Assembly: GCF_002368415.1 (NCBI RefSeq)
Contig: NZ_AP018290.1
Coordinates: 8,051,717-8,115,716, forward strand
DNA length: 64,000 nucleotides
Direction: 5' to 3'
Origin: Calothrix sp. NIES-4105
Lineage (GTDB): Bacteria; Cyanobacteriota; Cyanobacteriia; Cyanobacteriales; Nostocaceae
The notes below the pieces were generated by a model. That model ran no database searches. It worked only from the letters and a program-made list of their open reading frames with translations, and was not told the DNA's origin. Below are positions 1 to 64,000 of this stretch, one piece after another (position 1 is the first letter of the stretch; each line of letters begins with the position of its first letter). The position numbers and the translations under genes were made by a program.

Positions 1-573
1 CCAGGTATAGATATTGCGTTACAGGTGACAAATCACGAGGGTATTCTCGAACGCATGAGCGCGAATATGGATGATTTGTACATCTTGAGCCAGGTTCCTG
101 AGCATTTGGACGTTAATTATCAGCCATTTTTGGAAAATCCAATGGTTGTTGTGGCGCCAATAAACCACCGACTTGCGAAGGAGAAAAATATATCTATCCA
201 ACAGTTAGAGGACGAACCATTTATCATGCGTGAACCTGGTTCGGGAACTCGTCGTTCTATCCAGAAGCTATTTGACGAACATGGTATCAGCGTGAAAGTC
301 AAACTGGAGTTAGGAAGTAACGAAGCAATAAAACAAGCAATTGCGGGTGGTTTAGGAATCTCGGTACTGTCACGTCACACGCTGATGCCAGAAGTAAGCG
401 ACTTGACGGTTTTGGATGTCGAGCATTTTCCTATTAAACGTGATTGGTATATGGTTTATCCCAATGGTAAACAGCTTTCGATTGTCGCGCGCACTTATTG
501 CGAGTATCTTTTGGATGCAGCCAAGCAGTTTAACCCAAAAACTGTTGGAGTTTATGCTGAAGCCGAAAGATAG
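1..573 (+). CDS. LysR-family transcriptional regulator, C-terminal part (5' end outside window)
   Basis: The reading frame is open from base 1, so the start and the DNA-binding helix-turn-helix lie outside the window. The visible part is the periplasmic-binding-protein-like effector domain of a LysR regulator. The stretches REPGSGTR and LELGSNEAIKQAIAGGLGIS are typical of the group of cyanobacterial LysR proteins that includes the CO2/nitrogen-responsive CmpR and NdhR/CcmR. Which member this is cannot be decided without the N-terminus and neighbours. It ends with TAG at 571-573. It would bind DNA in the cytoplasm and sense a small metabolite. Confidence 0.85.
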   Translation, partial: PGIDIALQVTNHEGILERMSANMDDLYILSQVPEHLDVNYQPFLENPMVVVAPINHRLAKEKNISIQQLEDEPFIMREPGSGTRRSIQKLFDEHGISVKVKLELGSNEAIKQAIAGGLGISVLSRHTLMPEVSDLTVLDVEHFPIKRDWYMVYPNGKQLSIVARTYCEYLLDAAKQFNPKTVGVYAEAER

Positions 574-780
574 ACTCTGATTGGCAATACAAAGATGATG
601 ATGTATATGCCGCTATATATCGCCGTGCGGATGGCGCCAATGTTTGTACAGAAGAGCAGAAATTGTCCTTCTGGCAAATAAAAACGTCATCCAACTGCCA
701 CATTTAACTTTACATTCAACGCGCGTGTTCGATTCAGCTATTAATATTGTGAAGTAACTAACCCATGAGGATTATTGGCT
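574..780. other. Intergenic region
   Basis: No convincing gene. One frame from about 579 reads as a short open stretch but has no recognisable family. A GGCGCC site lies near 633. A GAGGA ribosome-binding site at 767-771 precedes the next gene. Confidence 0.5.
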
Positions 781-2412
781 GTGGTGAATTCTGAGGCGCC
801 ATTCACAAGCAAAATTATCAACACTGAAATTGTCGCAGTTACAGTTTACACAGACCAAGCTCTCGTGACACGTCGAGGAAAAATCGAACTATTTGGAGAA
901 GAGCGAGAATTAGTAATTAATAATATACCCGTTACGCTCGATACCGAATCAGTACGAGTAGGAGGTTTCGGTCGGGTTGCTGTGAAAGTAGGCAATGTAA
1001 ATATAGGGCGTGAATATGCTACTGAACCAGTAGAAGCGCGCGTTGCCCAAATTACAACTCATATCGAGCAATTAGAATCAGAACAGAGTTATTTACAAGC
1101 ACAAATCGATGGTTTGGCATTACAAGCGCGATTTATTGAAGGATTACGCGAAAAAACCGAAGAACCATTTGCCCAAAGTCTATCACGCAAAAATCTCAGC
1201 CTGAGTGAAACCCTAGATTTTGTTAATTTTCTTGGTAGTCAATATACAGAATATGGTATTGCGACAAGAGATAGCCAAAATCGTAAACAAGAAATTGACA
1301 AAGAATTACAAGCATTAAAGCAGCAGCTTAAACAAATTCAAACGCCACAACCAAAAGAAAGTTTTAAATTAACAGTAGATATTGAACCTGCGGGTGCAGG
1401 AGAATTTGAGCTAGAAGTAACTTACGTAGTAGACCGTGCTGCATGGGCGCCTTTATATGACGTGCGCGTTAGTAGTACAAATAAAAGCCTTACCCTTAGC
1501 TACATCGCCGAAGTAACACAAAACACAGGTGAAGATTGGAATAATGTAGCGCTAACTTTATCAACAGCCAAACCTGGACTTGGGACACTGCCACCAAAAT
1601 TAGAACCTTGGTATGTAGGAATACGCGAACGACCAATGCCAACAGCAATGAGCATACAAGCAAGCCCACGGCGAATACGGCAACGCGCCTATAATTTAGA
1701 ATTTAGAGATGAAGATAATGAAGATGAATACGATGCAGTGCAAGAAGAAGTGTATATAGAGGCTGAAATAGAAAAAGCCGAAGTCTCAAAAGAGGGAAGC
1801 GTTGTTTCGTTTAAATTAAATAACAGTAGCAACATACCTAATGATGGGGCGCCGCATAAAGTAACAATTTTTAACGAAAATTTTCCTTGTCGTTTTAGTT
1901 ATGTAGCAATGCCACGTAAGGTCAGCTTTGCTTATTTGCAAACCATAGTTAAAAATCCTCCTAATGGAGCTACCATCATACCAGGCAAAGCAAATATTTT
2001 CCGTGATAATGTGTTCGTTGGCACAGCGCAGTTAGACAATGTGGCGCCGGGACAAGAATTTAAAATCAACTTAGGCATTGATGAGAGTATAAAAATCGAG
2101 CGTGACCTAGTAGAACGCCAAGTTGATAAAAAGCTAATTAGCAGTAACCGCAAAATTACTTATGGGTATAGATTAATAATTACTAACTTACTTAACCAAG
2201 AAACAAGTTTAAAACTTAGTGAGCAGATTCCAAAAAGCAAACACGAACAAATCAAGATTTATCTGAGTCGTTCTAATCCACAAATTCAGGTTAGCGAAAT
2301 GGGTATATTAGAATGGGAACTGAGAATGGCGTCGCAATCTAAGCAGGAAATTTACTATCAATTTATTATTGAGTATCCACCACAACTGGATATAGTTGGT
2401 TTAGATATTTAA
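781..2412 (+). CDS. MuiA-family protein (DUF4140/DUF4139)
   Basis: The protein of about 543 residues has the layout of 'mucoidy inhibitor A' family proteins. An N-terminal beta-rich DUF4140-like segment (VTVYTDQALVTRRG) is followed by a charged, Gln/Glu-rich coiled coil around residues 90-195. The rest is a DUF4139-like beta domain (TYVVDRAAWAPLYDVR, then TLSTAKPG). No signal peptide is visible. The role of the family in cyanobacteria is not established. The frame could start at TTG 775, but GAGGA at 767-771 is better spaced for GTG 781. Downstream is a MITE-like palindrome. Confidence 0.8.
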   Translation: MVNSEAPFTSKIINTEIVAVTVYTDQALVTRRGKIELFGEERELVINNIPVTLDTESVRVGGFGRVAVKVGNVNIGREYATEPVEARVAQITTHIEQLESEQSYLQAQIDGLALQARFIEGLREKTEEPFAQSLSRKNLSLSETLDFVNFLGSQYTEYGIATRDSQNRKQEIDKELQALKQQLKQIQTPQPKESFKLTVDIEPAGAGEFELEVTYVVDRAAWAPLYDVRVSSTNKSLTLSYIAEVTQNTGEDWNNVALTLSTAKPGLGTLPPKLEPWYVGIRERPMPTAMSIQASPRRIRQRAYNLEFRDEDNEDEYDAVQEEVYIEAEIEKAEVSKEGSVVSFKLNNSSNIPNDGAPHKVTIFNENFPCRFSYVAMPRKVSFAYLQTIVKNPPNGATIIPGKANIFRDNVFVGTAQLDNVAPGQEFKINLGIDESIKIERDLVERQVDKKLISSNRKITYGYRLIITNLLNQETSLKLSEQIPKSKHEQIKIYLSRSNPQIQVSEMGILEWELRMASQSKQEIYYQFIIEYPPQLDIVGLDI

Positions 2413-2426
2413 CTTTAATATTGTTA

Positions 2427-2535
2427 TATAGCGTTTCCTAATCAAGTCAGGTACATTAAATTATCAAAATTATTCTTGTGGAATGGGCAGAGAAAGCCCG
2501 TTTTTGTGTACTTGATTTGAATGGAAACCGCTATA
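2427..2535. repeat. MITE-like palindrome, about 109 bp
   Basis: The ends are imperfect inverted repeats of about 28 bp: TATAGCGTTTCC... at 2427-2454 and ...GGAAACCGCTATA at 2508-2535. A small inner hairpin (GGGC...GCCC) lies near 2485. No coding capacity. It has the structure of a non-autonomous element or a folded intergenic repeat. Confidence 0.6.
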
Positions 2536-2979
2536 GTAATCCTAAATCATTTATAAAAATCGTGCGTTGTAGGGACAAGGGTTTAATCGCGTCTCTACGG
2601 GATATAATTTTTTAGAAATCATATAGGAATGCTATATAGCAATCCGTTTAGGAATTGTAAAAATCACTCTTCTCTTTCTTTGTGTCATGCAGCGTCCTTT
2701 GTGGTTCGTTACATAAGCCTAGTTTTTTATAAATGATGCGCGGAATGCTATATATTATTGAAAATGATTGATGGTGCTTTATGCTGCTATTCAAGTTAAA
2801 TATAGAGGCGCTGTAGCATAGGTGTCTCGCCTGTGCATAGTAAATAGTAAGGTGGGCAATAGACAATGGCATGTGCTGCCGCATCGCTTATTTATCTGAC
2901 AAAAGCTTAATGTACGGAATGTTATATTATACCATTAGAAGTTATATAGTAACCAATTACACATGTGCAACAGTTTTGA
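2536..2979. other. Repeat-rich intergenic region
   Basis: It holds a degenerate copy of the GTAGAGACG...CGTCTCTAC palindrome family (2569-2598), a fragment of the CTTTGTGT.CCTTTGTGG repeat family (about 2672-2708) and several short ATATAGC motifs. No gene is visible. The next gene has no clear Shine-Dalgarno sequence. Confidence 0.5.
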
Positions 2980-5094
2980 ATGAATAGTGATAATCCTATT
3001 AAAATCCTGTTTTTAGCATCCGATCCAAGTAACTTTTCTCGACTACGATTGGGGCAAGAGTTGCGTGATATCCAAGAACGACTACAATTAGCACGCTACC
3101 GAGACAAATTTGTGCTAGAGCAAAGGATGTCAGTGCGTTCTGGTGATATAAGTCAGGCAATACTGGATGTTGAACCGCATATTGTACATTTTTCTGGACA
3201 CGGTTTAGACACAGGTGAACTTTGTTTTGAAAATGAATTAGGAAATATGCAGCCTGTAAATCATAAGGCATTAGCTGCGTTATTTGCCCTTTTTGATAAA
3301 CAAGTTAGTTGTGTTATTTTAAATGCTTGTTTTTCCAAAACTCAAGCAAAGGCAATTTCTAAGCATATTGATTTTGTTATTGGAATGAATCGAGAAATTG
3401 GCGATAAGGCAGCATTAACATTTGCTACTGGTTTCTATAAAGCTCTTGCTGCAAAGCGCCCAATAGAGGAAGCTTTTAAATTCGGCTGTGTGGAAATTCA
3501 AATACATAACATTCCAGAACATTTAACTCCTGTTATCTATAAAAAAAAGTATAAAAAGAGTAATTTAGAACAAGTAAAATATACACTAGTATTAAGCGCT
3601 ACTATAGACGAAGTTAATAAGCCAGTTGCAGAAGCGATTATAGCCCATTTACGTCAAATTTCTGGAGATGCATCCTTGACGTTAACAAAGATTGAAGTGG
3701 GTAGTGTAAAGCTTGTTCTACAAGGCTCTCAAGAAGGGTTAGAGCGAATTTTAGCTTTATTAAATGAAGGTGAATTAACTGAAATATTAGGCTTTCCTGT
3801 TGAGGGCGTGCAGGTTTTATCTAGCCAAGAGCTAGCAATTGCAATCTCGCAGCATCAACAAAGGCATAGAATATCTATAAGGGAATCAACACAGTTCGGT
3901 GTTGTTTCACGCGGGCGATATGCTGTTGCCACGCCGACTTTTGATACGCGCAATCTCGCAATGAGTACAATTGCGGAAAAATTGGCAAACGAGTGGCGCT
4001 CGCGGTTAGCTGCCGAATGCCCTGAACAAAGTCAAGTAAATAGAGAAAGTATTGTTGATTGGTTGCTTGGAAGCGAAAGAACGCGCTACAACGAACTAAG
4101 TCATAAAGATTTAGATATTGCCAAGCAAGCAATGGAGTACCGATGGCGAATTTTATACCAGCGCTATTTAGGAAAAAGCCCAAACGTTGCTTTTCGTAAC
4201 TTGATTACTCGCTTGGGTGGACTAGTAAGTTTACGCAATAAAATTCAAACTTGGGTATCATCAAGTGGCGACCGTCAGCGCTCAGTAGTTGACGTGTTAC
4301 AGGAAGTCATTCAAGAGTTGCTGCAAAGCGACAACTATATGCTTTCTCAGATGGCTTTTATCGCTAAGTTTACAAAGGAGCCAAGCTTGAAAAATGCGTT
4401 GCTATTAGCCAGCGTTGAAGAATATTGTCTGCGTCCAATACGTAATCAGCCGCTGTTAGTATATAGATTTGTAAACTATTTACGACGTACTTCGCGTGGA
4501 GGCTTGACACAGGTTCCAACGAGTAATTTGGTAAAATTAGTTTCAGAAGAAGTTTTAACTGATGATACTCATAACCGGGTAAACTTGGCAGATAATCAGG
4601 CAATTGCCGACTATCAAGAAGCTCAAGATTTGGAAGAACAGCAAAGCTTACGAAGCGATGTTAAGCAGGAATTCGAGAACTATCTGAAAGAAAACCTTGG
4701 AGAAGAAGCTGTACAGTGGTTGCGGATGTACTTACAAGGCAAGTCGCAAGATGTCATTGCCAAGGAATTAAATAAACCAATTAAAGAAGTTTATCGACTG
4801 CGAGAAAAAATCAGCTACCATGCTGTACGTGTTTTTGCGCTTAAAAATCAACCTGAACTAGTTGATACTTGGTTAGGAACCTTGCTGACTGAACATAACT
4901 TTGGGTTGACTCCTGCACAGTGGGAGCAGTTGTTAGAAAAAATCACCCCAACCCAAAGACAAATCCTAGAGTTGCGTAAAGCTGGGGAATCTATTGAAGC
5001 TATTGTACCAAAGTTGAAACTCAAAGCGTACCAAGCTATAGGTGAATGGGCAAAAGTTTATTTGGCTGCACAAGAGCTACGAAGCCAAGAGTAA
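2980..5094 (+). CDS. CHAT protease-like / TRADD-N-like / HetZ-family fusion protein
   Basis: The protein has 704 residues in three parts. Residues 1 to about 190 are a CHAT (caspase-like) domain with the His motif HFSGHG at 70-75 and the Cys motif LNACFS at 114-119, so the catalytic dyad (H74, C117) is present. Residues about 195-282 (VLSATIDEVNKP, SGDASLTL) resemble the small TRADD-N-like domain found beside CHAT and other effector domains. Residues about 310-704 match the full length of HetZ or HetZ-related proteins: ESIVDWLLGSERTR, RQRSVVDVLQEVIQELLQSD, RPIRNQPLLVYRFVNYLRR and two C-terminal helix-turn-helix-like segments (about 590-620 and 655-690). HetZ controls early heterocyst differentiation. 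HetF, a CHAT protease, acts in the same pathway. The gene contains no GGCGCC, unlike its neighbours, which suggests later acquisition. The separation of HetZ from HetZ-related paralogues cannot be made by eye. Confidence 0.8.
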   Translation: MNSDNPIKILFLASDPSNFSRLRLGQELRDIQERLQLARYRDKFVLEQRMSVRSGDISQAILDVEPHIVHFSGHGLDTGELCFENELGNMQPVNHKALAALFALFDKQVSCVILNACFSKTQAKAISKHIDFVIGMNREIGDKAALTFATGFYKALAAKRPIEEAFKFGCVEIQIHNIPEHLTPVIYKKKYKKSNLEQVKYTLVLSATIDEVNKPVAEAIIAHLRQISGDASLTLTKIEVGSVKLVLQGSQEGLERILALLNEGELTEILGFPVEGVQVLSSQELAIAISQHQQRHRISIRESTQFGVVSRGRYAVATPTFDTRNLAMSTIAEKLANEWRSRLAAECPEQSQVNRESIVDWLLGSERTRYNELSHKDLDIAKQAMEYRWRILYQRYLGKSPNVAFRNLITRLGGLVSLRNKIQTWVSSSGDRQRSVVDVLQEVIQELLQSDNYMLSQMAFIAKFTKEPSLKNALLLASVEEYCLRPIRNQPLLVYRFVNYLRRTSRGGLTQVPTSNLVKLVSEEVLTDDTHNRVNLADNQAIADYQEAQDLEEQQSLRSDVKQEFENYLKENLGEEAVQWLRMYLQGKSQDVIAKELNKPIKEVYRLREKISYHAVRVFALKNQPELVDTWLGTLLTEHNFGLTPAQWEQLLEKITPTQRQILELRKAGESIEAIVPKLKLKAYQAIGEWAKVYLAAQELRSQE

Positions 5095-5141
5095 TTGAAG
5101 CCCAATAAATGTTATATTTCCTCCACCAGAACAAAAAAACA

Positions 5142-5161
5142 AACAGGCAAGGATGCCTGTT
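5142..5161. terminator. Hairpin between convergent genes
   Basis: AACAGGCA and TGCCTGTT form a perfect 8-bp stem with a 4-base loop between the convergent CHAT-HetZ and phosphodiesterase genes. It belongs to the family of 'CTTGTGGAACAGCC' repeats seen elsewhere in the window. It could act as a terminator on either strand, but there is no long T-run. Confidence 0.45.
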
Positions 5162-5190
5162 CCACAAGAGAGTTCTACAAAAGAAGTAAA

Positions 5191-6543
5191 TTACAATCTA
5201 TATGCTAAAAATGGAATTAACATTTCCGCGCGGCTCAAACCACCGTGAATTCCAACAGGGTAATGTTGTGTATCATTCTCAAAACTAACCCAATCACCTT
5301 TGGGAATAATTATTGCATCACCTAAACGGTTGTAGCTTGATTCGCTTATTTCTTTTCCTGGTAGTCCTAATAAACCAAGTTCTATTGCTTCAGCTTTCGA
5401 CAAAAGCAAAAATTCTTCTGCTAAATGTTGTTGTATATAATCACAAACTTCTTTTTCTTTACCTTTATGAATGTACAGATAGCGCGCTTGAGTTCCTCCT
5501 GTAAATGGAGCAGATAAGTTTTTATTTAAAGTCGGGTGCTTATTCAACCAAATTATTTTATCTGGATGAACCGCGCGCTGACCGTGGTCTGCTGTGATAA
5601 GTAATACAGTATCGTTACGTCCTGCTAATGGCTCAAACACTTCGCGGTAAAGTGAAAAATCAATACTAGCTACTTCTGCTCGGTAGTTTTGACTTAGCGG
5701 TTGATAACAATGGGCAAAAATATCGATTTCAGGAATATATAAATAAGTAAAGCTTTTTACATCTGGAGTCTTACAAAGTAAGCGTTGACGCAGTTGAGAA
5801 AAAGCATCAGCAGGAGTTCGGTAGCCAAAAAAGCTGTTGAGCAGAGCATTGCTGCCAGCACTGGTGAAACGACTGATGCTTGTATTTTGAAATTTGAAGT
5901 AATTAATAATTTCGACATCTAGACCTGACTTTTCCATTAGCAGGTAGATATTGGGTACTGGTAAAAGTGTATCAGGATTGAGTTGAGAATCTAAATAAGG
6001 CGCCGTTGTTGGTGTGAAACTGGGACGAAAGCCAATTAAGTTAACTAAACTACCAACTTCTTGAAAGTATATATGAGTATTAATTAGACCATGTTGAGCA
6101 GGCGCCTGTGCAGTTGCAGCAGAAGTTAGCGCTGTTACAGTTGTAGTCGGAAACACAGAAGTAGCAGGCATAAAAAAAGCCTGCGGTGAATTGCAGGCTT
6201 GAGTTAAGCTTGGTATTACACCTTCATTACTTAACGTTCGGAACTGTTCGTAGCCAAAAGCATCTAAGATGATTAATACTACATGATTGATAGGCGCCTG
6301 ATGCAGCCAGTTTTGCCAAGCATCAGTTAAAGATTTAATTGCTAAGAGTTCAGGATTGAAAGGTGTTAAAGTTTTGTGCGCGCTCAACACACAAGGTTCA
6401 CACAACCAGTCAACCGCTAAAGCTGCAATATTGGAAAGTCCGAGTCCATCGTAACTAGGTTTTAACATCCCCGAAGCTAATGTCTCAGGTAGTTTTTGCC
6501 TTTGTATAAGAGCTTGTTGGGCGTTCTCAATTACTTGATTCAT
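5191..6543 (-). CDS. Alkaline-phosphatase-superfamily phosphodiesterase/nucleotide pyrophosphatase-like protein
   Basis: The 450-residue protein has the type I phosphodiesterase fold signatures. VVLIILDAFG holds the first metal-binding Asp (about D94). FPTTTVTALTS holds the nucleophilic Thr (about 133-135). ITADHGQR holds a second metal ligand set (about residue 315), and GIHGGLS near the C-terminus holds a further His. It likely hydrolyses a phosphate ester. No signal peptide is evident. The substrate is unknown. It is divergent from the SanA-like gene at 6596, with about 50 bp between starts. Confidence 0.8.
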   Translation of the reverse strand: MNQVIENAQQALIQRQKLPETLASGMLKPSYDGLGLSNIAALAVDWLCEPCVLSAHKTLTPFNPELLAIKSLTDAWQNWLHQAPINHVVLIILDAFGYEQFRTLSNEGVIPSLTQACNSPQAFFMPATSVFPTTTVTALTSAATAQAPAQHGLINTHIYFQEVGSLVNLIGFRPSFTPTTAPYLDSQLNPDTLLPVPNIYLLMEKSGLDVEIINYFKFQNTSISRFTSAGSNALLNSFFGYRTPADAFSQLRQRLLCKTPDVKSFTYLYIPEIDIFAHCYQPLSQNYRAEVASIDFSLYREVFEPLAGRNDTVLLITADHGQRAVHPDKIIWLNKHPTLNKNLSAPFTGGTQARYLYIHKGKEKEVCDYIQQHLAEEFLLLSKAEAIELGLLGLPGKEISESSYNRLGDAIIIPKGDWVSFENDTQHYPVGIHGGLSRAEMLIPFLAYRL

Positions 6544-6595
6544 AGTAGTTTACTCCACTCTGCACCGTATATTTTAACCTCTGTATATTAGTATC

Positions 6596-7186
6596 ATGCG
6601 CTATACGCGAGTTCTTAAAATGACTTGTTTATTTTTAATCGGTTTACTGCTGGTAATATTATTTACCGCTAGTAATATATATATTTACGGAAATACACCA
6701 AATAGAGTTAAAGCCGATGCAGCTATAGTATTAGGCGCCGAAGTATGGGGTAGAGAACCATCACCAGTGTTCAAGGAACGTATTAACCACGCAGTAAACC
6801 TCTATAAAACTCGTGATGTTGGCAAGATAATTTTTACAGGTGGAGTTGGCACAGGTAAAGAAATATCAGAGGCAGAAGCGGGAAAGCAATATGCTATTCA
6901 AAATGGAGTTAATCAGATAGATATATTAACCGAGTCTAAATCACGTACTACTAATCAAAACCTTAAATATGCTCTTGAAGTTGCTCAACAGCACAATTTA
7001 AGCAACTTCCTTATCGTTAGCGACCCATTACATATGAAGCGCGCGGTACTAATGGCAAGAAATTTAGGTTTAGATGCGTTTCCATCACCGACACTTACTA
7101 CTCGCTATCGTAGTGTTAAAAGTCAGTTGCAATTTCTATCGCGCGAGACGTACTTTTATTTTGTTTATTTGATATTTAAAGTTTAG
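6596..7186 (+). CDS. YdcF/SanA-like membrane protein (DUF218)
   Basis: The 196-residue protein has an N-terminal membrane segment (about residues 10-28) followed by a DUF218 domain. The signatures are DAAIVLGAEV, a GGVGTG loop, and SDPLHMKRAVLMAR. SanA and ElyC, which share this domain, act at the cell envelope in large-molecule exclusion and peptidoglycan or lipid-linked sugar metabolism. The biochemical activity here is unknown. The ATG at 6596 is the only start with the membrane segment intact. Confidence 0.8.
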   Translation: MRYTRVLKMTCLFLIGLLLVILFTASNIYIYGNTPNRVKADAAIVLGAEVWGREPSPVFKERINHAVNLYKTRDVGKIIFTGGVGTGKEISEAEAGKQYAIQNGVNQIDILTESKSRTTNQNLKYALEVAQQHNLSNFLIVSDPLHMKRAVLMARNLGLDAFPSPTLTTRYRSVKSQLQFLSRETYFYFVYLIFKV

Positions 7187-7396
7187 AAAAAATTATCCTT
7201 AAAAATTTACTCTTGTTCCCCCCTTCCACGCGGGGGGTTAGGGGGGATTAAACAATTTCTAGCAGAAGTACAATAATAATTATTATTATACTTTATTTAC
7301 ATTTGTTTAAAATTTTCAGATGAAATTATCCGAAATATTGCTGTGTCAAAATGTTATTAAATAAATCAACAACTATAAAAACTAAGGAGGTTTACA
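7187..7396. other. Intergenic region with C/G-rich palindrome
   Basis: A CCCCCC...GGGGGG inverted repeat lies at about 7217-7247, of the same type as the ends of the elements at 17487 and 39251. The rest is AT-rich. AAGGAGG at 7384-7390 is a strong ribosome-binding site for the next gene. Confidence 0.6.
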
Positions 7397-7873
7397 ATGA
7401 TTCATCATATTTCGATTTCTGCGCGTAACCCTGAACGTGTAGCACAAGTACTTGCTGAGGTAATGAAAGCGCAAGTTGGGCCATTTCCACCTCATCCAGG
7501 TAGCTATTTTGTTCTACCAAATGATGAGTATGGTACGGGGATTGAAGTTTATCCTTTAGGTTCTGAGCTATTACCAGGTGAAGGAAACTCAGAATGTAAG
7601 TTTGTGATGAACGAAGCCGCTTCTCAATTTACAGCTACTCATGCAGCAGTTTCTGTACCTACCAGTCAAGAAGAAATTGAGGAAATTGGCAAACGTGAAG
7701 GATGGCGTGTAGTGCGTTGTAATCGCGAGTCATTCTTTGATGTTATCGAGTTTTGGGTCGAAAATCGATTAATGATAGAGTTTTTGACCCCCGAAATGGC
7801 ATCTCAGTATTTAGGCTTTATAACAAACCCAGAACTTCTCAAGTCACTAATGGAGGCGCCTGCACTAGCGTAA
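7397..7873 (+). CDS. VOC/glyoxalase-like small protein
   Basis: The 158-residue protein starts MIHHISISARNPERVAQVLAEV, a pattern typical of the vicinal oxygen chelate (glyoxalase/dioxygenase) fold with an early metal-ligand His. It has a second half with HAAVSVPTS and IEFWVENRLMIEFLTPE, again fold-like. The specific reaction cannot be told. A near-consensus AAGGAGG lies seven bases before the ATG, so expression may be high. The aldo/keto reductase gene follows after about 60 bp. Confidence 0.65.
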   Translation: MIHHISISARNPERVAQVLAEVMKAQVGPFPPHPGSYFVLPNDEYGTGIEVYPLGSELLPGEGNSECKFVMNEAASQFTATHAAVSVPTSQEEIEEIGKREGWRVVRCNRESFFDVIEFWVENRLMIEFLTPEMASQYLGFITNPELLKSLMEAPALA

Positions 7874-7931
7874 AGGTATTAGGTTATTATGCAAGATGTT
7901 ACGGCTTGCCCTCGATTAATCCAAAACCTTT

Positions 7932-8969
7932 ATGAAATATAACCAACTGGGTAACAGCGACCTCTTGGTTTCTGAAATTTGCCTTGGTACAATGACCTTT
8001 GGACAGCAGAATACTTTAGAAGAAGCACATCAGCAGTTAGATTTTGCAGTAGCATCAGGTGTTAACTTTATCGATACTGCTGAGATGTACCCAGTTCCCC
8101 CACGGAGCGAAACTTATAGCAAGACGGAAACTTATATTGGGGAGTGGTTAAAAAATCAACAACGTGACAAACTTATTATTGCCACAAAAATGGTCGGCCC
8201 TGGACGGCGTTTTAAGTGGGTGCGCGATGGTAAAGTTGGTGTAGACCGTAAAAATATTACCGAGGCAATTGAAGCTAGTCTCAAAAGACTACAAACTGAT
8301 TACATCGACCTTTATCAAATTCACTGGCCTGACCGTTATGTTCCTACATTTGGGCAAACTGTCTTTGACTATAAACAAGAACGCGCGACAACTCCAATTG
8401 CTGAACAGCTAGAAGTTTTCGCCGAAATGGTTAAACAAGGTAAAATACGTTATTTAGGTTTGAGTAACGAAACTCCGTGGGGAGTATGTGAGTTTAGTAA
8501 TACAGCCAAGCAACTTAATTTACCTAAAGTAGTATCTATACAAAACGCCTATAATTTAATTAACCGTGCGTTTGACTCTGCGCTTGCTGAAGCATGTTAC
8601 CGCGAAAATATTGGTTTACTTGCGTATAGTCCGCTTGGTTTTGGAATGTTATCGGGCAAATATATAGATAGCAAACCCAAAAAATCTCGTCTTGCCTTAT
8701 TTGAAGGGTTTGGACAGCGCTATACAAAACCAAATGTCAAAGAAGCAGTAACGGAGTATATAAAGATAGCCAAAAAATATAAATTGACTGGAGTCAAATT
8801 AGCATTAGCTTTTGTACGCAGTCGCCCCTTTGTTACTAGTACTATTATTGGCGCCACCACATTAGAACAACTTCAAGAAAATCTAGCAAGCGTCGATACT
8901 AATTTAACTCCAGAAATTTTAGCAGATATTGATGCCGTTCATACTCGTTACCCAAATCCGGCGCCGTAA
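7932..8969 (+). CDS. Aldo/keto reductase (Tas-like)
   Basis: The 345-residue protein has the AKR TIM-barrel signatures: LGTMTFG near the N-terminus, FIDTAEMYPVP with catalytic Asp and Tyr, YIDLYQIHWPDR with the catalytic His, and the nicotinamide-binding C-terminal part (IIGATTLEQLQENL). The long insert after the Tyr (PPRSETYSKTETYIGEW) and the overall length match the Tas/YajO-type reductases. It would reduce aldehydes or ketones with NADPH in the cytoplasm. The physiological substrate is not known. Confidence 0.9.
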   Translation: MKYNQLGNSDLLVSEICLGTMTFGQQNTLEEAHQQLDFAVASGVNFIDTAEMYPVPPRSETYSKTETYIGEWLKNQQRDKLIIATKMVGPGRRFKWVRDGKVGVDRKNITEAIEASLKRLQTDYIDLYQIHWPDRYVPTFGQTVFDYKQERATTPIAEQLEVFAEMVKQGKIRYLGLSNETPWGVCEFSNTAKQLNLPKVVSIQNAYNLINRAFDSALAEACYRENIGLLAYSPLGFGMLSGKYIDSKPKKSRLALFEGFGQRYTKPNVKEAVTEYIKIAKKYKLTGVKLALAFVRSRPFVTSTIIGATTLEQLQENLASVDTNLTPEILADIDAVHTRYPNPAP

Positions 8970-9310
8970 CCGTAGCATAGGTGTCAAAAGCCTGTGCTTT
9001 AAGTGGCCTGTTAAATTAATTTATAATGTAAAGATAATTACCACAGAGACACAGAGGACACAGAGAGGGATATGTGGAGATTAAAATTGGCGCCACAGTT
9101 GCACACTCATAAATCTAATATAAAATACTAATGAACAAATGAAAGCCACTTTGAAAAAGGCTTTCAACAGTTTCTTTATCTCTAAATCTCTAGCTTCATC
9201 CGTAGATAATAAATATAAAAAAGTCATTCCTAAAGAAAATATGTCAGATTCTCTAGAAACCCCCTTTAACTAGCTTAGTAAAAAGTTTGTGTCAACAAGA
9301 TATATCACAA
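8970..9310. other. Intergenic region with 'CCACAGAG' repeat
   Basis: A copy of the ACCACAGAGACACAGAG-type interspersed repeat lies at about 9040-9070, followed by a GGCGCC near 9089. No gene can be supported. One short frame from 9138 has no recognisable content. Confidence 0.5.
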
Positions 9311-9599
9311 TTAGGGATGATCCTCGTAGATGCTTTCACGACTTAAAGCATAATCGGAAAGTGTTGGTATTGATCCATTACGCTGTTCAATCTCATCAAG
9401 AAAATTATCTAAATCAGCTACTAACTTGTCTTCATCTTTAAGGTTATTGCCGTTGCTGGTTTTACTTAATAATGCTTCTACTGTAGGCGCCAATGCGCAA
9501 CTCTAGCAGTTGCCGAACACTAGATGCGTCTTGACGTGCAATACTTTCTTGAAGCTTTTTTTCTAGTTCTGGCGTTAATTGTAAGGTAATAGTAGTCAT
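9311..9599 (-). pseudogene. Frameshifted antitoxin-like protein
   Basis: Reading from ATG 9597-9599 on the minus strand gives MTTITLQLTPELEKKLQ..., a typical small cyanobacterial antitoxin-like N-terminus. The frame breaks at about 9486. The other frame continues APTVEALLSK... and ends with LSDYALSRESIYEDHP, the usual C-terminus of this family. The break coincides with a GGCGCC hexamer: one G fewer would read ATT GCG CCT and restore the frame. So this is one gene with a one-base insertion. No intact toxin partner is next to it. Confidence 0.7.
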
Positions 9600-9600
9600 T

Positions 9601-9696
9601 TTTTAAAGTAGGGTGCGTTTTTGGGTCAGTAAAATCAAATTCTGGTGAGGAGCGAAATTTTTTTAAATATTTTAGCTGAACAGATTGAACTTTCAT
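9601..9696 (-). pseudogene. N-terminal fragment of an AAA-family ATPase
   Basis: On the minus strand ATG 9694-9696 starts MKVQSVQLKYFKK. The frame then shifts at an A-run and continues KFRSSPEFDFTDPK before reaching the antitoxin remnant. This is the beginning of the SMC/RecF-like AAA ATPases found in cyanobacteria. The Walker A motif that should follow is missing, so only a stub remains. Confidence 0.5.
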
Positions 9697-9876
9697 ATAG
9701 CGAATTATCCTCTAATTAGTTTTCCATCCTCCATATCAATACTGACAACAATATATATATATTATATTCTCAAACCGAGCCACTCTTCAGTTATAGTTTA
9801 ACCAAACTGCTTACAATAATTTTTTTGATAGATTAGCTCGGTTTGATGTTTAATAATTTAATAAAATTGTTTTTTG
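9697..9876. other. AT-rich intergenic region
   Basis: Very AT-rich with a TATATATA run near 9755. No gene or clear regulatory site seen. Confidence 0.5.
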
Positions 9877-10272
9877 TTAATCTAACTGATGCCAAGCTTT
9901 ATTTTCTCCACCCATGTTTAAAACACCATACAATATAGCAATTCCGACAAACCCAAGAAGTGATTGCACTAAATTTATACCAAATGAAAGATTGAGAATG
10001 AAAGCAACAACACTGGTTGCCAACAGACCATAAAAACCCCATTTTTTCCACCTTAGCAAAGCAACAGCGCAGACAATATTAAAGATTGATAAGACCGCGA
10101 GTCCTATTAAACTCCCACTGGAAATATTAGAAATATTCTGTTGTGCAAAAACACTGCTGAAGTTGTTAAAATTAGCACTAATATATAGATTTGCTAAAGC
10201 TCCTAGGGAATTAGAAATAATTGCAAAAATCAACCACGCCGTTAAACAGCCGTGTCTTTGTCTTACTGTCAT
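9877..10272 (-). CDS. Small multi-pass membrane protein of unknown function
   Basis: The 131-residue protein has four likely membrane segments (about residues 9-32, 53-72, 77-97 and 100-120) with a short positively charged loop (LRWKKWG). It starts MTVRQRHGCLTAWL. The family is not recognised; small proteins of this layout are frequent near the ends of cyanobacterial gene clusters. A GGAGG lies just upstream of the ATG (CATTAGAGCCTCC on the plus strand). Confidence 0.6.
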   Translation of the reverse strand: MTVRQRHGCLTAWLIFAIISNSLGALANLYISANFNNFSSVFAQQNISNISSGSLIGLAVLSIFNIVCAVALLRWKKWGFYGLLATSVVAFILNLSFGINLVQSLLGFVGIAILYGVLNMGGENKAWHQLD

Positions 10273-10359
10273 TAGAGCCTCCTAATGTATTTTATTAGTT
10301 GAGATAGTAATAATTTATAACCTATGCGCGCGTTATTCAATTAGACTAAAGAAGATATC

Positions 10360-10548
10360 TTAAGTGTTTATTAATTCTAATGGTAAAGCTTCGCGCGCAA
10401 GTAGCCACTCTGTTGATATAACATGGGCGCCTGTAGAACCAGCTACAATACCACCAACAATTGCACAAGTTGTATCTTTATCACCTAACCCCCTAACAGT
10501 TGCCCAAAGTGCCTCTGTATAATTATCAAGGTGTTAAGCGACACACCA
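10360..10548 (-). pseudogene. Duplicated 3' fragment of ADP-ribosylglycohydrolase gene
   Basis: This fragment encodes LDNYTEALWATVRGLGDKD... to LPLELINT and is about 80% identical to the last 60 codons of the intact gene at 11093-11998. Even the downstream GAAGATATC is shared. Upstream, the codon matching CAA of the intact gene is TAA. The rest of the gene is absent. The two copies are direct repeats about 733 bp apart and flank a decayed toxin-antitoxin pair. Confidence 0.8.
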
Positions 10549-10582
10549 GAATACAGAGGCTATTCGTGTAAATAAATATTTT

Positions 10583-10838
10583 TTAGCTTATGGAAAAATC
10601 ACTTATAGGCTTCACAATAATGCCGCTTGCAGAAGCTGCAACTGATTGACGCTCGTCAACAGTAATAAGTGGTAAAGCTAAACGTTGGGCTAGTGCAATA
10701 TACAAGGAGTCATAAATAGCAAGTTGATTAACTAAACCAATTTGCAATGCATCCGACAACAGTTGGTTAACAAATTCGATTTGGAAGGGTAACAGCGTAT
10801 TGGATAATTATACTGGCATCAACAACATAAGCAGACAT
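10583..10838 (-). pseudogene. PIN-domain (VapC-like) toxin remnant
   Basis: The minus strand starts MSAYVVDASIIIQYAVT, a PIN-domain N-terminus with its first acidic residue. It then jumps frame to ...YDSLYIALAQRLALPLITVDERQ...IVKPISDF, the PIN C-terminus. About 50 residues of the middle are missing and the frame is broken at about 10785. An active RNase is not expected. Confidence 0.7.
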
Positions 10839-10840
10839 TA

Positions 10841-11051
10841 GCAGTCACGTTCCTCTCGTAGCAATTCTAATGTCGTGGGTGAACCTGCTGGTGGTGAAAG
10901 AGCGAATTTTATCCATTGCTGCCAGAACTTCCTCACAAGACCGTTCGTCTTTTTGAGGTTGTGTTCTATGATTTAGCTGGTCATTTACTACTTCAATTAC
11001 AAATTCTTTAAGTGCCTCAAGGGTCATGTTTGAAATTTGCGTGTTTGACAT
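10841..11051 (-). pseudogene. VapB-like antitoxin, frameshifted near its C-terminus
   Basis: The N-terminal part MSNTQISNMTLEALKEFVIEVV is typical of the antitoxins found before PIN toxins in cyanobacteria. The open frame ends abnormally (SFTTSRFTHD...). The alternative frame gives SPPAGSPTTLELLREERDC followed by a stop, the expected C-terminal tail. A small insertion near 10903-10910 explains this. It lies directly before the PIN remnant, in the usual antitoxin-toxin order. Confidence 0.65.
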
Positions 11052-11092
11052 AGCATAAAAATTAAATCGTTAGATTTATTTTAGAAGATATC

Positions 11093-11998
11093 TTAAGTGT
11101 TTATCAATTCTAATGGTAAAGCTTCGCGCGCTTGTAACCACTCTCTTGGTATAGTATCGGCACCTTTCTCACAACCAGCTACAATACCACCAACAATTGC
11201 ACAAGTTGTATCCCTATCACCTAAGCCTCTAACAGTAGTCCAAATTGCCTCTGTATAATTATCAAGGTGTTGGGCAGCACACCATAACGTAAAAGGTACC
11301 GTGTCTTGTGCAGAAACTTTGGTTCCATTACCAAGAATTGCAGCTGCATTTTCTACAGATGTAGTTTCACTTAATTCTGAAGCGCGCTTAATTTTAGATT
11401 TAACTTCGCTGTCAGGAGTATAATCAATAACCTCGTTTAAAAATTGCTGTTTCGTAATTATAGAATTACAAGCAATACCAGCAGCAACTGCAACTGCTAC
11501 CGCACCAGCTATTGCTTCAGGGTGTGCATGAGTAATTTCTGCACTTTTGATTGCTTGGTCAACCAATAAATCTATATCATCCGCAAAATATGCTCCTAAA
11601 GGCGCCACTCGCATTGCAGCACCATTTCCATAAGAACCTTGCCCATTGAATAAACTTGTAGATAACTGGCGCCAGTCTTTATTATGATCACGAATATCTG
11701 TAAGTAAGCGATGCATTGCGGCGCCATAACCGCGTTCTGTATCATAAAGTTCGGCGAAGCTTCTTGCTAGTTTGTCTTGATTAATTTCTTGATATTGTTG
11801 GAGAATATAAACAATTGATAACGCCATTTGAGTATCATCGGTGTAAGACCATACTCCACTTGGCAGCGCGCGTAAATTAATTAAGTTTTCTGCCACATCA
11901 GGATGCACAAAGAATTTTTCTCCAAATGCATCTCCAACTGATAAACCTTGTAGTGAATTTATCGCACGGTTCAAACGCGCTTGTTTTGTCGTTTCCAT
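11093..11998 (-). CDS. ADP-ribosylglycohydrolase-family protein (DraG-like)
   Basis: The 301-residue protein shows the Mg-dependent ADP-ribosylglycohydrolase signatures: GLSVGDAFGE at the N-terminus, YTDDTQMAL (metal-binding Asp pair), GNGAAMRVAPLG, THAHPEAIAGAVAVA, and GDRDTTCAIVGGIVA near the C-terminus. It would remove ADP-ribose from proteins or small molecules. The whole length is present. A diverged copy of its 3' end lies at 10360-10548. Confidence 0.88.
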   Translation of the reverse strand: METTKQARLNRAINSLQGLSVGDAFGEKFFVHPDVAENLINLRALPSGVWSYTDDTQMALSIVYILQQYQEINQDKLARSFAELYDTERGYGAAMHRLLTDIRDHNKDWRQLSTSLFNGQGSYGNGAAMRVAPLGAYFADDIDLLVDQAIKSAEITHAHPEAIAGAVAVAVAAGIACNSIITKQQFLNEVIDYTPDSEVKSKIKRASELSETTSVENAAAILGNGTKVSAQDTVPFTLWCAAQHLDNYTEAIWTTVRGLGDRDTTCAIVGGIVAGCEKGADTIPREWLQAREALPLELINT

Positions 11999-12074
11999 TT
12001 GATTTTACTCTTTCTTTGTGTCCTTTGTGCCTACCCTGCGGGAAATCCTCCGGATTATGTGGTTTTTTTTACAT

Positions 12075-13520
12075 CTATTGTATTGATATTTGCCAAGTAT
12101 CCAAAGTAGTACCTAGTAATAAATCTAAATTAGTTAAAGCATTGAGATATTGAATTGTTAAATCAAGTTCATTATTACGCGCGGTTGTCAAGTCATTTAT
12201 ATTGTCTTCTGTATCAACTTGCTGTGCTAATTTAGTTGCTTTGGCGCCATCAAGTTGTGAGTAAATAGAATTAATATCGCGTATACTATTCTGTAACTGC
12301 ATATCTAATTGAGATACAGTTTCTAGTTCCTTAGTCTGTTTAAGTTTACTAATCTCAAGTTTTAACTGGTCACGTAAATAATTCGGTTGATTATTCAATG
12401 CTATTTGCTGTAACTTCTGGAAATCTAAAGGTATTGGTTTAATTACAGGAATATCACTTGCGACTATTTGCGTTTTTTTGTCTAACCCTAAAATAGAAGT
12501 TAATTCTAACCGTCTTGCTTCAAGTTGATTTTTTGCGACTAATAAAGCAACGCGATGATTAGTAAGATTAACTTGGGGTTTCGTTTTTGCTATATTTAAT
12601 GTATCTTCAGCAATTCTAACTTTTTCCTGTGCTTGCAGGAATTTTCTGTATACTAGAATTACATCTGTAATTTTACTATTTAATGCATTTCTTGAATTTT
12701 GCCTGTCGATAAGTTCATTCAAACGCGCGATTTTTGAATCTGTATCTTTCATCAAAGACAGTTTAAAGTCTCTTTTACTAGTACTAGTATCATCCGTCTC
12801 ATTCCATGTGTAACTTGGTTCAGTCTTAGGTGTTTTAACGACAATAGTATTTTTTTCGGCGCCTGAAGCTAAAACTAAATATACAGCATCTCCAACTGTA
12901 ACTGAAACCTTTTTAACTTCTGGTATTACTGCTTGTGTTTGAGTTGAAGCAGAAGGGAAAGAAACGGGCTTTGATGTACTATGTAATTCGTATGTATGTG
13001 GAAATATGCCTGAAGTATCGGTTTTAGGTTTAGCTTGTTGAGATGTGATAGGGGTATTTGCTTGCTGTATTGGTGTTACGGGTATAAAAATCTCAGTTCT
13101 GTTTAAAGGAGAATTAATATTAGCAGCTAACTTGTCTATTTTATAAGACTTAATATTAGAACTAGTATAGCGATAGTTATCTTGCTGTAAGTTTAACTCA
13201 GGCAAGTCTGGTTGTGCGTCATATTTGTGAAAAGGGTTAGGAGGTAAACAGCTAAATACTTGACATTTTTGACTTTCAGCATTAGGAATCTTGAGTAAGC
13301 TAAGTCTAAACTTAGGTTTGTTGATATTATTTAAAGTATTTGGTTTATATAAATTAAAAGATAAATCAAATGGTTCTTTTACTGGTTGAGGTGGTGTTTT
13401 AACAGGTAATGAAGGTTGGAAGCTAGGTACAATTGCCTGTACAGTACCAAAGGTTGCAACAATAAAGGCAACACTGTTTAAACTCCAGTACCATATCGAA
13501 GTGAGTGAATATTGTCTCAT
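12075..13520 (-). CDS. TolC-like outer-membrane efflux-type protein, atypical
   Basis: The 481-residue protein has a hydrophobic N-terminal signal-like segment (about residues 8-30), then a long Pro/Thr/Lys-rich region to about residue 240. Only the last part resembles TolC proteins: long coiled-coil helices and the end ...YLNALTNLDLLLGTTLDTWQ, which is the usual C-terminus of cyanobacterial TolC-family members. One of the two TolC repeats appears to be missing, so it may not form a normal channel. It overlaps the upstream phosphatase gene by 4 bp (ATGA), so the two are translationally coupled. Confidence 0.65.
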   Translation of the reverse strand: MRQYSLTSIWYWSLNSVAFIVATFGTVQAIVPSFQPSLPVKTPPQPVKEPFDLSFNLYKPNTLNNINKPKFRLSLLKIPNAESQKCQVFSCLPPNPFHKYDAQPDLPELNLQQDNYRYTSSNIKSYKIDKLAANINSPLNRTEIFIPVTPIQQANTPITSQQAKPKTDTSGIFPHTYELHSTSKPVSFPSASTQTQAVIPEVKKVSVTVGDAVYLVLASGAEKNTIVVKTPKTEPSYTWNETDDTSTSKRDFKLSLMKDTDSKIARLNELIDRQNSRNALNSKITDVILVYRKFLQAQEKVRIAEDTLNIAKTKPQVNLTNHRVALLVAKNQLEARRLELTSILGLDKKTQIVASDIPVIKPIPLDFQKLQQIALNNQPNYLRDQLKLEISKLKQTKELETVSQLDMQLQNSIRDINSIYSQLDGAKATKLAQQVDTEDNINDLTTARNNELDLTIQYLNALTNLDLLLGTTLDTWQISIQ

Positions 13521-15979
13521 ATTTCCCTCTTCCTCTTTACGCTAACTTCCTTTAATACATCAGCTATCGAACAATCTTTATCATCAAAACTTAACGAAAC
13601 TTCATATCGAGTTAATGGAAACGGTTCTAGGAGTTTTCCTTTTTCATAACTTTTAAGGCGCCACCATAACGTTTGCACAGCTAGTTGTTTGGTATCATCG
13701 AACTCAAACGTAATTTCGGCAAGATTGTTGACACCGACAACTTCCTTACCATGTCCCCATATTCCTTTATACTCTTGATGGTTTTTTGCCATTGATAAAT
13801 ATTGATTTAAGGGTTTTACACGGTCTTGTCGAGGTAAGGGAGCTACGATTGATTGGGTATTATGTATGTCAGGATTGGATGAATAATGAGTATTTTCTAA
13901 TTTAGCTGGCAAAAAATCTATACGATACCACCATTCAGGTTGTTTAGTTATATCAGGCAGTCTAAACCAACTACGTTCTTCAACTATATTAATTGTTGCA
14001 GGACTTTTATCGATGTGCAAAGGTAGACATTGCATAAAATCATCGGTGTATGTACATATTACCCCGATTTCTTGCTTCTTCGCTTCTGGGTTAGACCATC
14101 CTAATATCTCAGCTTTGGGGTGATAGTCAATTAATTGAAACGGAACAAAACCTTTGAGGTGTAACGAGTAGCTACCACCTGGTTCGCGTTTCTCGTTTCG
14201 CAACGAACTGCTGGTAAACTGGGCTATAACTAGTTGCGGGTTTGCTTTTTGTGGATACTCGAATGGTTGAATTGCTGAATATTGTAACCGCGCGGAGAAG
14301 CTATAGTGAACGTCACCACTTAGCATGACCATACGACTTCTTTGTCTCGGTGTTCGCAGTACTAAACGCGCGATAAATTTTTCAAACGCTTTTTCTTGTA
14401 GTCCCCATGCTTCTGGGTCAAACCCCCAAGCAGCAGTGCCAAATTTCTCAGCAACTGAAGAAGCTGACTTTTGAATACCTTCGAGAAAAGGTAAACCGAC
14501 AACAGGACTAGGTGAGATAACCATTGTCACAACGGTATCGTTGGGTGTTTCAGGTAACTGTTGTTCTAAAGCTTCGTCGCTTAAAAGTTCTGGAAAATTA
14601 AAGTCCTCACCTGGAAAACCTCTTAAAGTGCGGGTGTCAAGAAATATTACTTCATAACCGGGGCCTGTAACGGTGTAATTCCACTTTATACTAGTGTCGG
14701 AATACGGCAGGCGCCTAGGGTTGGTGTTTCTAATTTCTGTAACAATAGGTAAACCAAGTCGTTTGGATATTTCTGTTACGGATGGGTCATTACCTCCACT
14801 TGCTGACCAGGTTTGTAATGCTTCAATAAGTGCTGCACCAGGTTTATCGTTAGTAAACTCCGATGGAGTATTGCCCCAAGCTTGACAAATAGCATATGAT
14901 AGTAAGCCATTTTGAATAACACGGTGCCCAAGTGGTTTAGAAAAAACACGGTCGCACCATGCCATGTTAAGATTCCAATCGTCGGTAATCTCATGGTCAT
15001 CGAATATCATATATGTAGGGATATTCGCTAGCGCGCGTCGCACTTGCTTAAGAGTTGATAAAAATTCCTTGAGATAAGTAACTTCTAAATCAAAACCTGA
15101 TTTATCTTGTTTATAAGTCGCAAGATGTGTGTAAATATCGTCATAGTTTGGAAAATCTTCTACATCAACCCAAAGTACATCACTCCAAGCAAACAAATAC
15201 ATCGCCATAAATTCGCCAAATGTAAATAAATGGCTTTTGGCAATATCAGTAATTCGATTAAGTTTATCTAAACTAGCTGTTAACCCAGCAATATTTGTAG
15301 CTAAATTATTACGTTGACCTGGTTTGAGTTCATCTACATTTGTAACATCAGGTAAAGATTCTGACCATCCTAAAAGTGTTTCTGCTGCATCCATGAGCAT
15401 AAACAGTAATGCATCAGCAACATCATCGACATAAATTTGGTCACCTGTAAGAAAAAGCTGATGTGGACGTTGTTCTACTGATATTGCTAAAGCCTCACGT
15501 ATCATTTTATCCAAGGAAGCCATTGCATCTAAGCTTTCACCATGCAGCTTTCGACAAGAACCATGAACAATACGTAAATCATTTATATCATTAGGAGGAA
15601 GTGCAAATGAAGGTAAATCAAATTCCGGGTAAGCAATTTCTAAAATAGAACCTTCAGAATTTAAAACACTAGGAGTAGTTAAAGTTTCTCCTACATTAAA
15701 AGCTAGATTATATAGATAATTTTCGCCATTTCTAAGTATGGAATAATTAGATTCGGCAGTAATTGCGACGATGTGTAAATTAGTACCAATTTGTGTAGTC
15801 TTTTTTCGAGCGGTAATTAAAGCATTCTTATTCGTATCTAAAATTACCAAAGTCACCGTGCGACTTTCTTTTAAAGCAATCCACACAGTTACCGAATAAT
15901 TGTCAGTTCGTCGTAGAATAGGTCCAGCGAGAACTAACGGTAGCGTATCAATTCGTTCTCGTAAAGGAATCCAGGTCAT
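13517..15979 (-). CDS. PhoD-like metallophosphatase
   Basis: The 820-residue protein carries the metallophosphatase motifs in PhoD order: HGSCRKLHG (about 140), LFLTGDQIYVDD (about 178), MIFDDHEITDDWN (about 325) and MLSGDVHYSFS (about 550). The C-terminal 200 residues form an extra domain. There is no clear signal peptide. It is larger than classical PhoD and resembles the long cyanobacterial 'PhoD-like phosphatase' group. It precedes, and overlaps by 4 bp, the TolC-like gene. Substrate unknown, presumably a phosphate ester. Confidence 0.82.
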   Translation of the reverse strand: MTWIPLRERIDTLPLVLAGPILRRTDNYSVTVWIALKESRTVTLVILDTNKNALITARKKTTQIGTNLHIVAITAESNYSILRNGENYLYNLAFNVGETLTTPSVLNSEGSILEIAYPEFDLPSFALPPNDINDLRIVHGSCRKLHGESLDAMASLDKMIREALAISVEQRPHQLFLTGDQIYVDDVADALLFMLMDAAETLLGWSESLPDVTNVDELKPGQRNNLATNIAGLTASLDKLNRITDIAKSHLFTFGEFMAMYLFAWSDVLWVDVEDFPNYDDIYTHLATYKQDKSGFDLEVTYLKEFLSTLKQVRRALANIPTYMIFDDHEITDDWNLNMAWCDRVFSKPLGHRVIQNGLLSYAICQAWGNTPSEFTNDKPGAALIEALQTWSASGGNDPSVTEISKRLGLPIVTEIRNTNPRRLPYSDTSIKWNYTVTGPGYEVIFLDTRTLRGFPGEDFNFPELLSDEALEQQLPETPNDTVVTMVISPSPVVGLPFLEGIQKSASSVAEKFGTAAWGFDPEAWGLQEKAFEKFIARLVLRTPRQRSRMVMLSGDVHYSFSARLQYSAIQPFEYPQKANPQLVIAQFTSSSLRNEKREPGGSYSLHLKGFVPFQLIDYHPKAEILGWSNPEAKKQEIGVICTYTDDFMQCLPLHIDKSPATINIVEERSWFRLPDITKQPEWWYRIDFLPAKLENTHYSSNPDIHNTQSIVAPLPRQDRVKPLNQYLSMAKNHQEYKGIWGHGKEVVGVNNLAEITFEFDDTKQLAVQTLWWRLKSYEKGKLLEPFPLTRYEVSLSFDDKDCSIADVLKEVSVKRKREI

Positions 15980-16083
15980 GCATCATTGATTAGAAGTACA
16001 TTTCGAGTATATTTCGGGTTTACTAAAAAGTGTCAAGGGTCAATTCTCATTCCTTTGTGTCCTTTGTGCCTTTGTGGTAAAAT
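15980..16083. repeat. Copy of 'CTTTGTGTCCTTTGTGCC' interspersed repeat
   Basis: CCTTTGTGTCCTTTGTGCC followed by TTTGTGGTAAA at about 16051-16083. The same repeat family occurs at about 2672, 12010, 17545, 39310, 47770, 53140 and 56045 in this or inverted orientation. Confidence 0.6.
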
Positions 16084-17412
16084 TTATATTGATTTTCTTA
16101 AGACCTGTAGAATAATTTTTGGATGATAAAGTGCAAGTGGTGATTTTAATAAATTACTAATTTCAGTAAATGTAGTATATAAATTTGGGTCAAGATTGAT
16201 ATTGGCTATTACTTTGCGGTTGTACCATGCTATAAAATCTTGGATAAAGTTTGTTTTAACCTTTTTGGCGCCAACAGTAGTGGGAAACTGAGAGTCTTGC
16301 TGTGTTGCTATCATCCAATGCAATGAGTTACTTTTCGCTAACCGTTGTTGAAAGCGTACACTCACCAATTTATTTGTTTGCAGCCAATCTCGTAGTACCA
16401 TCGCTGATAAAGCGCTAACCGTCATTCCTTGCCCGTAAACTGGACATAACGCACAAACTGCATCACCCAACGCAACAAAACCCATCGGTATGTCAATTTT
16501 CTCATAATGGCGCCAGCGGTTAGCCGTAGCTCGGTGAGCGTATATAGGTGACGTTGGTTCGGCATTTTTAATTGCTTCATAAAATTCTGGACTTGCTAAA
16601 CTTTGAGCAAATTCCAAAAATCCTGCATCATCTAACGGTGGATAGTCGTGTCCGTAACCACCAAGCGTTGCTATCCACTCTCCACCTTCGATTTTAGCTA
16701 AATATCCCAATCGTTTGTTATCAGGCGCCTCTTGGGAAATCAGCATAATTTTCCAATTGCCAGTAAAATTATGAGGCTGCTTATAGCGTCGAGTTGCGTA
16801 ACCTAAAAATGGATTAATAACGGTTTCAGTTGGAGTTGCGAAACCTAACTCATCTAACCACTGCGGTGCATTAGACGCGCGTCCACTCGCATCAACTACC
16901 AAATCAGCACATAATTCTTCTATATTACCGCTCTTGTTATTTTGTATTTTTAGACCAGTGACTTGCATATTATCCAAGTCACCAATTAAACCTAGTACCC
17001 GATGCTCCTCAACAAACTTGATATTTTTGATTTCACGTAACCGGGAACGAACTGCCCATTCAAGCAAGGGGCGTGAGCAAGTAAAAGAAATTATATCAGA
17101 AACAGTATCTGGGTTTGGACTCCAATTTCCACGAGTAAAGGCATGAAATTCTTGCACCCAATCAATTGTAGGGGCGCCTTTTGTGCTAAGTTCTAAACCT
17201 ATACCAGGGAATAGTTCTTCAAGAATTCGATAACCGCGTGTTAATAGCACATGTGGCTGTACAGATTGTGGTACACCCCTACGTTTTTCAGGGTATAACG
17301 GTAATTTATCGCGTTCGATAATTGTTACCGAAGCGAAATGGTCACTTATAACGCGCGCTGATAGTAATCCTGCTATGCTGGCGCCAATTACAACCGCATG
17401 TTCGCGCTTCAT
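16084..17412 (-). CDS. FAD-dependent monooxygenase/geranylgeranyl reductase-like oxidoreductase
   Basis: The 442-residue protein starts MKREHAVVIGASIAGLLSARV, a Rossmann dinucleotide motif (GxSxxG variant) followed by the acidic end of strand 2 (IIERD). It has LVVDASGRAS in the middle and the second FAD motif GFVALGDAVCALCPVYGQGM near residue 320, both typical of the p-hydroxybenzoate hydroxylase class. No membrane segment. The substrate is unknown; such enzymes often act in secondary metabolism. The gene stands alone. Confidence 0.85.
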   Translation of the reverse strand: MKREHAVVIGASIAGLLSARVISDHFASVTIIERDKLPLYPEKRRGVPQSVQPHVLLTRGYRILEELFPGIGLELSTKGAPTIDWVQEFHAFTRGNWSPNPDTVSDIISFTCSRPLLEWAVRSRLREIKNIKFVEEHRVLGLIGDLDNMQVTGLKIQNNKSGNIEELCADLVVDASGRASNAPQWLDELGFATPTETVINPFLGYATRRYKQPHNFTGNWKIMLISQEAPDNKRLGYLAKIEGGEWIATLGGYGHDYPPLDDAGFLEFAQSLASPEFYEAIKNAEPTSPIYAHRATANRWRHYEKIDIPMGFVALGDAVCALCPVYGQGMTVSALSAMVLRDWLQTNKLVSVRFQQRLAKSNSLHWMIATQQDSQFPTTVGAKKVKTNFIQDFIAWYNRKVIANINLDPNLYTTFTEISNLLKSPLALYHPKIILQVLRKSI

Positions 17413-17486
17413 GATATCTTCTATAAATTATTAGATTATTAAGTTATGTAATTTTATTATACAACTTTGAATATGATCCCCCCTAG

Positions 17487-17672
17487 CCCCCCTTAATAAG
17501 GGCTGCCGTGTACACACATCTTTAAGAACTGCCTTATTTATCCGTCCTTTGTGTCCTTCGTGTCCTTTGTGGTTTATTTTTTAAGGAACCACAAAGGCAC
17601 AAAGAACACAAAGAAAGAGAAGAAAAGTAAATTTGAGAGACTTGTGTGTACACAGTAGCTTAATAAGGGGGG
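17487..17672. mobile_element. MITE-like element, copy 1 (186 bp)
   Basis: The ends are inverted repeats of about 30 bp: CCCCCCTTAATAAGG...CCGTGTACACAC on the left and GTGTGTACACAGTAGCTTAATAAGGGGGG on the right. The inside is itself a long imperfect palindrome made of the CTTTGTGTCC / GGACACAAAG repeat. No ORF. A second copy with the same ends lies at 39251-39431. Confidence 0.7.
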
Positions 17673-17721
17673 GACAAGATAGCTCTATGAGTACACTTGT
17701 AATAAAGATGCTTGATTGGAA

Positions 17722-19215
17722 TTATAACGGTGTTGCAGGAAGTGGTTTCGGAGGCGCCGACATTGGGTCTATGCCACCTTGCCCGACTTCAAACTGGCTC
17801 ATCATGTCGTGGTCTTCGTGAACCATATTATGGCAATGATACATATACTTGCCTGTGTTCGGTTTAAACTTTCCAATAATTCGCACTGTCTCGTTTTCGC
17901 CAACGTAGAAGACATCCTTCAAGCCACGCTCGTAAGCAAAAGGAGGCTGACCATCGCGGTCAAGAATTTGACCATCAATGAGGTGAAGGTGAATTGGGTG
18001 AAACCATAATCCTGAAGTGTTTTGTAAACTCCAAATCTCCACCTGTTCCAGCAGTGGATTTGCATCTACTCTATTTTTATCCCACCCCTTATCGTTGATA
18101 AGCCACATTCTATCGCTGCGATCAAATATAAACTCGCGCGTTCGTATAGCGCTTGATTCTGAAAGAAATTCAACATTGCGTAATGTGCTGGGAATAGAAC
18201 TGGTATCAACTTCAGAACGCACAACATCGAAACGCATAATCTTGGTCGTGTTGCCAAAATTATCGTTATTGGGGAGTCCCAAATTTTGCAGTTCTACTCG
18301 AGTTCCTATGGAGTATTTGGAGAAGTCAATAATCAAGTCATATCGCTCTGCCATTCCAAGACGCATATCTCTAGTATTAACTGGTCTAGGCATTAACCCA
18401 GCATCTGTACCAATCACAATCAAGTCATCACCTGTACTCAGAGCCAGTTTGTAAGAACGAGAAATTGATGCGTTTAACACGCGGAAGCGGTACTTGCGGT
18501 TAGCAACTTCCATACGAGGCCAAGGGACACCGTTGACTGTAATTACCTCCCCCATCACACTATGTTGAGCTTGGTCATCAAAAATCAGTGAACCATTAGC
18601 GGCGAATTTCTTATCGTGAATAATTAGAGGAATATCATAATCTCCGGACGGGAGTGGCAAATTCAGTTCCTGATCATCCTGAACAATATACATGCCAGCC
18701 AAACCCATGTAAACATTGAAGGAAGTCTTTCCAACAGCATGGTCGTGATACCATATGGTGGAGGCAGCACTGTTGGGATACACATAATCCTTGTAGTATC
18801 CCGGAGATATCAAATCTTCAGCGTAGCCATCATACTGAGGTAGGGATGGCATCCCATGCAAATGAACTGATGTATTTACACTAAGATTATTTATAAATCT
18901 GACAATAGATTGCCGCTGCTTGCGTTGTTTAATCGTTGGTCCAGGGAAAATACCGTTATAGCCCCAAATCTGAGTTGTTCGTCCTGGTAAAATCTCTACT
19001 TGAGCCGTCTGCATTGTGATCTCATAGTAGTCAGTGTTAGAATCGCTACGCACAGGGTTTAATACTGGCGGTTTACGAAAGGCAAGTGTAAACGGTTCTA
19101 CTCGCTCATCAGTTCTTTGAGCATATCCCCGATACTGAAGTCCTACGGGTAGCAAAATAGCACCTCCCGCAAGCGCACTAATTTTTAACAATTCACGCCT
19201 GGTTACTTTCTTCAT
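17722..19215 (-). CDS. Multicopper oxidase, Tat-exported
   Basis: The 497-residue protein starts with a Tat-type signal (TRRELLKISALAGGAILL). All copper-binding motifs are present: HLHG at about 118, WYHDHA at 155-160, HPIHLH at about 403 and HCHNMVHEDHDMM from about 460. This is the three-domain bilirubin oxidase/CotA/CueO layout, with Met as the axial type 1 ligand candidate. It would oxidise Cu(I), Mn(II) or phenolics in the periplasm. Apart from one site near its 3' end the gene lacks GGCGCC, so it may have arrived recently. A good GGAGG lies before the ATG. Confidence 0.92.
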   Translation of the reverse strand: MKKVTRRELLKISALAGGAILLPVGLQYRGYAQRTDERVEPFTLAFRKPPVLNPVRSDSNTDYYEITMQTAQVEILPGRTTQIWGYNGIFPGPTIKQRKQRQSIVRFINNLSVNTSVHLHGMPSLPQYDGYAEDLISPGYYKDYVYPNSAASTIWYHDHAVGKTSFNVYMGLAGMYIVQDDQELNLPLPSGDYDIPLIIHDKKFAANGSLIFDDQAQHSVMGEVITVNGVPWPRMEVANRKYRFRVLNASISRSYKLALSTGDDLIVIGTDAGLMPRPVNTRDMRLGMAERYDLIIDFSKYSIGTRVELQNLGLPNNDNFGNTTKIMRFDVVRSEVDTSSIPSTLRNVEFLSESSAIRTREFIFDRSDRMWLINDKGWDKNRVDANPLLEQVEIWSLQNTSGLWFHPIHLHLIDGQILDRDGQPPFAYERGLKDVFYVGENETVRIIGKFKPNTGKYMYHCHNMVHEDHDMMSQFEVGQGGIDPMSAPPKPLPATPL

Positions 19216-19746
19216 GATTGACCTCCTTAATAAGGAAGCTTTACAAATTTGATTAGTTTATTTACTGTGAAAAAGTCTTAACATTGTAATTATTTTGTCA
19301 CAGTGTAATTATTGCAGAAATCAAATTATGACTTATTAAAGTTTTGTTACGAAAGAAAAATAAATGCAAAGTTGTAAAAAAACATTGTAAAAAACGAGTA
19401 TTAAGAAAAGTTGCATTTTTCTCATTAATACCTTAATAATTAGTTGCAGTAAAAGCTTGGTATGAGAAAAACGAGCAAAAATTTAATCAAAGTTTATTTT
19501 TTAAATCGTTTTTGTTAATTTTATTAAATTTACTTTAATAAAAATAGATGGTATGAATTATTACAGAGTGTAAAAATTGCATTGTTGAATACAATTGTTT
19601 GTTACTTAGCACCGCTAAATTCACAAGTTCTTCCAATAAAAAATCAAAAAAAGCGAAAAATATCGCAAAAAAATTTCTGGAGGGTAGAGTATACGTACTT
19701 TTATAGCGAATAGTTCAAACAAGCGAATCAGAAGGCGATTACATAA
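19216..19746. other. Long AT-rich intergenic region
   Basis: About 530 bp between divergent genes. It is very AT-rich with A and T runs, and no ORF or clear palindrome was found. It must hold the promoters of both the multicopper oxidase and the TPR gene. CTGGAGGG at 19677-19684 is too far from the TPR start to be its ribosome-binding site. Confidence 0.5.
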
Positions 19747-20472
19747 ATGAATAGCATAATAAGCCAGTATCAAAACAAAGAAGAATACTTAGAAGCAATT
19801 GCCGCTTATGACCGTATCCTCTGCCTTAACCCTGAAAATCTCAACGCTTTGAATAATAAAGGGAATGCGCTACAAAATCTGGCAGACCTATACTTAGAGT
19901 TATCGCAGTATTCGGAATCACAACAGTTATATATTCAAGCAATTGCTACCTATGACCGTATCCTCTCCCTGGCGCCTAATCGTATCTCCGTCCTTAACAA
20001 TAAAGGAAATGCACTACAAAATTTGGCAGATATATACTTAGATCTATCACAGTATATAGAGGCACAAAAATTTTATATTCAAGCTATTGGCGCCTATGAC
20101 TATACCCTCTCCCTAGGTTCTGATAATATTTACACTCTCAACAATAAAGGGTTAGCACTCAAAAGTCTGGCAGACTTACATAGCTCTTTATCGCAGTATT
20201 CACAAGCACAAAAGTTATATTTAGAAGCGATTGGCGCCTACGATAGAATTCTATCTATTGACCCTAATAATATCTACGCTTTCAATAATAAGGGAAATGG
20301 GTTACTTTGCTTTGGTCATTTACTTAAAAATCTATTTCAACATCAAGAAGCTCTTCAGTGTTATCAAGCGGCATTGACAGCATTTGATCACTCCGACGCT
20401 ATTGCCCCAAATGACGAATATATTCAAAACTTGAGAGAACAGACGCACCAACTACTTATAGGACTGCTATAG
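19747..20472 (+). CDS. TPR-repeat protein with 48-residue units
   Basis: The 241-residue protein is almost entirely four repeats of 48 residues, each beginning AI.AYDRILSL.P and containing LNNKGNALQNLAD.Y..LSQY. A last half repeat closes the protein. TPR units are normally 34 residues, so these are extended units with an extra helix turn. TPR proteins act as protein-binding scaffolds. No signal peptide or other domain. The function is unknown. Confidence 0.8.
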   Translation: MNSIISQYQNKEEYLEAIAAYDRILCLNPENLNALNNKGNALQNLADLYLELSQYSESQQLYIQAIATYDRILSLAPNRISVLNNKGNALQNLADIYLDLSQYIEAQKFYIQAIGAYDYTLSLGSDNIYTLNNKGLALKSLADLHSSLSQYSQAQKLYLEAIGAYDRILSIDPNNIYAFNNKGNGLLCFGHLLKNLFQHQEALQCYQAALTAFDHSDAIAPNDEYIQNLREQTHQLLIGLL

Positions 20473-20508
20473 AATTAAAATGTAAACAAACAGCGAATAA
20501 TGATACCA

Positions 20509-20639
20509 ATGACACAGACTTCCAGATTAGAACAGGTGATAGAAAGTGTAGAAGCATTATCACGCTTATGAGCAAGAAACACTTAATAAAGCGGCAGCCA
20601 GAGTTGCAACAAAGGATTAAAGAATGGTGTATTAAATAA
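20509..20639 (+). pseudogene. Decayed small antitoxin-like gene
   Basis: The frame MTQTSRLEQVIESVEALSRL stops at 20569-20571. A second frame from 20568 continues KKHLIKRQPELQQRIKEW. Together they resemble the start and end of a common small cyanobacterial protein (VIEVVEALS...LIKQRR.ELQQRI) often found before a toxin gene. The middle is lost and the frame is broken. Confidence 0.45.
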
Positions 20640-20640
20640 T

Positions 20641-20668
20641 GTAGAGACGTTACATGTAACGTCTCTAC
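20641..20668. repeat. 28-bp perfect palindrome, copy 1
   Basis: GTAGAGACGTTACA followed by TGTAACGTCTCTAC. An identical copy lies at 34131-34158 and a relative at 55942-55969. It lies downstream of the ABC permease gene (minus strand) and may terminate transcription. Confidence 0.8.
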
Positions 20669-20686
20669 CAGGTTGTATGTTAATTA

Positions 20687-21715
20687 TTAATACCTAATAC
20701 GAGGGTCTACATAGGCGTTTAGAATATCGATGGCGATACTTGCCATGACTACTATGGTACCGAAAAATACCATGATTCCTTGTACTGTTGGGTAATCACG
20801 TTCGGTGATGGCTTCAAATAGGCGATTTGCTAAACCGGGCCATGAGAATGTTACCTCGGTGAGAACGGCGCCACCCAATAGCGAAGCAAAAGTTAATCCG
20901 AGAACGGTGATAACTGGAATTAAGGCGTTTTTCAAAGCGTGGGAGAAGAGAATTTTGTTTTCGGGAATGCCTCTTGCTCTTGCGGCTTCTACGTAGTCTG
21001 ATTGTAATGTTTGTTTAAGGTTTACTCGCACTATTCGCTCGAAGATACCGCTTAATAGCACTCCTAGGGTACAGCTTGGTAGTATCAAATATTTGATTGC
21101 TGTAAAGAACTCGACAAATTTACCAGTGAGCAAACTATCGATAGTATATAAACCTGTGAGTCGAGCAGGCGCCTCTAAAGTTACGGGAAAGCGACTTCCT
21201 AATGGCAGTACATCTAAACTAACGGCAAAGACTAATTGTAATAACATCCCTGCCCAAAACATGGGTAAGGCATAAGTAATAATGCCAAACAATCTACCAC
21301 CAACATCTAACGAAGTACCAGGACGTGAAGCGGAAAGCGTACCAACGGCAATTCCAACTACTAATGCCACGATGATACTAAACACCGCTAACTCCGCAGT
21401 TGCAGGGAAGTGTTCACCAATAATATCCCAAACACTTTTACCGCGACTTGATATAGATTTACCCATATCCAACTTTAAAACCAAATTTCCCAAGTAGTTG
21501 AGATACTGCAACGGCAAAGGTAAATTTAATCCTAGTTGTTTTCGCATTGCCTCTTTGGCACTATCAGGCGCCCGACCACCAAGAATAGCATCAACAGGGT
21601 CGCCAGGTGTTGCCCGCAGTAACAAAAACACCATTGTGACAATTGTTAGTATTTGTAGCGGCGCCAGTAGCAACCGCGTCACAACATAATATGTAAGAGC
21701 TTTTGAACGTGACAT
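20687..21715 (-). CDS. Oligopeptide/dipeptide-type ABC transporter permease (DppB/OppB family)
   Basis: The 342-residue protein has six or so membrane segments. It carries the OppB-type N-terminus (PLQILTIVTMVFLLLRATPGDP) and the cytoplasmic EAA loop that contacts the ATPase (YVEAARARGIPENKILFSHALKN). It forms the inner-membrane channel for peptides or similar solutes. The binding-protein gene at 22074-23711 lies upstream on the same strand; the second permease and ATPases are not in the window. Confidence 0.9.
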   Translation of the reverse strand: MSRSKALTYYVVTRLLLAPLQILTIVTMVFLLLRATPGDPVDAILGGRAPDSAKEAMRKQLGLNLPLPLQYLNYLGNLVLKLDMGKSISSRGKSVWDIIGEHFPATAELAVFSIIVALVVGIAVGTLSASRPGTSLDVGGRLFGIITYALPMFWAGMLLQLVFAVSLDVLPLGSRFPVTLEAPARLTGLYTIDSLLTGKFVEFFTAIKYLILPSCTLGVLLSGIFERIVRVNLKQTLQSDYVEAARARGIPENKILFSHALKNALIPVITVLGLTFASLLGGAVLTEVTFSWPGLANRLFEAITERDYPTVQGIMVFFGTIVVMASIAIDILNAYVDPRIRY

Positions 21716-21784
21716 AAGATTTTAGTTAGATTCCATAATGGTCAATCATCAAAATACCGTAGGGGCGGGTTAACGAGTAAACAT

Positions 21785-21951
21785 CATCAAAGACGAAAAA
21801 TATCGTAAACCCGCCCCCACAACAATCATCAAAGACGAAAAATATCGTAAACCCGCCCCCACAACAATCATCAAAGACGAAAAATATCGTAAACCCGCCC
21901 CCACAACAATCATCAAAACGAAAAATATCGTAAACCCGCCCCCACAACAAT
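21785..21951. repeat. 42-bp tandem repeat, four copies
   Basis: Units begin at 21785, 21827, 21869 and 21911. Each contains GACGAAAAATATCGTAAACC followed by CGCCCCCACAACAATCAT. The last unit is one base shorter. A related partial unit precedes the array at about 21750. The array lies between the ABC binding-protein gene and its permease. The continuous open frame on the minus strand exists only because 42 is divisible by three. Confidence 0.9.
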
Positions 21952-22073
21952 CATTAAAAATAAAACATCAACCCTAACATGTTCGAAATGCAGGCGCCTG
22001 ATCATCTTGGTCGAGGTCGAGGCGGGTTTAGATAAATTTTGGTAGATGATGTAGTTTGTTGGTTAACCCGCCT

Positions 22074-23711
22074 CTACTTGGTTATTCCGCTGTAAATTAA
22101 TAATTGGCTTGCGTCTTGTTTAACACCTTTGACTCCGTTTTGGGCGAACAAATAATCTTGTTCTTGCCATAAAGGAATATAAGGTACATCAAGAGCGAGG
22201 ATGTCTTGAATTTGGGCAAATATTTGTTTACGTTTTGCAGGGTCTTGTTCTTTGCGCTGCGCTTCAATAAGCTTGTTCATTGTGTCGTTATAGTAAAACG
22301 AACCTTGAGAAACACTACCGCCTTTTTCACAGCCTTTTTCTGGTGTGCCTTTTTCACACTGTAAGAATGGTTGAACGTAGTTATCTGCGTCTAGAAAATC
22401 TGGATACCATTCAACTAAACTCAATGCGTAAGTTCCTAGAGGAGCATTTTTATAAAAGCTGGTAGAGTCAATACCATTCGTTTGAATTTGTAACAATCCA
22501 TCCATTGTTTTATTCGCAATAGCTTTGATTACTACTGCCGTCAAACCTGTTGTGGGAATATTAGAACGATACCAAAGTTCTATTTTTGCAGGTTTTTCTC
22601 TTGAAAAGCCAGCTTGTTTGAGCAATTGTTGGGCTTTTTCAGCATTGCCATTGGCGCCATATTGGTTTTTAAATACTGGCTTGTAAACATCGAAGGTGTT
22701 GGGAACCATGCTAAAAAGCGGTTGCCCTTGCCCATACAATACCCGCTCTAACGTTATACTCCGGTCAAGCATCGCAGCTATTGCTTGTCTTACCAGTGGG
22801 TTATCAAGAGGTTTTTGGTTGCGGTTGACTGCCATAAAAGAGATGACGCTACCGTTATTCGCAATTGCCTGCCAATCACCTTTTTCAACATTTTTTTGCA
22901 AGCTACGAATTTGGTCAGCATCCATCGACATACCCGCTACATCAATAGACATTTTCCGAAAAGCGTTATATATATTGACACCACTACTCAAAATTTGAAC
23001 TGTTACACCTTTATTTAATGGCTTTTCACCCCAATATTTATCAAAAACATCAAACTGGATTTTATCGGTAGCGAAGTTTGCTAATTTATAAGGCCCGGTA
23101 CCAATAAAAGCATTCGGGTTAAATTTACCTTCACCTATTTCATATGCTTTAGGAGATACAGGACATACCCCAGCAAAAGCTAGCAACGAAGGAAAAGCTG
23201 CAAATTGTTTTTTTAACTTAATTGTCAACTCATACTCACTTGTTGCTGTTGCCGACTCAACGATATCCCCTAGTAAAAAAGCAGGTTTACCCCCATTCTT
23301 AATAAACCGTTCTAAGCTAAACGCCATCGCTTTGGCATTGAACGGTGTACCATCGTGGAATAAAACTCCCTGACGTAGAGGCATAGTATATGTCAAACCA
23401 TCAGCGCTAATCTTAGGTAAAGTTGTTGCTAACTGTGGTTGAATCTCTGTGCTTCCGACTTTGTAAGTATAAAGTCTATCACTCATGTTATAAATTAAAC
23501 CTAGTGACCCGGTTTCATAAGCATCCGCTGGGTCAAGAGTTCGAGGTTTATTCGTTGTGCCAATGGTGATGCGACTATCCGATGCTGATGCAGGAGTACT
23601 AAATTGTGGACTCACTGCTACACCCACAGCTAGCAGTAAGCATATACAAAATAAACTAATAACTAGTTTGACTCGACCAAAACGTCGCATGAAAGGCGCC
23701 ATCCTATACAT
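22074..23711 (-). CDS. Oligopeptide-type ABC transporter substrate-binding protein (SBP family 5)
   Basis: The 545-residue protein has a signal peptide (basic RRFGRVK, hydrophobic core to about residue 33, STPASAS cleavage region). It shows the family-5 solute-binding pattern: KPRTLDPADAYETGS, LPLRQGVLFHDGTPFNA-like region, GTGPYKL, and NPLVRQAIAAMLDR. It would capture peptides or similar solutes in the periplasm for the permease at 20687-21715. About 360 bp with tandem repeats separate the two genes. Confidence 0.9.
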   Translation of the reverse strand: MYRMAPFMRRFGRVKLVISLFCICLLLAVGVAVSPQFSTPASASDSRITIGTTNKPRTLDPADAYETGSLGLIYNMSDRLYTYKVGSTEIQPQLATTLPKISADGLTYTMPLRQGVLFHDGTPFNAKAMAFSLERFIKNGGKPAFLLGDIVESATATSEYELTIKLKKQFAAFPSLLAFAGVCPVSPKAYEIGEGKFNPNAFIGTGPYKLANFATDKIQFDVFDKYWGEKPLNKGVTVQILSSGVNIYNAFRKMSIDVAGMSMDADQIRSLQKNVEKGDWQAIANNGSVISFMAVNRNQKPLDNPLVRQAIAAMLDRSITLERVLYGQGQPLFSMVPNTFDVYKPVFKNQYGANGNAEKAQQLLKQAGFSREKPAKIELWYRSNIPTTGLTAVVIKAIANKTMDGLLQIQTNGIDSTSFYKNAPLGTYALSLVEWYPDFLDADNYVQPFLQCEKGTPEKGCEKGGSVSQGSFYYNDTMNKLIEAQRKEQDPAKRKQIFAQIQDILALDVPYIPLWQEQDYLFAQNGVKGVKQDASQLLIYSGITK

Positions 23712-23821
23712 AAACTTAATATTGATATTTTTTTAAACTAGATGGTCAGACATTTTACTATAACAGCACCATAATAGCTCGCTAATTCTTTACGTATCCC
23801 TTCAGATGGCGCCAGTCTTAA

Positions 23822-24034
23822 ATTGTTCCATCAATTACACCCAATATTGATGAAACTAGTTTTTATCGGTTCACAGGTGTAGAGAAAGGAAGTTAGACTG
23901 TACGTGAAGTAGTCCCATCCGGCTTTACACAGATATTCCCCAGTGGTGGAAATGGAACCTTAGTTACTCTTACTTCCGGTCAAATCGTTGAAGGAATTAA
24001 TTTTGGTGTTCATAACAGCAGTACAGTTATATAA
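23822..24034 (+). pseudogene. Fragment of an SdrD B-like repeat protein
   Basis: The frame reads NIDETSFYRFTGVEKGS, stop (TAG 23894-23896), then TVREVVPSGFTQIFPSGGNG...GQIVEGINFGVHN and a stop at 24032-24034. This is the C-terminal unit of an SdrD B-like (Cna-B type) repeat of a large surface protein, with one nonsense change, probably TAC to TAG. The rest of the gene is absent. Confidence 0.6.
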
Positions 24035-24060
24035 GTTTAACTAGTAAAACTTTTTAATAC

Positions 24061-24555
24061 ATGGTTCCACAAAGAAATACATTTCGTATACAGTATCAAG
24101 ATATTCTGCCCCCAAATGCCTTGGGATACCGTTTAAAATTGCTGAGTCAAGCCATTGACAGACAGTTCCAAGAAATTCTCGACCCTTTTGGATTGACTCC
24201 GTTACATTGGGGTATTCTTTGCTGTTTATGGCAAACCGATGGATTACCTACTCTACAAATTAGCAAACAGCTTATTCAGCGCAGTGGGAATGTTACGGTT
24301 GCATTGCCCTTAATGGAGAAACAGCAATATATTCGGCGCCAGTGTGATGAGCATGACCGCCGCGTTATCCGTGTTTGGCTCACCCCATCCGGCTTAAAAT
24401 TAAAGGATATTTTACCTGCTCAGGCACAGAATCTAGATAGACAACTGTTTGAGTGTTTGTCTCAAGATGAGCGTACCAGCTTTTCGTCCATAATCGAGCG
24501 CCTGCGATGCAGTTTTACGGATGCTCATAATTCCGAAGCTATACCATTCGATTAA
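24061..24555 (+). CDS. MarR-family transcriptional regulator
   Basis: The 164-residue protein has the winged helix-turn-helix of MarR regulators: LTPLHWGILCCLWQ, then LQISKQLIQRSGNVTVALPLMEKQQYIRR and the wing DEHDRRVIRVWLTPSG. It would be a dimeric repressor responding to small phenolic or oxidant signals. The FAD monooxygenase remnant immediately downstream suggests it once controlled that gene. Confidence 0.9.
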   Translation: MVPQRNTFRIQYQDILPPNALGYRLKLLSQAIDRQFQEILDPFGLTPLHWGILCCLWQTDGLPTLQISKQLIQRSGNVTVALPLMEKQQYIRRQCDEHDRRVIRVWLTPSGLKLKDILPAQAQNLDRQLFECLSQDERTSFSSIIERLRCSFTDAHNSEAIPFD

Positions 24556-24637
24556 ATTATTTTAGAATTAAACAGAATTAGATCAAGTTTGATCTATATA
24601 TATTTTTGTATTTGACTCCATCATTTGAGCAGGAGCA

Positions 24638-25219
24638 TTGATTTCTATGCTGGATGTATTTATCATTGGCGCCGGATCCGTGGGAATGGTGACTATGCGA
24701 TTTTTAGGTCCTGTAGTCTTTCATACTGATGCACTAATGCATCGAATTCGCGATGTAGTTGAAGAAGTTAAGATTGCTTACCGTAAAAGTCCAATTAGTG
24801 AAGATCACGGTGGAAGTCATGGACCAACTGCAGGAGAACGGGCGCCTGATGCTACAGTTGTTACACTTTCAAACCGAGCAACGGTGAGACTATTTCAAGT
24901 TTTGAATGGACAAGAGTGGAACTTATTGCTATTTGCAGGCAGGAACCCTGATACAAATACAGAAAATCATCTCAAACATCTAGCGAATCAAATCACTACT
25001 CAATACTCACAGGTAGTACGGGTACACTATGTAAATATTCTTTGAACGGAACCTCAATTTCAATCGGTGTTAGTAGATCACCTAGAATATGTTCATGATA
25101 AGTATGGTGTAGATAAAGCTTGCTTGTATTTGATTCGTCCTGACTGGTATATCGGTTTTCGTGGTTCCTTGGCAGATAGCGAAAAGCTACTTACTTACCT
25201 TTCTCAGATTTTTTATTAA
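24638..25219 (+). pseudogene. FAD-dependent aromatic monooxygenase, internally deleted and stop-interrupted
   Basis: The N-terminus MLDVFIIGAGSVGM is the start of a phenol/pentachlorophenol-type FAD monooxygenase. It is joined directly to the C-terminal end of the same family (GPTAGERAPDATVVTLSNR...LLLFAGR), so about 350 residues with the rest of the FAD domain are gone. TGA at 25043-25045 then interrupts the frame, which continues as TEPQFQSVLVDHLEYVHDKYG...LIRPDWYIGFRG to TAA 25217-25219. The protein cannot be active. Confidence 0.75.
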
Positions 25220-25622
25220 TTTAAAATAATTAATAATTGCCATAATTACAAGTTTAAATAATGCGTGCAATAATTTGATTTCCCCCAACCCCTCCGAAAT
25301 CGCGGGGGGGCTAAGACCACTCTTTTCCCTCCTTATTAAGGTGAGGTTAAGACCACTCTTTTTCCCCCCTTAAGAAGGGGGTCAGGGGGGATTACACCAA
25401 GGATTTATACTTAAACATAACTTCTAAAAAAGCATTTGAAAATTTCATATAAAAAGAAGTTTTAAAGACAATATAAATAGGAAACATTACCAAAATCAAA
25501 TATTTGTAGCTACAATCACATAGTTAAATAAATATAAATAAAAATTAAAAACAAATATTTAGAGCTGATTTGTTGAAAAATATTGCGATACTATAAACAA
25601 CAATTTAGTTATGTAAAAAGAG
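25220..25622. other. Intergenic region with C/G-rich palindromes
   Basis: Two copies of 'AAGACCACTCTTTT' alternate with CCCCC/GGGGG palindromes (about 25279-25400) like those at the ends of the elements at 17487 and 39251. The rest is AT-rich without a gene. Confidence 0.55.
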
Positions 25623-25955
25623 ATGTGTACTGTGAAATACTTTTTTTTGTCTGAAGGTTGGACTGTTGGCAGGGTATGGGGACTAGATGGACTCTGGCAA
25701 TTTGCTGCATGGCGCCGCGCTCCAAAAATCGAACGTATGAGTGTCTGTCTAATCGAAAAGAGTGAAGTATTATGGCTTTACAGCGTTGAAGATGCTGTTA
25801 TAACCGTTGAAGTCAAGCCAACTCAAACCGTGGCGAACCAAAATATCGGTCAAGTTATTATCAAGCGTTTGATCACTGCTGAACAAGTTTTAGAACGACT
25901 TGGACATGCTGAAACAAGTTGTGCTATGCAAAACTCTCAAGCTGTGCTTGTGTAG
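25623..25955 (+). CDS. Small conserved-looking protein of unknown function
   Basis: The 110-residue protein (GTG or a nearby start) has GWTVGRVWGLDGLWQFAAWRR at the N-terminus, then a beta-rich middle. The family is not recognised. Codon use and a GGCGCC near 25710 look native. It lies upstream of psbB but is separated by 435 bp, so it is probably a separate unit. Confidence 0.5.
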   Translation: MCTVKYFFLSEGWTVGRVWGLDGLWQFAAWRRAPKIERMSVCLIEKSEVLWLYSVEDAVITVEVKPTQTVANQNIGQVIIKRLITAEQVLERLGHAETSCAMQNSQAVLV

Positions 25956-26390
25956 GAGGGTAAAGGGTAAAGGGGTTCACAGCAGGAAGCGTTATATTAA
26001 TTTTTTGTTACTTAACTTAATATTTCTTAAAATTCGCTGTTTCTTAATTTTGGGTATTCTCATTAAGCCTTGAAAGCTCCGCATTTACATGTAGTTTCAC
26101 TCCTTACCCCTTACCCCTTAACCTTTTTCGGTTACCCGTTTGGCGCCTCGGACATCGTTCCCCCCGCTTGCTTTTGGCTCCATCAATAGTTACACTTTTT
26201 AAAACATTCTCATTTTTGCATTGGTAATTTTGACCACAGGGAGTACGTCTCCTGGTAGTCTATTTAATGTTGCCAATTTATCCACGCAGTCTATTTTATA
26301 AGACTTAAATGTGGAAAACTGCAAGTTGCAATAACAACAAAATCTCAAAATTTGCTCTCTTTACAAACCGATTCAGGAGGAGCGTAGTCA
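25956..26390. promoter_or_regulatory. psbB upstream region
   Basis: It holds a 'TTACCCCTTACCCCTTA' short repeat near 26100, a GGCGCC near 26142, and AT-rich sequence. AGGAGG at 26375-26380 is a strong ribosome-binding site 10 bases before the psbB ATG. The light-regulated psbB promoter must lie here, but a precise start cannot be placed by eye. Confidence 0.5.
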
Positions 26391-27920
26391 ATGGGACTAC
26401 CTTGGTACCGGGTACATACAGTTGTTTTGAATGACCCAGGACGGCTGATTTCTGTACACTTGATGCACACAGCCCTAGTGGCAGGCTGGGCTGGTTCGAT
26501 GGCTTTATACGAACTTGCTATTTTTGACCCCAGCGACCCCGTTCTTAATCCAATGTGGCGTCAAGGTATGTTCGTGCTACCCTTCATGTCACGCTTGGGT
26601 GTAGTAGGTTCTTGGGGTGGTTGGAACGTAGTTGGCGACCCCAGCTATGACCCTGGTTTTTGGTCTTTTGAAGGTGTGGCAGCTGCTCACATCGTTCTTT
26701 CTGGTTTGCTGTTCTTGGCAGCAGTATGGCACTGGGTTTACTGGGATTTGGAACTTTTCCAAGACCCTCGCACAGGCGAACCCGCGCTTGATTTGCCAAA
26801 GATGTTTGGTATTCACTTGTTCTTATCTGGTTTACTCTGCTTCGGTTTTGGTGCGTTCCACCTAACTGGATTGTTTGGACCAGGCATGTGGGTTTCTGAT
26901 GCTTTTGGAGTAACGGGGCACGTTGCACCAGTGGCACCGGAATGGGGGCCTGATGGGTTTAACCCATTTAATCCAGGTGGTGTAGTTGCTCACCACATTG
27001 CTGCAGGTGTAGTTGGTATTATTGCTGGTTTATTCCACTTAACTGTACGTCCACCCGAACGGCTTTATAAAGCGTTACGGATGGGTAACATTGAAACTGT
27101 GCTTTCTTCGAGTATTGCCGCAGTATTCTTTGCTGCATTCGTAGTGGCAGGTACAATGTGGTATGGTAACGCGACAACACCAATTGAATTGTTTGGACCA
27201 ACCCGCTATCAGTGGGACCAAGGATATTTCAAACAAGAAATCAACCGTCGTGTTCAAGAAAGTGTTAATGGTGGCGCCAGTTTGAATGCAGCATGGTCGC
27301 AAATACCAGAAAAACTTGCGTTCTATGACTATGTAGGTAACAGCCCAGCAAAAGGTGGTTTGTTCCGCGTTGGTCCAATGGACAAAGGTGACGGTATTGC
27401 CCAATCATGGCAAGGTCACGCAGTATTTAAAGATTCAGAAGGTCGTGAGTTGACAGTACGTCGTCTCCCCAACTTCTTTGAAACCTTCCCAGTTATTTTG
27501 ACTGACAAGGATAACATAGTGCGCGCGGACATTCCATTCCGTCGTGCAGAATCTAGAAGCAGTTTTGAACAAGCAGGTGTAACCGTTAGTTTCTACGGTG
27601 GTAACTTGGGTGGTCAAAGCTTTGATGACCCCGCTGACGTTAAGAAATATGCTCGTAAAGCTCAAGGTGGCGAAATCTTTGAATTCGACCGTGAAACCTT
27701 GAACTCTGACGGTGTATTCCGTACCAGTCCGCGCGGTTGGTTTACCTTTGGACACGCAGTCTTCGCGCTGCTGTTCTTCTTTGGTCACATTTGGCACGGC
27801 GCCCGGACAATTTACCGAGACGTATTTGCTGGTGTCGAAGCTGACATGGAAGAGCAAGTCGAATGGGGTAGATTCCAGAAAGTGGGTGACAAATCAACCC
27901 GCCGTAAGGAAGCTGTATAA
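26391..27920 (+). CDS. psbB: Photosystem II CP47 chlorophyll-binding core antenna protein
   Basis: The 509-residue protein is unmistakable: [37 protein letters not shown], six membrane helices with paired chlorophyll-ligand His, and the large lumenal loop between helices 5 and 6. It is full length. CP47 binds chlorophyll a and passes excitation to the D1/D2 reaction centre in the thylakoid membrane. psbT follows after 151 bp. The intergenic palindrome at 27941-27997 may serve as an RNA processing or stabilising site. Confidence 0.99.
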
Positions 27921-27940
27921 TATTTAGTTAGGAGTTAGCA

Positions 27941-27997
27941 GGGGCGGGTTTACCTATATCCTGGTAAATATTAGGAAATTTAGATGAACCCGCCCTT
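27941..27997. repeat. Inverted repeat between psbB and psbT
   Basis: AGGGGCGGGTTTACC and GAACCCGCCCTT are imperfect inverted arms. Related GGCGGGTT/AACCCGCC elements appear at 21760-22075. After it comes a short tandem run of TAACTCATAACTC (about 28012-28050). Confidence 0.6.
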
Positions 27998-28071
27998 ACA
28001 AGAGTATTGAGTTTAACTCATAACTCCTAACTCATAACTCATAACTCTTAAACTAAGCAAGAAATTTTGAT

Positions 28072-28176
28072 ATGGAAGCTATTGCGTACATTCTAATTCT
28101 CACCCTCGCAATCGGAACTCTGTTCTTTGCGATTGCATTCCGCGAACCCCCCCGCATCTCGAAGAAAGAAGATTAA
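28072..28176 (+). CDS. psbT: Photosystem II reaction-centre protein T
   Basis: A 34-residue protein, [20 protein letters not shown] then [14 protein letters not shown]. It has one membrane helix (about residues 3-23) and the conserved FREPPR. It sits at the PSII dimer interface. Position directly after psbB is the standard arrangement. Confidence 0.97.
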
Positions 28177-28498
28177 TTTCGATTTCAATTTGATATTTTT
28201 GAGTTAGAGAGCGAAAAGAAGCTCGATTTAAGACCGATATCACAGCCGCTGGTACCATAACAGGTAGTGGCGGTTGTTTGATTTCAGGTTTTCTCATTAT
28301 TACGATTGGACTTTCCTTGTTACCGCGCGGCGCCAGATATCTGATATAATCTGTTATTTGGAAGTTGATGAGTCAAAAAATCAACTTTTCTGCGCTAGCA
28401 TAAAAAAAGATGTAGGTGTAGACTGTCAGGCAGGCGCTTGCATGTACATCGCTAGGAGGCAAGAAAATTACGGAGACTAACACCAGGAAACAATTAGC

Positions 28499-29599
28499 AT
28501 GGTCAATCAGAAATCAACCGCTACTGCTGAAATAGGATTTACTCACGACGATTTTGCCGCATTATTAGACAAATACGATTACCACTTTAGCCCAGGTGAC
28601 ATCGTACCCGGTACAGTATTCAGTATCGAGCCGCGCGGCGCTCTGATTGACATAGGTGCAAAAACAGCAGCATATATACCTATCCAGGAAATGTCAATTA
28701 ACCGGGTTGATGCCCCGGAAGAAGTTTTACAATCAAACGAAACTAGAGAATTTTTTATTCTGACCGATGAAAACGAAGATGGGCAATTAACCCTCTCGAT
28801 TCGTCGTATTGAATACATGCGTGCTTGGGAGCGGGTACGGCAGTTGCAAGCTGAAGACGCAACTGTTCGTTCCGGAGTATTTGCTACCAACCGTGGTGGT
28901 GCTTTAGTGCGAATCGAAGGCCTTCGTGGATTTATCCCAGGTTCTCACATCAGCACTCGTAAACCTAAAGAAGAGTTGGTAGGTGAAGAACTACCATTAA
29001 AATTCCTCGAAGTAGACGAAGAGCGTAATCGTTTAGTACTATCACATCGTCGTGCGCTGGTTGAGCGTAAGATGAACCGTCTCGAAGTTGGCGAAGTCGT
29101 CATTGGTACAGTACGTGGTATCAAACCATACGGTGCTTTTATAGATATTGGTGGTGTGAGTGGTTTGCTACACATCTCAGAAATTTCACACGAGCATATC
29201 GATACTCCGCATAGCGTCTTTAACGTCAATGATGAAGTTAAAGTTATGATTATTGACTTAGATGCAGAGCGTGGCAGAATTTCGCTATCAACTAAGCAAC
29301 TCGAACCAGAACCTGGTGACATGATAAAAAATCGGGATTTGGTATACGACAAAGCTGAAGAAATGGCAGCCAAATACCGCGAGCAAATGCTTGCTAAACA
29401 GCAAGGCAATGCAAACGGCAATGGTAATGGTGCTGCAACCGCTGTAGCTCAAGAACTTGTAATTGAAGATGTTCCACCAGCAATTGAAGAGGAAGAAATT
29501 CCACCAGCAATTGAAGAGGAAGAAATTCCACCAGCAATTGAAGAGGAAGAAATTCCATCAGCAATTGAAGAGGAAGTTCCAGTAGCTTTACAAGAATAG
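28499..29599 (+). CDS. rpsA: 30S ribosomal protein S1
   Basis: The 366-residue protein has the cyanobacterial three-S1-domain layout: GDIVPGTVFSIEPRGALIDIGAK (domain 1, about 30-100), a diverged second domain (about 115-185) and GEVVIGTVRGIKPYGAFIDIGG (domain 3, about 195-270). The tail is unusual: after an Asn/Gly-rich linker it ends in nine-residue repeats PPAIEEEEI. It binds mRNA on the ribosome. The usual neighbour order psbB-psbT-rpsA is seen, without nrdR between. Confidence 0.95.
   Translation: MVNQKSTATAEIGFTHDDFAALLDKYDYHFSPGDIVPGTVFSIEPRGALIDIGAKTAAYIPIQEMSINRVDAPEEVLQSNETREFFILTDENEDGQLTLSIRRIEYMRAWERVRQLQAEDATVRSGVFATNRGGALVRIEGLRGFIPGSHISTRKPKEELVGEELPLKFLEVDEERNRLVLSHRRALVERKMNRLEVGEVVIGTVRGIKPYGAFIDIGGVSGLLHISEISHEHIDTPHSVFNVNDEVKVMIIDLDAERGRISLSTKQLEPEPGDMIKNRDLVYDKAEEMAAKYREQMLAKQQGNANGNGNGAATAVAQELVIEDVPPAIEEEEIPPAIEEEEIPPAIEEEEIPSAIEEEVPVALQE
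29474..29576 (+). repeat. 27-bp in-frame tandem repeat in rpsA
   Basis: Units start at 29474, 29501, 29528 and 29555, the last partial. Each encodes PPAIEEEEI (PSAIEEEV in the last). Near-identity of the units at the DNA level points to recent expansion. Confidence 0.9.
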
Positions 29600-29632
29600 T
29601 TTAAATAATGAGTTTTATCGATAAGACTTAAC

Positions 29633-29653
29633 AAGGGGGTAGACCCCTTTTTT
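29633..29653 (+). terminator. Rho-independent terminator of rpsA
   Basis: AAGGGGG, loop TAGA-like, CCCCTT followed by a run of six T. It lies about 35 bp after the rpsA stop and is the clearest terminator in the window. Confidence 0.85.
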
Positions 29654-29802
29654 ATTGCCCCTTTATTTTTTGTAGGTTGTGTCAAGGAACGAGAAGAGTA
29701 AAAGAACTCTTAGTAAAGTAGGCGCCGAACTACTCGATTGCAAATAAGGCGCCTCTACGTTTTATAACCCAGAAAATTATATATTGAAGTATTCAAGCGA
29801 TA

Positions 29803-29961
29803 ATGATAAATATTTTCAATTTTTTATCACTTGTATTAGTATTCGCTCCACTCTTTTTAGCTTGTAAAATTTATTACTTTAGAAATCTAAAATCTTGGGG
29901 CTTCCGCGCGCTTGCCGATTGCGTAACTGTATATATTATTTTCATAAAAATTCGTCTATAA
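29803..29961 (+). CDS. Possible 52-residue membrane peptide
   Basis: ATG 29803 opens a frame MINIFNFLSLVLVFAPLFLA, with one strong hydrophobic helix, then a basic tail (CKIYYFRNLKSWGFRAL). No family is recognised and no ribosome-binding site stands out. It may be a chance frame in an otherwise empty 600-bp gap. Confidence 0.25.
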   Translation: MINIFNFLSLVLVFAPLFLACKIYYFRNLKSWGFRALADCVTVYIIFIKIRL

Positions 29962-30195
29962 AAAAATATATGATAAATTTACAGAAAAATAGGTCAAATT
30001 TATTCTGTCTTCGCATATAAATAACAACATAATAGCTTCATATAAAAAACCTCAACTTTACTCAGTATTAATACTAAATCGATGTTAAAAAACTACTGAA
30101 GATATAGTATAAATAACAAATCGATGGACAGAGAAAGCCTTGCTTCGTTAAGTTGATTTTTCTCTAATCCAGATTTTTTCACTAATTTTCTAAAA

Positions 30196-30882
30196 ATGTA
30201 TATGCACAAGCAAAAAATTTCTCTTGCTGCTGCAGTAGGGGCATTTATCGCTGTCGGAACTGTAACAGTACCTGCTCAAGCTGCTTTACTTGACTTCAGC
30301 TTTACTACTCAAAGTGGAGCGACAGGTTCTTTTACTTTGGACACGGATACTCCTCCCTCTCCTCAACCATCGGTAGGTGGTGGACTTGGCTTTCCAGGGA
30401 TTTTATATCCTAATGCAGTTTCCAACTTCTCTTTGTCATCGTCGTTAATAAGTTTAAGCAACGTTTCGACAGACTATGAAGTTATTCCGTCTTTAACCTC
30501 TAATGTTATTGGGCTTCCGCCTGCTCTGGGAGTTCTTAGCGGTGCTGTTTATCCACCTGGATGTTCAGTGGGAACTAGCTTTAGATGTTTAGTTTCTGTT
30601 GGTGTACTTTACGCAGGAAACCTTTCAGAACTTCCTACACTTTCCGATGACCCAAATTTTTATCCTAGAGTCCTTAATATTGATTTCTCGAATCTTCCAA
30701 CAGGGCAGGTTATTGTCCGTGACTTCGTTACCAACTCTCAAGTTGTTCGTAGACAAACTGTTCCTGAGTCGAACTCTGGCTTGGCTACCTTAGCTTTTGG
30801 TATTGGAAGTGTAGCTTTGCGAATGAAACGCATTCTGGAAAACAAAGGGCTATCTCGAGCAGCTAGTAAAGCAAGCATTTAG
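30196..30882 (+). CDS. Exported PEP-CTERM-like protein
   Basis: The 228-residue protein has a signal peptide (KQKISLAAAVGAFIAV, cleavage after PAQA) and a beta-rich, Ser/Thr-rich body. The C-terminus VPESNSGLATLAFGIGSVAL followed by basic residues has the order of a PEP-CTERM sorting signal (motif, membrane helix, basic tail). Proteins with this tail are processed by exosortase and usually reach the cell surface or exopolysaccharide layer. No family for the central part is recognised. Confidence 0.75.
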   Translation: MYMHKQKISLAAAVGAFIAVGTVTVPAQAALLDFSFTTQSGATGSFTLDTDTPPSPQPSVGGGLGFPGILYPNAVSNFSLSSSLISLSNVSTDYEVIPSLTSNVIGLPPALGVLSGAVYPPGCSVGTSFRCLVSVGVLYAGNLSELPTLSDDPNFYPRVLNIDFSNLPTGQVIVRDFVTNSQVVRRQTVPESNSGLATLAFGIGSVALRMKRILENKGLSRAASKASI

Positions 30883-30937
30883 GTTTCGGGGTTCTATAAG
30901 AACAAGTATCAACTAATTTTTTTTATATATAGTCTGA

Positions 30938-31374
30938 CTATGCAAGAACAAAAAGCATACGTGCGGGAGAACCACCTAAATCTTTAACCTGCTGTACTAC
31001 TTCTTGCAGTAAACTCCTGACTTTTTGTTTATCTGTTTCAGCACTGTTATATGTGACTAAGCACAATGCTTCACGGCACTGTTTAATTACATTCGCGTTC
31101 CCTGTATCACCTACATATGCTAAACCAGGTAAATCTAGAACTCTCACCCTAACACCTCTAGGTAATTCAAATTTAGATTCTTTTATGAGTCTGGATAATA
31201 TATAGTTGATTGAGGGCAAGCTAAAGTCGGTTGTTGCTCTTTGTCTTGTTCGGTTAGTTCAGGTAAATTTCCTTGCCATTCTGTAAAAAATATATCATTT
31301 TCAATTAATTCCAACTCAAACAAGTCTCTTAACTGTTCGAGAGTAATTGTTTCGGCTGGAATAGTAGTAGTCAT
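30938..31374 (-). pseudogene. Composite remnant: small conserved protein start joined to a dynamin-like GTPase fragment
   Basis: Minus-strand 31374-31183 gives MTTTIPAETITLEQLRDLFE... with FFTEWQGNLPELTE, the N-terminus of a common cyanobacterial protein family of unknown function, cut after about 55 residues. An overlapping frame, 31219-30938, reads GVRVRVLDLPGLAYVGD...CREALCLVTYNSAE...LGGSPARMLF. This is the middle of a dynamin/GTPase-like protein (DLPGL is the G3 motif). G1 and everything after MLF are missing. Neither part can be functional. Confidence 0.6.
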
Positions 31375-31461
31375 AGGTTTATAAGAACTCGTTACTTAAA
31401 ATATATTTTATCGCTTATTCTGTATCATCAAAAAGTATCAATACTCGCGCAGGCTATTATT

Positions 31462-32643
31462 GTGAAGTCAGTTGAGTTATTTACAGGCGCCGGTGGTTTA
31501 GCGATGGGAACAACACAAGCGGGTTTTCATCATCAAGCACTGGTCGAATACGACAAGTATAGCTGTAACACCATCCGCTCAAATCAACAGCGTGGTATTA
31601 GGTTGATTAATGACTGGTGTGTTTATCAGATGAATGTCGTAGACTTTGATTTTTCTGTTATTAGCGAAAAAATAGATTTATTAGCCGGGGGGCCACCTTG
31701 TCAGCCATTTTCGATTGGTGGAAAGCATAGTGCTTATTTAGACAAGAGGGATATGTTTCCTGAGTTTTTTCGAGCTTTACGTGAATTACGCCCTAAAGCT
31801 TTTGTTATAGAGAATGTCCGTGGACTGCTACGTCAAAACTTTACTGAGTATTTTCAGTATATAATTCTGCAACTGACTTATCCAGAGATTTTGCCTCAGT
31901 CTCATCAATCATGGTTTGAGCATCTAAAACAACTTGAGCATCATCACAGCACTAGTAAAGAGTCAGGATTTTCATATAACGTTAGTTATAAGCTAATAAA
32001 TGCAGCAGACTACGGAGTGCCTCAAAAACGAGAGCGTGTATTTATTGTGGGTTTTTGCGACTATTTAGATATTAATTGGTCTTGGACTGAACCAACACAT
32101 ACCGAAGAAGCTTTAATATGGCAAAAATGGGTAACTGGTGAATATTGGGAGCGTCACCAAATAGACAAAACCAGGCGCCCAGAAGTACCTGAAAAAATTC
32201 GTACACATTTGCAACAAAGAGGCGCCAACCTTTTTGGAAGTATGACTGCTCCCTGGCACACGGTAAGGGATGCCATTTTTGATTTGCCATCACCTGAAAA
32301 CAATCAAGCAGCAAGACAAATTTTAAATCATGTTTATAACCCAGGCGCCAGAAGTTACCCAGGACACACAGGTAGTCCGTTAGATGAGCCTGCCAAAACA
32401 TTAAAAGCTGGTGTACATGGAGTACCTGGTGGTGAAAATATGTTAGCTTTACCCGATGGACAAGTTCGTTATTTTACGGTGAGAGAAGCAGCAAGGCTAC
32501 AAACTTTTCCTGACGAGTATTATTTCCCCAATGCTTGGGGCGAGTCAATGCGACAACTTGGCAATGCTGTGCCTGTAAAGCTAGCGTATATTATTGCCGG
32601 CAGTATTTACGAGCATTTGCAGAGAGTAAATAACTTGTGCTAA
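31462..32643 (+). CDS. DNA (cytosine-5)-methyltransferase
   Basis: The 393-residue protein has all C5-methyltransferase motifs in order: SVELFTGAGGLAMG (I), GGPPCQPFS with catalytic C80 (IV), ENVRG (VI), QKRERVFIVGF (VIII), a variable target-recognition region at about 205-340, RLQTFPD (IX) and QLGNAVPVKLA (X). It is a single-chain enzyme of normal size. Its 3' end overlaps by 4 bp the convergent Cys-rich ORF, which could be a cognate restriction enzyme. The target site cannot be read from the sequence. Confidence 0.93.
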   Translation: MKSVELFTGAGGLAMGTTQAGFHHQALVEYDKYSCNTIRSNQQRGIRLINDWCVYQMNVVDFDFSVISEKIDLLAGGPPCQPFSIGGKHSAYLDKRDMFPEFFRALRELRPKAFVIENVRGLLRQNFTEYFQYIILQLTYPEILPQSHQSWFEHLKQLEHHHSTSKESGFSYNVSYKLINAADYGVPQKRERVFIVGFCDYLDINWSWTEPTHTEEALIWQKWVTGEYWERHQIDKTRRPEVPEKIRTHLQQRGANLFGSMTAPWHTVRDAIFDLPSPENNQAARQILNHVYNPGARSYPGHTGSPLDEPAKTLKAGVHGVPGGENMLALPDGQVRYFTVREAARLQTFPDEYYFPNAWGESMRQLGNAVPVKLAYIIAGSIYEHLQRVNNLC

Positions 32644-33275
32644 AAAAAAATATCATCGTCGTAGTTAATATTAATACTATTCATATTCGTTTTCTGTTTA
32701 CGTTTTCTGTCTAAGTAAGACGGGCAATCACGGCTACAATAATCGCAATCGCAATTCTTTCCTTTACAAATAAGGTAGTTACAGGTTGGGTAATTTTCAT
32801 GTTTCCCGATAATTAGCGGTGCAAATCCACATTTTCCTTTACCTTCTATCCAACCACCGCAATAAGCTAATATTGTTTTTTTTGTTTTGTCTGTCTGTGA
32901 ACGCTTACCTTTTAGTAATCCTCGACCATTAAACTGAAATATTTTAAATTCTCCTAAATTAGATTTATGCCGACTATCCCAAATAATTTTAAGTGTATCA
33001 CAAAAATATTCTATCGTATTTAATGGGTGATAAATCTTCAAAGGATTATGCAAATTGTTTTTATAATATATAATTTCTTTGTATTGATAAGGGTTATATT
33101 CAGCATCCTTCAAAGAAAACATTGGAAAGAAATGTTTTAGTAAACAAAGAAATAAGTGTGGTAAAGAAATGCGCTCTACAGGTAAATTAATTAATTCATT
33201 AATAAAAGAAACTTTCCATTGAGAAAGATTATTAAGCCATTCCTGTGGGAAGTGCCGTCTTGCAACTATAAACAT
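32640..33275 (-). CDS. Cys-rich protein of unknown function, candidate restriction endonuclease
   Basis: The 211-residue protein has no signal peptide. Residues about 140-190 hold many Cys/His (YCGGWIEGKGKCGFAPLI, CNYLICKGKNCDCDYCSRDC), likely one or two zinc sites. The family is not recognised and no PD-(D/E)XK motif is evident. It is convergent with and overlaps the C5 methyltransferase gene, an arrangement common for type II restriction genes. Its ATG overlaps the stop of the HlyD remnant (TAATG). It lacks GGCGCC. Confidence 0.5.
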   Translation of the reverse strand: MFIVARRHFPQEWLNNLSQWKVSFINELINLPVERISLPHLFLCLLKHFFPMFSLKDAEYNPYQYKEIIYYKNNLHNPLKIYHPLNTIEYFCDTLKIIWDSRHKSNLGEFKIFQFNGRGLLKGKRSQTDKTKKTILAYCGGWIEGKGKCGFAPLIIGKHENYPTCNYLICKGKNCDCDYCSRDCPSYLDRKRKQKTNMNSININYDDDIFF

Positions 33276-33598
33276 TAGGCTGTTTCTTCTCTGGAAATTA
33301 TATCTACTGTTGCGTCCATTCCTGATTGGATTGGGTTTTTAGGGTTGTCTTTTAAGAATGTTTTTTCTGGTTGAATGCTTACTTGATAAAAGGGCGCCAC
33401 TGAATTCCCATTTTCTGATGTAATTGCATCGGCGGATATAGACCTAACTGCACCGCGTAAACTTCCTTTCGTCGGGGAAAGAATATGCGGAGAACCTTAA
33501 TTGTACTTTGTCTTGTTTACAATCTGCGACTTTTGCTTGTTTATAAACGCTTACGTTACTTATATCTGATGCGGGTACGCGCGCATTGATCGCCTTTA
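33275..33598 (-). pseudogene. HlyD-family secretion adaptor, C-terminal remnant
   Basis: Minus strand reads AINARVPASDISNV...KQDKVQLRFSAYSFP, shifts frame at about 33475, and continues TKGSLRGAVRSISADAIT...VSIQPEKTFL...PIQSGMDATVDIISREE. This is the end of a membrane-fusion protein of bacteriocin/peptide secretion systems. The rest, including the coiled coil and membrane anchor, is absent and the frame is broken. Confidence 0.7.
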
Positions 33599-34126
33599 TA
33601 TACTTTTTCTTTGCTTTCTTGATGTTTGGGCAGGTCGTGTTCTTCCAACATCACGGTGGATAGGGCTTTGGAGAGCATCTATCAAGTCTGCTGGATTTAG
33701 TGGCATACATGATATGCGTCTATCTTCAGATAAAAAAACTAACCGTGGTTTTTGAGGCGCGTTTCCTTGACCAAGAATTTGTTTGACTTTCTCATAGTCA
33801 CCTATTAATAGAAGGTCGAGAAGTCGTTTACCATCGCTTCCAGGACTCAATAGAAGATCACGATTGATATCAGCACTACCTTGGTCAATATACCTGATAG
33901 TTCCCAGTAATCGATTCAAACTCTCTTCATGAAAGCTAGATAATCGCTGACCACTTGCCCAGAAATGTACGCTTCTGCACGAAACATTAAATAGTTTAGC
34001 CAGTTGATCCCAGGTTAATCCGCTCACTTTTCTGAGTTCGTTAACAGCTTTTCGTGTTGCTTCTTCTGTTTGCGTCACTTCTGTAGAACCTGTGGATAAC
34101 AATATTACGTCTGGTTGGTTGCCCAC
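33596..34126 (-). CDS. Helix-turn-helix (XRE-like) regulatory protein
   Basis: The 176-residue protein has a helix-turn-helix at about residues 27-62 (VNELRKVSGLTWDQLAKLF then NVSCRSVHFWASGQRLSS), typical of Cro/XRE-like regulators that precede a second toxin or protease-like gene in cyanobacteria. The C-terminal half is of unknown function. Its stop lies at the edge of the HlyD remnant, so the partner gene, if any, has been lost. Confidence 0.65.
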   Translation of the reverse strand: MGNQPDVILLSTGSTEVTQTEEATRKAVNELRKVSGLTWDQLAKLFNVSCRSVHFWASGQRLSSFHEESLNRLLGTIRYIDQGSADINRDLLLSPGSDGKRLLDLLLIGDYEKVKQILGQGNAPQKPRLVFLSEDRRISCMPLNPADLIDALQSPIHRDVGRTRPAQTSRKQRKSI

Positions 34127-34130
34127 CCTG

Positions 34131-34158
34131 GTAGAGACGTTACATGTAACGTCTCTAC
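34131..34158. repeat. 28-bp perfect palindrome, copy 2
   Basis: Identical to 20641-20668 (GTAGAGACGTTACA and its complement). It lies just upstream of the regulator gene's start. Confidence 0.8.
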
Positions 34159-34266
34159 ATTAATTTTATCGCGGTTATGCTACCGAAAAACGAAAAAACC
34201 GCCCCAACCAAATGATTGAGACGGAAAATATTCTGTGCAGAACGTTTAAAACTTGTGCTAGGCGCC

Positions 34267-35484
34267 TCAGTGCTTCATCCTCTTCAACCCAAAGACCATA
34301 CCGCTAACTACCAAACCCACTGTAACTCCCTCTGCCAAATCATGAGTCAACAGAGCAAATACCATAGTTATCGGCATAATCACTGCTTGGTCCGGCGCCA
34401 GTGTACGAAGTAATTTCAAAGATTTCCAGTCAAAAGTCTCAAAAGCTACCATAATCATCACACCAACTAAGGCAGCCATTGGAATTTTAACGACAACATC
34501 CTTAAGTGCAAATATCAAAACTAATAAAAATGCCCCAGAAACAAAAGTAGATAATCTAGTGCGTCCACCACAGCGATTATTAATGATGGATTGTCCAACC
34601 ATACCACAACCAGCCATACCAGTAAAAAACCCGGTAATGATATTAGCTATCCCTTGTCCAGATGCTTCACGGTTTTTAGAACTCTTAGTTTGAGTCGTCT
34701 CATCAAGCAAGTCGGCTGTTAATAAAGACTCTAAAAGCCCGACAATAGCTAAGGGTATTGAATAAGGCAGTATAATTGACAAGGTTTGTAGTGAAAAATC
34801 TACATGTGGTAAGTGCAGTGATGGTAATTGATTAGTAATAGTACCTATATCACCAACACGACGCACATCGGCGCCTGTCGATATCGCAATAATTGTCATT
34901 ACCACAATTGCGACTAAAGGTGATGGTATAGCTTTAGTAAAGCGCGGTAGTAAATATACAATTGCGAGTGTACCTGCGACCATAAAGTACATCGGTAAGG
35001 GTTCACCAGCGAACTGTTTAATTTGAGCAATAAAAATTAGAATTCCAAGCGCATTCACAAATCCAGCAACAACTGTTTTGGGAATTAAGCTAAAAAATCT
35101 ACCTAGCTTAAATATACCAATAAAAAACTGAATAATACCTGTTAATATAGTAGCCGCAAATAAGTATTCAATCCCATATTTTTCTACCAGTGTAGTCATT
35201 AACAACGACATTGAACCCGTTGCCGCTGATATCATTGCTGGGCGCCCGCCAAAGATAGATATACTGATTGCAATACAAAAAGACGTGTATAAAGCAACCA
35301 TTGGTGGAACCTTCGCTATTGCAGCAAAAGCTAATGACTCAGGTATCAATGCTAATGCAACGGTTATGCCAGCTAACACTTCTGTTTTAATATCGCCTAA
35401 ATGAAAATTTTGATATTCTCCTAATTTTAATTTGTTAGTTAATTTAATATTTATTCTCTTTGCTTGCTCTTTGAATGATATCAC
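34267..35484 (-). CDS. SulP-family anion transporter without STAS domain
   Basis: The 405-residue protein has about ten membrane segments with SulP signatures: LAGITVALALIPESLAFA near the N-terminus and GIANIITGFFTGMAGCGMVGQSIINN with the following R-rich loop. SulP proteins carry sulfate or bicarbonate into the cell; BicA in cyanobacteria is a member. The cytoplasmic STAS domain that normally follows the membrane part is absent, as in a subgroup of short SulP proteins. The substrate cannot be assigned. Confidence 0.85.
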   Translation of the reverse strand: MISFKEQAKRINIKLTNKLKLGEYQNFHLGDIKTEVLAGITVALALIPESLAFAAIAKVPPMVALYTSFCIAISISIFGGRPAMISAATGSMSLLMTTLVEKYGIEYLFAATILTGIIQFFIGIFKLGRFFSLIPKTVVAGFVNALGILIFIAQIKQFAGEPLPMYFMVAGTLAIVYLLPRFTKAIPSPLVAIVVMTIIAISTGADVRRVGDIGTITNQLPSLHLPHVDFSLQTLSIILPYSIPLAIVGLLESLLTADLLDETTQTKSSKNREASGQGIANIITGFFTGMAGCGMVGQSIINNRCGGRTRLSTFVSGAFLLVLIFALKDVVVKIPMAALVGVMIMVAFETFDWKSLKLLRTLAPDQAVIMPITMVFALLTHDLAEGVTVGLVVSGMVFGLKRMKH

Positions 35485-35712
35485 TATTTATTCCCCATAT
35501 AACTCAAATTTAGCTAAAATCATTGCACAAGCTGATTTCAATTAAGTAATGTTAGCATCATTAATTATAATCCTAAAATTTAATTATATGGAAACTATCA
35601 ATTTCATCAATAATTTATTGTTTGTAAGCTCAATATAAATTTTTGATAAATTTACAAATGTGGGAACATTTTATGCGCTACATATATTGAGGAGAATAAT
35701 TATTTCTGACTA
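35485..35712. other. AT-rich intergenic region
   Basis: No gene. It must contain the SulP promoter (minus strand). Nothing else is recognised. Confidence 0.45.
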
Positions 35713-36435
35713 TTAAAATTCTGTAGAGACAAATGCTACAGGCAAAGTGTTCTGATACCAGTTAGTAGGCAAGTTTGCGGATGCTCCAGCTTTTTTAATT
35801 ATCGTCATAAATCGTTGCATATCTTGAACGCGATGACGATAGCAGCCATTAGAACCACCTCCTGCTATTAAGTTACCTTCACGTCCGTGAAATCCAATAT
35901 TTACCGGATTTCCATTTTTATCTTTTTTACCAGTAGGAGAATAAAAGTTTGCATATGCGGGCTTGAAACTAGGGCTATTATCTAATTTAATATAATCAAG
36001 GGTATACATTCCCGCTTCTGGGTACCACTGTTTATAACGGGCGCCCACCGCTTGGAATTTTTCTGTAATAATTTGATTTTTTATTTTGTAAATAACAGTA
36101 GTTGTAATAGTTTGTGAAGGTTTGCCGACTTCAAAAACTATCATTACAGGAGATTTTATATTTGTGTCGGGGTTATAGCCAAATGTGTTGAGGCAAGCTT
36201 CAGTAGTTTGTTTATCTCCGTATTGAGGTAATCTTTTTAAAAGCCCGTTTAAACATTTATTATTCTCTAATGTTATGCTTGGGTCATTATAAGTATTTTC
36301 TGCAAGGTTTAAATTATCGTAATTATAGGTATATATTTGTGCTGAATTAGCTTTTGAAATCGCCAGATTTATGTTGCCTGTAACAATTGCTGTGAAGATG
36401 AATACAGCAATCGGAATTTTTTGTATCTTTAACAT
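35713..36435 (-). CDS. Exported L,D-transpeptidase-like protein
   Basis: The 240-residue protein has a signal peptide (about residues 1-30). The C-terminal half contains IGFHGREGN and GGGSNGCYRHRVQDMQ, which fit the YkuD catalytic pattern (HG... then S-x-G-C-x-R) with Cys as nucleophile. L,D-transpeptidases cross-link peptidoglycan in the periplasm. The match is to the catalytic motif only. It is 7 bp from the end of the next exported gene upstream, so the three genes to 38118 probably form an operon. Confidence 0.65.
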   Translation of the reverse strand: MLKIQKIPIAVFIFTAIVTGNINLAISKANSAQIYTYNYDNLNLAENTYNDPSITLENNKCLNGLLKRLPQYGDKQTTEACLNTFGYNPDTNIKSPVMIVFEVGKPSQTITTTVIYKIKNQIITEKFQAVGARYKQWYPEAGMYTLDYIKLDNSPSFKPAYANFYSPTGKKDKNGNPVNIGFHGREGNLIAGGGSNGCYRHRVQDMQRFMTIIKKAGASANLPTNWYQNTLPVAFVSTEF

Positions 36436-36442
36436 ATATCCT

Positions 36443-37006
36443 CTAGTATGTAAAATTTCTTTCCCAACCTTGATTGAATTGTAAATTGAAATTCAAGTGC
36501 TGTTGAGGCAAAGGTCTAATTAACTTGAGATTTCTTCCAAAAATACGATAGGCGCCGATAGCACATTTCGTTTGTGCATCTAATAATATTGAACTACTTT
36601 CTTCGACTTGAACTGGAATTGAAGGATGGTGCCCGACTTGTAAAAGCATGAATTTGGTTTCTCCTCGTTCGTAGTCAGTTAGTTGAGATTTCCAGGGTTG
36701 TTTATATTCGGTTCGCCATGCTGGGAGCGTTTGACCAGAACCTGCTAGATAATAAGGAGTTGAAAGAATTGTACCGTCATTTAAATAGTTGGTGTAAGAA
36801 GCTGTTTTGAGTAAACAACTATTTTGACGAGTAAACGTAACTGTTCCAGGATTGATTTCACGTTTTATTATGGTTGCATATGGAGCTTCGATTAATAATG
36901 CTTGTGCATTTAAAGCTTTAACTGGTGTTTGTGCTGTTGCTATTGTACAAGGTGCAAATGCAAGAATTGTAGCGATTGCGACTATATATAAATTTTTAAT
37001 TTTCAT
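36443..37006 (-). CDS. Exported protein of unknown function
   Basis: The 187-residue protein has a clear signal peptide ending near AQT (about residue 26). The mature part has two Cys (about 64 and 150) that could form a disulfide. No family recognised. Middle gene of a likely three-gene exported set. Confidence 0.6.
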   Translation of the reverse strand: MKIKNLYIVAIATILAFAPCTIATAQTPVKALNAQALLIEAPYATIIKREINPGTVTFTRQNSCLLKTASYTNYLNDGTILSTPYYLAGSGQTLPAWRTEYKQPWKSQLTDYERGETKFMLLQVGHHPSIPVQVEESSSILLDAQTKCAIGAYRIFGRNLKLIRPLPQQHLNFNLQFNQGWERNFTY

Positions 37007-37071
37007 TGTTATATACTCTTTTCTTATTTTTTTATTTGTAAGGTGGCTTAAGCCACCCTACTTTTGTTTTA

Positions 37072-38118
37072 TTAATTACAACCGCGCGCAGTGCATGTAC
37101 GTGGTTTTTCAGACACTTCGCGAACTTCACGTTGAATAATTACTTTTCCTTCGCTTGAAACGTTGCGAACAATAGGATTACTCGGAGCGCAATTTGCAAT
37201 GGAACGAGTTTGCGCTTCAGCTAGAGATACAGTACCAAAGTTTAAACGTTTCTCAAATGCTTGTTGAGTATCTACTACATTTATTGCTGTTTCAAAAGCA
37301 CTGTCCATTTTTCTTTGAACACCTGAGCGATTATCTAGTGTATCAATATCTGTACTAGAAACATCAAGCGCAAAACCTAAACCACCACCACCAAAACGTT
37401 TGGGTTTGAGCGCAAATCCTTGACGATAACCAACTGAAGTTCCACAAGCTGAACGGTATTGGAAAGAAAACGCTTCACCACCTGTTCCAGGCGCCTGGTT
37501 GCCAAACTGAATATTATTATATTGGTCGCCGTCAACTTTAACTCGTGTAGAAGGCGAAACTGATGTTCCACCAGTACTGATGTTTCCAACGCTGGCGCCG
37601 CTACTTGCATTACCACCCGCACTATTTGAATTGTTTGTATTTTTGCTGTTAACTCTGTTGTTTATATCTACGTTAGAGCTTGCATCGCTAGTGGAATTAC
37701 TTGAAGAATTAGAATTAGCCGTGTTAGGAGTAATAACTGTTGTATTACTTCCACCATTGGAGACGTTCTGATTCAGGGTTGGAGGAATATTGTTGTTATT
37801 GTTATTGTTATTGTTATTGTTATTGTTATTATTGTTGTTGTTATTACCACCTGTGCCATGCTGACCATAAATTGCAGTATTACGTCCATCGCAGCGTGGG
37901 TCAATAGGCACAGTATTTCTCGCTTCACAATCAATCTTTTGGTTTAAAGTACCTGTGGGATTAACTGTAAAGTTGCTGATGTCAACAAACGTATCAGGAC
38001 CAATAGCACGACCATTAAGTTCTTGGTTTACTGTTTGAGCAATAGCTGCGTTCGTGAACAAAATAGAAGTCGCAGAAAAACCAGCTAAACTAAGCAAAGC
38101 AAATTTCTTAGATAACAT
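37072..38118 (-). CDS. Exported Asn-rich protein with 19-Asn tract
   Basis: The 348-residue protein has a signal peptide (residues 1-28, AIAQ cleavage). A tract of exactly 19 Asn codons lies at 37789-37845, made of AAT/AAC. An Asn/Ser/Thr-rich low-complexity region runs to about residue 200. The C-terminal 140 residues are ordered, with FSFQYRSACGTSVGYRQG, several Cys and a Cys-rich end (PRTCTARGCN). Family not recognised; the layout suggests a secreted or surface protein with a flexible spacer. Confidence 0.65.
   Translation of the reverse strand: MLSKKFALLSLAGFSATSILFTNAAIAQTVNQELNGRAIGPDTFVDISNFTVNPTGTLNQKIDCEARNTVPIDPRCDGRNTAIYGQHGTGGNNNNNNNNNNNNNNNNNNNIPPTLNQNVSNGGSNTTVITPNTANSNSSSNSTSDASSNVDINNRVNSKNTNNSNSAGGNASSGASVGNISTGGTSVSPSTRVKVDGDQYNNIQFGNQAPGTGGEAFSFQYRSACGTSVGYRQGFALKPKRFGGGGLGFALDVSSTDIDTLDNRSGVQRKMDSAFETAINVVDTQQAFEKRLNFGTVSLAEAQTRSIANCAPSNPIVRNVSSEGKVIIQREVREVSEKPRTCTARGCN
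37789..37845 (-). repeat. Asn-codon microsatellite
   Basis: Nineteen consecutive Asn codons, largely alternating AAC and AAT (a 6-bp repeat), in the gene at 37072-38118. Likely to vary in length between strains. Confidence 0.9.
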
Positions 38119-38337
38119 AATAAAACCCTGTTTAATTGAAATAGATAGAAGTTTGATAGATTAACAGTATGTATACACTTATTTATTTACATGTAACCAA
38201 CGTTATATATGTGCGTGGTTTAATGTGTCTATTTATTCAGTGTTTTTACTGTGATGACATAGACTTCAGGTACATCCGGAAGAATTTCGGAAAATATACC
38301 TATAAAATCTTAGTAATATTTAGCTATGAGATAAAAA

Positions 38338-39192
38338 ATGTCCAGTCAAACATTACGTCAGTTGCTCGTGCGTTCTTCTATTCTTGTTATCCCAGGTATA
38401 TATGACTGTATAAGTGCTAAACTTGCTGAACAGTCAGGGTTTGAAGTTGCGGCAACCAGTGGTTTTGGCATTGCAGCATCAACGCTTGGTTTACCTGACT
38501 ACGGTTTTATGACTGCGACAGAAGTACTTTATAGTGTTGGCAGAATTGCCCAGTCGGTAAATATTCCTATTATCGCTGATATGGATACTGGTTACGGCAA
38601 TGCTTTGAATGTGATGCGAACTATAAAGGATGCAGTACAGGCAGGTTTAGCAGGTGTAATTTTAGAAGACCAAGAATTTCCTAAAAAATGTGGGCACTTT
38701 GAAGGTAAGCGTGTTATTCCTACAATTGAACATGTTAGTAAAATCAAGGCAGCAGTAACTGCGCGCGGTGATAGTGGTTTAGTAATTATTGCTCGTACTG
38801 ACGCGCGTGCTGTGTTGGGTTTAGATGAAGCTATACAGCGAGGACGTGCTTATATTAATGCAGGCGCCGATGTACTGTTTGTAGAGGCGCCGCAATCTGT
38901 AGAAGAATTACAAGCAATTGCAGCAGCATTTCCTGACGTGCCTTTAGTCGCAAATATAATAGAGGGAGGTAAAACACCCCAACTTTCCGCAGCACAGTTA
39001 GAAGAGATGGGTTTTAAAATCGTATTTTTTGCACTTTCAACTTTGTTAGCTGTCACTAAAGTGATGAAAGCTTGTTTGCAAGAGTTGAAAGAAAAGGGAA
39101 CAACAAAAGACTTTACAGAGATGATTAACTTTGGTGAGTTTAAAGAATTAATCGAAGTTTCTAAGTATTTAGATTTGGAAAAGCAGTTTTGA
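38338..39192 (+). CDS. Isocitrate lyase/PEP mutase-family protein
   Basis: The 284-residue protein has the TIM-barrel signatures of this superfamily: LVIPGIYDCISAKLAEQ, DMDTGYGNALNV with metal-binding Asp, and the KKCGH catalytic-Cys motif, then IARTDAR. The KKCGH loop places it with C-C bond lyases such as 2-methylisocitrate lyase or carboxyphosphonoenolpyruvate mutase-like proteins. The exact substrate cannot be told. The ATG at 38338 follows AT-rich sequence with no strong ribosome-binding site. Confidence 0.88.
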   Translation: MSSQTLRQLLVRSSILVIPGIYDCISAKLAEQSGFEVAATSGFGIAASTLGLPDYGFMTATEVLYSVGRIAQSVNIPIIADMDTGYGNALNVMRTIKDAVQAGLAGVILEDQEFPKKCGHFEGKRVIPTIEHVSKIKAAVTARGDSGLVIIARTDARAVLGLDEAIQRGRAYINAGADVLFVEAPQSVEELQAIAAAFPDVPLVANIIEGGKTPQLSAAQLEEMGFKIVFFALSTLLAVTKVMKACLQELKEKGTTKDFTEMINFGEFKELIEVSKYLDLEKQF

Positions 39193-39250
39193 ATAAATCC
39201 TCCTAAGCTTGAATTAAATCTCCTCTAACCTTGAATAAAATCCCCCCTAA

Positions 39251-39431
39251 CCCCCCTTAATAAGGCTACCGTGTACACACAAGTCTCTTTTTCTTCTCTT
39301 TCTTTTCTTTCTTTGTGTCCTTTGTGCCTTTGTGGTTCTTTAAAGAGATAAACCACAAAGAACACAAAGGGCACAAAGGGGGAAAAAAGAGGTTTATTAA
39401 AGATGTGTACACCGTAGTTATTAAGGGGGGG
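39251..39431. mobile_element. MITE-like element, copy 2 (181 bp)
   Basis: Same ends as the element at 17487-17672: CCCCCCTTAATAAGGCTACC followed by GTGTACACAC, and GTGTACACCGTAGTTATTAA followed by GGGGGGG. The inner part is an imperfect palindrome of the CTTTGTGTCC repeat. A further CCCC...GGGG palindrome abuts it at 39445-39475. Confidence 0.7.
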
Positions 39432-39548
39432 AAAGAAGCATTTTAGCCCCCCTTCCACGCGGGGAGTTGGGGGGATCAAACGTATGTTATGTAATAAATA
39501 TGACTTATTAAAAATTATTTAATAAATCTGGAATCTGAAAACTTATTG

Positions 39549-40040
39549 TCAAATGGTCAAATAAGTTTCTGTTGGGCTGATAGGTAATACTTTTAACTGT
39601 TGATTTTTAACGTCTGGTTCTAAACCTAATGCTTCGAGTCGAATTACACCTAAGAGAGGATTTTTACCTCCTGGTAATTCTAGACACTCAAAAGTTCCTT
39701 CTCTTCCGCATATAGATATAGTCGCATCTTTAAAAATTCGTGTTGTTCGTATACCCATTGCGGTAACAACATCAACCTCTTTCAAAACTCTCAAACCCAA
39801 TTTAGCAATCACATCTGCTGGTAAACACAAAGTCGTAGCGACCGTATCTACTAATACATTCTCTAATGTAACAGAGCGTACTTGTTCAGTTGATATCGTA
39901 CCATCTTCGGCGCGAATTTGGTCAGCGTTGTTAATTATAGTTAGATTTGTAAATACTTTACCCATTTGATTATTATTCTTAACTTGCATACATGTCTCCT
40001 TAATTACCATATCTATGGAAATTATGAGCGTTTGTATCAT
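39549..40040 (-). CDS. Retropepsin-like (clan AA) aspartic-protease-family protein
   Basis: The frame of 163 residues probably starts at an internal ATG (MGKVFTNLTIIN, about residue 26). It has the retropepsin-like pattern VDTVATTLCLPADVIAKLG and PLLGVIRLEALGLEPD. In the family the first motif is usually DTGA(S/T); here Gly is Val. The catalytic Asp is kept. Bacterial members are single-domain proteins of unknown role, often near toxin-antitoxin genes. Activity is uncertain. Confidence 0.65.
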   Translation of the reverse strand: MIQTLIISIDMVIKETCMQVKNNNQMGKVFTNLTIINNADQIRAEDGTISTEQVRSVTLENVLVDTVATTLCLPADVIAKLGLRVLKEVDVVTAMGIRTTRIFKDATISICGREGTFECLELPGGKNPLLGVIRLEALGLEPDVKNQQLKVLPISPTETYLTI

Positions 40041-40294
40041 TGATTATATCAGAACAATAATACTTATTAATTTCTCAATTCAGAATCTGATAAATTTTGG
40101 ATAATTACGCTCAAAATTATAAAGGTGTAGTAAATTATCCGTTACATCTGTTGTATCCGTTGCCAGGGTTATTAAAATTGAGTTTATTTACTCAGCGCCC
40201 ATAAATATCAGGATATTTACTGCATCTAGTTGAGGGAACCTTAATTGAATGATACCTTCATTGTTGTGTGTGAGAAGCAACAACTAGGGGTTAT
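40041..40294. other. Intergenic region with partial repeat
   Basis: ATTATCCGTTACATCTGTTG and ATCCGTTGCC at about 40134-40167 match one arm of the palindrome at 43733-43832. No gene. Confidence 0.5.
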
Positions 40295-42361
40295 ATGAAG
40301 CATAGACATAGATATATGGATGGCAGGGTCAAAACTTTATCGCTGTTATCACTTGTTTTGACGTTAGTTTCTAACATACTACCTAACCTACTGGCGCCCC
40401 AAACGAGCATAGCGGCGCCATCTCGCAACCCAGATAAAACGGTAAACTGTGATATTTTGGTTGCTGGTGGGGGACTATCGGGAGCAGCGACAGCTTATGA
40501 AGCGTTGCTTTTGGGAAAAACGGTATGTTTGACAGAAATTACCGACTGGTTGGGAGGACAAATTTCTTCGCAGGGTACGTCAGCACTTGATGAACGTCCT
40601 ACGCAACGAGCTAAACAATTTTACTCGCGCGGTTATTTAGATTTACGTAACCGTATCGAAAAACGTTATAAAGGGGATATTAACCCTGGTGACTGCTGGG
40701 TTAGTGATGCTTGTTTTTTGCCTAAAGATGGACATGAACTTCTAACGGCAATGCTCAAAGATGCCGCATCGCGCGGTAGAGGTAAGCTGGAATGGTTTCC
40801 TAATACGGTAATTAAAGAATTAGAAAAAAGTGCGGATGGCAAAATTATTGATAGTGTTTATGCTATTCAACATCAACCAGTCAAAGGCGCCCCATCTATA
40901 AATACATTACCGCTATCACAAAATATTGAAGACGCATATAGGTATGAAAACTCCGCGCGTTTGACTAAAACAATTATTAGGTTTAACCCCAAACAAACCA
41001 AAATAGCTAATAATGCTCCTAAATGGTACGTTGTAGACACAACCGAAACTGGAGAACTTATTGGTCTTGCTGATGTTCCTTACCGTTTGGGTATCGACCC
41101 TCTATCTTATTTAGAACCTTCTTCTTCAAGTACGACCAACGACCCATATTGTACACAAGGGTTTACTTATACGTTTGCGATGGAGTCTACTAAAGACGCA
41201 CAACCGCAAACTAAACCGACCTACTACGAACAATATTCACCATACTTTAGCTACGAACTTAAGCGACTAGCAGATTTTGATTTGGTGTTTACATACCGTC
41301 GCATTTGGAGTCCCGGAGAAGGAAAGGAAAAAACTTTTGGTGGAGTGAAATTTACAGTTCCTACACCTAATGATATCTCGATGCAAAACTGGACTTGGGG
41401 TAATGACTACCGTCCAGGTACCGCACAGGATAATTTAATTTATACAAGACAACAACTCCAAGCAACCGGACAGTTAAACCCAGGTGGTTGGATGGGTGGA
41501 CTGCGAACCGAAGCATTGAGCAAAGCTGAAGAAAAGGCTTTCTCTTATTATTACTGGTTAGTGGCAGGTACTACCGACTCTCAACTTGGTGATGGTGTCA
41601 AAACTCCACAACCTAACAACCGCTTTTTATCAGGTTTTAATTCGCCAATGGGAACCGCACATGGGTTATCAAAATACCCTTACATGCGCGAAGGAAGAAG
41701 AATTATTGGGCGCCCAAGTTGGGGGCAACCTGAAGGTTTTACAATTGCTGAGATAGATATATCGCGTCGCGACTACAACGACGAATACTATCGCAAAACG
41801 TTACCTGCTGATATGTACCGCAGGTTACGCGCGGCACTTGCAGGCTTAGAAGCAGCATCGGTATTATCTGGAAAAGTAGACCCAAATAAAGCAATGCGGC
41901 GAACTCGTTCCACGGTTTTCCCTGACTCTATAGGTATTGGACATTACGCCATAGACTTTCACCCTTGTATGGAAAAAAGTCCTCCTGAAGCACCAGGCAA
42001 CCGCGAACGTCCCGGAGAAAGACGCGGCGCCGGACAGGCATATCCTTTCCAAATTGCACTGCGGGCAATGATACCCCAAAAAATTGATAACTTAATAGTC
42101 GGTGGTAAAAGTATCGCTACCAGCCATATAGCAGCTGCTGCATATCGGGTACACTCGTTTGAATGGTCAGCAGGCGCCGCAGCAGGTACAGTTGTAGCAT
42201 TTTCCTTGAAAAACGGAATAGCACCTTACCAAATGGTTGATGACCTACCAAGAGCGGAACCGCAACTACTAAAACTGCAAGAGATGTTAAAGCGAAACGG
42301 CAACCCCACCGCTTTCCCCGACACATCGATATTTAACCAAAACTGGCAAGACTGGAAGTAG
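40295..42361 (+). CDS. Exported FAD-dependent oxidoreductase
   Basis: The 688-residue protein has an N-terminal hydrophobic signal-like segment (about residues 16-40) followed by a Rossmann motif, CDILVAGGGLSGAATAYEAL, and strand-2 end. Later features are DWLGGQISSQGTSALDE and the C-terminal FAD motif NLIVGGKSIATSHIAAAAYRVHS. This is the FAD-dependent oxidoreductase group related to 'xanthan lyase'-annotated proteins. The substrate is unknown. It would act outside the cytoplasmic membrane if the signal is cleaved. Confidence 0.8.
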   Translation: MKHRHRYMDGRVKTLSLLSLVLTLVSNILPNLLAPQTSIAAPSRNPDKTVNCDILVAGGGLSGAATAYEALLLGKTVCLTEITDWLGGQISSQGTSALDERPTQRAKQFYSRGYLDLRNRIEKRYKGDINPGDCWVSDACFLPKDGHELLTAMLKDAASRGRGKLEWFPNTVIKELEKSADGKIIDSVYAIQHQPVKGAPSINTLPLSQNIEDAYRYENSARLTKTIIRFNPKQTKIANNAPKWYVVDTTETGELIGLADVPYRLGIDPLSYLEPSSSSTTNDPYCTQGFTYTFAMESTKDAQPQTKPTYYEQYSPYFSYELKRLADFDLVFTYRRIWSPGEGKEKTFGGVKFTVPTPNDISMQNWTWGNDYRPGTAQDNLIYTRQQLQATGQLNPGGWMGGLRTEALSKAEEKAFSYYYWLVAGTTDSQLGDGVKTPQPNNRFLSGFNSPMGTAHGLSKYPYMREGRRIIGRPSWGQPEGFTIAEIDISRRDYNDEYYRKTLPADMYRRLRAALAGLEAASVLSGKVDPNKAMRRTRSTVFPDSIGIGHYAIDFHPCMEKSPPEAPGNRERPGERRGAGQAYPFQIALRAMIPQKIDNLIVGGKSIATSHIAAAAYRVHSFEWSAGAAAGTVVAFSLKNGIAPYQMVDDLPRAEPQLLKLQEMLKRNGNPTAFPDTSIFNQNWQDWK

Positions 42362-42580
42362 TTAAAAGTGCGCTCGTGCGCTCGTGCTGAGGAGCGAAGT
42401 TATGAGGAGCGCAGTTGTAGGGTGGGCACTGCCCACCTTACTATTAGGAGTTAGGAGTTTTAATTCCCGACTCAGCACTCAGAACTCATAACTCAGCACT
42501 CAGAACTCCTAACTGATTAGTAATGAACTAAACTAGTTATTTGTAGTTGTATATTTGGAAAACGCCAACAGGCAAAATAA
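42362..42580. repeat. Intergenic repeats
   Basis: TGTAGGGTGGGCACTGCCCACC at about 42415-42437 is a hairpin repeat, also found at about 49395. It is followed by tandem 'ACTCAGCACTCAGAACTC' units (42469-42512). No gene. Confidence 0.65.
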
Positions 42581-42913
42581 ATGCTTATGGGAACAAGACT
42601 TTCAGCAGCGGTTTACGGCATGGCGACTGCACCTACTGTAACTCCTGAACGGTCTGGTCAAGTCGTTAGTAAACCTTACCCGAACTATAAAGTTATTGTT
42701 TTAAACGATGACTTTAATACCTTTCAGCACGTGGCTGAATGTTTGATGAAATATATTCCTGGTATGACCGGTGATCTTGCTTGGGACCTTACTAACCAAG
42801 TACATTACGAAGGTCTTGCCACAGTTTGGACTGGTCCCCAAGAACAAGCAGAACTATATCACCAGCAATTACGTCGTGCTGGTTTAACAATGGCGCCTTT
42901 AGAAGCAGCATAG
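42581..42913 (+). CDS. clpS: ATP-dependent Clp protease adaptor ClpS
   Basis: The 110-residue protein (likely start at ATG 42587, MGTRLSAAVY) has the ClpS core: YPNYKVIVLNDDFNTFQHV with the acidic N-degron pocket residues, then NQVHYEGLATVWTGPQEQAE. It delivers N-degron substrates to ClpC/ClpP. The DUF2103 gene follows after 20 bp, the usual cyanobacterial pair. Confidence 0.92.
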   Translation: MLMGTRLSAAVYGMATAPTVTPERSGQVVSKPYPNYKVIVLNDDFNTFQHVAECLMKYIPGMTGDLAWDLTNQVHYEGLATVWTGPQEQAELYHQQLRRAGLTMAPLEAA

Positions 42914-42933
42914 TATAAACACATAGTAAAACA

Positions 42934-43227
42934 ATGGAAAAACCCTCCCCTGGCAGACTAGTTTGGAACCATTCCACCCATATATCGGGACTCATACCGA
43001 TACTTGAACGTCTGTGCAAACAAGACGGCATTGTAACTGTGACTCCGGGTGTAATTGGACGTTCAAAAGGTCACATCCCTAGTCTGCAAATACGTATCTC
43101 AGTGCCGATACGGGGAGGTTTTAAAGCCATTGCCCGTCACGGAAAAACCGTACAGGAAGTGTTTATATTAACCGAGTTAGAAAAAGAACAGTTAGAAAGC
43201 GCAATCGCAATCGCAATGCGAAAGTAA
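42934..43227 (+). CDS. DUF2103 protein
   Basis: The 97-residue protein reads GRLVWNHSTHISGLIPILE, then GVIGRSKGHIPSLQIRIS and GFKAIARHGKTVQEVF. This is the DUF2103 family, thought to bind metal through conserved His/Cys. It directly follows clpS, so co-transcription is likely. Function unknown. Confidence 0.85.
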   Translation: MEKPSPGRLVWNHSTHISGLIPILERLCKQDGIVTVTPGVIGRSKGHIPSLQIRISVPIRGGFKAIARHGKTVQEVFILTELEKEQLESAIAIAMRK

Positions 43228-43231
43228 TTTG

Positions 43232-43552
43232 CTATTCTTCGATTTCGTGGACTGCAAATTTGTGTAGCGGTAAACTAACAATGCACGAAAATGTTAAGAA
43301 ATATGACAATGCTGTTGTAATTTTCAATGTCGTAGTTATATTTTCCCAATCAGGAAGCACAAGCTTTTGAATACCGAAAGCAATGCAGTATACTAGCCAA
43401 TAAGTGAAGCTCATTCTAAACAAGACTCGCTCGGTTTCTACTGCTTCGTTTTCTTCTGGCTTCACGTTCCACAGTAGCGCTAATCCAGCCACACAAGCAA
43501 CAAAAGATAACGCGACAACAAACTCATGGCAAAGTAAACTTGATAAACACAT
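43232..43552 (-). CDS. Small membrane protein of unknown function
   Basis: The 106-residue protein has three likely membrane segments (about 8-28, 48-64 and 75-95). No family recognised. Convergent with the DUF2103 gene with 4 bp between stops. Confidence 0.55.
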   Translation of the reverse strand: MCLSSLLCHEFVVALSFVACVAGLALLWNVKPEENEAVETERVLFRMSFTYWLVYCIAFGIQKLVLPDWENITTTLKITTALSYFLTFSCIVSLPLHKFAVHEIEE

Positions 43553-43732
43553 TTTTACTTATCCTAATTATTCTGATTTTTTATCAGTCTATAGGATGAA
43601 ACTTTCAATTGACAAAAAATAGTTACAAACTGCAATATTCAGTTAAATAACTATAAATAGTCTTAAACGAGTCTAATAAAAAATAATTAACATTTAGTCA
43701 AGTGTATAAGAAAGATATTTACATTAATTAAC

Positions 43733-43832
43733 TTGGCAACGGATATAACGGATGTAGCGGATGAGTTATCTGTTACCAACAAAGACGTATTATATAAAAT
43801 CAACTATCCGTTACATCTGTTCATCATCCGTT
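43733..43832. repeat. MITE-like palindrome, about 100 bp
   Basis: GGCAACGGATATAACGGATG on the left and ACATCTGTTCATCATCCGTTGCC on the right are imperfect inverted arms. It ends four bases before the bcp ATG, so the element supplies the leader of that gene. One arm recurs near 40134. Confidence 0.6.
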
Positions 43833-43836
43833 GCCA

Positions 43837-44190
43837 ATGAGCGATATTCTTCAACCAGGACAAAACGTTCCCTTATTCTCGGCGCCAAATCAAAACGGCG
43901 AAACAGTCAGTCTCAGTCATTTTGAGGGTAAATGGCTGGTAATATACTTTTATCCGAAGGACGACACACCTGGTTGCACTACTGAAGCCAAAGATTTTAG
44001 TGCAAAAGTTGACGACTTTAGTAAGTTGGGAGCATCAATAATAGGTGTTAGTACCGACTCGCAGAAGTCTCACTGTAAGTTCATCGATAAGCATAATTTA
44101 ACTATTACCTTATTAAGCGACCCAGAACATCAAGTTGCCGATGCTTTTGGTGTATGGCGCCTCAAAAAGTTCATGGGTTATCAGCAGTAA
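43837..44190 (+). pseudogene. bcp: Bcp-type peroxiredoxin, 5' part, cut by TnpB element
   Basis: The first 114 codons are normal Bcp/PrxQ: MSDILQPGQNVPLFSAPNQN and FYPKDDTPGCTTEAKDF with the peroxidatic Cys. After KKFMG the frame enters foreign DNA and stops (YQQ, TAA 44188-44190). The rest of the gene, beginning GKEYMGIERSTFLV, lies at 46169-46306. The truncated protein keeps the active Cys but lacks the last strands and helix, so activity is doubtful. Confidence 0.88.
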
Positions 44191-44385
44191 CTTTAAATCA
44201 TAGGATTACATAGGATTATTGATTCAAAAATCTCAAAAATCTTATGGATGAAGTTATTATCAGCTTAATAGCTGTACATAATTCCAGGCATTCGATGAGC
44301 ATGTACTGACCGTAATTTTTAATTTACTTTAATGGTAAAATATGCAAGAATTATATTTGTGAGATTAATATACAACCGTGTATAA

Positions 44386-44570
44386 ATGCCATCAAGAAAG
44401 CAAACCTATGTTAAACAAATATACATAGATACTGTCTCAGATTTGTTTTTGGCAGACGAAAGCAGCGATTTGGATGTCCGTATCAATATTTACCATTATT
44501 AGAGACTGCGGCGCACGGCGAAGTTGATCCAAGTAGAAAAGTTAGTCTAATATCTGATACTTGTCGATAA
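44386..44570 (+). pseudogene. Possible frameshifted small ORF upstream of tnpB
   Basis: ATG 44386 reads MPSRKQTYVKQIYIDTVSD then LFLADESSDLDV before drifting to a stop at 44500. A second frame from about 44478 reads PYQYLPLLETAAHGEVD then PSRKVSLISDTCR and stops at 44568-44570. Joined, they look like one protein of about 60 residues with a one-base shift near 44476. The family is not recognised. It ends 27 bp before tnpB inside the element. Confidence 0.35.
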
Positions 44571-44597
44571 ATCAGAAGTTTTTAGAGGATTGTACAA

Positions 44598-46058
44598 GTG
44601 CCAACACTCACTTATGTCAAAGGGCTGCCAACACCGGAAAAAGAGTTAAACAGTCTTGGATTTACTGATTTTGAGATGTTCCTTAATGCTTTTTCTCCTA
44701 TATTTAAGCAGGCAGTTTGTGAGGCTGTTGACATAATGTTGTCCTCAAAAAACTTTGAGAAGGGGAAAAGTAAATTTAATACTCATTTACAAGCTGCGTA
44801 TGGTTTAAGTAAAAGACAAGCGACTGGAGTTATTACTTTAGCGAAAGCTAAGGTTAATTCAGCTACTGAATGTAGAGCAAATCATATTAAACAATTAGAA
44901 GGTAAACTCAAGTCAGCTAAAATATGGTTGAAAAATGCGAATGATAGGCTAAGAGATAGCCAAAAGTTTTATGCTCAGAAGAATTGGCTATACTCTCAGA
45001 CTGGATGCAAAGTTCCCTTGGCTTGTGATTTAACTACTGGTCGTTCTAACTGGCATACTCTTAAGTTTCAGATTCATCATAAGAAACGTTATATCTACCA
45101 GATTGAAAAGAAAATAGCTGACCTTAAATCTGCACGCCTGAGAGTAAAAGTCTCAAGCAGTGAAATTTATATTGTTGGCTCAAAGGATGAAACGAGTGGG
45201 AACTCAGTCTGTCAGTATGATGGCAATAAAATTTGTTTTAGGGTTCCTTATTGCCTGGAAGAAAGGTTTGGTAAATATATTGAAACTGAAATAGGTAACT
45301 TTGATAGAAATATTAATAGGTTGCCATTTGAAGGAGCTAAAACCTGGCACTTTTATAAAAAGAATGGTCGTTGGGTAGTAGGTGTCCAGTTTACATCTAC
45401 CATAGTAGAAAAAGTTAGCAGACCTATTCAATACGGTGCTATTGGTATAGACATTAATCCTGGTTCTATTGGCTGGGCATATGTAGATTATCAAGGCAAT
45501 TTAAGAGCCAGTGGCAGTATCCAGCTATTAACTGGGTTGGGTAAAAATTTCAATACTGAGCAAATAGTTAAGGCTTGTTTAGAATTAGCAAAACTAGCCA
45601 ACTTATATGCTTGTCCGATTGTTTGTGAAGAGTTAGACTTTTCCAGAAAGAAGGAACAACTCAGAGAGAAAGGAGCAAAGTATGCGAGAATGCTTTCAAG
45701 CTTTGCTTACAGTAAATTTTATCAATTACTTGAATCTATACTCTCTAATCGCGGAATCGATTTATATAAAAGGAATCCAGCCTATACCAGTTTAATTGGA
45801 GTGGTAAAATATGGAAGGATGTATGGTCTAAGTAGTGACATAGCTGCTGCTATCGTCATTGCAAGACGGGGAATGAATCTATCTGAAAAATTACCCGTAT
45901 CCACAAACGCTTATCTTGGAGTGAGTCCGAGAAAACACGTGTGGAGCGGGTGGTCGAAACTAAACAAAATAATTAGTCAAAGTGTTGATGTTGTGTCTAG
46001 GCACGACTATTACAGCATCTCTAACTGGGGACTATTGGTCAAGGTACAGGTTGAGTGA
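44598..46058 (+). CDS. tnpB: TnpB-family RNA-guided nuclease-like protein
   Basis: The 486-residue protein starts at GTG 44598 with AGAGGA upstream. The RuvC-like triad is visible: IGIDINPGSIGWAYVD (Asp about 284), VCEELDFSRKK (Glu about 344) and LSSDIAAAIVIARRG (Asp about 412). The CxxC...CxxC zinc finger usual between the last two motifs is not seen. The N-terminal half is helical and basic. TnpB proteins cut DNA guided by an RNA from the element's right end and help the element persist. It is longer than typical TnpB (about 400). Confidence 0.85.
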   Translation: MPTLTYVKGLPTPEKELNSLGFTDFEMFLNAFSPIFKQAVCEAVDIMLSSKNFEKGKSKFNTHLQAAYGLSKRQATGVITLAKAKVNSATECRANHIKQLEGKLKSAKIWLKNANDRLRDSQKFYAQKNWLYSQTGCKVPLACDLTTGRSNWHTLKFQIHHKKRYIYQIEKKIADLKSARLRVKVSSSEIYIVGSKDETSGNSVCQYDGNKICFRVPYCLEERFGKYIETEIGNFDRNINRLPFEGAKTWHFYKKNGRWVVGVQFTSTIVEKVSRPIQYGAIGIDINPGSIGWAYVDYQGNLRASGSIQLLTGLGKNFNTEQIVKACLELAKLANLYACPIVCEELDFSRKKEQLREKGAKYARMLSSFAYSKFYQLLESILSNRGIDLYKRNPAYTSLIGVVKYGRMYGLSSDIAAAIVIARRGMNLSEKLPVSTNAYLGVSPRKHVWSGWSKLNKIISQSVDVVSRHDYYSISNWGLLVKVQVE

Positions 46059-46168
46059 GTAGGTGTAAAAGCCAAAAGTCGAGCCGGCTCCAAGCGAAAG
46101 CACTAATGGTTTTTGATGAAAAGTTACACCGTAGACTTCTGCCTAGGTTTTCCTAGATTTTTAGAAGC
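46059..46168 (+). ncRNA. Candidate reRNA/omega-RNA region at right end of element
   Basis: The 110 bases between the tnpB stop and the element boundary contain inverted repeats (GTGTAAAAG...AAAGTTACAC-like, AGCCGGCT, and the terminal hairpin near 46136-46167). In TnpB elements the guide scaffold is encoded here and the guide is taken from the flanking DNA. This is inferred from position and structure only. Confidence 0.4.
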
Positions 46169-46306
46169 GGTAAAGAATATATGGGTATCGAGCGCTCTAC
46201 TTTCCTAGTATCTCCCGACCACAAAATTGCTTATACTTGGACAAAAGTCAAAACTAAAGGCCATGCACAAGCTGTTTTAAAGCAATTGCAGGTTTTAGTT
46301 AGTTAG
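46169..46306 (+). pseudogene. bcp: bcp, 3' part separated by TnpB element
   Basis: GKEYMGIERSTFLVSPDHKI then AYTWTKVKTKGHAQAVLKQL and TAG at 46304-46306. This is the missing C-terminal third of the peroxiredoxin that starts at 43837. The aldehyde dehydrogenase ATG follows 3 bases later, so the two genes were an operon before the insertion. Confidence 0.88.
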
Positions 46307-46309
46307 TCA

Positions 46310-47725
46310 ATGGATAAATCAATCGAAGTTCGCAACCCTAGAACGGGTAAATATGACTACGTAATAATACCACCACCGCAAAAGCTTTTGGCACAACAGT
46401 GTCAGCGAATGCGGAGGGCACAAGCACGTTGGTTAGCTCTTGGAATTGAAGGTCGGATTGAGGCGTTACAAAGCTGGAAACAAAGTATTATCAAAGGACG
46501 TGAGAAGTTAATCGATGCTTTAATTACTGACACAGGGCGGTTATCTATGTCAGTGTTTGAAGTTGACTGGTTAATTGCTAGTATTGACCGTTGGTGCATG
46601 AAGGCGCCTTTCTTATTGCGCGCGAACGAATATGATACTTCAGTTAGTTATATTAACTTACAGCAAACAGCAGAACCATATCCTTTAGTTGGAGTTATTA
46701 GTCCGTGGAGTTTTCCACTAATGCTGTCTTGTGCTGATGCTGTTCCCGCATTACTTGCTGGATGTGCAGTTATAGTAAAACCAAGTGAAATTGCTCCTAG
46801 ATTTATGGCGCCGCTACAAGCTACATTCAATAACATTGGGCAACTGCGCGAAGTTCTTAGTTTTGTTGAAGGTGGTTCAGAAACCGGAGCTTTCTTGCTC
46901 GAATGTATTGATGTGGTTTGTTTTACAGGGAATATAGAAACTGGGCGAAGCGTTTTTGAAACAGCAGCAGAACAATTTATCCCCGCTCATTTAGAATTAG
47001 GTGGTAAAGACCCAGCAATCGTTTTAGAATCGGCTGATTTAGACTTAGCCACATCAGCAATATTATGGGGCGCCGTGGTTAACAGTGGACAGTCATGTAA
47101 CTGTATAGAGCGAATTTATGTAGCTTCCTCAATCTTTGAAAAGTTTTACCATCTACTTGTAGCGAAAGCACATAAACTGCAATTTGCACACCCTACAATT
47201 GAAAGTGGCGAACTGGGGCCAATCATTGCCGCCAAACAAGCTATAATTATCTCCGAACATTTACAAGATGCCAAACAAGCGGGAGCAGTAGTTCATTGTG
47301 GTGGAATTGAAAACATCAATGGTGGTTGGTGGTGTCGTCCAACAGTTTTAACGGAAGTAGACCACACAATGAAAGTAATGACCGAAGAAACTTTTGGGCC
47401 AATCATGCCTGTAATGGCATTTAAAAGTGTCTCTGAAGCGATAAACTTAGCAAACGACTCAATATATGGTAACGGCGCCGCTGTTTTTGCATTAGAAGAA
47501 GAAGCAATAGTAGTAGCACAGCAAATACATAGCAGCACAGTTAGTATAAACGATGCTAGCCTAGCCCTTGCGATTCCAGAAGGAGAAACAAATGCATTTA
47601 AATTTTCAGGTATAGGAGAAAAGCGCTTCGGCGCCGCCGGCTTAACAAGGTTCCTATGTAAAAAAAACCTATTCATCAAAACCAAACCAATTCACAACCC
47701 CTGGTGGTTTAATAAGCCAAACTAA
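46310..47725 (+). CDS. Aldehyde dehydrogenase family protein
   Basis: The 471-residue protein has the ALDH motifs: GVISPWSFPLML, VIVKPSEIAP, CFTGNIETGRSV (NAD-binding turn), LELGGKDPAIV (general base Glu about 228) and NSGQSCNCIERIYV (catalytic Cys about 262), then EETFGPIMPV. It oxidises aldehydes with NAD(P). The substrate is unknown. The gene begins 3 bp after the bcp stop, so it may now depend on a promoter inside the TnpB element or lack one. Confidence 0.92.
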   Translation: MDKSIEVRNPRTGKYDYVIIPPPQKLLAQQCQRMRRAQARWLALGIEGRIEALQSWKQSIIKGREKLIDALITDTGRLSMSVFEVDWLIASIDRWCMKAPFLLRANEYDTSVSYINLQQTAEPYPLVGVISPWSFPLMLSCADAVPALLAGCAVIVKPSEIAPRFMAPLQATFNNIGQLREVLSFVEGGSETGAFLLECIDVVCFTGNIETGRSVFETAAEQFIPAHLELGGKDPAIVLESADLDLATSAILWGAVVNSGQSCNCIERIYVASSIFEKFYHLLVAKAHKLQFAHPTIESGELGPIIAAKQAIIISEHLQDAKQAGAVVHCGGIENINGGWWCRPTVLTEVDHTMKVMTEETFGPIMPVMAFKSVSEAINLANDSIYGNGAAVFALEEEAIVVAQQIHSSTVSINDASLALAIPEGETNAFKFSGIGEKRFGAAGLTRFLCKKNLFIKTKPIHNPWWFNKPN

Positions 47726-47756
47726 TGCTCCATATCATAAAATTTGAGGAGTTCTC

Positions 47757-47915
47757 TCTTTCTTGCTCTTCCTTTGTGTCCTTTGTGCCTTTGTGGTTTA
47801 ATTCCTCTCTCTGTGTTCTCTGTGCCTCTGTGGTAAAAAAAGAATTATTTATACTACCACAGAGACGCGGAGTACACAGAGAGGAGAGTTAGAGAGATTT
47901 AAAATAGGCGTCACA
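47757..47915. repeat. Folded cluster of CTTTGTGTCC/CCACAGAG repeats
   Basis: Two direct-oriented units (CCTTTGTGTCCTTTGTGCC and CTCTGTGTTCTCTGTGCC) are followed by an inverted unit (ACCACAGAGACGCGGAG then TACACAGAGAGG), so the segment can form a long hairpin. Confidence 0.65.
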
Positions 47916-47985
47916 ACCCGTAATAACCAGTAGGTTGGCTTCGCTTTGCGGCAACCCAACGTATATCTTTATAACCTTATTCACC

Positions 47986-49380
47986 ATGACCAAATCAGAA
48001 AAAGTAAACTTCTCCACACCTAGCGGTTTCCCAGAATTTCTCCCTACCGAAAAACGCCTAGAAGTACACTTATTAGATATTATTCGTCGAGTATACGAAG
48101 GCTACGGTTTCACACCAATAGAAACACCTGCAGTAGAACGGTTAGAAGTATTACAAGCCAAAGGAAATCAAGGTGATAACATAATATACGGCATTTCCCC
48201 AATCTTACCCCCCAACCGTCAAGAAGAAAAAGACAAAGCCGAGAAAGGAAGCGAAACAGGAACCGAAGCGCGCGCTTTGAAATTTGACCAAACTGTTCCA
48301 TTAGCAGCATACATCGCGCGTCACCTCAATGATTTAACTTTTCCGTTTGCGCGCTATCAAATGGATACAGTGTTTCGCGGAGAACGTGCCAAAGATGGAC
48401 GCTTTCGTGCGTTTCGTCAATGCGATATCGATGTAGTTGGGCGCCGGGAATTAAGTTTGCTGTATGATGCCCAAATGCCAGCAATTATCACAGAGATATT
48501 TGAGGCAATAAATATTGGTGACTTTCTAATTCGTATCAATAACCGTAAAATACTCACAGGATTTTTTCAATCAGTTGGAGTAGAGCCAAGTAAAATTAAA
48601 GCTTGTATCGGTATAATTGACAACTTAGAGAAAATAGGTGAAGCGAAAGTAAAGCAAGAATTAGATAAAGAAGGTATAGCAACCGAAGGTATCGATAAAA
48701 TTATTGAATTTATTAAAATTAAAGGTTCGGTCATAGAAATGCTTGATAAATTAAAGCATCTAAGTGACTCAATACCCGAAGCAGAACAATTTAAATTAGG
48801 TGTAACCGAACTAGAAACAGTTATTAATGGAGTTCGTAATTTAGGTGTCGCTGAGAACAGGTATTGTATAGATTTATCGATAGCGCGCGGGTTAGATTAC
48901 TATACAGGAACAGTTTACGAAACCACTTTAATAGGACATGAAGCGCTGGGAAGTATTTGTTCGGGTGGTAGATATGAGGAATTAGTAGGGGTATTTCTAG
49001 GTGAGAAAATGCCCGGTGTTGGTATTTCTATAGGTTTAACTCGCTTAATAAGTCGCTTGCTCAAAGCTGGTATTTTGTCACCTTTACCTGCCACACCTGC
49101 TCAAGTTATGGTAGTCAACATGCAGGATGATTTAATGCCTGTATATTTAGATGTATCACAGAAGTTGCGTAAAGCAGGATTGAATGTAATAACCAGTTTT
49201 GAACAGCAAAAACTAGGTAAACAATTTCAGTTAGCAGAAAAACAGGGAATTCAATTTTGTGTAATTATTGGTTCCGAAGAAGCGCAACAGCAAAAAGCTG
49301 CTTTGAAGAATTTGAAGACGCGCGAGCAAGTTGATGTTGCTATTGATGACTTGGCTGGTGAGATTCAAAAACAACTTTGA
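47986..49380 (+). CDS. hisS: Histidyl-tRNA synthetase
   Basis: From ATG 47986 (MTKSEKVNFSTPSGFPEFLP) the 464-residue protein shows class II aaRS motifs: FARYQMDTVFRGERAKDGRFR (motif 2), the His-specific ARGLDYYTGTVYE and CSGGRYEELVGVF, and GVGISIGLTRL (motif 3), then an anticodon-binding domain. The frame extends 17 codons further upstream, but these are intergenic repeat sequence. It charges tRNA-His. Confidence 0.92.
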   Translation: MTKSEKVNFSTPSGFPEFLPTEKRLEVHLLDIIRRVYEGYGFTPIETPAVERLEVLQAKGNQGDNIIYGISPILPPNRQEEKDKAEKGSETGTEARALKFDQTVPLAAYIARHLNDLTFPFARYQMDTVFRGERAKDGRFRAFRQCDIDVVGRRELSLLYDAQMPAIITEIFEAINIGDFLIRINNRKILTGFFQSVGVEPSKIKACIGIIDNLEKIGEAKVKQELDKEGIATEGIDKIIEFIKIKGSVIEMLDKLKHLSDSIPEAEQFKLGVTELETVINGVRNLGVAENRYCIDLSIARGLDYYTGTVYETTLIGHEALGSICSGGRYEELVGVFLGEKMPGVGISIGLTRLISRLLKAGILSPLPATPAQVMVVNMQDDLMPVYLDVSQKLRKAGLNVITSFEQQKLGKQFQLAEKQGIQFCVIIGSEEAQQQKAALKNLKTREQVDVAIDDLAGEIQKQL

Positions 49381-49745
49381 ACCCCCGCAGTATTTGTAGG
49401 GTGGGCATTGCCCACCATTATCAACCTTGATAGAGTTGGCAATACCTTCTTGTGGAACAGCCTTCCCAGGCTGTCACAGTAATTAACACTATAAATTTTA
49501 GTAGTGTAAATATTTACCACAGAGGCACAGAGTTCACAGAGAAAAGAGTAGGAGAGTTTTGAGACAGGCGCCAAGCTTAATATGTTAGTTAATGCTCTCA
49601 TTAAGCCTTGTATTTCAAAATCTAAACACTACTTTTATTTATGGTTTCCAGCTTTATAAAACTTTAATTAATAATAAAAAACCGTATAACTAAATTACTT
49701 AATCATATTATAAAATAAGTAGATAAGCTTAGTATTTCAAAGCAA
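49381..49745. repeat. Intergenic repeat cluster
   Basis: TAGGGTGGGCATTGCCCACC hairpin at about 49397, a CTTGTGGAACAGCC...GGCTGT element at about 49451-49475, and a TTTACCACAGAGGCACAGAG unit ending in AGACAGGCGCCAA at about 49513-49574. No gene; the last 130 bp are AT-rich. Confidence 0.65.
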
Positions 49746-50330
49746 ATGAATACTTTTTCATATGTAGTTGGTGCAACTACTGAACTTCAGCAATATCTAA
49801 TTCTTTGGGCAATAAAAATTAATGAATACCTAAATCTCTACTATCAAGGAGATATAGAGAATGCCAAAGGAACTATATTTTTTATATGTATAGCAAAAGT
49901 AAACACTTTACAAGAAGCACTTAATGACCCAGATAATTATGATAAATTTCGAGCAGTCAAAGATAATCAAGGTTTGATACAAGCTATATGCTTATGTGAA
50001 ATAGCACAGCTAGAAGTAGATTACCAAACCTGTAGGGGTTTAGCTATTGATACATTGACGAATGCTCCCTGGAATACAATTACATATACACAACCAGAAA
50101 CAAAGAAAGGAGCCGCTACCTCATTAATTGAAGAGCTAGTATGCGAAAGCCAAAGACTGGAATTAGATGGTATCCTTAAAGCATTGGTTATCCCATCGGC
50201 ACGAGATTTTTATGAGGATAAGGGTTTTGTTGAAACAGATGGGTCAGGCGAGATGATTCTTACATCCAACGCAGCAGCTATGTTTATACTAGACCAAGAG
50301 CAACGTAAATTATCACAACCATTTGATTAA
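49746..50330 (+). CDS. GNAT-like acetyltransferase-family protein
   Basis: The 194-residue protein has GNAT features in its second half: KKGAATSLIEELVCESQRLE (acetyl-CoA-binding turn and helix), then VIPSARDFYEDKGFVET. The N-terminal half is unusual. Specific substrate unknown. The start of the small YQPTPEQ protein follows 15 bp after its stop, so the two are co-transcribed. A toxin-antitoxin-like role is possible but not shown. Confidence 0.6.
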   Translation: MNTFSYVVGATTELQQYLILWAIKINEYLNLYYQGDIENAKGTIFFICIAKVNTLQEALNDPDNYDKFRAVKDNQGLIQAICLCEIAQLEVDYQTCRGLAIDTLTNAPWNTITYTQPETKKGAATSLIEELVCESQRLELDGILKALVIPSARDFYEDKGFVETDGSGEMILTSNAAAMFILDQEQRKLSQPFD

Positions 50331-50345
50331 AAAAGGGAATTAAAA

Positions 50346-50618
50346 ATGTCATCAGAAATTTATCAACCTACACCCGAACAACTAGATCGCTGGGCAAAAC
50401 GCGATGAACTGGATAAATACGCTTTTGCAGGTATAATGTCAGAGTCCGAGCAAGAACTTCATGTTAAAAAATTTCTCGATAAAAACTATTACCATCATCA
50501 TCTCGCTCAAGTTCGTGCGAATAAACAAAAGCTGCTAAAAGACCTTGAATATCTCGAACAACGCGAACAGTTACTGATAGAGCAAATTAATCAACAAGAA
50601 CAATCTTCACAAAAATAG
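50346..50618 (+). CDS. Small charged protein, YQPTPEQ family, copy 1
   Basis: The 90-residue protein reads EIYQPTPEQLDRWAKRDELD then KYAFAGIMSESEQ, VKKFLD and VRANKQKLLKDLEYLEQREQ. It is helical, highly charged and without membrane segments. Paralogues lie at 54745-55026 and 55148-55414. Shared positions are YQPTPEQ, W, EL, AFAGI, VK.(F/L)L, VRA.K.KLL and E. Function unknown. It follows the GNAT-like gene and precedes hsdM. Confidence 0.7.
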   Translation: MSSEIYQPTPEQLDRWAKRDELDKYAFAGIMSESEQELHVKKFLDKNYYHHHLAQVRANKQKLLKDLEYLEQREQLLIEQINQQEQSSQK

Positions 50619-50939
50619 AAACTTTCCCCAAGTAATAATACTTAGTAAGTTGAAACACTTTAGCTCTCTTGTGGAACAGCCTGGGAAGGCTGTTCTTGTA
50701 ATTAATGCGACAAATTAAAATGGTGTATATTTTTACCACAGAGCCACAGAGTACACAGAGAGGAGTTGAGACAGGCGCCAATCTTCTATAATTAATGACA
50801 TAAAGCACTAAATACAGGAGGGGCAAGGATGCCCATTCCACAAGATGCCCATCCCACAAGATGTTAATTTAATTGTGTGATATTACACTTATTGGGTGGT
50901 ATAAGATATATTGCTCGTGCCGACAAATTCTAACTCGAT
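50619..50939. repeat. Intergenic repeats before hsdM
   Basis: CTTGTGGAACAGCCTGGGAA then GGCTGTTCTTG hairpin (about 50670-50700), a TTTACCACAGAGCCACAGAG unit ending in AGACAGGCGCCAA (about 50731-50781), and GGCAAGGATGCCCATTCCAC then repeated GATGCCCATCCCAC (about 50822-50860). No gene. Confidence 0.65.
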
Positions 50940-52481
50940 ATGCCCCGAAAAACGTTAAACGAAGAAATACTAACTCTAAATCTGACTTACACAGGCAAAA
51001 TCACACAACAGCAACTAGAGAGACATCTCTGGGATGCGGCGGATATTTTGCGAGGAAAAATTGATTCGGGAGACTTCAAGCACTATATTTTCGGGCTATT
51101 GTTCTTCAAACGGTTGTGTAATGTATGGGAAGAAGAATATGAAGAAAGGCTTAAACTCTACCAAGATGAAGAGTTAGCAAAAGACCCTGAAGAACACCGC
51201 TTTCATATACCAGCAGGCGCCTTTTGGGATGATATACGCAGGTCGTCTACAAATATAGGTGAGAGGTTAAACATTGCTTTTCGGGCTATTGAAGATGCTA
51301 ACACTCGCTTGCGGGGTGTATTTCAAGATGTAGACTTTAACAATAAAGAGCGGTTTCCAGATGCCACATTAGAATTATTATTACAGCACTTTAGTAAATA
51401 TCGTCTGCGGAATTGTGATGTTGAGGCAGATGTGTTAGGCGCCGCATATGAATATCTCATTGCTAAATTCGCCGATGATGCGGGAAAGAAGGGTGGTGAA
51501 TTTTATACACCCAAAATGGTAACGCGCTTAATCGTCACATGCCTACAGCCAGATGAAGGTATGACTATCTACGACCCGACATGCGGAAGTGGAGGTATGT
51601 TACTTGAAGTTATAAATTATATTAAACGCTTAGGCAAAAACCCTAAGTCATTACAACTGTATGGGCAGGAAATGAATCTCAACACCTGGGCAATATGTGA
51701 GATGAACCTATTCTTACATGATATTGACGATGCATTTATAGTACGAGGGGATACCTTACGCGAACCCAAGCATTTAGCAGCAGAGGGAAGTAAAGTATTA
51801 AAAACATTCGATAGAGTATTAGCCAACCCACCCTTCTCTTTAAAGAACTGGGGAGATGAGACTTGGAGCAAGGGAGATAAATTTAGCCGTGATACCTATG
51901 GATGTCCCCCAAAATCATATGGTGACTTAGCATTTGTGCAGCACATGATTGCTAGTTTAAACCCAACAGGCAAATAAGGAGTAGTGTTACCCCACGGTAT
52001 ATTATTTAGAGGTGGCGCCGAAGCTAAAATTCGCCAAGGTATATTAAAAGATGATTTGATAGAAGCAGTAATTGGATTGGCGCCAAACTTATTTTATGGG
52101 ACAGGCATACCCGCTTGCGTATTGATTATAAATAAAAACAAAGAAACAGCGCGGCAAGGTAAAGTGTTATTTGTGAATGGCGCCGAAGAGATGGTAGAAG
52201 GCAAAAATCAAAATACCCTCTCCGAAGCAAACGTCACACGACTAGCAAAAGCGTTTTTAGCATTTAATGACGAAGAACGCTTTGCGCGCGTAGTAGGGTT
52301 AGACGAAATAGCAAAGAATGATTATAACCTTAATATCGCGCGGTATGTACAAACCAATGAGGAAGAAGCATTAATTGATGTAGCAGAGGAAGTAAGAGTT
52401 TTGAAAGAGTTAATAGAAGCGCGCGATAAAGCCGAAGCAACAATGCTAGGATTTCTAGACGAACTTGGATATACCAAATAA
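50940..52481 (+). pseudogene. hsdM: Type I restriction-modification methyltransferase subunit HsdM, stop-interrupted
   Basis: The frame encodes a full HsdM of about 513 codons: GGEFYTPKMVTRL, DPTCGSGGML (motif I, S-adenosylmethionine) and ANPPFSLKNWG (motif IV, N6-adenine). TAA at 51975-51977 follows LNPTGK. The same frame continues GVVLPHGILFRGGAEAKIRQ to the stop at 52481. A single C-to-T change from CAA would explain it, since GKQGVVLPHG is common in the family. A shortened protein of 345 residues lacks the C-terminal part that contacts HsdS. Readthrough or restart at GTG 51984 cannot be excluded. Confidence 0.85.
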
Positions 52482-52856
52482 TGAAAATTGAACGTCAATA
52501 ATATTCATATCTTGTAGCACATCTGTCTCAGATGTGCAGTGGTTAAGTAATTATATTTACCACAGAGACTATTAGGACACAGAGATGCATAGTAAGGTGA
52601 TTTTGTTCACGAAGTGTACCGCAGGTAAATTGATGTTGAACTATCATAAATATCGACATGAAATACCATATATAAAACGATGTCATGCTGAACGCAGTGA
52701 AGCATCTTAAAAAGTTTGAACATAATCAAGATTCTATCCTGCCCAAAAAACTACACTCTTCGCGCTTCTCAACGAACCATAAACATTGTTTTTGCATTTT
52801 TATGATGCACCCGAATGAAAATGCTAGAATTTACCCAGGTAATTAAGGATAGCTCA
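52482..52856. other. Intergenic region
   Basis: A degenerate CCACAGAG repeat at about 52557-52590. The rest has no recognisable gene. AAGGA at 52845-52849 is the ribosome-binding site for the next gene. Confidence 0.5.
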
Positions 52857-53111
52857 ATGAGTCCATTACTTGAAAAAATTCTAACCGAGATTGGGCAATT
52901 AACTCCAGAGGAGCAATTGACAGTCATGGGGTATTTAGTAGAGCGTGTAAAGAAACACGTAACCCAACCGCAACCAAAACGTAAATGGAGTGATTTGAAA
53001 GGTATGGCGCCTTATCCTCTTTTCGGTGAAGATGCTCAAAAATGGGTTTCGCGAACTCGACAGGAAAGTTCGGAGCATAGAGAACGGTTGTTGTATAACG
53101 TTCCAAATTGA
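52857..53111 (+). CDS. Solitary antitoxin-like protein
   Basis: From ATG 52857 (MSPLLEKILTEIGQLTPEEQ), chosen because AAGGA lies 7 bases upstream, the protein has 84 residues. It ends KRKWSDLKGMAPYPLFGEDA then Q-W..RTRQES.EHRE. This layout is typical of VapB-like antitoxins of cyanobacteria. No PIN toxin follows. It lies inside the inserted segment between hsdM and hsdS. Confidence 0.6.
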   Translation: MSPLLEKILTEIGQLTPEEQLTVMGYLVERVKKHVTQPQPKRKWSDLKGMAPYPLFGEDAQKWVSRTRQESSEHRERLLYNVPN

Positions 53112-53247
53112 TTTATAAAAGTGATATTTATATAACGAACCGCAAAGGACACAAAGAGCGCAAAGAAAGAAAAAGAGGGCTTTTACGAATTATGAATAGC
53201 AAAAGTATGGATAATGTTAATAGAATATCGGTAACTGTAGGAAATAA

Positions 53248-53328
53248 AGGGTAAAAGTTTTGAAGAAGTGCGATAAGGCTGAGGCAAAGATATTGGGATT
53301 TTTGGAGGAACTTGGTTATGGTTCCTAA
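53248..53328 (+). pseudogene. Second copy of the hsdM 3' end
   Basis: The frame GKVLKKCDKAEAKILGFLEE then LGYGS and TAA 53326-53328 is a diverged duplicate of the HsdM end (ARDKAEATMLGFLDELGYTK) at 52424-52481. It overlaps the hsdS start, as the original hsdM-hsdS junction would. So the hsdS here came with its own hsdM tail, or the locus was split by insertion. Confidence 0.7.
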
Positions 53329-54619
53329 CATACCCTCAAAAATAGCTTTTGGAATAACTCACTCGCAAATAAATACTAAGTTTAAACAAACAGAAGTTGG
53401 TAAGATACCCCAAGAATGGGAAGTCGTAAAAACTGGTGATGTTTGTACCAGTATCGTGCCTGGAAGAAACAAACCTAAGATATTTGATGGTGACATTCCT
53501 TGGATTACTATTCCTGATGTAGATGGTTTAACGCTTTCAGCCTCTAAAACTGGTCTTGCGGTAAGTCGTGAAGAATTAAAAAAAGCTAAAGGTAAAACGA
53601 TTCCTCCAAATACTGTAGTTATGACTTGTGTAGGAACGTTTGGTATTGCGGCCATAGCTACACGAGAAATTGTAATTAATCAACAGTTACATGGATTTAT
53701 ATGTAAAGAAGATGTTTTACCTTTATATTTATGTTGGGTTCTTCGGGCGAAAGAAGCAGATATGATTGCGCTCGCTGGTAAAACAACAATTCCTTATTTA
53801 AATAGAGAAAAATGTGAATCTATTTATTTTGCTCTCCCTCCTCTCCCCGAACAAAAAAAAATTGCTGCTATTTTAAACAGTGTGGATGAAGCTATCGCCA
53901 AAACTCAAGCAGTTATCGAGCAAACCCGCAAAGTCAAGCAGGGACTACTCCAGCAACTCCTCACGCGCGGTATTGGTCATACTAAGTTTAAAGATAGCGC
54001 AATTGGGAAAATTCCAGAATGTTGGGATGTTAAAACATTATCAAGTGTAGTGGCATCTGATAAACCAATTACATATGGCATTGTTCAGGCAGGACCACAT
54101 ATTCCTGATGGAATTCCCTACATTCGAGTTTCTGATATGGCAGGAACATCTCTTTCCTCTGAAGGAATGCTTCGGACATCTCCAGAAATTGCGGAACGAT
54201 ATAAAAGGTCAGCTGTTGCTTATGGCGATATAGTTTATGCTTTACGAGGAAATATAGGATGCGTTTTACTTGTCCCACAATCTTTGCATGGTGCTAATCT
54301 TACACAAGGTACAGCTCGTATTTCTCCTGGTAACAATATCAATCCAATTTATTTACTTTGGTCTTTGCGTTCTCCCTTAGCCGTCAAACAAGCTCTGTTA
54401 GAGTCAAAAGGTTCAACTTTTAAAGAAATTTCTTTAGAAAAACTGAGGCAAATCAAAATTACAATTCCACCTATAGAGGAGCAAAGCGCCATAGCCAAGA
54501 TGATGGAAGAAGTCGAATATTCTTATATAAATAATTTGAAATCACTTAAATCTCTCCAACAATTAAAACGCACGTTAATGCAAGACCTTCTAACAGGTTG
54601 CGTTCGCGTCACTACCTGA
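53318..54619 (+). CDS. hsdS: Type I restriction-modification specificity subunit HsdS
   Basis: From ATG 53318 (MVPNIPSKIAFG) about 433 residues. There are two target-recognition domains (about 20-165 and 230-375), each beginning KFKQTEVGKIPQEWEV or KFKDSAIGKIPECWDV. Each is followed by a conserved coiled coil: PPLPEQKKIAAILNSVDEAI and PPIEEQSAIAKMMEEVE. Each domain reads half of a bipartite DNA site. The gene is intact. It lacks GGCGCC over its whole length, unlike hsdM and hsdR, which fits exchange of specificity genes. Confidence 0.92.
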   Translation: MVPNIPSKIAFGITHSQINTKFKQTEVGKIPQEWEVVKTGDVCTSIVPGRNKPKIFDGDIPWITIPDVDGLTLSASKTGLAVSREELKKAKGKTIPPNTVVMTCVGTFGIAAIATREIVINQQLHGFICKEDVLPLYLCWVLRAKEADMIALAGKTTIPYLNREKCESIYFALPPLPEQKKIAAILNSVDEAIAKTQAVIEQTRKVKQGLLQQLLTRGIGHTKFKDSAIGKIPECWDVKTLSSVVASDKPITYGIVQAGPHIPDGIPYIRVSDMAGTSLSSEGMLRTSPEIAERYKRSAVAYGDIVYALRGNIGCVLLVPQSLHGANLTQGTARISPGNNINPIYLLWSLRSPLAVKQALLESKGSTFKEISLEKLRQIKITIPPIEEQSAIAKMMEEVEYSYINNLKSLKSLQQLKRTLMQDLLTGCVRVTT

Positions 54620-54744
54620 TTATTCCAGTAATTATTTTGCAGCAGCGAAATGACATCACATCATCTTAGTGAGAGCATAAATAGACAGTTAAGTAGAGAC
54701 GCTCTGGTACTCAAGCATCTCTACAAAAGTTTATAGACTGGCGC

Positions 54745-55026
54745 CTATAACTTATTTTCTTTTCTACGTTTTCTCCGCTCCATTGCTTCAATTAATATTT
54801 CCTCATATTCTTCAGCCGATGCAACTTTTTTCAAAAGCTTCTCTTTGTAAGCACGTACCTCCTCAAGTCTTTTTTGAAAAAAGTTTGGGTCAAGCAATTC
54901 TTTAACATTTTTCCATTGTTGCTCTTCTGTCAGAATACCTGCGAACGCAGTTGGTTCAAGCTCTTCTATTTCTTTCCATCTTGCAATTTGCTCAGGTGTT
55001 GGTTGATATTTTGGTGTTTCTGACAT
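54745..55026 (-). CDS. Small charged protein, YQPTPEQ family, copy 2
   Basis: 93 residues: PKYQPTPEQIARWKEIEELE then PTAFAGILTEEQQ, VKELLD, VRAYKEKLLKKVAS and EEYEEILIEAMERRKRR. It is paralogous to 50346-50618 and 55148-55414 and nearest to the latter. Transcribed against hsdMSR. The end is strongly basic. Function unknown. Confidence 0.7.
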   Translation of the reverse strand: MSETPKYQPTPEQIARWKEIEELEPTAFAGILTEEQQWKNVKELLDPNFFQKRLEEVRAYKEKLLKKVASAEEYEEILIEAMERRKRRKENKL

Positions 55027-55147
55027 ATTGAAGATTAACCCTTAATTAATCAAATGTTTAATTATATTCACATGAAACAGGCGCCAATAAATTTAGAGAC
55101 GCTATGAGTAACGTCTCCACAAAGGTTGATAAACTAATAATTATAAC
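55027..55147. other. Intergenic region between copies 2 and 3
   Basis: Contains AACAGGCGCCAA (about 55078) and a degenerate GAGACG...CGTCTC palindrome (about 55094-55118). Confidence 0.5.
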
Positions 55148-55414
55148 TTATGAACCATTTCGTCGCTCCAACTCTTCAAGTAACATCTGTTCATAATCTT
55201 CGTCCCATGCAAGTTTTTCCAAAAGCTTTTTTTTATGAGCGCGTACTTTCTCAAGTTGGTCTTTTACATAATCTCTTGCAAGAAACTCTTTAACTTTTTC
55301 TCGATGTTCTTCTTCTGAAAAAAGACCTGCAAATGCAGTCCGGTCAAGCTCTTCAATTCGCTTCCACTTTGCAATTTGCTCCGGTGTTGGTTGATATTTT
55401 TTGGGTTCTGACAT
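55148..55414 (-). CDS. Small charged protein, YQPTPEQ family, copy 3
   Basis: 88 residues: KKYQPTPEQIAKWKRIEELD then RTAFAGLFSEEEH, VKEFLARDYV, VRAHKKKLLEKLAW and EDYEQMLLEELERR. Close to copy 2 in sequence and orientation, so probably a local tandem duplication. Function unknown. Confidence 0.7.
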   Translation of the reverse strand: MSEPKKYQPTPEQIAKWKRIEELDRTAFAGLFSEEEHREKVKEFLARDYVKDQLEKVRAHKKKLLEKLAWDEDYEQMLLEELERRNGS

Positions 55415-55587
55415 ATGTTTATGCTAGTAACAGGCGCCACGAGTACAGGTACTAAGCAAACAGAAATTAACTCAAAGGCTATTTTATCAATTTTTGAATC
55501 GTCATCTTTCTGCTCTGATATTTAATTATATTTGTAGAAAGCTTAATACTGCTTATTTCTTTAAGCTGTTTTACACAAAATAACATT

Positions 55588-55902
55588 ATGCAAAATAGTA
55601 CTATTGTATATCCTGTTTACTACCGATTAGTAGTCCGGCGCCATAAAACTTGGCATTTTACCAAGGGCGAACCTTTTGTAAATTTATTTAACGCTCCGTG
55701 GCTTGAGCAGGAAGATTTATTCTCAGCGTTTGATACTTCGATGAAGAAGGTAGCTAACCAACTACGGTTAATTAATAATGGCAGAGAAGGCTTTTACATA
55801 GCTGATATCAAAGACAAAAAATATTATTACTGTGGTACTGAGTGGGAAGATGTAAAAAATAAGCTTAGAGAGTTAGGTATCGGTAGAGATGACCCCATGT
55901 AG
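55588..55902 (+). CDS. Protein of unknown function
   Basis: The 104-residue protein is soluble and beta-rich at the start (YPVYYRLVVRRHKTWHFTKG) with EGFYIADIKDKKYYYCGTEW in the middle. No family recognised. It lies between the small charged genes and hsdR. A GGCGCC at about 55637 suggests long residence. Confidence 0.5.
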   Translation: MQNSTIVYPVYYRLVVRRHKTWHFTKGEPFVNLFNAPWLEQEDLFSAFDTSMKKVANQLRLINNGREGFYIADIKDKKYYYCGTEWEDVKNKLRELGIGRDDPM

Positions 55903-55941
55903 AGGCAATTTACATTAATGATTTATAAAAATTGTATCCAC

Positions 55942-55969
55942 GTAGAGACGCGATTAATCGCGTCTCTAC
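55942..55969. repeat. 28-bp perfect palindrome, variant
   Basis: GTAGAGACGCGATT and its complement. Same outer arms as the palindromes at 20641 and 34131. It is followed by about five degenerate 10-bp units of ACGTGATACA (about 55970-56022) and a CTCTGTGCC repeat (56040-56068). Confidence 0.8.
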
Positions 55970-56146
55970 AACGTGATACGATGCGATACGACGTGATACA
56001 ACCCGATACAACGTGATACAACGCGCGCATTTTTCTCTTGCCTCTGTGCCCTCTGTGCCTCTGTGGTAAAGAAAATCACTGCACAGGCACCCCACCTATG
56101 CTACAATTGCTACATCATATGTGTTGCAAAAAATACCACAGTCTCC

Positions 56147-59100
56147 ATGACCTATGCGAACGAATATACTTTAGTCGAAAAACCCTGCATCGGCGCCCTA
56201 ACATCTTTTGGCTACACTTACCTACCTCCGCAACAAAACCAAGCAGCGCGCGATACACTTAACGAAGTCATGCTTCGCGATATTTTTATTACATCCATTC
56301 AACGTATCAATCAAATACCCGAAGAAGCTGCGCGCGCTACTTATCAAGATATGCTCCGAGTGACTGATAATGAGCAATGGACAAATTTACTGCGTGGTAA
56401 CTACAGTCGCAATGTCAGGAGTGAAAGTACAAAGAAAACTATTCGTCTCATTGACTTCCTAAACCCTGAAAATAACACTTTCACAGTCACTAACCAGTTT
56501 TATGTTAAATCTCAAAACGCGCGTAAACCGGATATAGTTATTTTTATTAACGGTATTCCTATTGTTGTCATCGAAGCTAAAAAACCATTTACTGCCAAAG
56601 ATAAGACAGGGGAAGCGTTTGAACAAATTAAACAGTACGAGCGTGATATTCCTCGGTTGTTCTATTCCAATGCTTTTAATATTATTACTGACGGCGCCAA
56701 TGTTCTTTATGGTGCTACAAATGCCTCGTCAGCATACTGGGGAAGTTGGAAGGATGACGAAAACACAGCAAATATAAGCTTTAACAACGAGTTAGAGAAA
56801 CAGCTTTGGTATTTATTAGAACCTTCTCGACTTCTAGATATATTGGCGCACTTCATTGTTTTTGAGAAGCGGGAACAGAAAGTTACTAAAAAGATATGTC
56901 GTTACCAACAGTATCGCGCGGTTAATAAGATTGTACAGAGAGTACTGGCGCCTCTTCAACCAGACTCTACAGGACGCAAATATCGCAAGGGTTTAATTTG
57001 GCATACCCAAGGTTCGGGTAAAAGTCTGACGATGGTGTTTGCTACTCTCAAGCTTAAAACGCATCGCACTATAAATTCTCCCACGTTAGAAAATCCTAAT
57101 ATTTTAATTCTGACTGACCGCGTTGACTTAGATGAGCAAATTAGTAAAACTTTCCTTGCTTGCGGACTGCCTAACCCAACTAATATAAGTTCTGGAAATG
57201 CGTTACAAGAAGCTATACATAGTAACCCTGTTGGTTTAACTTTGCTTTCCACTATATTTAAATTTGATGGTTCTGCACTCAAAGCAGCGAATAGCCATAA
57301 TTGGATTATCTTAGTAGATGAATGTCACCGCACCCAAGAGAAAGATTTAGGCGCCTATTTGGAAAAGACTTTACCTCATGCTTGTTTTATAGGCTTTACT
57401 GGTACACCCATTCAAACCACTGATAAAGACACTTACCAAAACTTTAGCCTTCCTGGTGAAGGATATCTTGACCGTTATAGTATAGATGATGCCGTTACCG
57501 ATGGCGCCACTGTTCCCATTCGATATACAAGTCGTAAAGCCGAATGGCAAATCGATGAAAAGAAACTTGATATTCTATTTGATAACTGGTTTGCTCACGA
57601 ACCCGAAGAAGTAGTTAACAAAATCAAAGCGCGCGGTGTCAAAGTTGATGATTTAGTTAAACACCGCGAACGTATCGAACTTTTAGCATATGATATTTGG
57701 GCGCATTTTTCCTCTCATGCGTTGCCACAAGGGTTTAAAGCACAAATTGTTGCCATTGATAGAGAAGCTATTATTTTATACAAGCGTGAGTTAAATAAAA
57801 TTCTTACTAAAAGCCTTCAAAAACAAGGTTTAGATAGAGAAACAGCTACAGCTTGGGCGGATGCAATGAGTATCCCAGTTTACTCATCCAATCAAGAAGA
57901 CGGTAAACCCAGTGAAGATAAATATATAGATGCACTTCGGCAAGACTTGAGAAAATATGCGCTTAATAAAAATGGGGAAACTGCTGCAATTAGAAAGTTT
58001 ACTGGGGATGATACAGAATACGAAGCTAAAGTTCTAAATAGAGAGGCGCCACCTGTACATTTTCTCATCGTCTGTAACAAACTGCTCACCGGGTTTGACG
58101 CACCCAGAGAAAGTGTCATGTATCTCGATAACCCTTTAAAAGAGCATAATCTATTGCAAGCAATCGCGCGTACCAACCGTGTTTATGATTCGCACAAAGA
58201 ATTTGGTTTAATAGTAGATTATATCGGTGTCACCAAAAATCTTACCTCAGCCCTCTCCACATATCGAACTGCTGATATTAAAAATGCTTTAGTAGACTTG
58301 CAAGTAGAACGCAACCAACTTAAAAGCATCCATACCCAATTAACAAATTTTCTAAAAGCAGCAGAAATATCACTTCCCACTTCCTCTACAGGTGTAACTG
58401 AGAAGAAAGGAACTTATCAAACCAAACGCACACCTGCCAAAACAGAAAACATCCGTGCTTTATATGACATCCTCATTCAAAATTTAGGCAATGAGGATAA
58501 ATGGTATACCTTCCGGCGCCTTGCTTCAGATTTTATTAAAGCTTACGATGCTCTAAGTCCCGACCCATTTATTCTTGACTACAAAGATGATTTAAAATGG
58601 GTTGCAGGATTTTTACCTTTAGCTACGCTGACATTCGAGAAACGCGCGTCAACATTAAGACGTGATGTTAGTGCCAAAATTAGAGAAATGCTCGATGAAC
58701 ATCTAAGCATTACAGGAATAACTACATTATGTCAGCTACACGACATCAACGACTCAGAATTTTGGCAAGATTTTAATACTAGTGATAAAGACCTTAAAAT
58801 TGCTGCTGTTCGTAAAACTGCCGAACTGCGTCAAATTATGCAGCATAAGCTCGATGAGAACGAATTATATTATGGTTTATTTTCCGAGCGAGTCAAAGAA
58901 GTATTAAACCAATTTGAACTTCGACAAATAGATGCTGCCGAAACTCTCAGAAAATATGAACAAATTATTCGTGATATGCAAGCATCCGAACGCGCGCATA
59001 CCAATACAAGTCTAAATCAAAAAGCTTACGGTATTCTCAAAATATTAGAAGCATTTCAAAACGAAAGTAATAATCTACTTGAAGAAACAGCACTAGCTAT

Positions 59101-59269
59101 TAATGCACTTTATACGAGTGAACAGGCGCCGTCTGGGTGGCATTTAAAAGAGCAACTACGCAAACAACTGCGGCAACAAGTTCGCGCTCTGGTATTCAAA
59201 TTAGACTTAAATAACTGGAAAGATATTCCAAATAAAGTTGAAGAGTACGCAATTAAACATTATATCTAA
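56147..59269 (+). CDS. hsdR: Type I restriction enzyme HsdR (endonuclease/translocase)
   Basis: From ATG 56147 (MTYANEYTLVEKPCIGALTS) about 1040 residues. The frame extends 28 codons upstream into intergenic repeat, so this start is preferred. The nuclease site PDIVIFINGIPIVVIEAKKP (about 127-146) is followed by the helicase motor: Walker A HTQGSGKSLTM (about 285-293), DECHRTQ (about 391) and FTGTPIQT, then LLTGFDAP and QAIARTNRVY. It moves and cuts unmodified DNA together with HsdM and HsdS. It is intact, but hsdM carries a stop. Confidence 0.93.
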   Translation: MTYANEYTLVEKPCIGALTSFGYTYLPPQQNQAARDTLNEVMLRDIFITSIQRINQIPEEAARATYQDMLRVTDNEQWTNLLRGNYSRNVRSESTKKTIRLIDFLNPENNTFTVTNQFYVKSQNARKPDIVIFINGIPIVVIEAKKPFTAKDKTGEAFEQIKQYERDIPRLFYSNAFNIITDGANVLYGATNASSAYWGSWKDDENTANISFNNELEKQLWYLLEPSRLLDILAHFIVFEKREQKVTKKICRYQQYRAVNKIVQRVLAPLQPDSTGRKYRKGLIWHTQGSGKSLTMVFATLKLKTHRTINSPTLENPNILILTDRVDLDEQISKTFLACGLPNPTNISSGNALQEAIHSNPVGLTLLSTIFKFDGSALKAANSHNWIILVDECHRTQEKDLGAYLEKTLPHACFIGFTGTPIQTTDKDTYQNFSLPGEGYLDRYSIDDAVTDGATVPIRYTSRKAEWQIDEKKLDILFDNWFAHEPEEVVNKIKARGVKVDDLVKHRERIELLAYDIWAHFSSHALPQGFKAQIVAIDREAIILYKRELNKILTKSLQKQGLDRETATAWADAMSIPVYSSNQEDGKPSEDKYIDALRQDLRKYALNKNGETAAIRKFTGDDTEYEAKVLNREAPPVHFLIVCNKLLTGFDAPRESVMYLDNPLKEHNLLQAIARTNRVYDSHKEFGLIVDYIGVTKNLTSALSTYRTADIKNALVDLQVERNQLKSIHTQLTNFLKAAEISLPTSSTGVTEKKGTYQTKRTPAKTENIRALYDILIQNLGNEDKWYTFRRLASDFIKAYDALSPDPFILDYKDDLKWVAGFLPLATLTFEKRASTLRRDVSAKIREMLDEHLSITGITTLCQLHDINDSEFWQDFNTSDKDLKIAAVRKTAELRQIMQHKLDENELYYGLFSERVKEVLNQFELRQIDAAETLRKYEQIIRDMQASERAHTNTSLNQKAYGILKILEAFQNESNNLLEETALAINALYTSEQAPSGWHLKEQLRKQLRQQVRALVFKLDLNNWKDIPNKVEEYAIKHYI

Positions 59270-59312
59270 GAGGTAGGTGCCACGCACCCGACGTTTTTAC
59301 CATAACAAACAC

Positions 59313-59471
59313 TCAAACTGTCCAATCTTCTATAACCAACCCAGGCACTTTACTAAAATCTTTACTATTTCGAGTTAATACAATTAAATTATAAGACATT
59401 ATATTAACAAATTCAGAACTACTACCGCGCTGTAAGAAGCTGATATGGTCAGTGTCAAGCAAATATTTCAC
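59313..59471 (-). pseudogene. PIN-domain (VapC-like) toxin with internal deletion
   Basis: From GTG 59469-59471 the minus strand reads KYLLDTDHISFLQRG, then directly LTRNSKDFSKVPGLVIEDWT and a stop. The first part is the N-terminus and the second the C-terminus of a VapC of about 135 residues; the middle, with most acidic active-site residues, is missing. The antitoxin gene precedes it by 2 bp. Confidence 0.7.
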
Positions 59472-59473
59472 GC

Positions 59474-59683
59474 CTACTCGTCACCTTCATCAACAGGTCT
59501 ATCAGATTGACGAAACGAACGTCCGTATTCCAGAGCTTGAAGAAAAGCATCTTCATCTGAAATAGAGCCAATTAATTTGTTCAGCCAATTATCAGAATTA
59601 GAACTATTATTTTTTTGCTTAAGAGCTGCAACCTCTCGTTCAAGATTTGCCAGACGATGCTCAATAGCTTCTTCATCTAACAT
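59474..59683 (-). CDS. VapB-like antitoxin
   Basis: 69 residues: DEEAIEHRLANLEREVAALK coiled coil, then GSISDEDAFLQALEYGRSFR and DRP.DE.DE. This is a common cyanobacterial antitoxin type placed before VapC. It appears intact, while its toxin is deleted internally. Confidence 0.7.
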   Translation of the reverse strand: MLDEEAIEHRLANLEREVAALKQKNNSSNSDNWLNKLIGSISDEDAFLQALEYGRSFRQSDRPVDEGDE

Positions 59684-59982
59684 AATTTATCTCCGACTTT
59701 GATTGAATGTATCAATGATACTAAATCATTATATATCATTTTTATATATCTTACAAAAACAGACCCTCTAGCAGCCTGTATTGCTGTGGACAGGAATACA
59801 GCCAAATTTCAATAATTAGAGATTTACCGTAAGGGTGGAGAATGGGGAGCGCGCGCCAAGAACACTAATACATGTTTCACTATCGCTATTGACCTATCAA
59901 ATATATACCAGCATTTAAGAACAAAAATTCCCAACAACTCAGACGAGGTGCCGGGAATTTTGATATTACATTATTAACATTA
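59684..59982. terminator. Intergenic region with bidirectional-looking hairpin
   Basis: AAAATTCCC at about 59924-59932 and GGGAATTTT at about 59953-59961 form a 9-bp stem around a 20-base loop, between the 104-residue gene (minus) and the antitoxin promoter side. No gene is visible in the remaining sequence. Confidence 0.5.
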
Positions 59983-60297
59983 CTAACCTTTTTGAATTTC
60001 TTGAGCCATTTTCCGATAATAATCCATCTGCTTATTATTAGAACGACGCTTGTTTGCAGATGGTTCAAAGCTTGTTTTTTCTTCGGTTGTGAGCATTGGT
60101 TTTGGTTCCGAACGCTTTATACCTTTTGAATCATCGTTTTCCAAGTAATATTGAGATTCAGATTCGCTAAATCCGAAAACATTAGCCAAGAAATTAGAGA
60201 TATTTTTGAACAGATTACCAATACTTTTCAATGTCACTGATAGAAAAGCGACAATGCGAATCAATGTGTTTTGTAATAGTTGTATAAGCCCAGACAT
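59983..60297 (-). CDS. Conserved cyanobacterial small protein of unknown function
   Basis: 104 residues. An amphipathic/hydrophobic N-terminal helix region (LIQLLQNTLIRIVAFLSVTL), aromatic FGFSESESQYYLE, then a charged tail ending DYYRKMAQEIQKG. Similar proteins are common in filamentous cyanobacteria (some misnamed threonine dehydratase). The N-terminus could attach to a membrane. Confidence 0.6.
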   Translation of the reverse strand: MSGLIQLLQNTLIRIVAFLSVTLKSIGNLFKNISNFLANVFGFSESESQYYLENDDSKGIKRSEPKPMLTTEEKTSFEPSANKRRSNNKQMDYYRKMAQEIQKG

Positions 60298-60429
60298 GAT
60301 AAGCCTCTAATAACCACTTGATATTATTCTCTTATATTAATAATGAATGTTAATATTGTTTCGCAGTCTCTATCAAAAGTTGTGTTTTGGGGTATAAATT
60401 TAGGGTGAGGGGCAGGCTATAAGCCTAGC

Positions 60430-61205
60430 CTACGTGCCTGAATATATTGCTATTGCATGTGGTATAAGGCGATTTGTTGAAATTATGGGTTTACCATCAA
60501 TAACTATATTAGTACTACCACCACCATCTAGCATTGCTGTTTCACTGGCGCCAAACTTTCTAAGTGTAGTTGCTGCATCAATTTGACGTGCGTAATTACT
60601 CGAATAAAAGATAGCCGTATTTTTTTTAACGCCAACAAATGTACGTGGTAAATAGCGTGATGCTGATTTGTCTGCTGTTGCATCTAAGGCGCCAACGACA
60701 TCAGAATTACTAGAATTAAATATATATGAGTGAATAAGGTGTAATGGCGGCACTTTTATAATTCCAAGAGAACGCGCTTCCTTTGGCCTGGATATTCTTT
60801 ACCTATTGCATAACCATATGTAATCACACGTCCATTAACTTTTAACCCGAATGCTATTCCTGTTGGGTTATCGTTCGTTGAAAAAAAGGCGCCGTTAATA
60901 ACTACTCTTGCTTTCTTGGTAGAAGTGTTGCGGGTAATGGCATCTCGCCAAAACTCGGTTATAACCTTTTTTCTAATACCGTTAGGACTATTTACTACTT
61001 CCCCGGTTAGGTTGTTTATTGTTGCATTAACTATATTTACAATTGTAACGTACTCTTTTTTACCATTAGGGTAGTATTTATTGTATACTTGTACACCATT
61101 GTCTTTGATTATAGCTTCAAACCCTTGTCGAGTTGACTGCGCGTAGCTTATCTCTGTAACTGTTATCGCAACAGCAATAATTGCAGAATTTATAATTTTG
61201 TTCAT
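60430..61205 (-). pseudogene. Exported phosphodiester glycosidase-family protein, frameshifted
   Basis: The first frame (61205-60756) has a signal peptide ending ISYAQS and ARVVINGAFFSTNDNPTGIA. It stops at KRVLLEL. A second frame (60753-60430) continues with VVGALDATAD, RTFVGVKKN and AAMLDGGGSTN-like ETAMLDGGGST. Together they make one NAGPA/phosphodiester glycosidase domain of about 255 residues, with a shift near 60755. The catalytic-domain halves are both well conserved, so the break is recent or bypassed by slippage. Confidence 0.75.
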
Positions 61206-61778
61206 ATTAAGTCACATCAATAGCAGTAATAAACATTGAAATAGAGTACATGCTGCATTTTCCCATCCTCACAATTAACAAATTATTTAGAAAATCGATT
61301 GTTTTTTCTTTCTTAGCATAATCGCCCCTGATAATAACCAAGTCGATAAAGCCATGCAAGCGGCGCCCCCTGAACGCTTACCTTTGTGTTAAGTAATAAT
61401 AAGGTTAAAAATGAGAGCCTTTCTGGGGAAGATACGCCCTCAACAAGTAGAAGTAGTTATAGATGGACTTTTGCGCTTATTAAAAGTGTCTTAAGTTTAT
61501 GAGAAAGTTATGTAGTTTTGTATAATAAATTGCGAAATGTTGAGTTTTATATAGTTTTGAGTGATTATCAGTTTTTTAGATAGTAATTAGTGAACCCTAT
61601 CAATAGACGGATGTGGGCGAGAAATAAAACTAGTTAAAAATGCCTATTTAGGCTGAATTGTGTTCGATTTGACGGAGAAAGACTGATTACGTATTTACTT
61701 TCTCCTAAATTTTCATGGTTTTTTGCCTACAATCCAACAGACAAGACCTTCGGCTATACTTCAGGATTGTGTCTAATT
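61206..61778. other. Intergenic region, about 570 bp
   Basis: A short frame at 61411-61494 (MRAFLGKIRPQQVEVVIDGL) could be a toxin-tail remnant, but the match is weak. GGCGCC at about 61361. The 250 bp before 61779 should contain the promoter of the phosphorylase gene; no motif stands out. Confidence 0.45.
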
Positions 61779-64000
61779 ATGATTAATACTCTAAGTCAGG
61801 CTTTTTTACAAAATCGTCCTTGTTTTGATGCTGCTGGTTGGAGCATTGTTGAGTCAGCATTTGATTGTAACAAATTACATCATCAAGAGACAGTATTTAC
61901 ACTAGGTAATGGATATTTAGGAACGCGCGGAACGTTCGAGGAAGGTTATCCGGGTGATTGTGCGGCAACGTTCATCAATGGAGTTTATGATGATGTTGCT
62001 ATCGGTAAGACAGAACTTGTTAATGTTCCGAGTTGGTTGCCTTTGGTTATTAAGGTAGCTGGTGAAACTTTCCGTTTGGATGCAGGAACGGTTATCAAGT
62101 ATGAAAGAAGACTTGATATGCGGTTAGGTTTGGTTAGTCGGGATATTCGCTGGCGGGCGCCTTGTGGTCATACAATAGATTTGCACTTTGAAAGATTTGC
62201 TTCTTTAGCTGACCAGCATATTATGGCTGTTCGCGTTTCGGTTACTTCGGTTGATTTTACAGGTGATATTTCTATTGAAACTTACTTTGATGATGCTGAT
62301 AACCAGGGAGTTCAGCATTGGGAAGTATTAAGTAAACGTAGTAAAAATAATTATATTTCGTTACATAGTAGGACTAGGCATTCTAGTATTCAACTTGGTA
62401 TGGCTACAAAGTTGGTATTAGAAGGTGATCAAGTTAGTTATATAGAATCTTGTTCGCAGCATAGTTTAACTAAAACATTTGCTTGTGTACCAGGACAAAC
62501 TATATCCTTAGAAAAAATAGTAACTATATTTACGTCGCGCGAGTCAGGAAACCCATTAGCCAGAGCATGTGATTGGTTAGAATTGGCGCCTAGCTATAGT
62601 ACATTGTTGGCAACACATATCGCCGCATGGGAACAAGTTTGGGAAAACAGCGATATTGTAATTGAGGGAGACAACCAAGCACAGGTAAGCGTTCGTTTTA
62701 GCTTATTTCAACTTCTTGCCGCAGCACCTTATCGAGATAATACAGTAAGTATTCCTCCCAAAACGCTTTCGGGGTTTGCTTATCGCGGACACATATTTTG
62801 GGATACCGAAATATTCGCAATGCCGTTCTTTAGTTTTACTCAACCGCAAATCGCGCGTAACTTGCTCGAATATCGGTATAATACACTTGCAGGCGCCCGT
62901 CGTAAAGCCGAAGAAGCTGGTTATAAGGGGGCAATGTACGCATGGGAAAGTGCGGATACAGGAGATGAAACAACACCGCGTTGGGTACCATCAAGTACTG
63001 GTGAACAAATACGAATTTGGTGTGGTGATATTGAAGTTCATATAAATACCGATGTTGCTTATGCCATATGGCAGTATTGGAAAGCAACAGGTGATGATGA
63101 TTGGATGGTTAATTATGGTGCGTCTATAATTCTGGAAACTGCGCTTTTTTGGGAAAGTCGCATTGAATGGAATGAAGCGCGTTGTGGTTACGATATTTTA
63201 GATGTAATTGGCCCCGACGAAAATCACGACCGAGTAAATAATAATGCTTTTACCAATGTTATGGTACGTTGGCATCTGCGCGCGGCGCTAAATTTATGGG
63301 AGTGGTTACAACAGAAATCACCAGAAACAGCATTACATATAGAGCAAAAATTGAAATTGAACGATGTTCGACTCGACCGTTGGACAGAAATTGAATATCG
63401 TTTGTATGTAAACCAAGATGCTGAAACTGGTTTGATTGAACAATTTGAAGGCTTTTTTGACTTAGAAGACGTAGACTTACAAGACTATGAACCCCGTACC
63501 AAGTCAATGCAAGCACTGCTGGGTATCGAAGCAACCAATCAAAAGCAGATTCTCAAACAACCCGATGTTTTAATGCTACTGTACTTGTTGCGAAATATTG
63601 GGCGCCATGAATCACCGAATTTACACTGCGACCAAAAAACGCTGCAAGCAAACTGGAATTATTACAGTCCTCGTACCGACCACGCTTATGGTTCTTCCTT
63701 GGGTCCAGCTATTCATGCCATAGTAGCTTGCGACATGAACCAACCAGAAGAAGCATACACTCACTTTTTGCGCGCGGCATTAGTTGACTTAGAAGACACC
63801 CGAAAAAATGCCGCAGAAGGAATTCACGCAGCAAGTGCAGGAGGTGTATGGCAAGCAGTAATATTTGGATTTGCTGGTATTCGCATTACACCCTTCGGTC
63901 CCATTGCCTGTCCCAACCTTCCCCCAACATGGAAACGGTTGAAGTTTAAGCTGCAATGGCAAAACCATTCCTATGAGTTTGATTTAAGTTCCGAAGCTGT
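61779..64000 (+). CDS. Glycoside hydrolase family 65 phosphorylase (3' end outside window)
   Basis: From ATG 61779 the frame is open to the window end (740 codons). Motifs of GH65 disaccharide phosphorylases: HHQETVFTLGNGYLGTRGTFEEG at the N-terminal beta-sandwich start, GYRGHIFWDTEIF-like AYRGHIFWDTEIFAMPF, YAWESADTGDETTP, and VIGPDENHDRVNNNAFTN with the general-acid Glu. The end, AAEGIHAASAGGVWQAVIFGF, is also typical. It phosphorolyses an alpha-glucoside such as maltose, trehalose or kojibiose. The exact sugar cannot be assigned. Confidence 0.9.
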   Translation, partial: MINTLSQAFLQNRPCFDAAGWSIVESAFDCNKLHHQETVFTLGNGYLGTRGTFEEGYPGDCAATFINGVYDDVAIGKTELVNVPSWLPLVIKVAGETFRLDAGTVIKYERRLDMRLGLVSRDIRWRAPCGHTIDLHFERFASLADQHIMAVRVSVTSVDFTGDISIETYFDDADNQGVQHWEVLSKRSKNNYISLHSRTRHSSIQLGMATKLVLEGDQVSYIESCSQHSLTKTFACVPGQTISLEKIVTIFTSRESGNPLARACDWLELAPSYSTLLATHIAAWEQVWENSDIVIEGDNQAQVSVRFSLFQLLAAAPYRDNTVSIPPKTLSGFAYRGHIFWDTEIFAMPFFSFTQPQIARNLLEYRYNTLAGARRKAEEAGYKGAMYAWESADTGDETTPRWVPSSTGEQIRIWCGDIEVHINTDVAYAIWQYWKATGDDDWMVNYGASIILETALFWESRIEWNEARCGYDILDVIGPDENHDRVNNNAFTNVMVRWHLRAALNLWEWLQQKSPETALHIEQKLKLNDVRLDRWTEIEYRLYVNQDAETGLIEQFEGFFDLEDVDLQDYEPRTKSMQALLGIEATNQKQILKQPDVLMLLYLLRNIGRHESPNLHCDQKTLQANWNYYSPRTDHAYGSSLGPAIHAIVACDMNQPEEAYTHFLRAALVDLEDTRKNAAEGIHAASAGGVWQAVIFGFAGIRITPFGPIACPNLPPTWKRLKFKLQWQNHSYEFDLSSEA

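Follow-up and report, generated by a model that had tools for sequence, protein, structure and literature searches.

The gene at positions 2980 to 5094 of the window (the whole 64-kb stretch of DNA that was analyzed) joins a CHAT protease-like domain, a TRADD-N adaptor domain and a HetZ-family domain in one chain. This fusion is confirmed and conserved: it recurs in other genera, it is under continuing purifying selection, and its HetZ-family part evolves together with the free copy of the same gene in the host genome. An earlier note on this DNA had described one uninterrupted 704-codon gene with the His and Cys motifs of CHAT, a TRADD-N-like domain and a complete HetZ-family domain; the first three points hold as described, and the last is refined below. 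The gene and its neighbors are laid out as follows.

775..2412, + strand: MuiA family gene (TIGR02231; 519.9 bits, cut-off 112.6), upstream neighbor
2980..5094, + strand: CHAT-TRADD-N-HetZ_rel_2 fusion gene, 704 codons, 704 amino acids, ATG start, single open frame
2980..3555, + strand: CHAT caspase-like protease domain, residues 1-192 (Pfam CHAT 29.9 bits, PADLOC chat 71.3 bits)
3187..3204, + strand: HFSGHG motif, residues 70-75, with the presumed catalytic His
3319..3336, + strand: LNACFS motif, residues 114-119, with the presumed catalytic Cys117
3541..3548, + strand: A8 tract at the CHAT/TRADD-N junction, in frame in the window gene
3631..3813, + strand: TRADD-like_N adaptor domain, residues 218-278 (57.7 bits, cut-off 23.7)
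3817..3938, + strand: linker between TRADD-N and HetZ_rel_2, about residues 280-319, of low model confidence, aligning with the linkers of other fusions
3939..5076, + strand: stretch 89.4% identical in DNA to the free HetZ_rel_2 gene of the genome
3988..5085, + strand: HetZ-related protein 2 domain (HetZ_rel_2), residues 337-702 (NF037965, 592.8 bits)
4909..5088, + strand: C-terminal helix bundle, a candidate counterpart of region 4 of sigma-70, roughly residues 644-703
5191..6543, - strand: phosphatase-like gene with a weak PhnA match, downstream of the fusion

The Pfam CHAT match (PF12770, cut-off 24 bits) is partial, covering residues 53-165 and profile positions 131-258 of 289. The GHG histidine is residue 74 and the LNACFS cysteine residue 117, which we take to be the catalytic positions of the CHAT family, and proteolytic activity is predicted for the domain. 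Its nearest solved relative is a SAVED-CHAT protease, both by sequence (8tl0_A, E 1.9e-14, phmmer) and by fold (8tl0_C, E 1.4e-8, Foldseek), with caspases coming next. The TRADD-like_N match lies above its cut-off between the two other domains. A structure prediction of the join, as the earlier note had proposed, gave a weak model of the whole chain (mean pLDDT 65.8), in which the low-confidence stretches, residues 192-210 and 280-328, are the two domain joins; pLDDT falls below 50 at residues 280-328. A sequencing or assembly error joining two genes is ruled out, because in-frame fusions of the same build occur in Hassallia byssoidea VB512170 and in the MAG PMM_0069, at 72% and 71% identity to the window fusion, respectively.

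The HetZ part matches HetZ-related protein 2 (NCBIfam; cut-off 400 bits) over profile positions 2-367 of 367. In the window fusion, HetZ proper (NF037963; 76.9 bits vs 550, profile 105-365 of 366) and HetZ_related (64.3 bits vs 612, a partial match only) both stay below their cut-offs. On these profile scores, which rule out HetZ proper, the part is assigned as a full-length HetZ-related protein 2 and not as HetZ. The description as a complete HetZ-family domain thus holds for HetZ-related protein 2 alone; likewise, of the proposed joining of a protease to a differentiation regulator, the joining of CHAT to a HetZ-family domain remains, and the identification of the partner with the heterocyst regulator HetZ does not. 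A count of free genes in the window genome (12.0 Mb, 8 contigs) gave one HetZ_rel_2, one HetZ (640.9 bits) and one HetZ_related (659.8 bits). Most of the listed genomes have one HetZ_rel_2 copy; G332, G377, G344 and G356 of family f18 have 5, 5, 4 and 3. Beside the free HetZ_rel_2 gene of the window genome lies a gene (L051 3477-4670, - strand) with a weak PilB match (24.1 bits, cut-off 675.65), which at a guess encodes a PatU-like protein; in Anabaena, patU adjoins hetZ.

The HetZ family resembles sigma-70 factors in sequence, and possibly in fold. When the whole family was aligned to sigma alignments of the same genome with hhalign, probabilities of 91.6 and 92.9% were obtained over regions 2 and 4, against at most 0.3% for reversed or shuffled controls; HetZ_rel_2 alone gave 53.0 and 42.9%, over region 4 only. 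The sigma-70 profile TIGR02937 scores 26.2 bits on the window fusion, below its cut-off of 42.9, and a region-4 fold is a candidate for the C-terminal helix bundle.

As the earlier note had observed, the fusion gene lacks GGCGCC (0 sites vs 3.6 expected at the window density of 108 in 64 kb). This is weak evidence and says little, because the free HetZ_rel_2 gene of the genome also has 0, and we dropped it as a sign of foreign origin. Separately, HIP1 (GCGATCGC) occurs 0 times in the 64-kb window. The density of GGCGCC is 0.7-2.4 per kb in same-genus stretches and 0 in two stretches of genus g22.

Distribution, genomic site and other fusions

With residues 181-353 of the window fusion as the query, 7 of 217 genomes from the window's family, representing 6 genera, proved to have the TRADD-N-HetZ_rel_2 join preceded by CHAT. 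A second scan, of named genomes, returned 12 loci, 7 of which span the join; 6 of these are from strains already in the family count, and the seventh, L156, is from the Leptolyngbyaceae MAG CSU_1_3 (coverage 2.7). The six further strains are Scytonema tolypothrichoides VB-61278, MAG PMM_0069, Iningainema tapete BLCC-T55, Hassallia byssoidea VB512170, Nostoc sp. 106C and Nostoc sp. FACHB-110. Other CHAT-HetZ fusions, for which the earlier note had suggested a search, therefore exist in other genera, with eight distinct loci in all, including the window. Across the order, only the window's match passed query position 134 of 173 among 388 sampled genomes, a sample in which the remaining six fusion genomes did not appear. 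Among 50,697 phage records there was one weak CHAT-only match; plasmids yielded CHAT parts, with no record covering 80% of the window fusion protein.

The gene for MuiA lies directly upstream of the fusion in five of the eight loci (window, L154, L158, L159 and L160) and 3.4 kb away in L157; L156 retains a C-terminal piece only, and in L155 none was seen within 5.4 kb upstream. In all six same-genus genomes, the phosphatase-like gene is the immediate neighbor of muiA, and nothing between them matches CHAT, TRADD-N or HetZ; in G070, muiA is followed by a HetZ remnant that spreads over three frames. From the common muiA site, the empty sites and this remnant, we conclude that the site is shared and that the gene comes and goes.

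Both ends of the fusion have other partners. Among the matches listed, HetZ_rel_2 is fused to at least two further kinds of protein. In G143, it is preceded by a domain that stands ahead of a caspase (72.3 bits) in Nostoc sp. KVJ20 (L161), the shared domain being 72% identical over 243 residues. The G143 gene closes an operon whose caspase, iSTAND, AAA (MoxR-type) and VWA_CoxE genes each score above the Pfam cut-off. In G070 and G112, HetZ_rel_2 comes after a TPR protein, beside a gene with a weak AAA_16 match, and this locus may also be a conflict system. That HetZ_rel_2 is also joined to a vWA-MoxR conflict-operon protein lends indirect support to the phage or stress sensing that the earlier note had proposed. 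CHAT-TRADD-N likewise has other partners, namely receiver-histidine kinase parts (L124, and similarly L163, L164 and L089).

Three side observations concern contig C3 (366 kb) of the window genome (G000). It encodes another TRADD-N-transcription link, a 535-codon EAD1-TRADD-N-sigma protein (L050 4240-5844, - strand; G000:C3:152.4-153.9 kb; EAD1 83.2, TRADD-N 44.2 and sigma70-ECF 44.1 bits). CHAT genes and CHAT debris also cluster on this contig, with twelve CHAT-part matches at 1.3-69 kb, 8 of them with internal stops, and a long open frame (L050 3-3152, - strand) resembles RNA polymerase beta-prime by eye.

Shared evolution with the free gene, and frame breaks at an A-tract

Two parts of the finding are surprising, the homogenization with the gene of the host and the A-tract. 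Between the fused and free HetZ_rel_2 copies of the window genome, the 89.4% DNA identity extends over 1138 bases, and in all five fusions whose genome has a full-length free copy, that copy is the closest in DNA (89.4, 98.3, 92.3, 90.5 and 90.1% identity, against 69-79% for other genera). We therefore conclude that both copies evolve together. A tree of 39 HetZ_rel_2 domains, comprising fused and free copies, places the fused domain as the starred sister of its own free copy in four of the five (the window genome, G148, G163 and G011); in the fifth, G112, both copies fall within a poorly resolved clade of the genus, and the free copy ranks first of nine by DNA identity (92.3%, the next 78.6%). 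The two remaining family genomes are G044, in which the free copies are all truncated and the fused domain sits on a long branch, and G135 (54% complete), in which no free copy was found.

A single clade of the seven fused HetZ_rel_2 domains was rejected (p-AU 8.9e-5). For the seven CHAT-TRADD-N parts, a single clade was not rejected (p 0.10) in a tree that is poorly resolved and in which the fusion L159 groups with other CHAT-TRADD-N genes. To us, this suggests a single old fusion in which the HetZ_rel_2 part would have been converted repeatedly by the free gene of its host. Independent re-fusion in each genus, i.e., repeated capture, is less likely, because the fusions align with each other across the join and the free copies only from about the start of HetZ; it keeps some probability because of the poor resolution of the CHAT-TRADD-N tree.

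Purifying selection is seen on every part. Between fused and own free copies, four pairs, including two with a frame break (G148, 0.10, and G163, 0.14, for the HetZ parts behind the break), have pN/pS values of 0.10-0.15; the value of 0.32 for G011 rests on very few changes. Counted as nonsynonymous to synonymous changed codons, the copies behind the break are about as constrained as the free ones (7:20 vs 7:17 in G148, 6:15 vs 6:20 in G163), although the breaks could be younger than the divergence of the two copies. The window pair differs, with 17:30 in the fused and 4:29 in the free copy. CHAT and TRADD-N, which both lie outside the converted part, are free of stops in 7 of 7 loci tested, and all-pair pN/pS is 0.14-0.32 for CHAT and 0.34-0.50 for TRADD-N plus linker, with synonymous sites near saturation in many pairs.

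In four of the eight loci, the reading frame changes between CHAT and TRADD-N-HetZ_rel_2 at a tract of A10-A12 (A10, A12, A10 and A10 in L154, L157, L159 and L160). There, the CHAT frame ends shortly after, 3 to 16 codons past the tract start and overlapping the downstream frame, and the tract is the sole break between the CHAT start and the HetZ stop. The junction is in frame in the window (A8), in L155 and L158 (A6), and in L156 (A9), which is broken instead at a T9 tract inside CHAT. Across 15 CHAT-TRADD-N junctions, those with tracts of at least 9 are out of frame in 5 of 6 cases and those with shorter tracts in 0 of 9 (Fisher p 0.002, with relatedness ignored); the fifth out-of-frame junction, L089, from the same genus, has an A9 tract, a second break inside CHAT and a histidine-kinase C-terminus. 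The downstream frame has no ATG or GTG ahead of TRADD-N in any of the four broken loci. The first stands 43 to 241 codons in, and nearby start-like codons are TTG in three loci or CTG in one, L160 having none but ATC.

The frame split at A10-A12, together with the purifying selection downstream of it, suggests transcriptional slippage in the frame-broken relatives as the best-fitting explanation, with phase variation by DNA slippage ranking closely behind. Half of the loci show the sequence pattern of programmed slippage, a frame change at the tract with constraint on both sides, and the window gene shows no frame change. Its A8 is no evidence by itself, because the 64 kb contain 4 runs of A8 or longer and 6 of T8 or longer. 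Ribosomal -1 frameshifting is made less likely by the occurrence of both frame phases among the broken loci and by ordinary RNA folds: five 100-base folds from the tract on were no more stable than their shuffles (z -0.09, 1.01, 1.07, 1.05 and 2.08).

Proposed action and alternatives

The reading that we favor, tentatively and at somewhat under an even chance, is that the fusion is a conflict or stress protein that unites in one chain a CHAT protease, a TRADD-N adaptor and a copy of the host's sigma-like HetZ_rel_2. A trigger would lead TRADD-N to bring chains together and thereby activate CHAT, which would then cut itself at a flexible linker or cut another protein. The HetZ_rel_2 part could then support or oppose the free HetZ_rel_2 at shared promoters, and the trigger would in this way alter transcription. 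In the four A-tract relatives, slippage of RNA polymerase at the poly-A may determine how much CHAT is made alone and how much as part of the full-length fusion, and from the window copy, with its A8, the full-length chain would be made directly. Should this be correct, a bacterial protease module of the defense or death type is permanently linked to a transcription regulator that is widespread among hosts, the fused copy keeps pace with the host gene as it evolves, the A-tract is a possible expression switch in several relatives, and both the action of fired cyanobacterial TRADD-N systems and that of HetZ-family proteins become testable.

A wider reading, which we consider doubtful, takes the HetZ family as divergent sigma factors, with the host's HetZ_rel_2 repeatedly wired to conflict proteins. 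An alarm raised by an invader or stress would release or sequester the sigma factor, conversion would keep the wired copy equal in function, and the poly-A would set whether the protease is made with or without HetZ_rel_2. Portions of PMC7377430 report that HetZ drives promoters with the DIF1 motif and that PatU3 binds HetZ, and PMC6133370, in the part consulted, places this motif at -35. The sigma likeness is thus a direct hypothesis for the factor that reads HetZ-dependent DIF1 promoters, and if the wider reading were true, HetZ would be the missing recognition factor of these promoters, with their -35 motif and unusual -10.

Alternatively, HetZ_rel_2 could be bait, i.e., an integrated decoy, such that an invader protein attacking or binding the host's HetZ_rel_2 would also hit the fused copy and trigger CHAT. 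Selection would then demand constant likeness of the bait to the host copy, which agrees with the homogenization with each host's free gene; the same host protein has also been fused repeatedly and independently to other proteins, once in a conflict operon, and CHAT or a caspase is at hand as a possible killer. We nevertheless consider this unlikely, as HetZ_rel_2 in G143 occupies the effector place, where Nostoc KVJ20 has its caspase, and gene conversion of near-identical copies is possible without selection for likeness. We know of no invader protein acting on HetZ_rel_2.

Quite unlikely, in our view, is a decaying or neutral fusion, whose HetZ_rel_2 part is kept intact by conversion while the locus dies, the A-tract breaks being inactivating mutations. 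Frame breaks in five of eight loci (four at the A-tract, one at the T9 in the low-coverage MAG L156), the remnant in G070, the empty sites in 6 of 6 same-genus relatives and the faster evolution of the window's fused copy would all be expected of decay. Against it stand the stop-free and constrained CHAT and TRADD-N, the HetZ parts behind the break in G148 and G163, which are as constrained as free copies, and the tract as the only break in four loci.

We regard as very unlikely the proposal of the earlier note that the fusion acts in cell differentiation, like HetF and HetZ-PatU3, despite its HetZ homology and the described roles of HetZ and PatU3. The domain is HetZ_rel_2, and of 368 genomes sampled across the order, 275 carry it, including genomes of many other families; to our knowledge, all heterocyst formers fall within the window's GTDB family. 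A link to differentiation is therefore unsupported. Moreover, a fusion in 7 of 217 family genomes is rarer than a core developmental gene would be, and HetZ and HetZ_related exist as separate genes in the window genome. Least probable of all is that the broken relatives hold two overlapping genes, CHAT alone and a TRADD-N-HetZ_rel_2 gene with its own start, the in-frame copies being secondary joins: the early end of CHAT and the overlapping downstream frame would suit it, but ATG and GTG are missing ahead of TRADD-N in 4 of 4.

Relation to known systems

HetF is a CHAT protease, and its pathway offers a parallel to the fusion that is an analogy. In Anabaena PCC 7120, a protease and a HetZ-family protein likewise share one regulatory setting, although as separate genes and with HetZ rather than HetZ_rel_2 (PMC12288457 and PMC7377430, in the parts consulted); the former, a review, describes PatU3, in its accessible part, as a binding partner of HetZ and says of HetF that it "could degrade" PatU3. 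The SAVED-CHAT protease (PDB 8tl0) resembles the CHAT part in sequence and fold, and has SAVED where the fusion has TRADD-N and HetZ_rel_2. For the A-tract, the nearest parallel is tssM of Citrobacter rodentium, in which, as described in excerpts of PMC4256274, transcriptional slippage at an A11 ahead of a stop yields a short and a full-length form whose ratio matters; for the relatives of the window fusion, slippage is a suggestion drawn from their sequences.

The vWA-MoxR ternary systems (Kaur et al. 2020; PMC7159879, in part) resemble the operon that the HetZ_rel_2 fusion of G143 ends, whereas the window fusion is without such neighbors. STAND NTPase or EACC2-caspase neighbors are described for some, not all, TRADD-N conflict proteins in the sections consulted of PMC8195603 (Kaur et al. 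2021); none was found by the fusion, which is flanked by MuiA and the weak PhnA match, with nearby open reading frames judged by eye. Among the papers searched, none names HetZ, CHAT and TRADD-N together, and the best match has two of the three. The closest likeness is to the TRADD-N conflict proteins themselves, in which, according to the same sections, TRADD-N stands between variable N- and C-terminal domains, including caspase N-termini, ECF-like HTH domains and HTH domains at the C-terminus, and for which a transcriptional response was proposed. The text of that paper does not mention HetZ, or CHAT as a word, and its section 9 describes neither homogenization with a host regulator nor a frame break at poly-A. 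TRADD-N with caspase or HTH partners being already known, the HetZ_rel_2 fusion is a further variant of this architecture.
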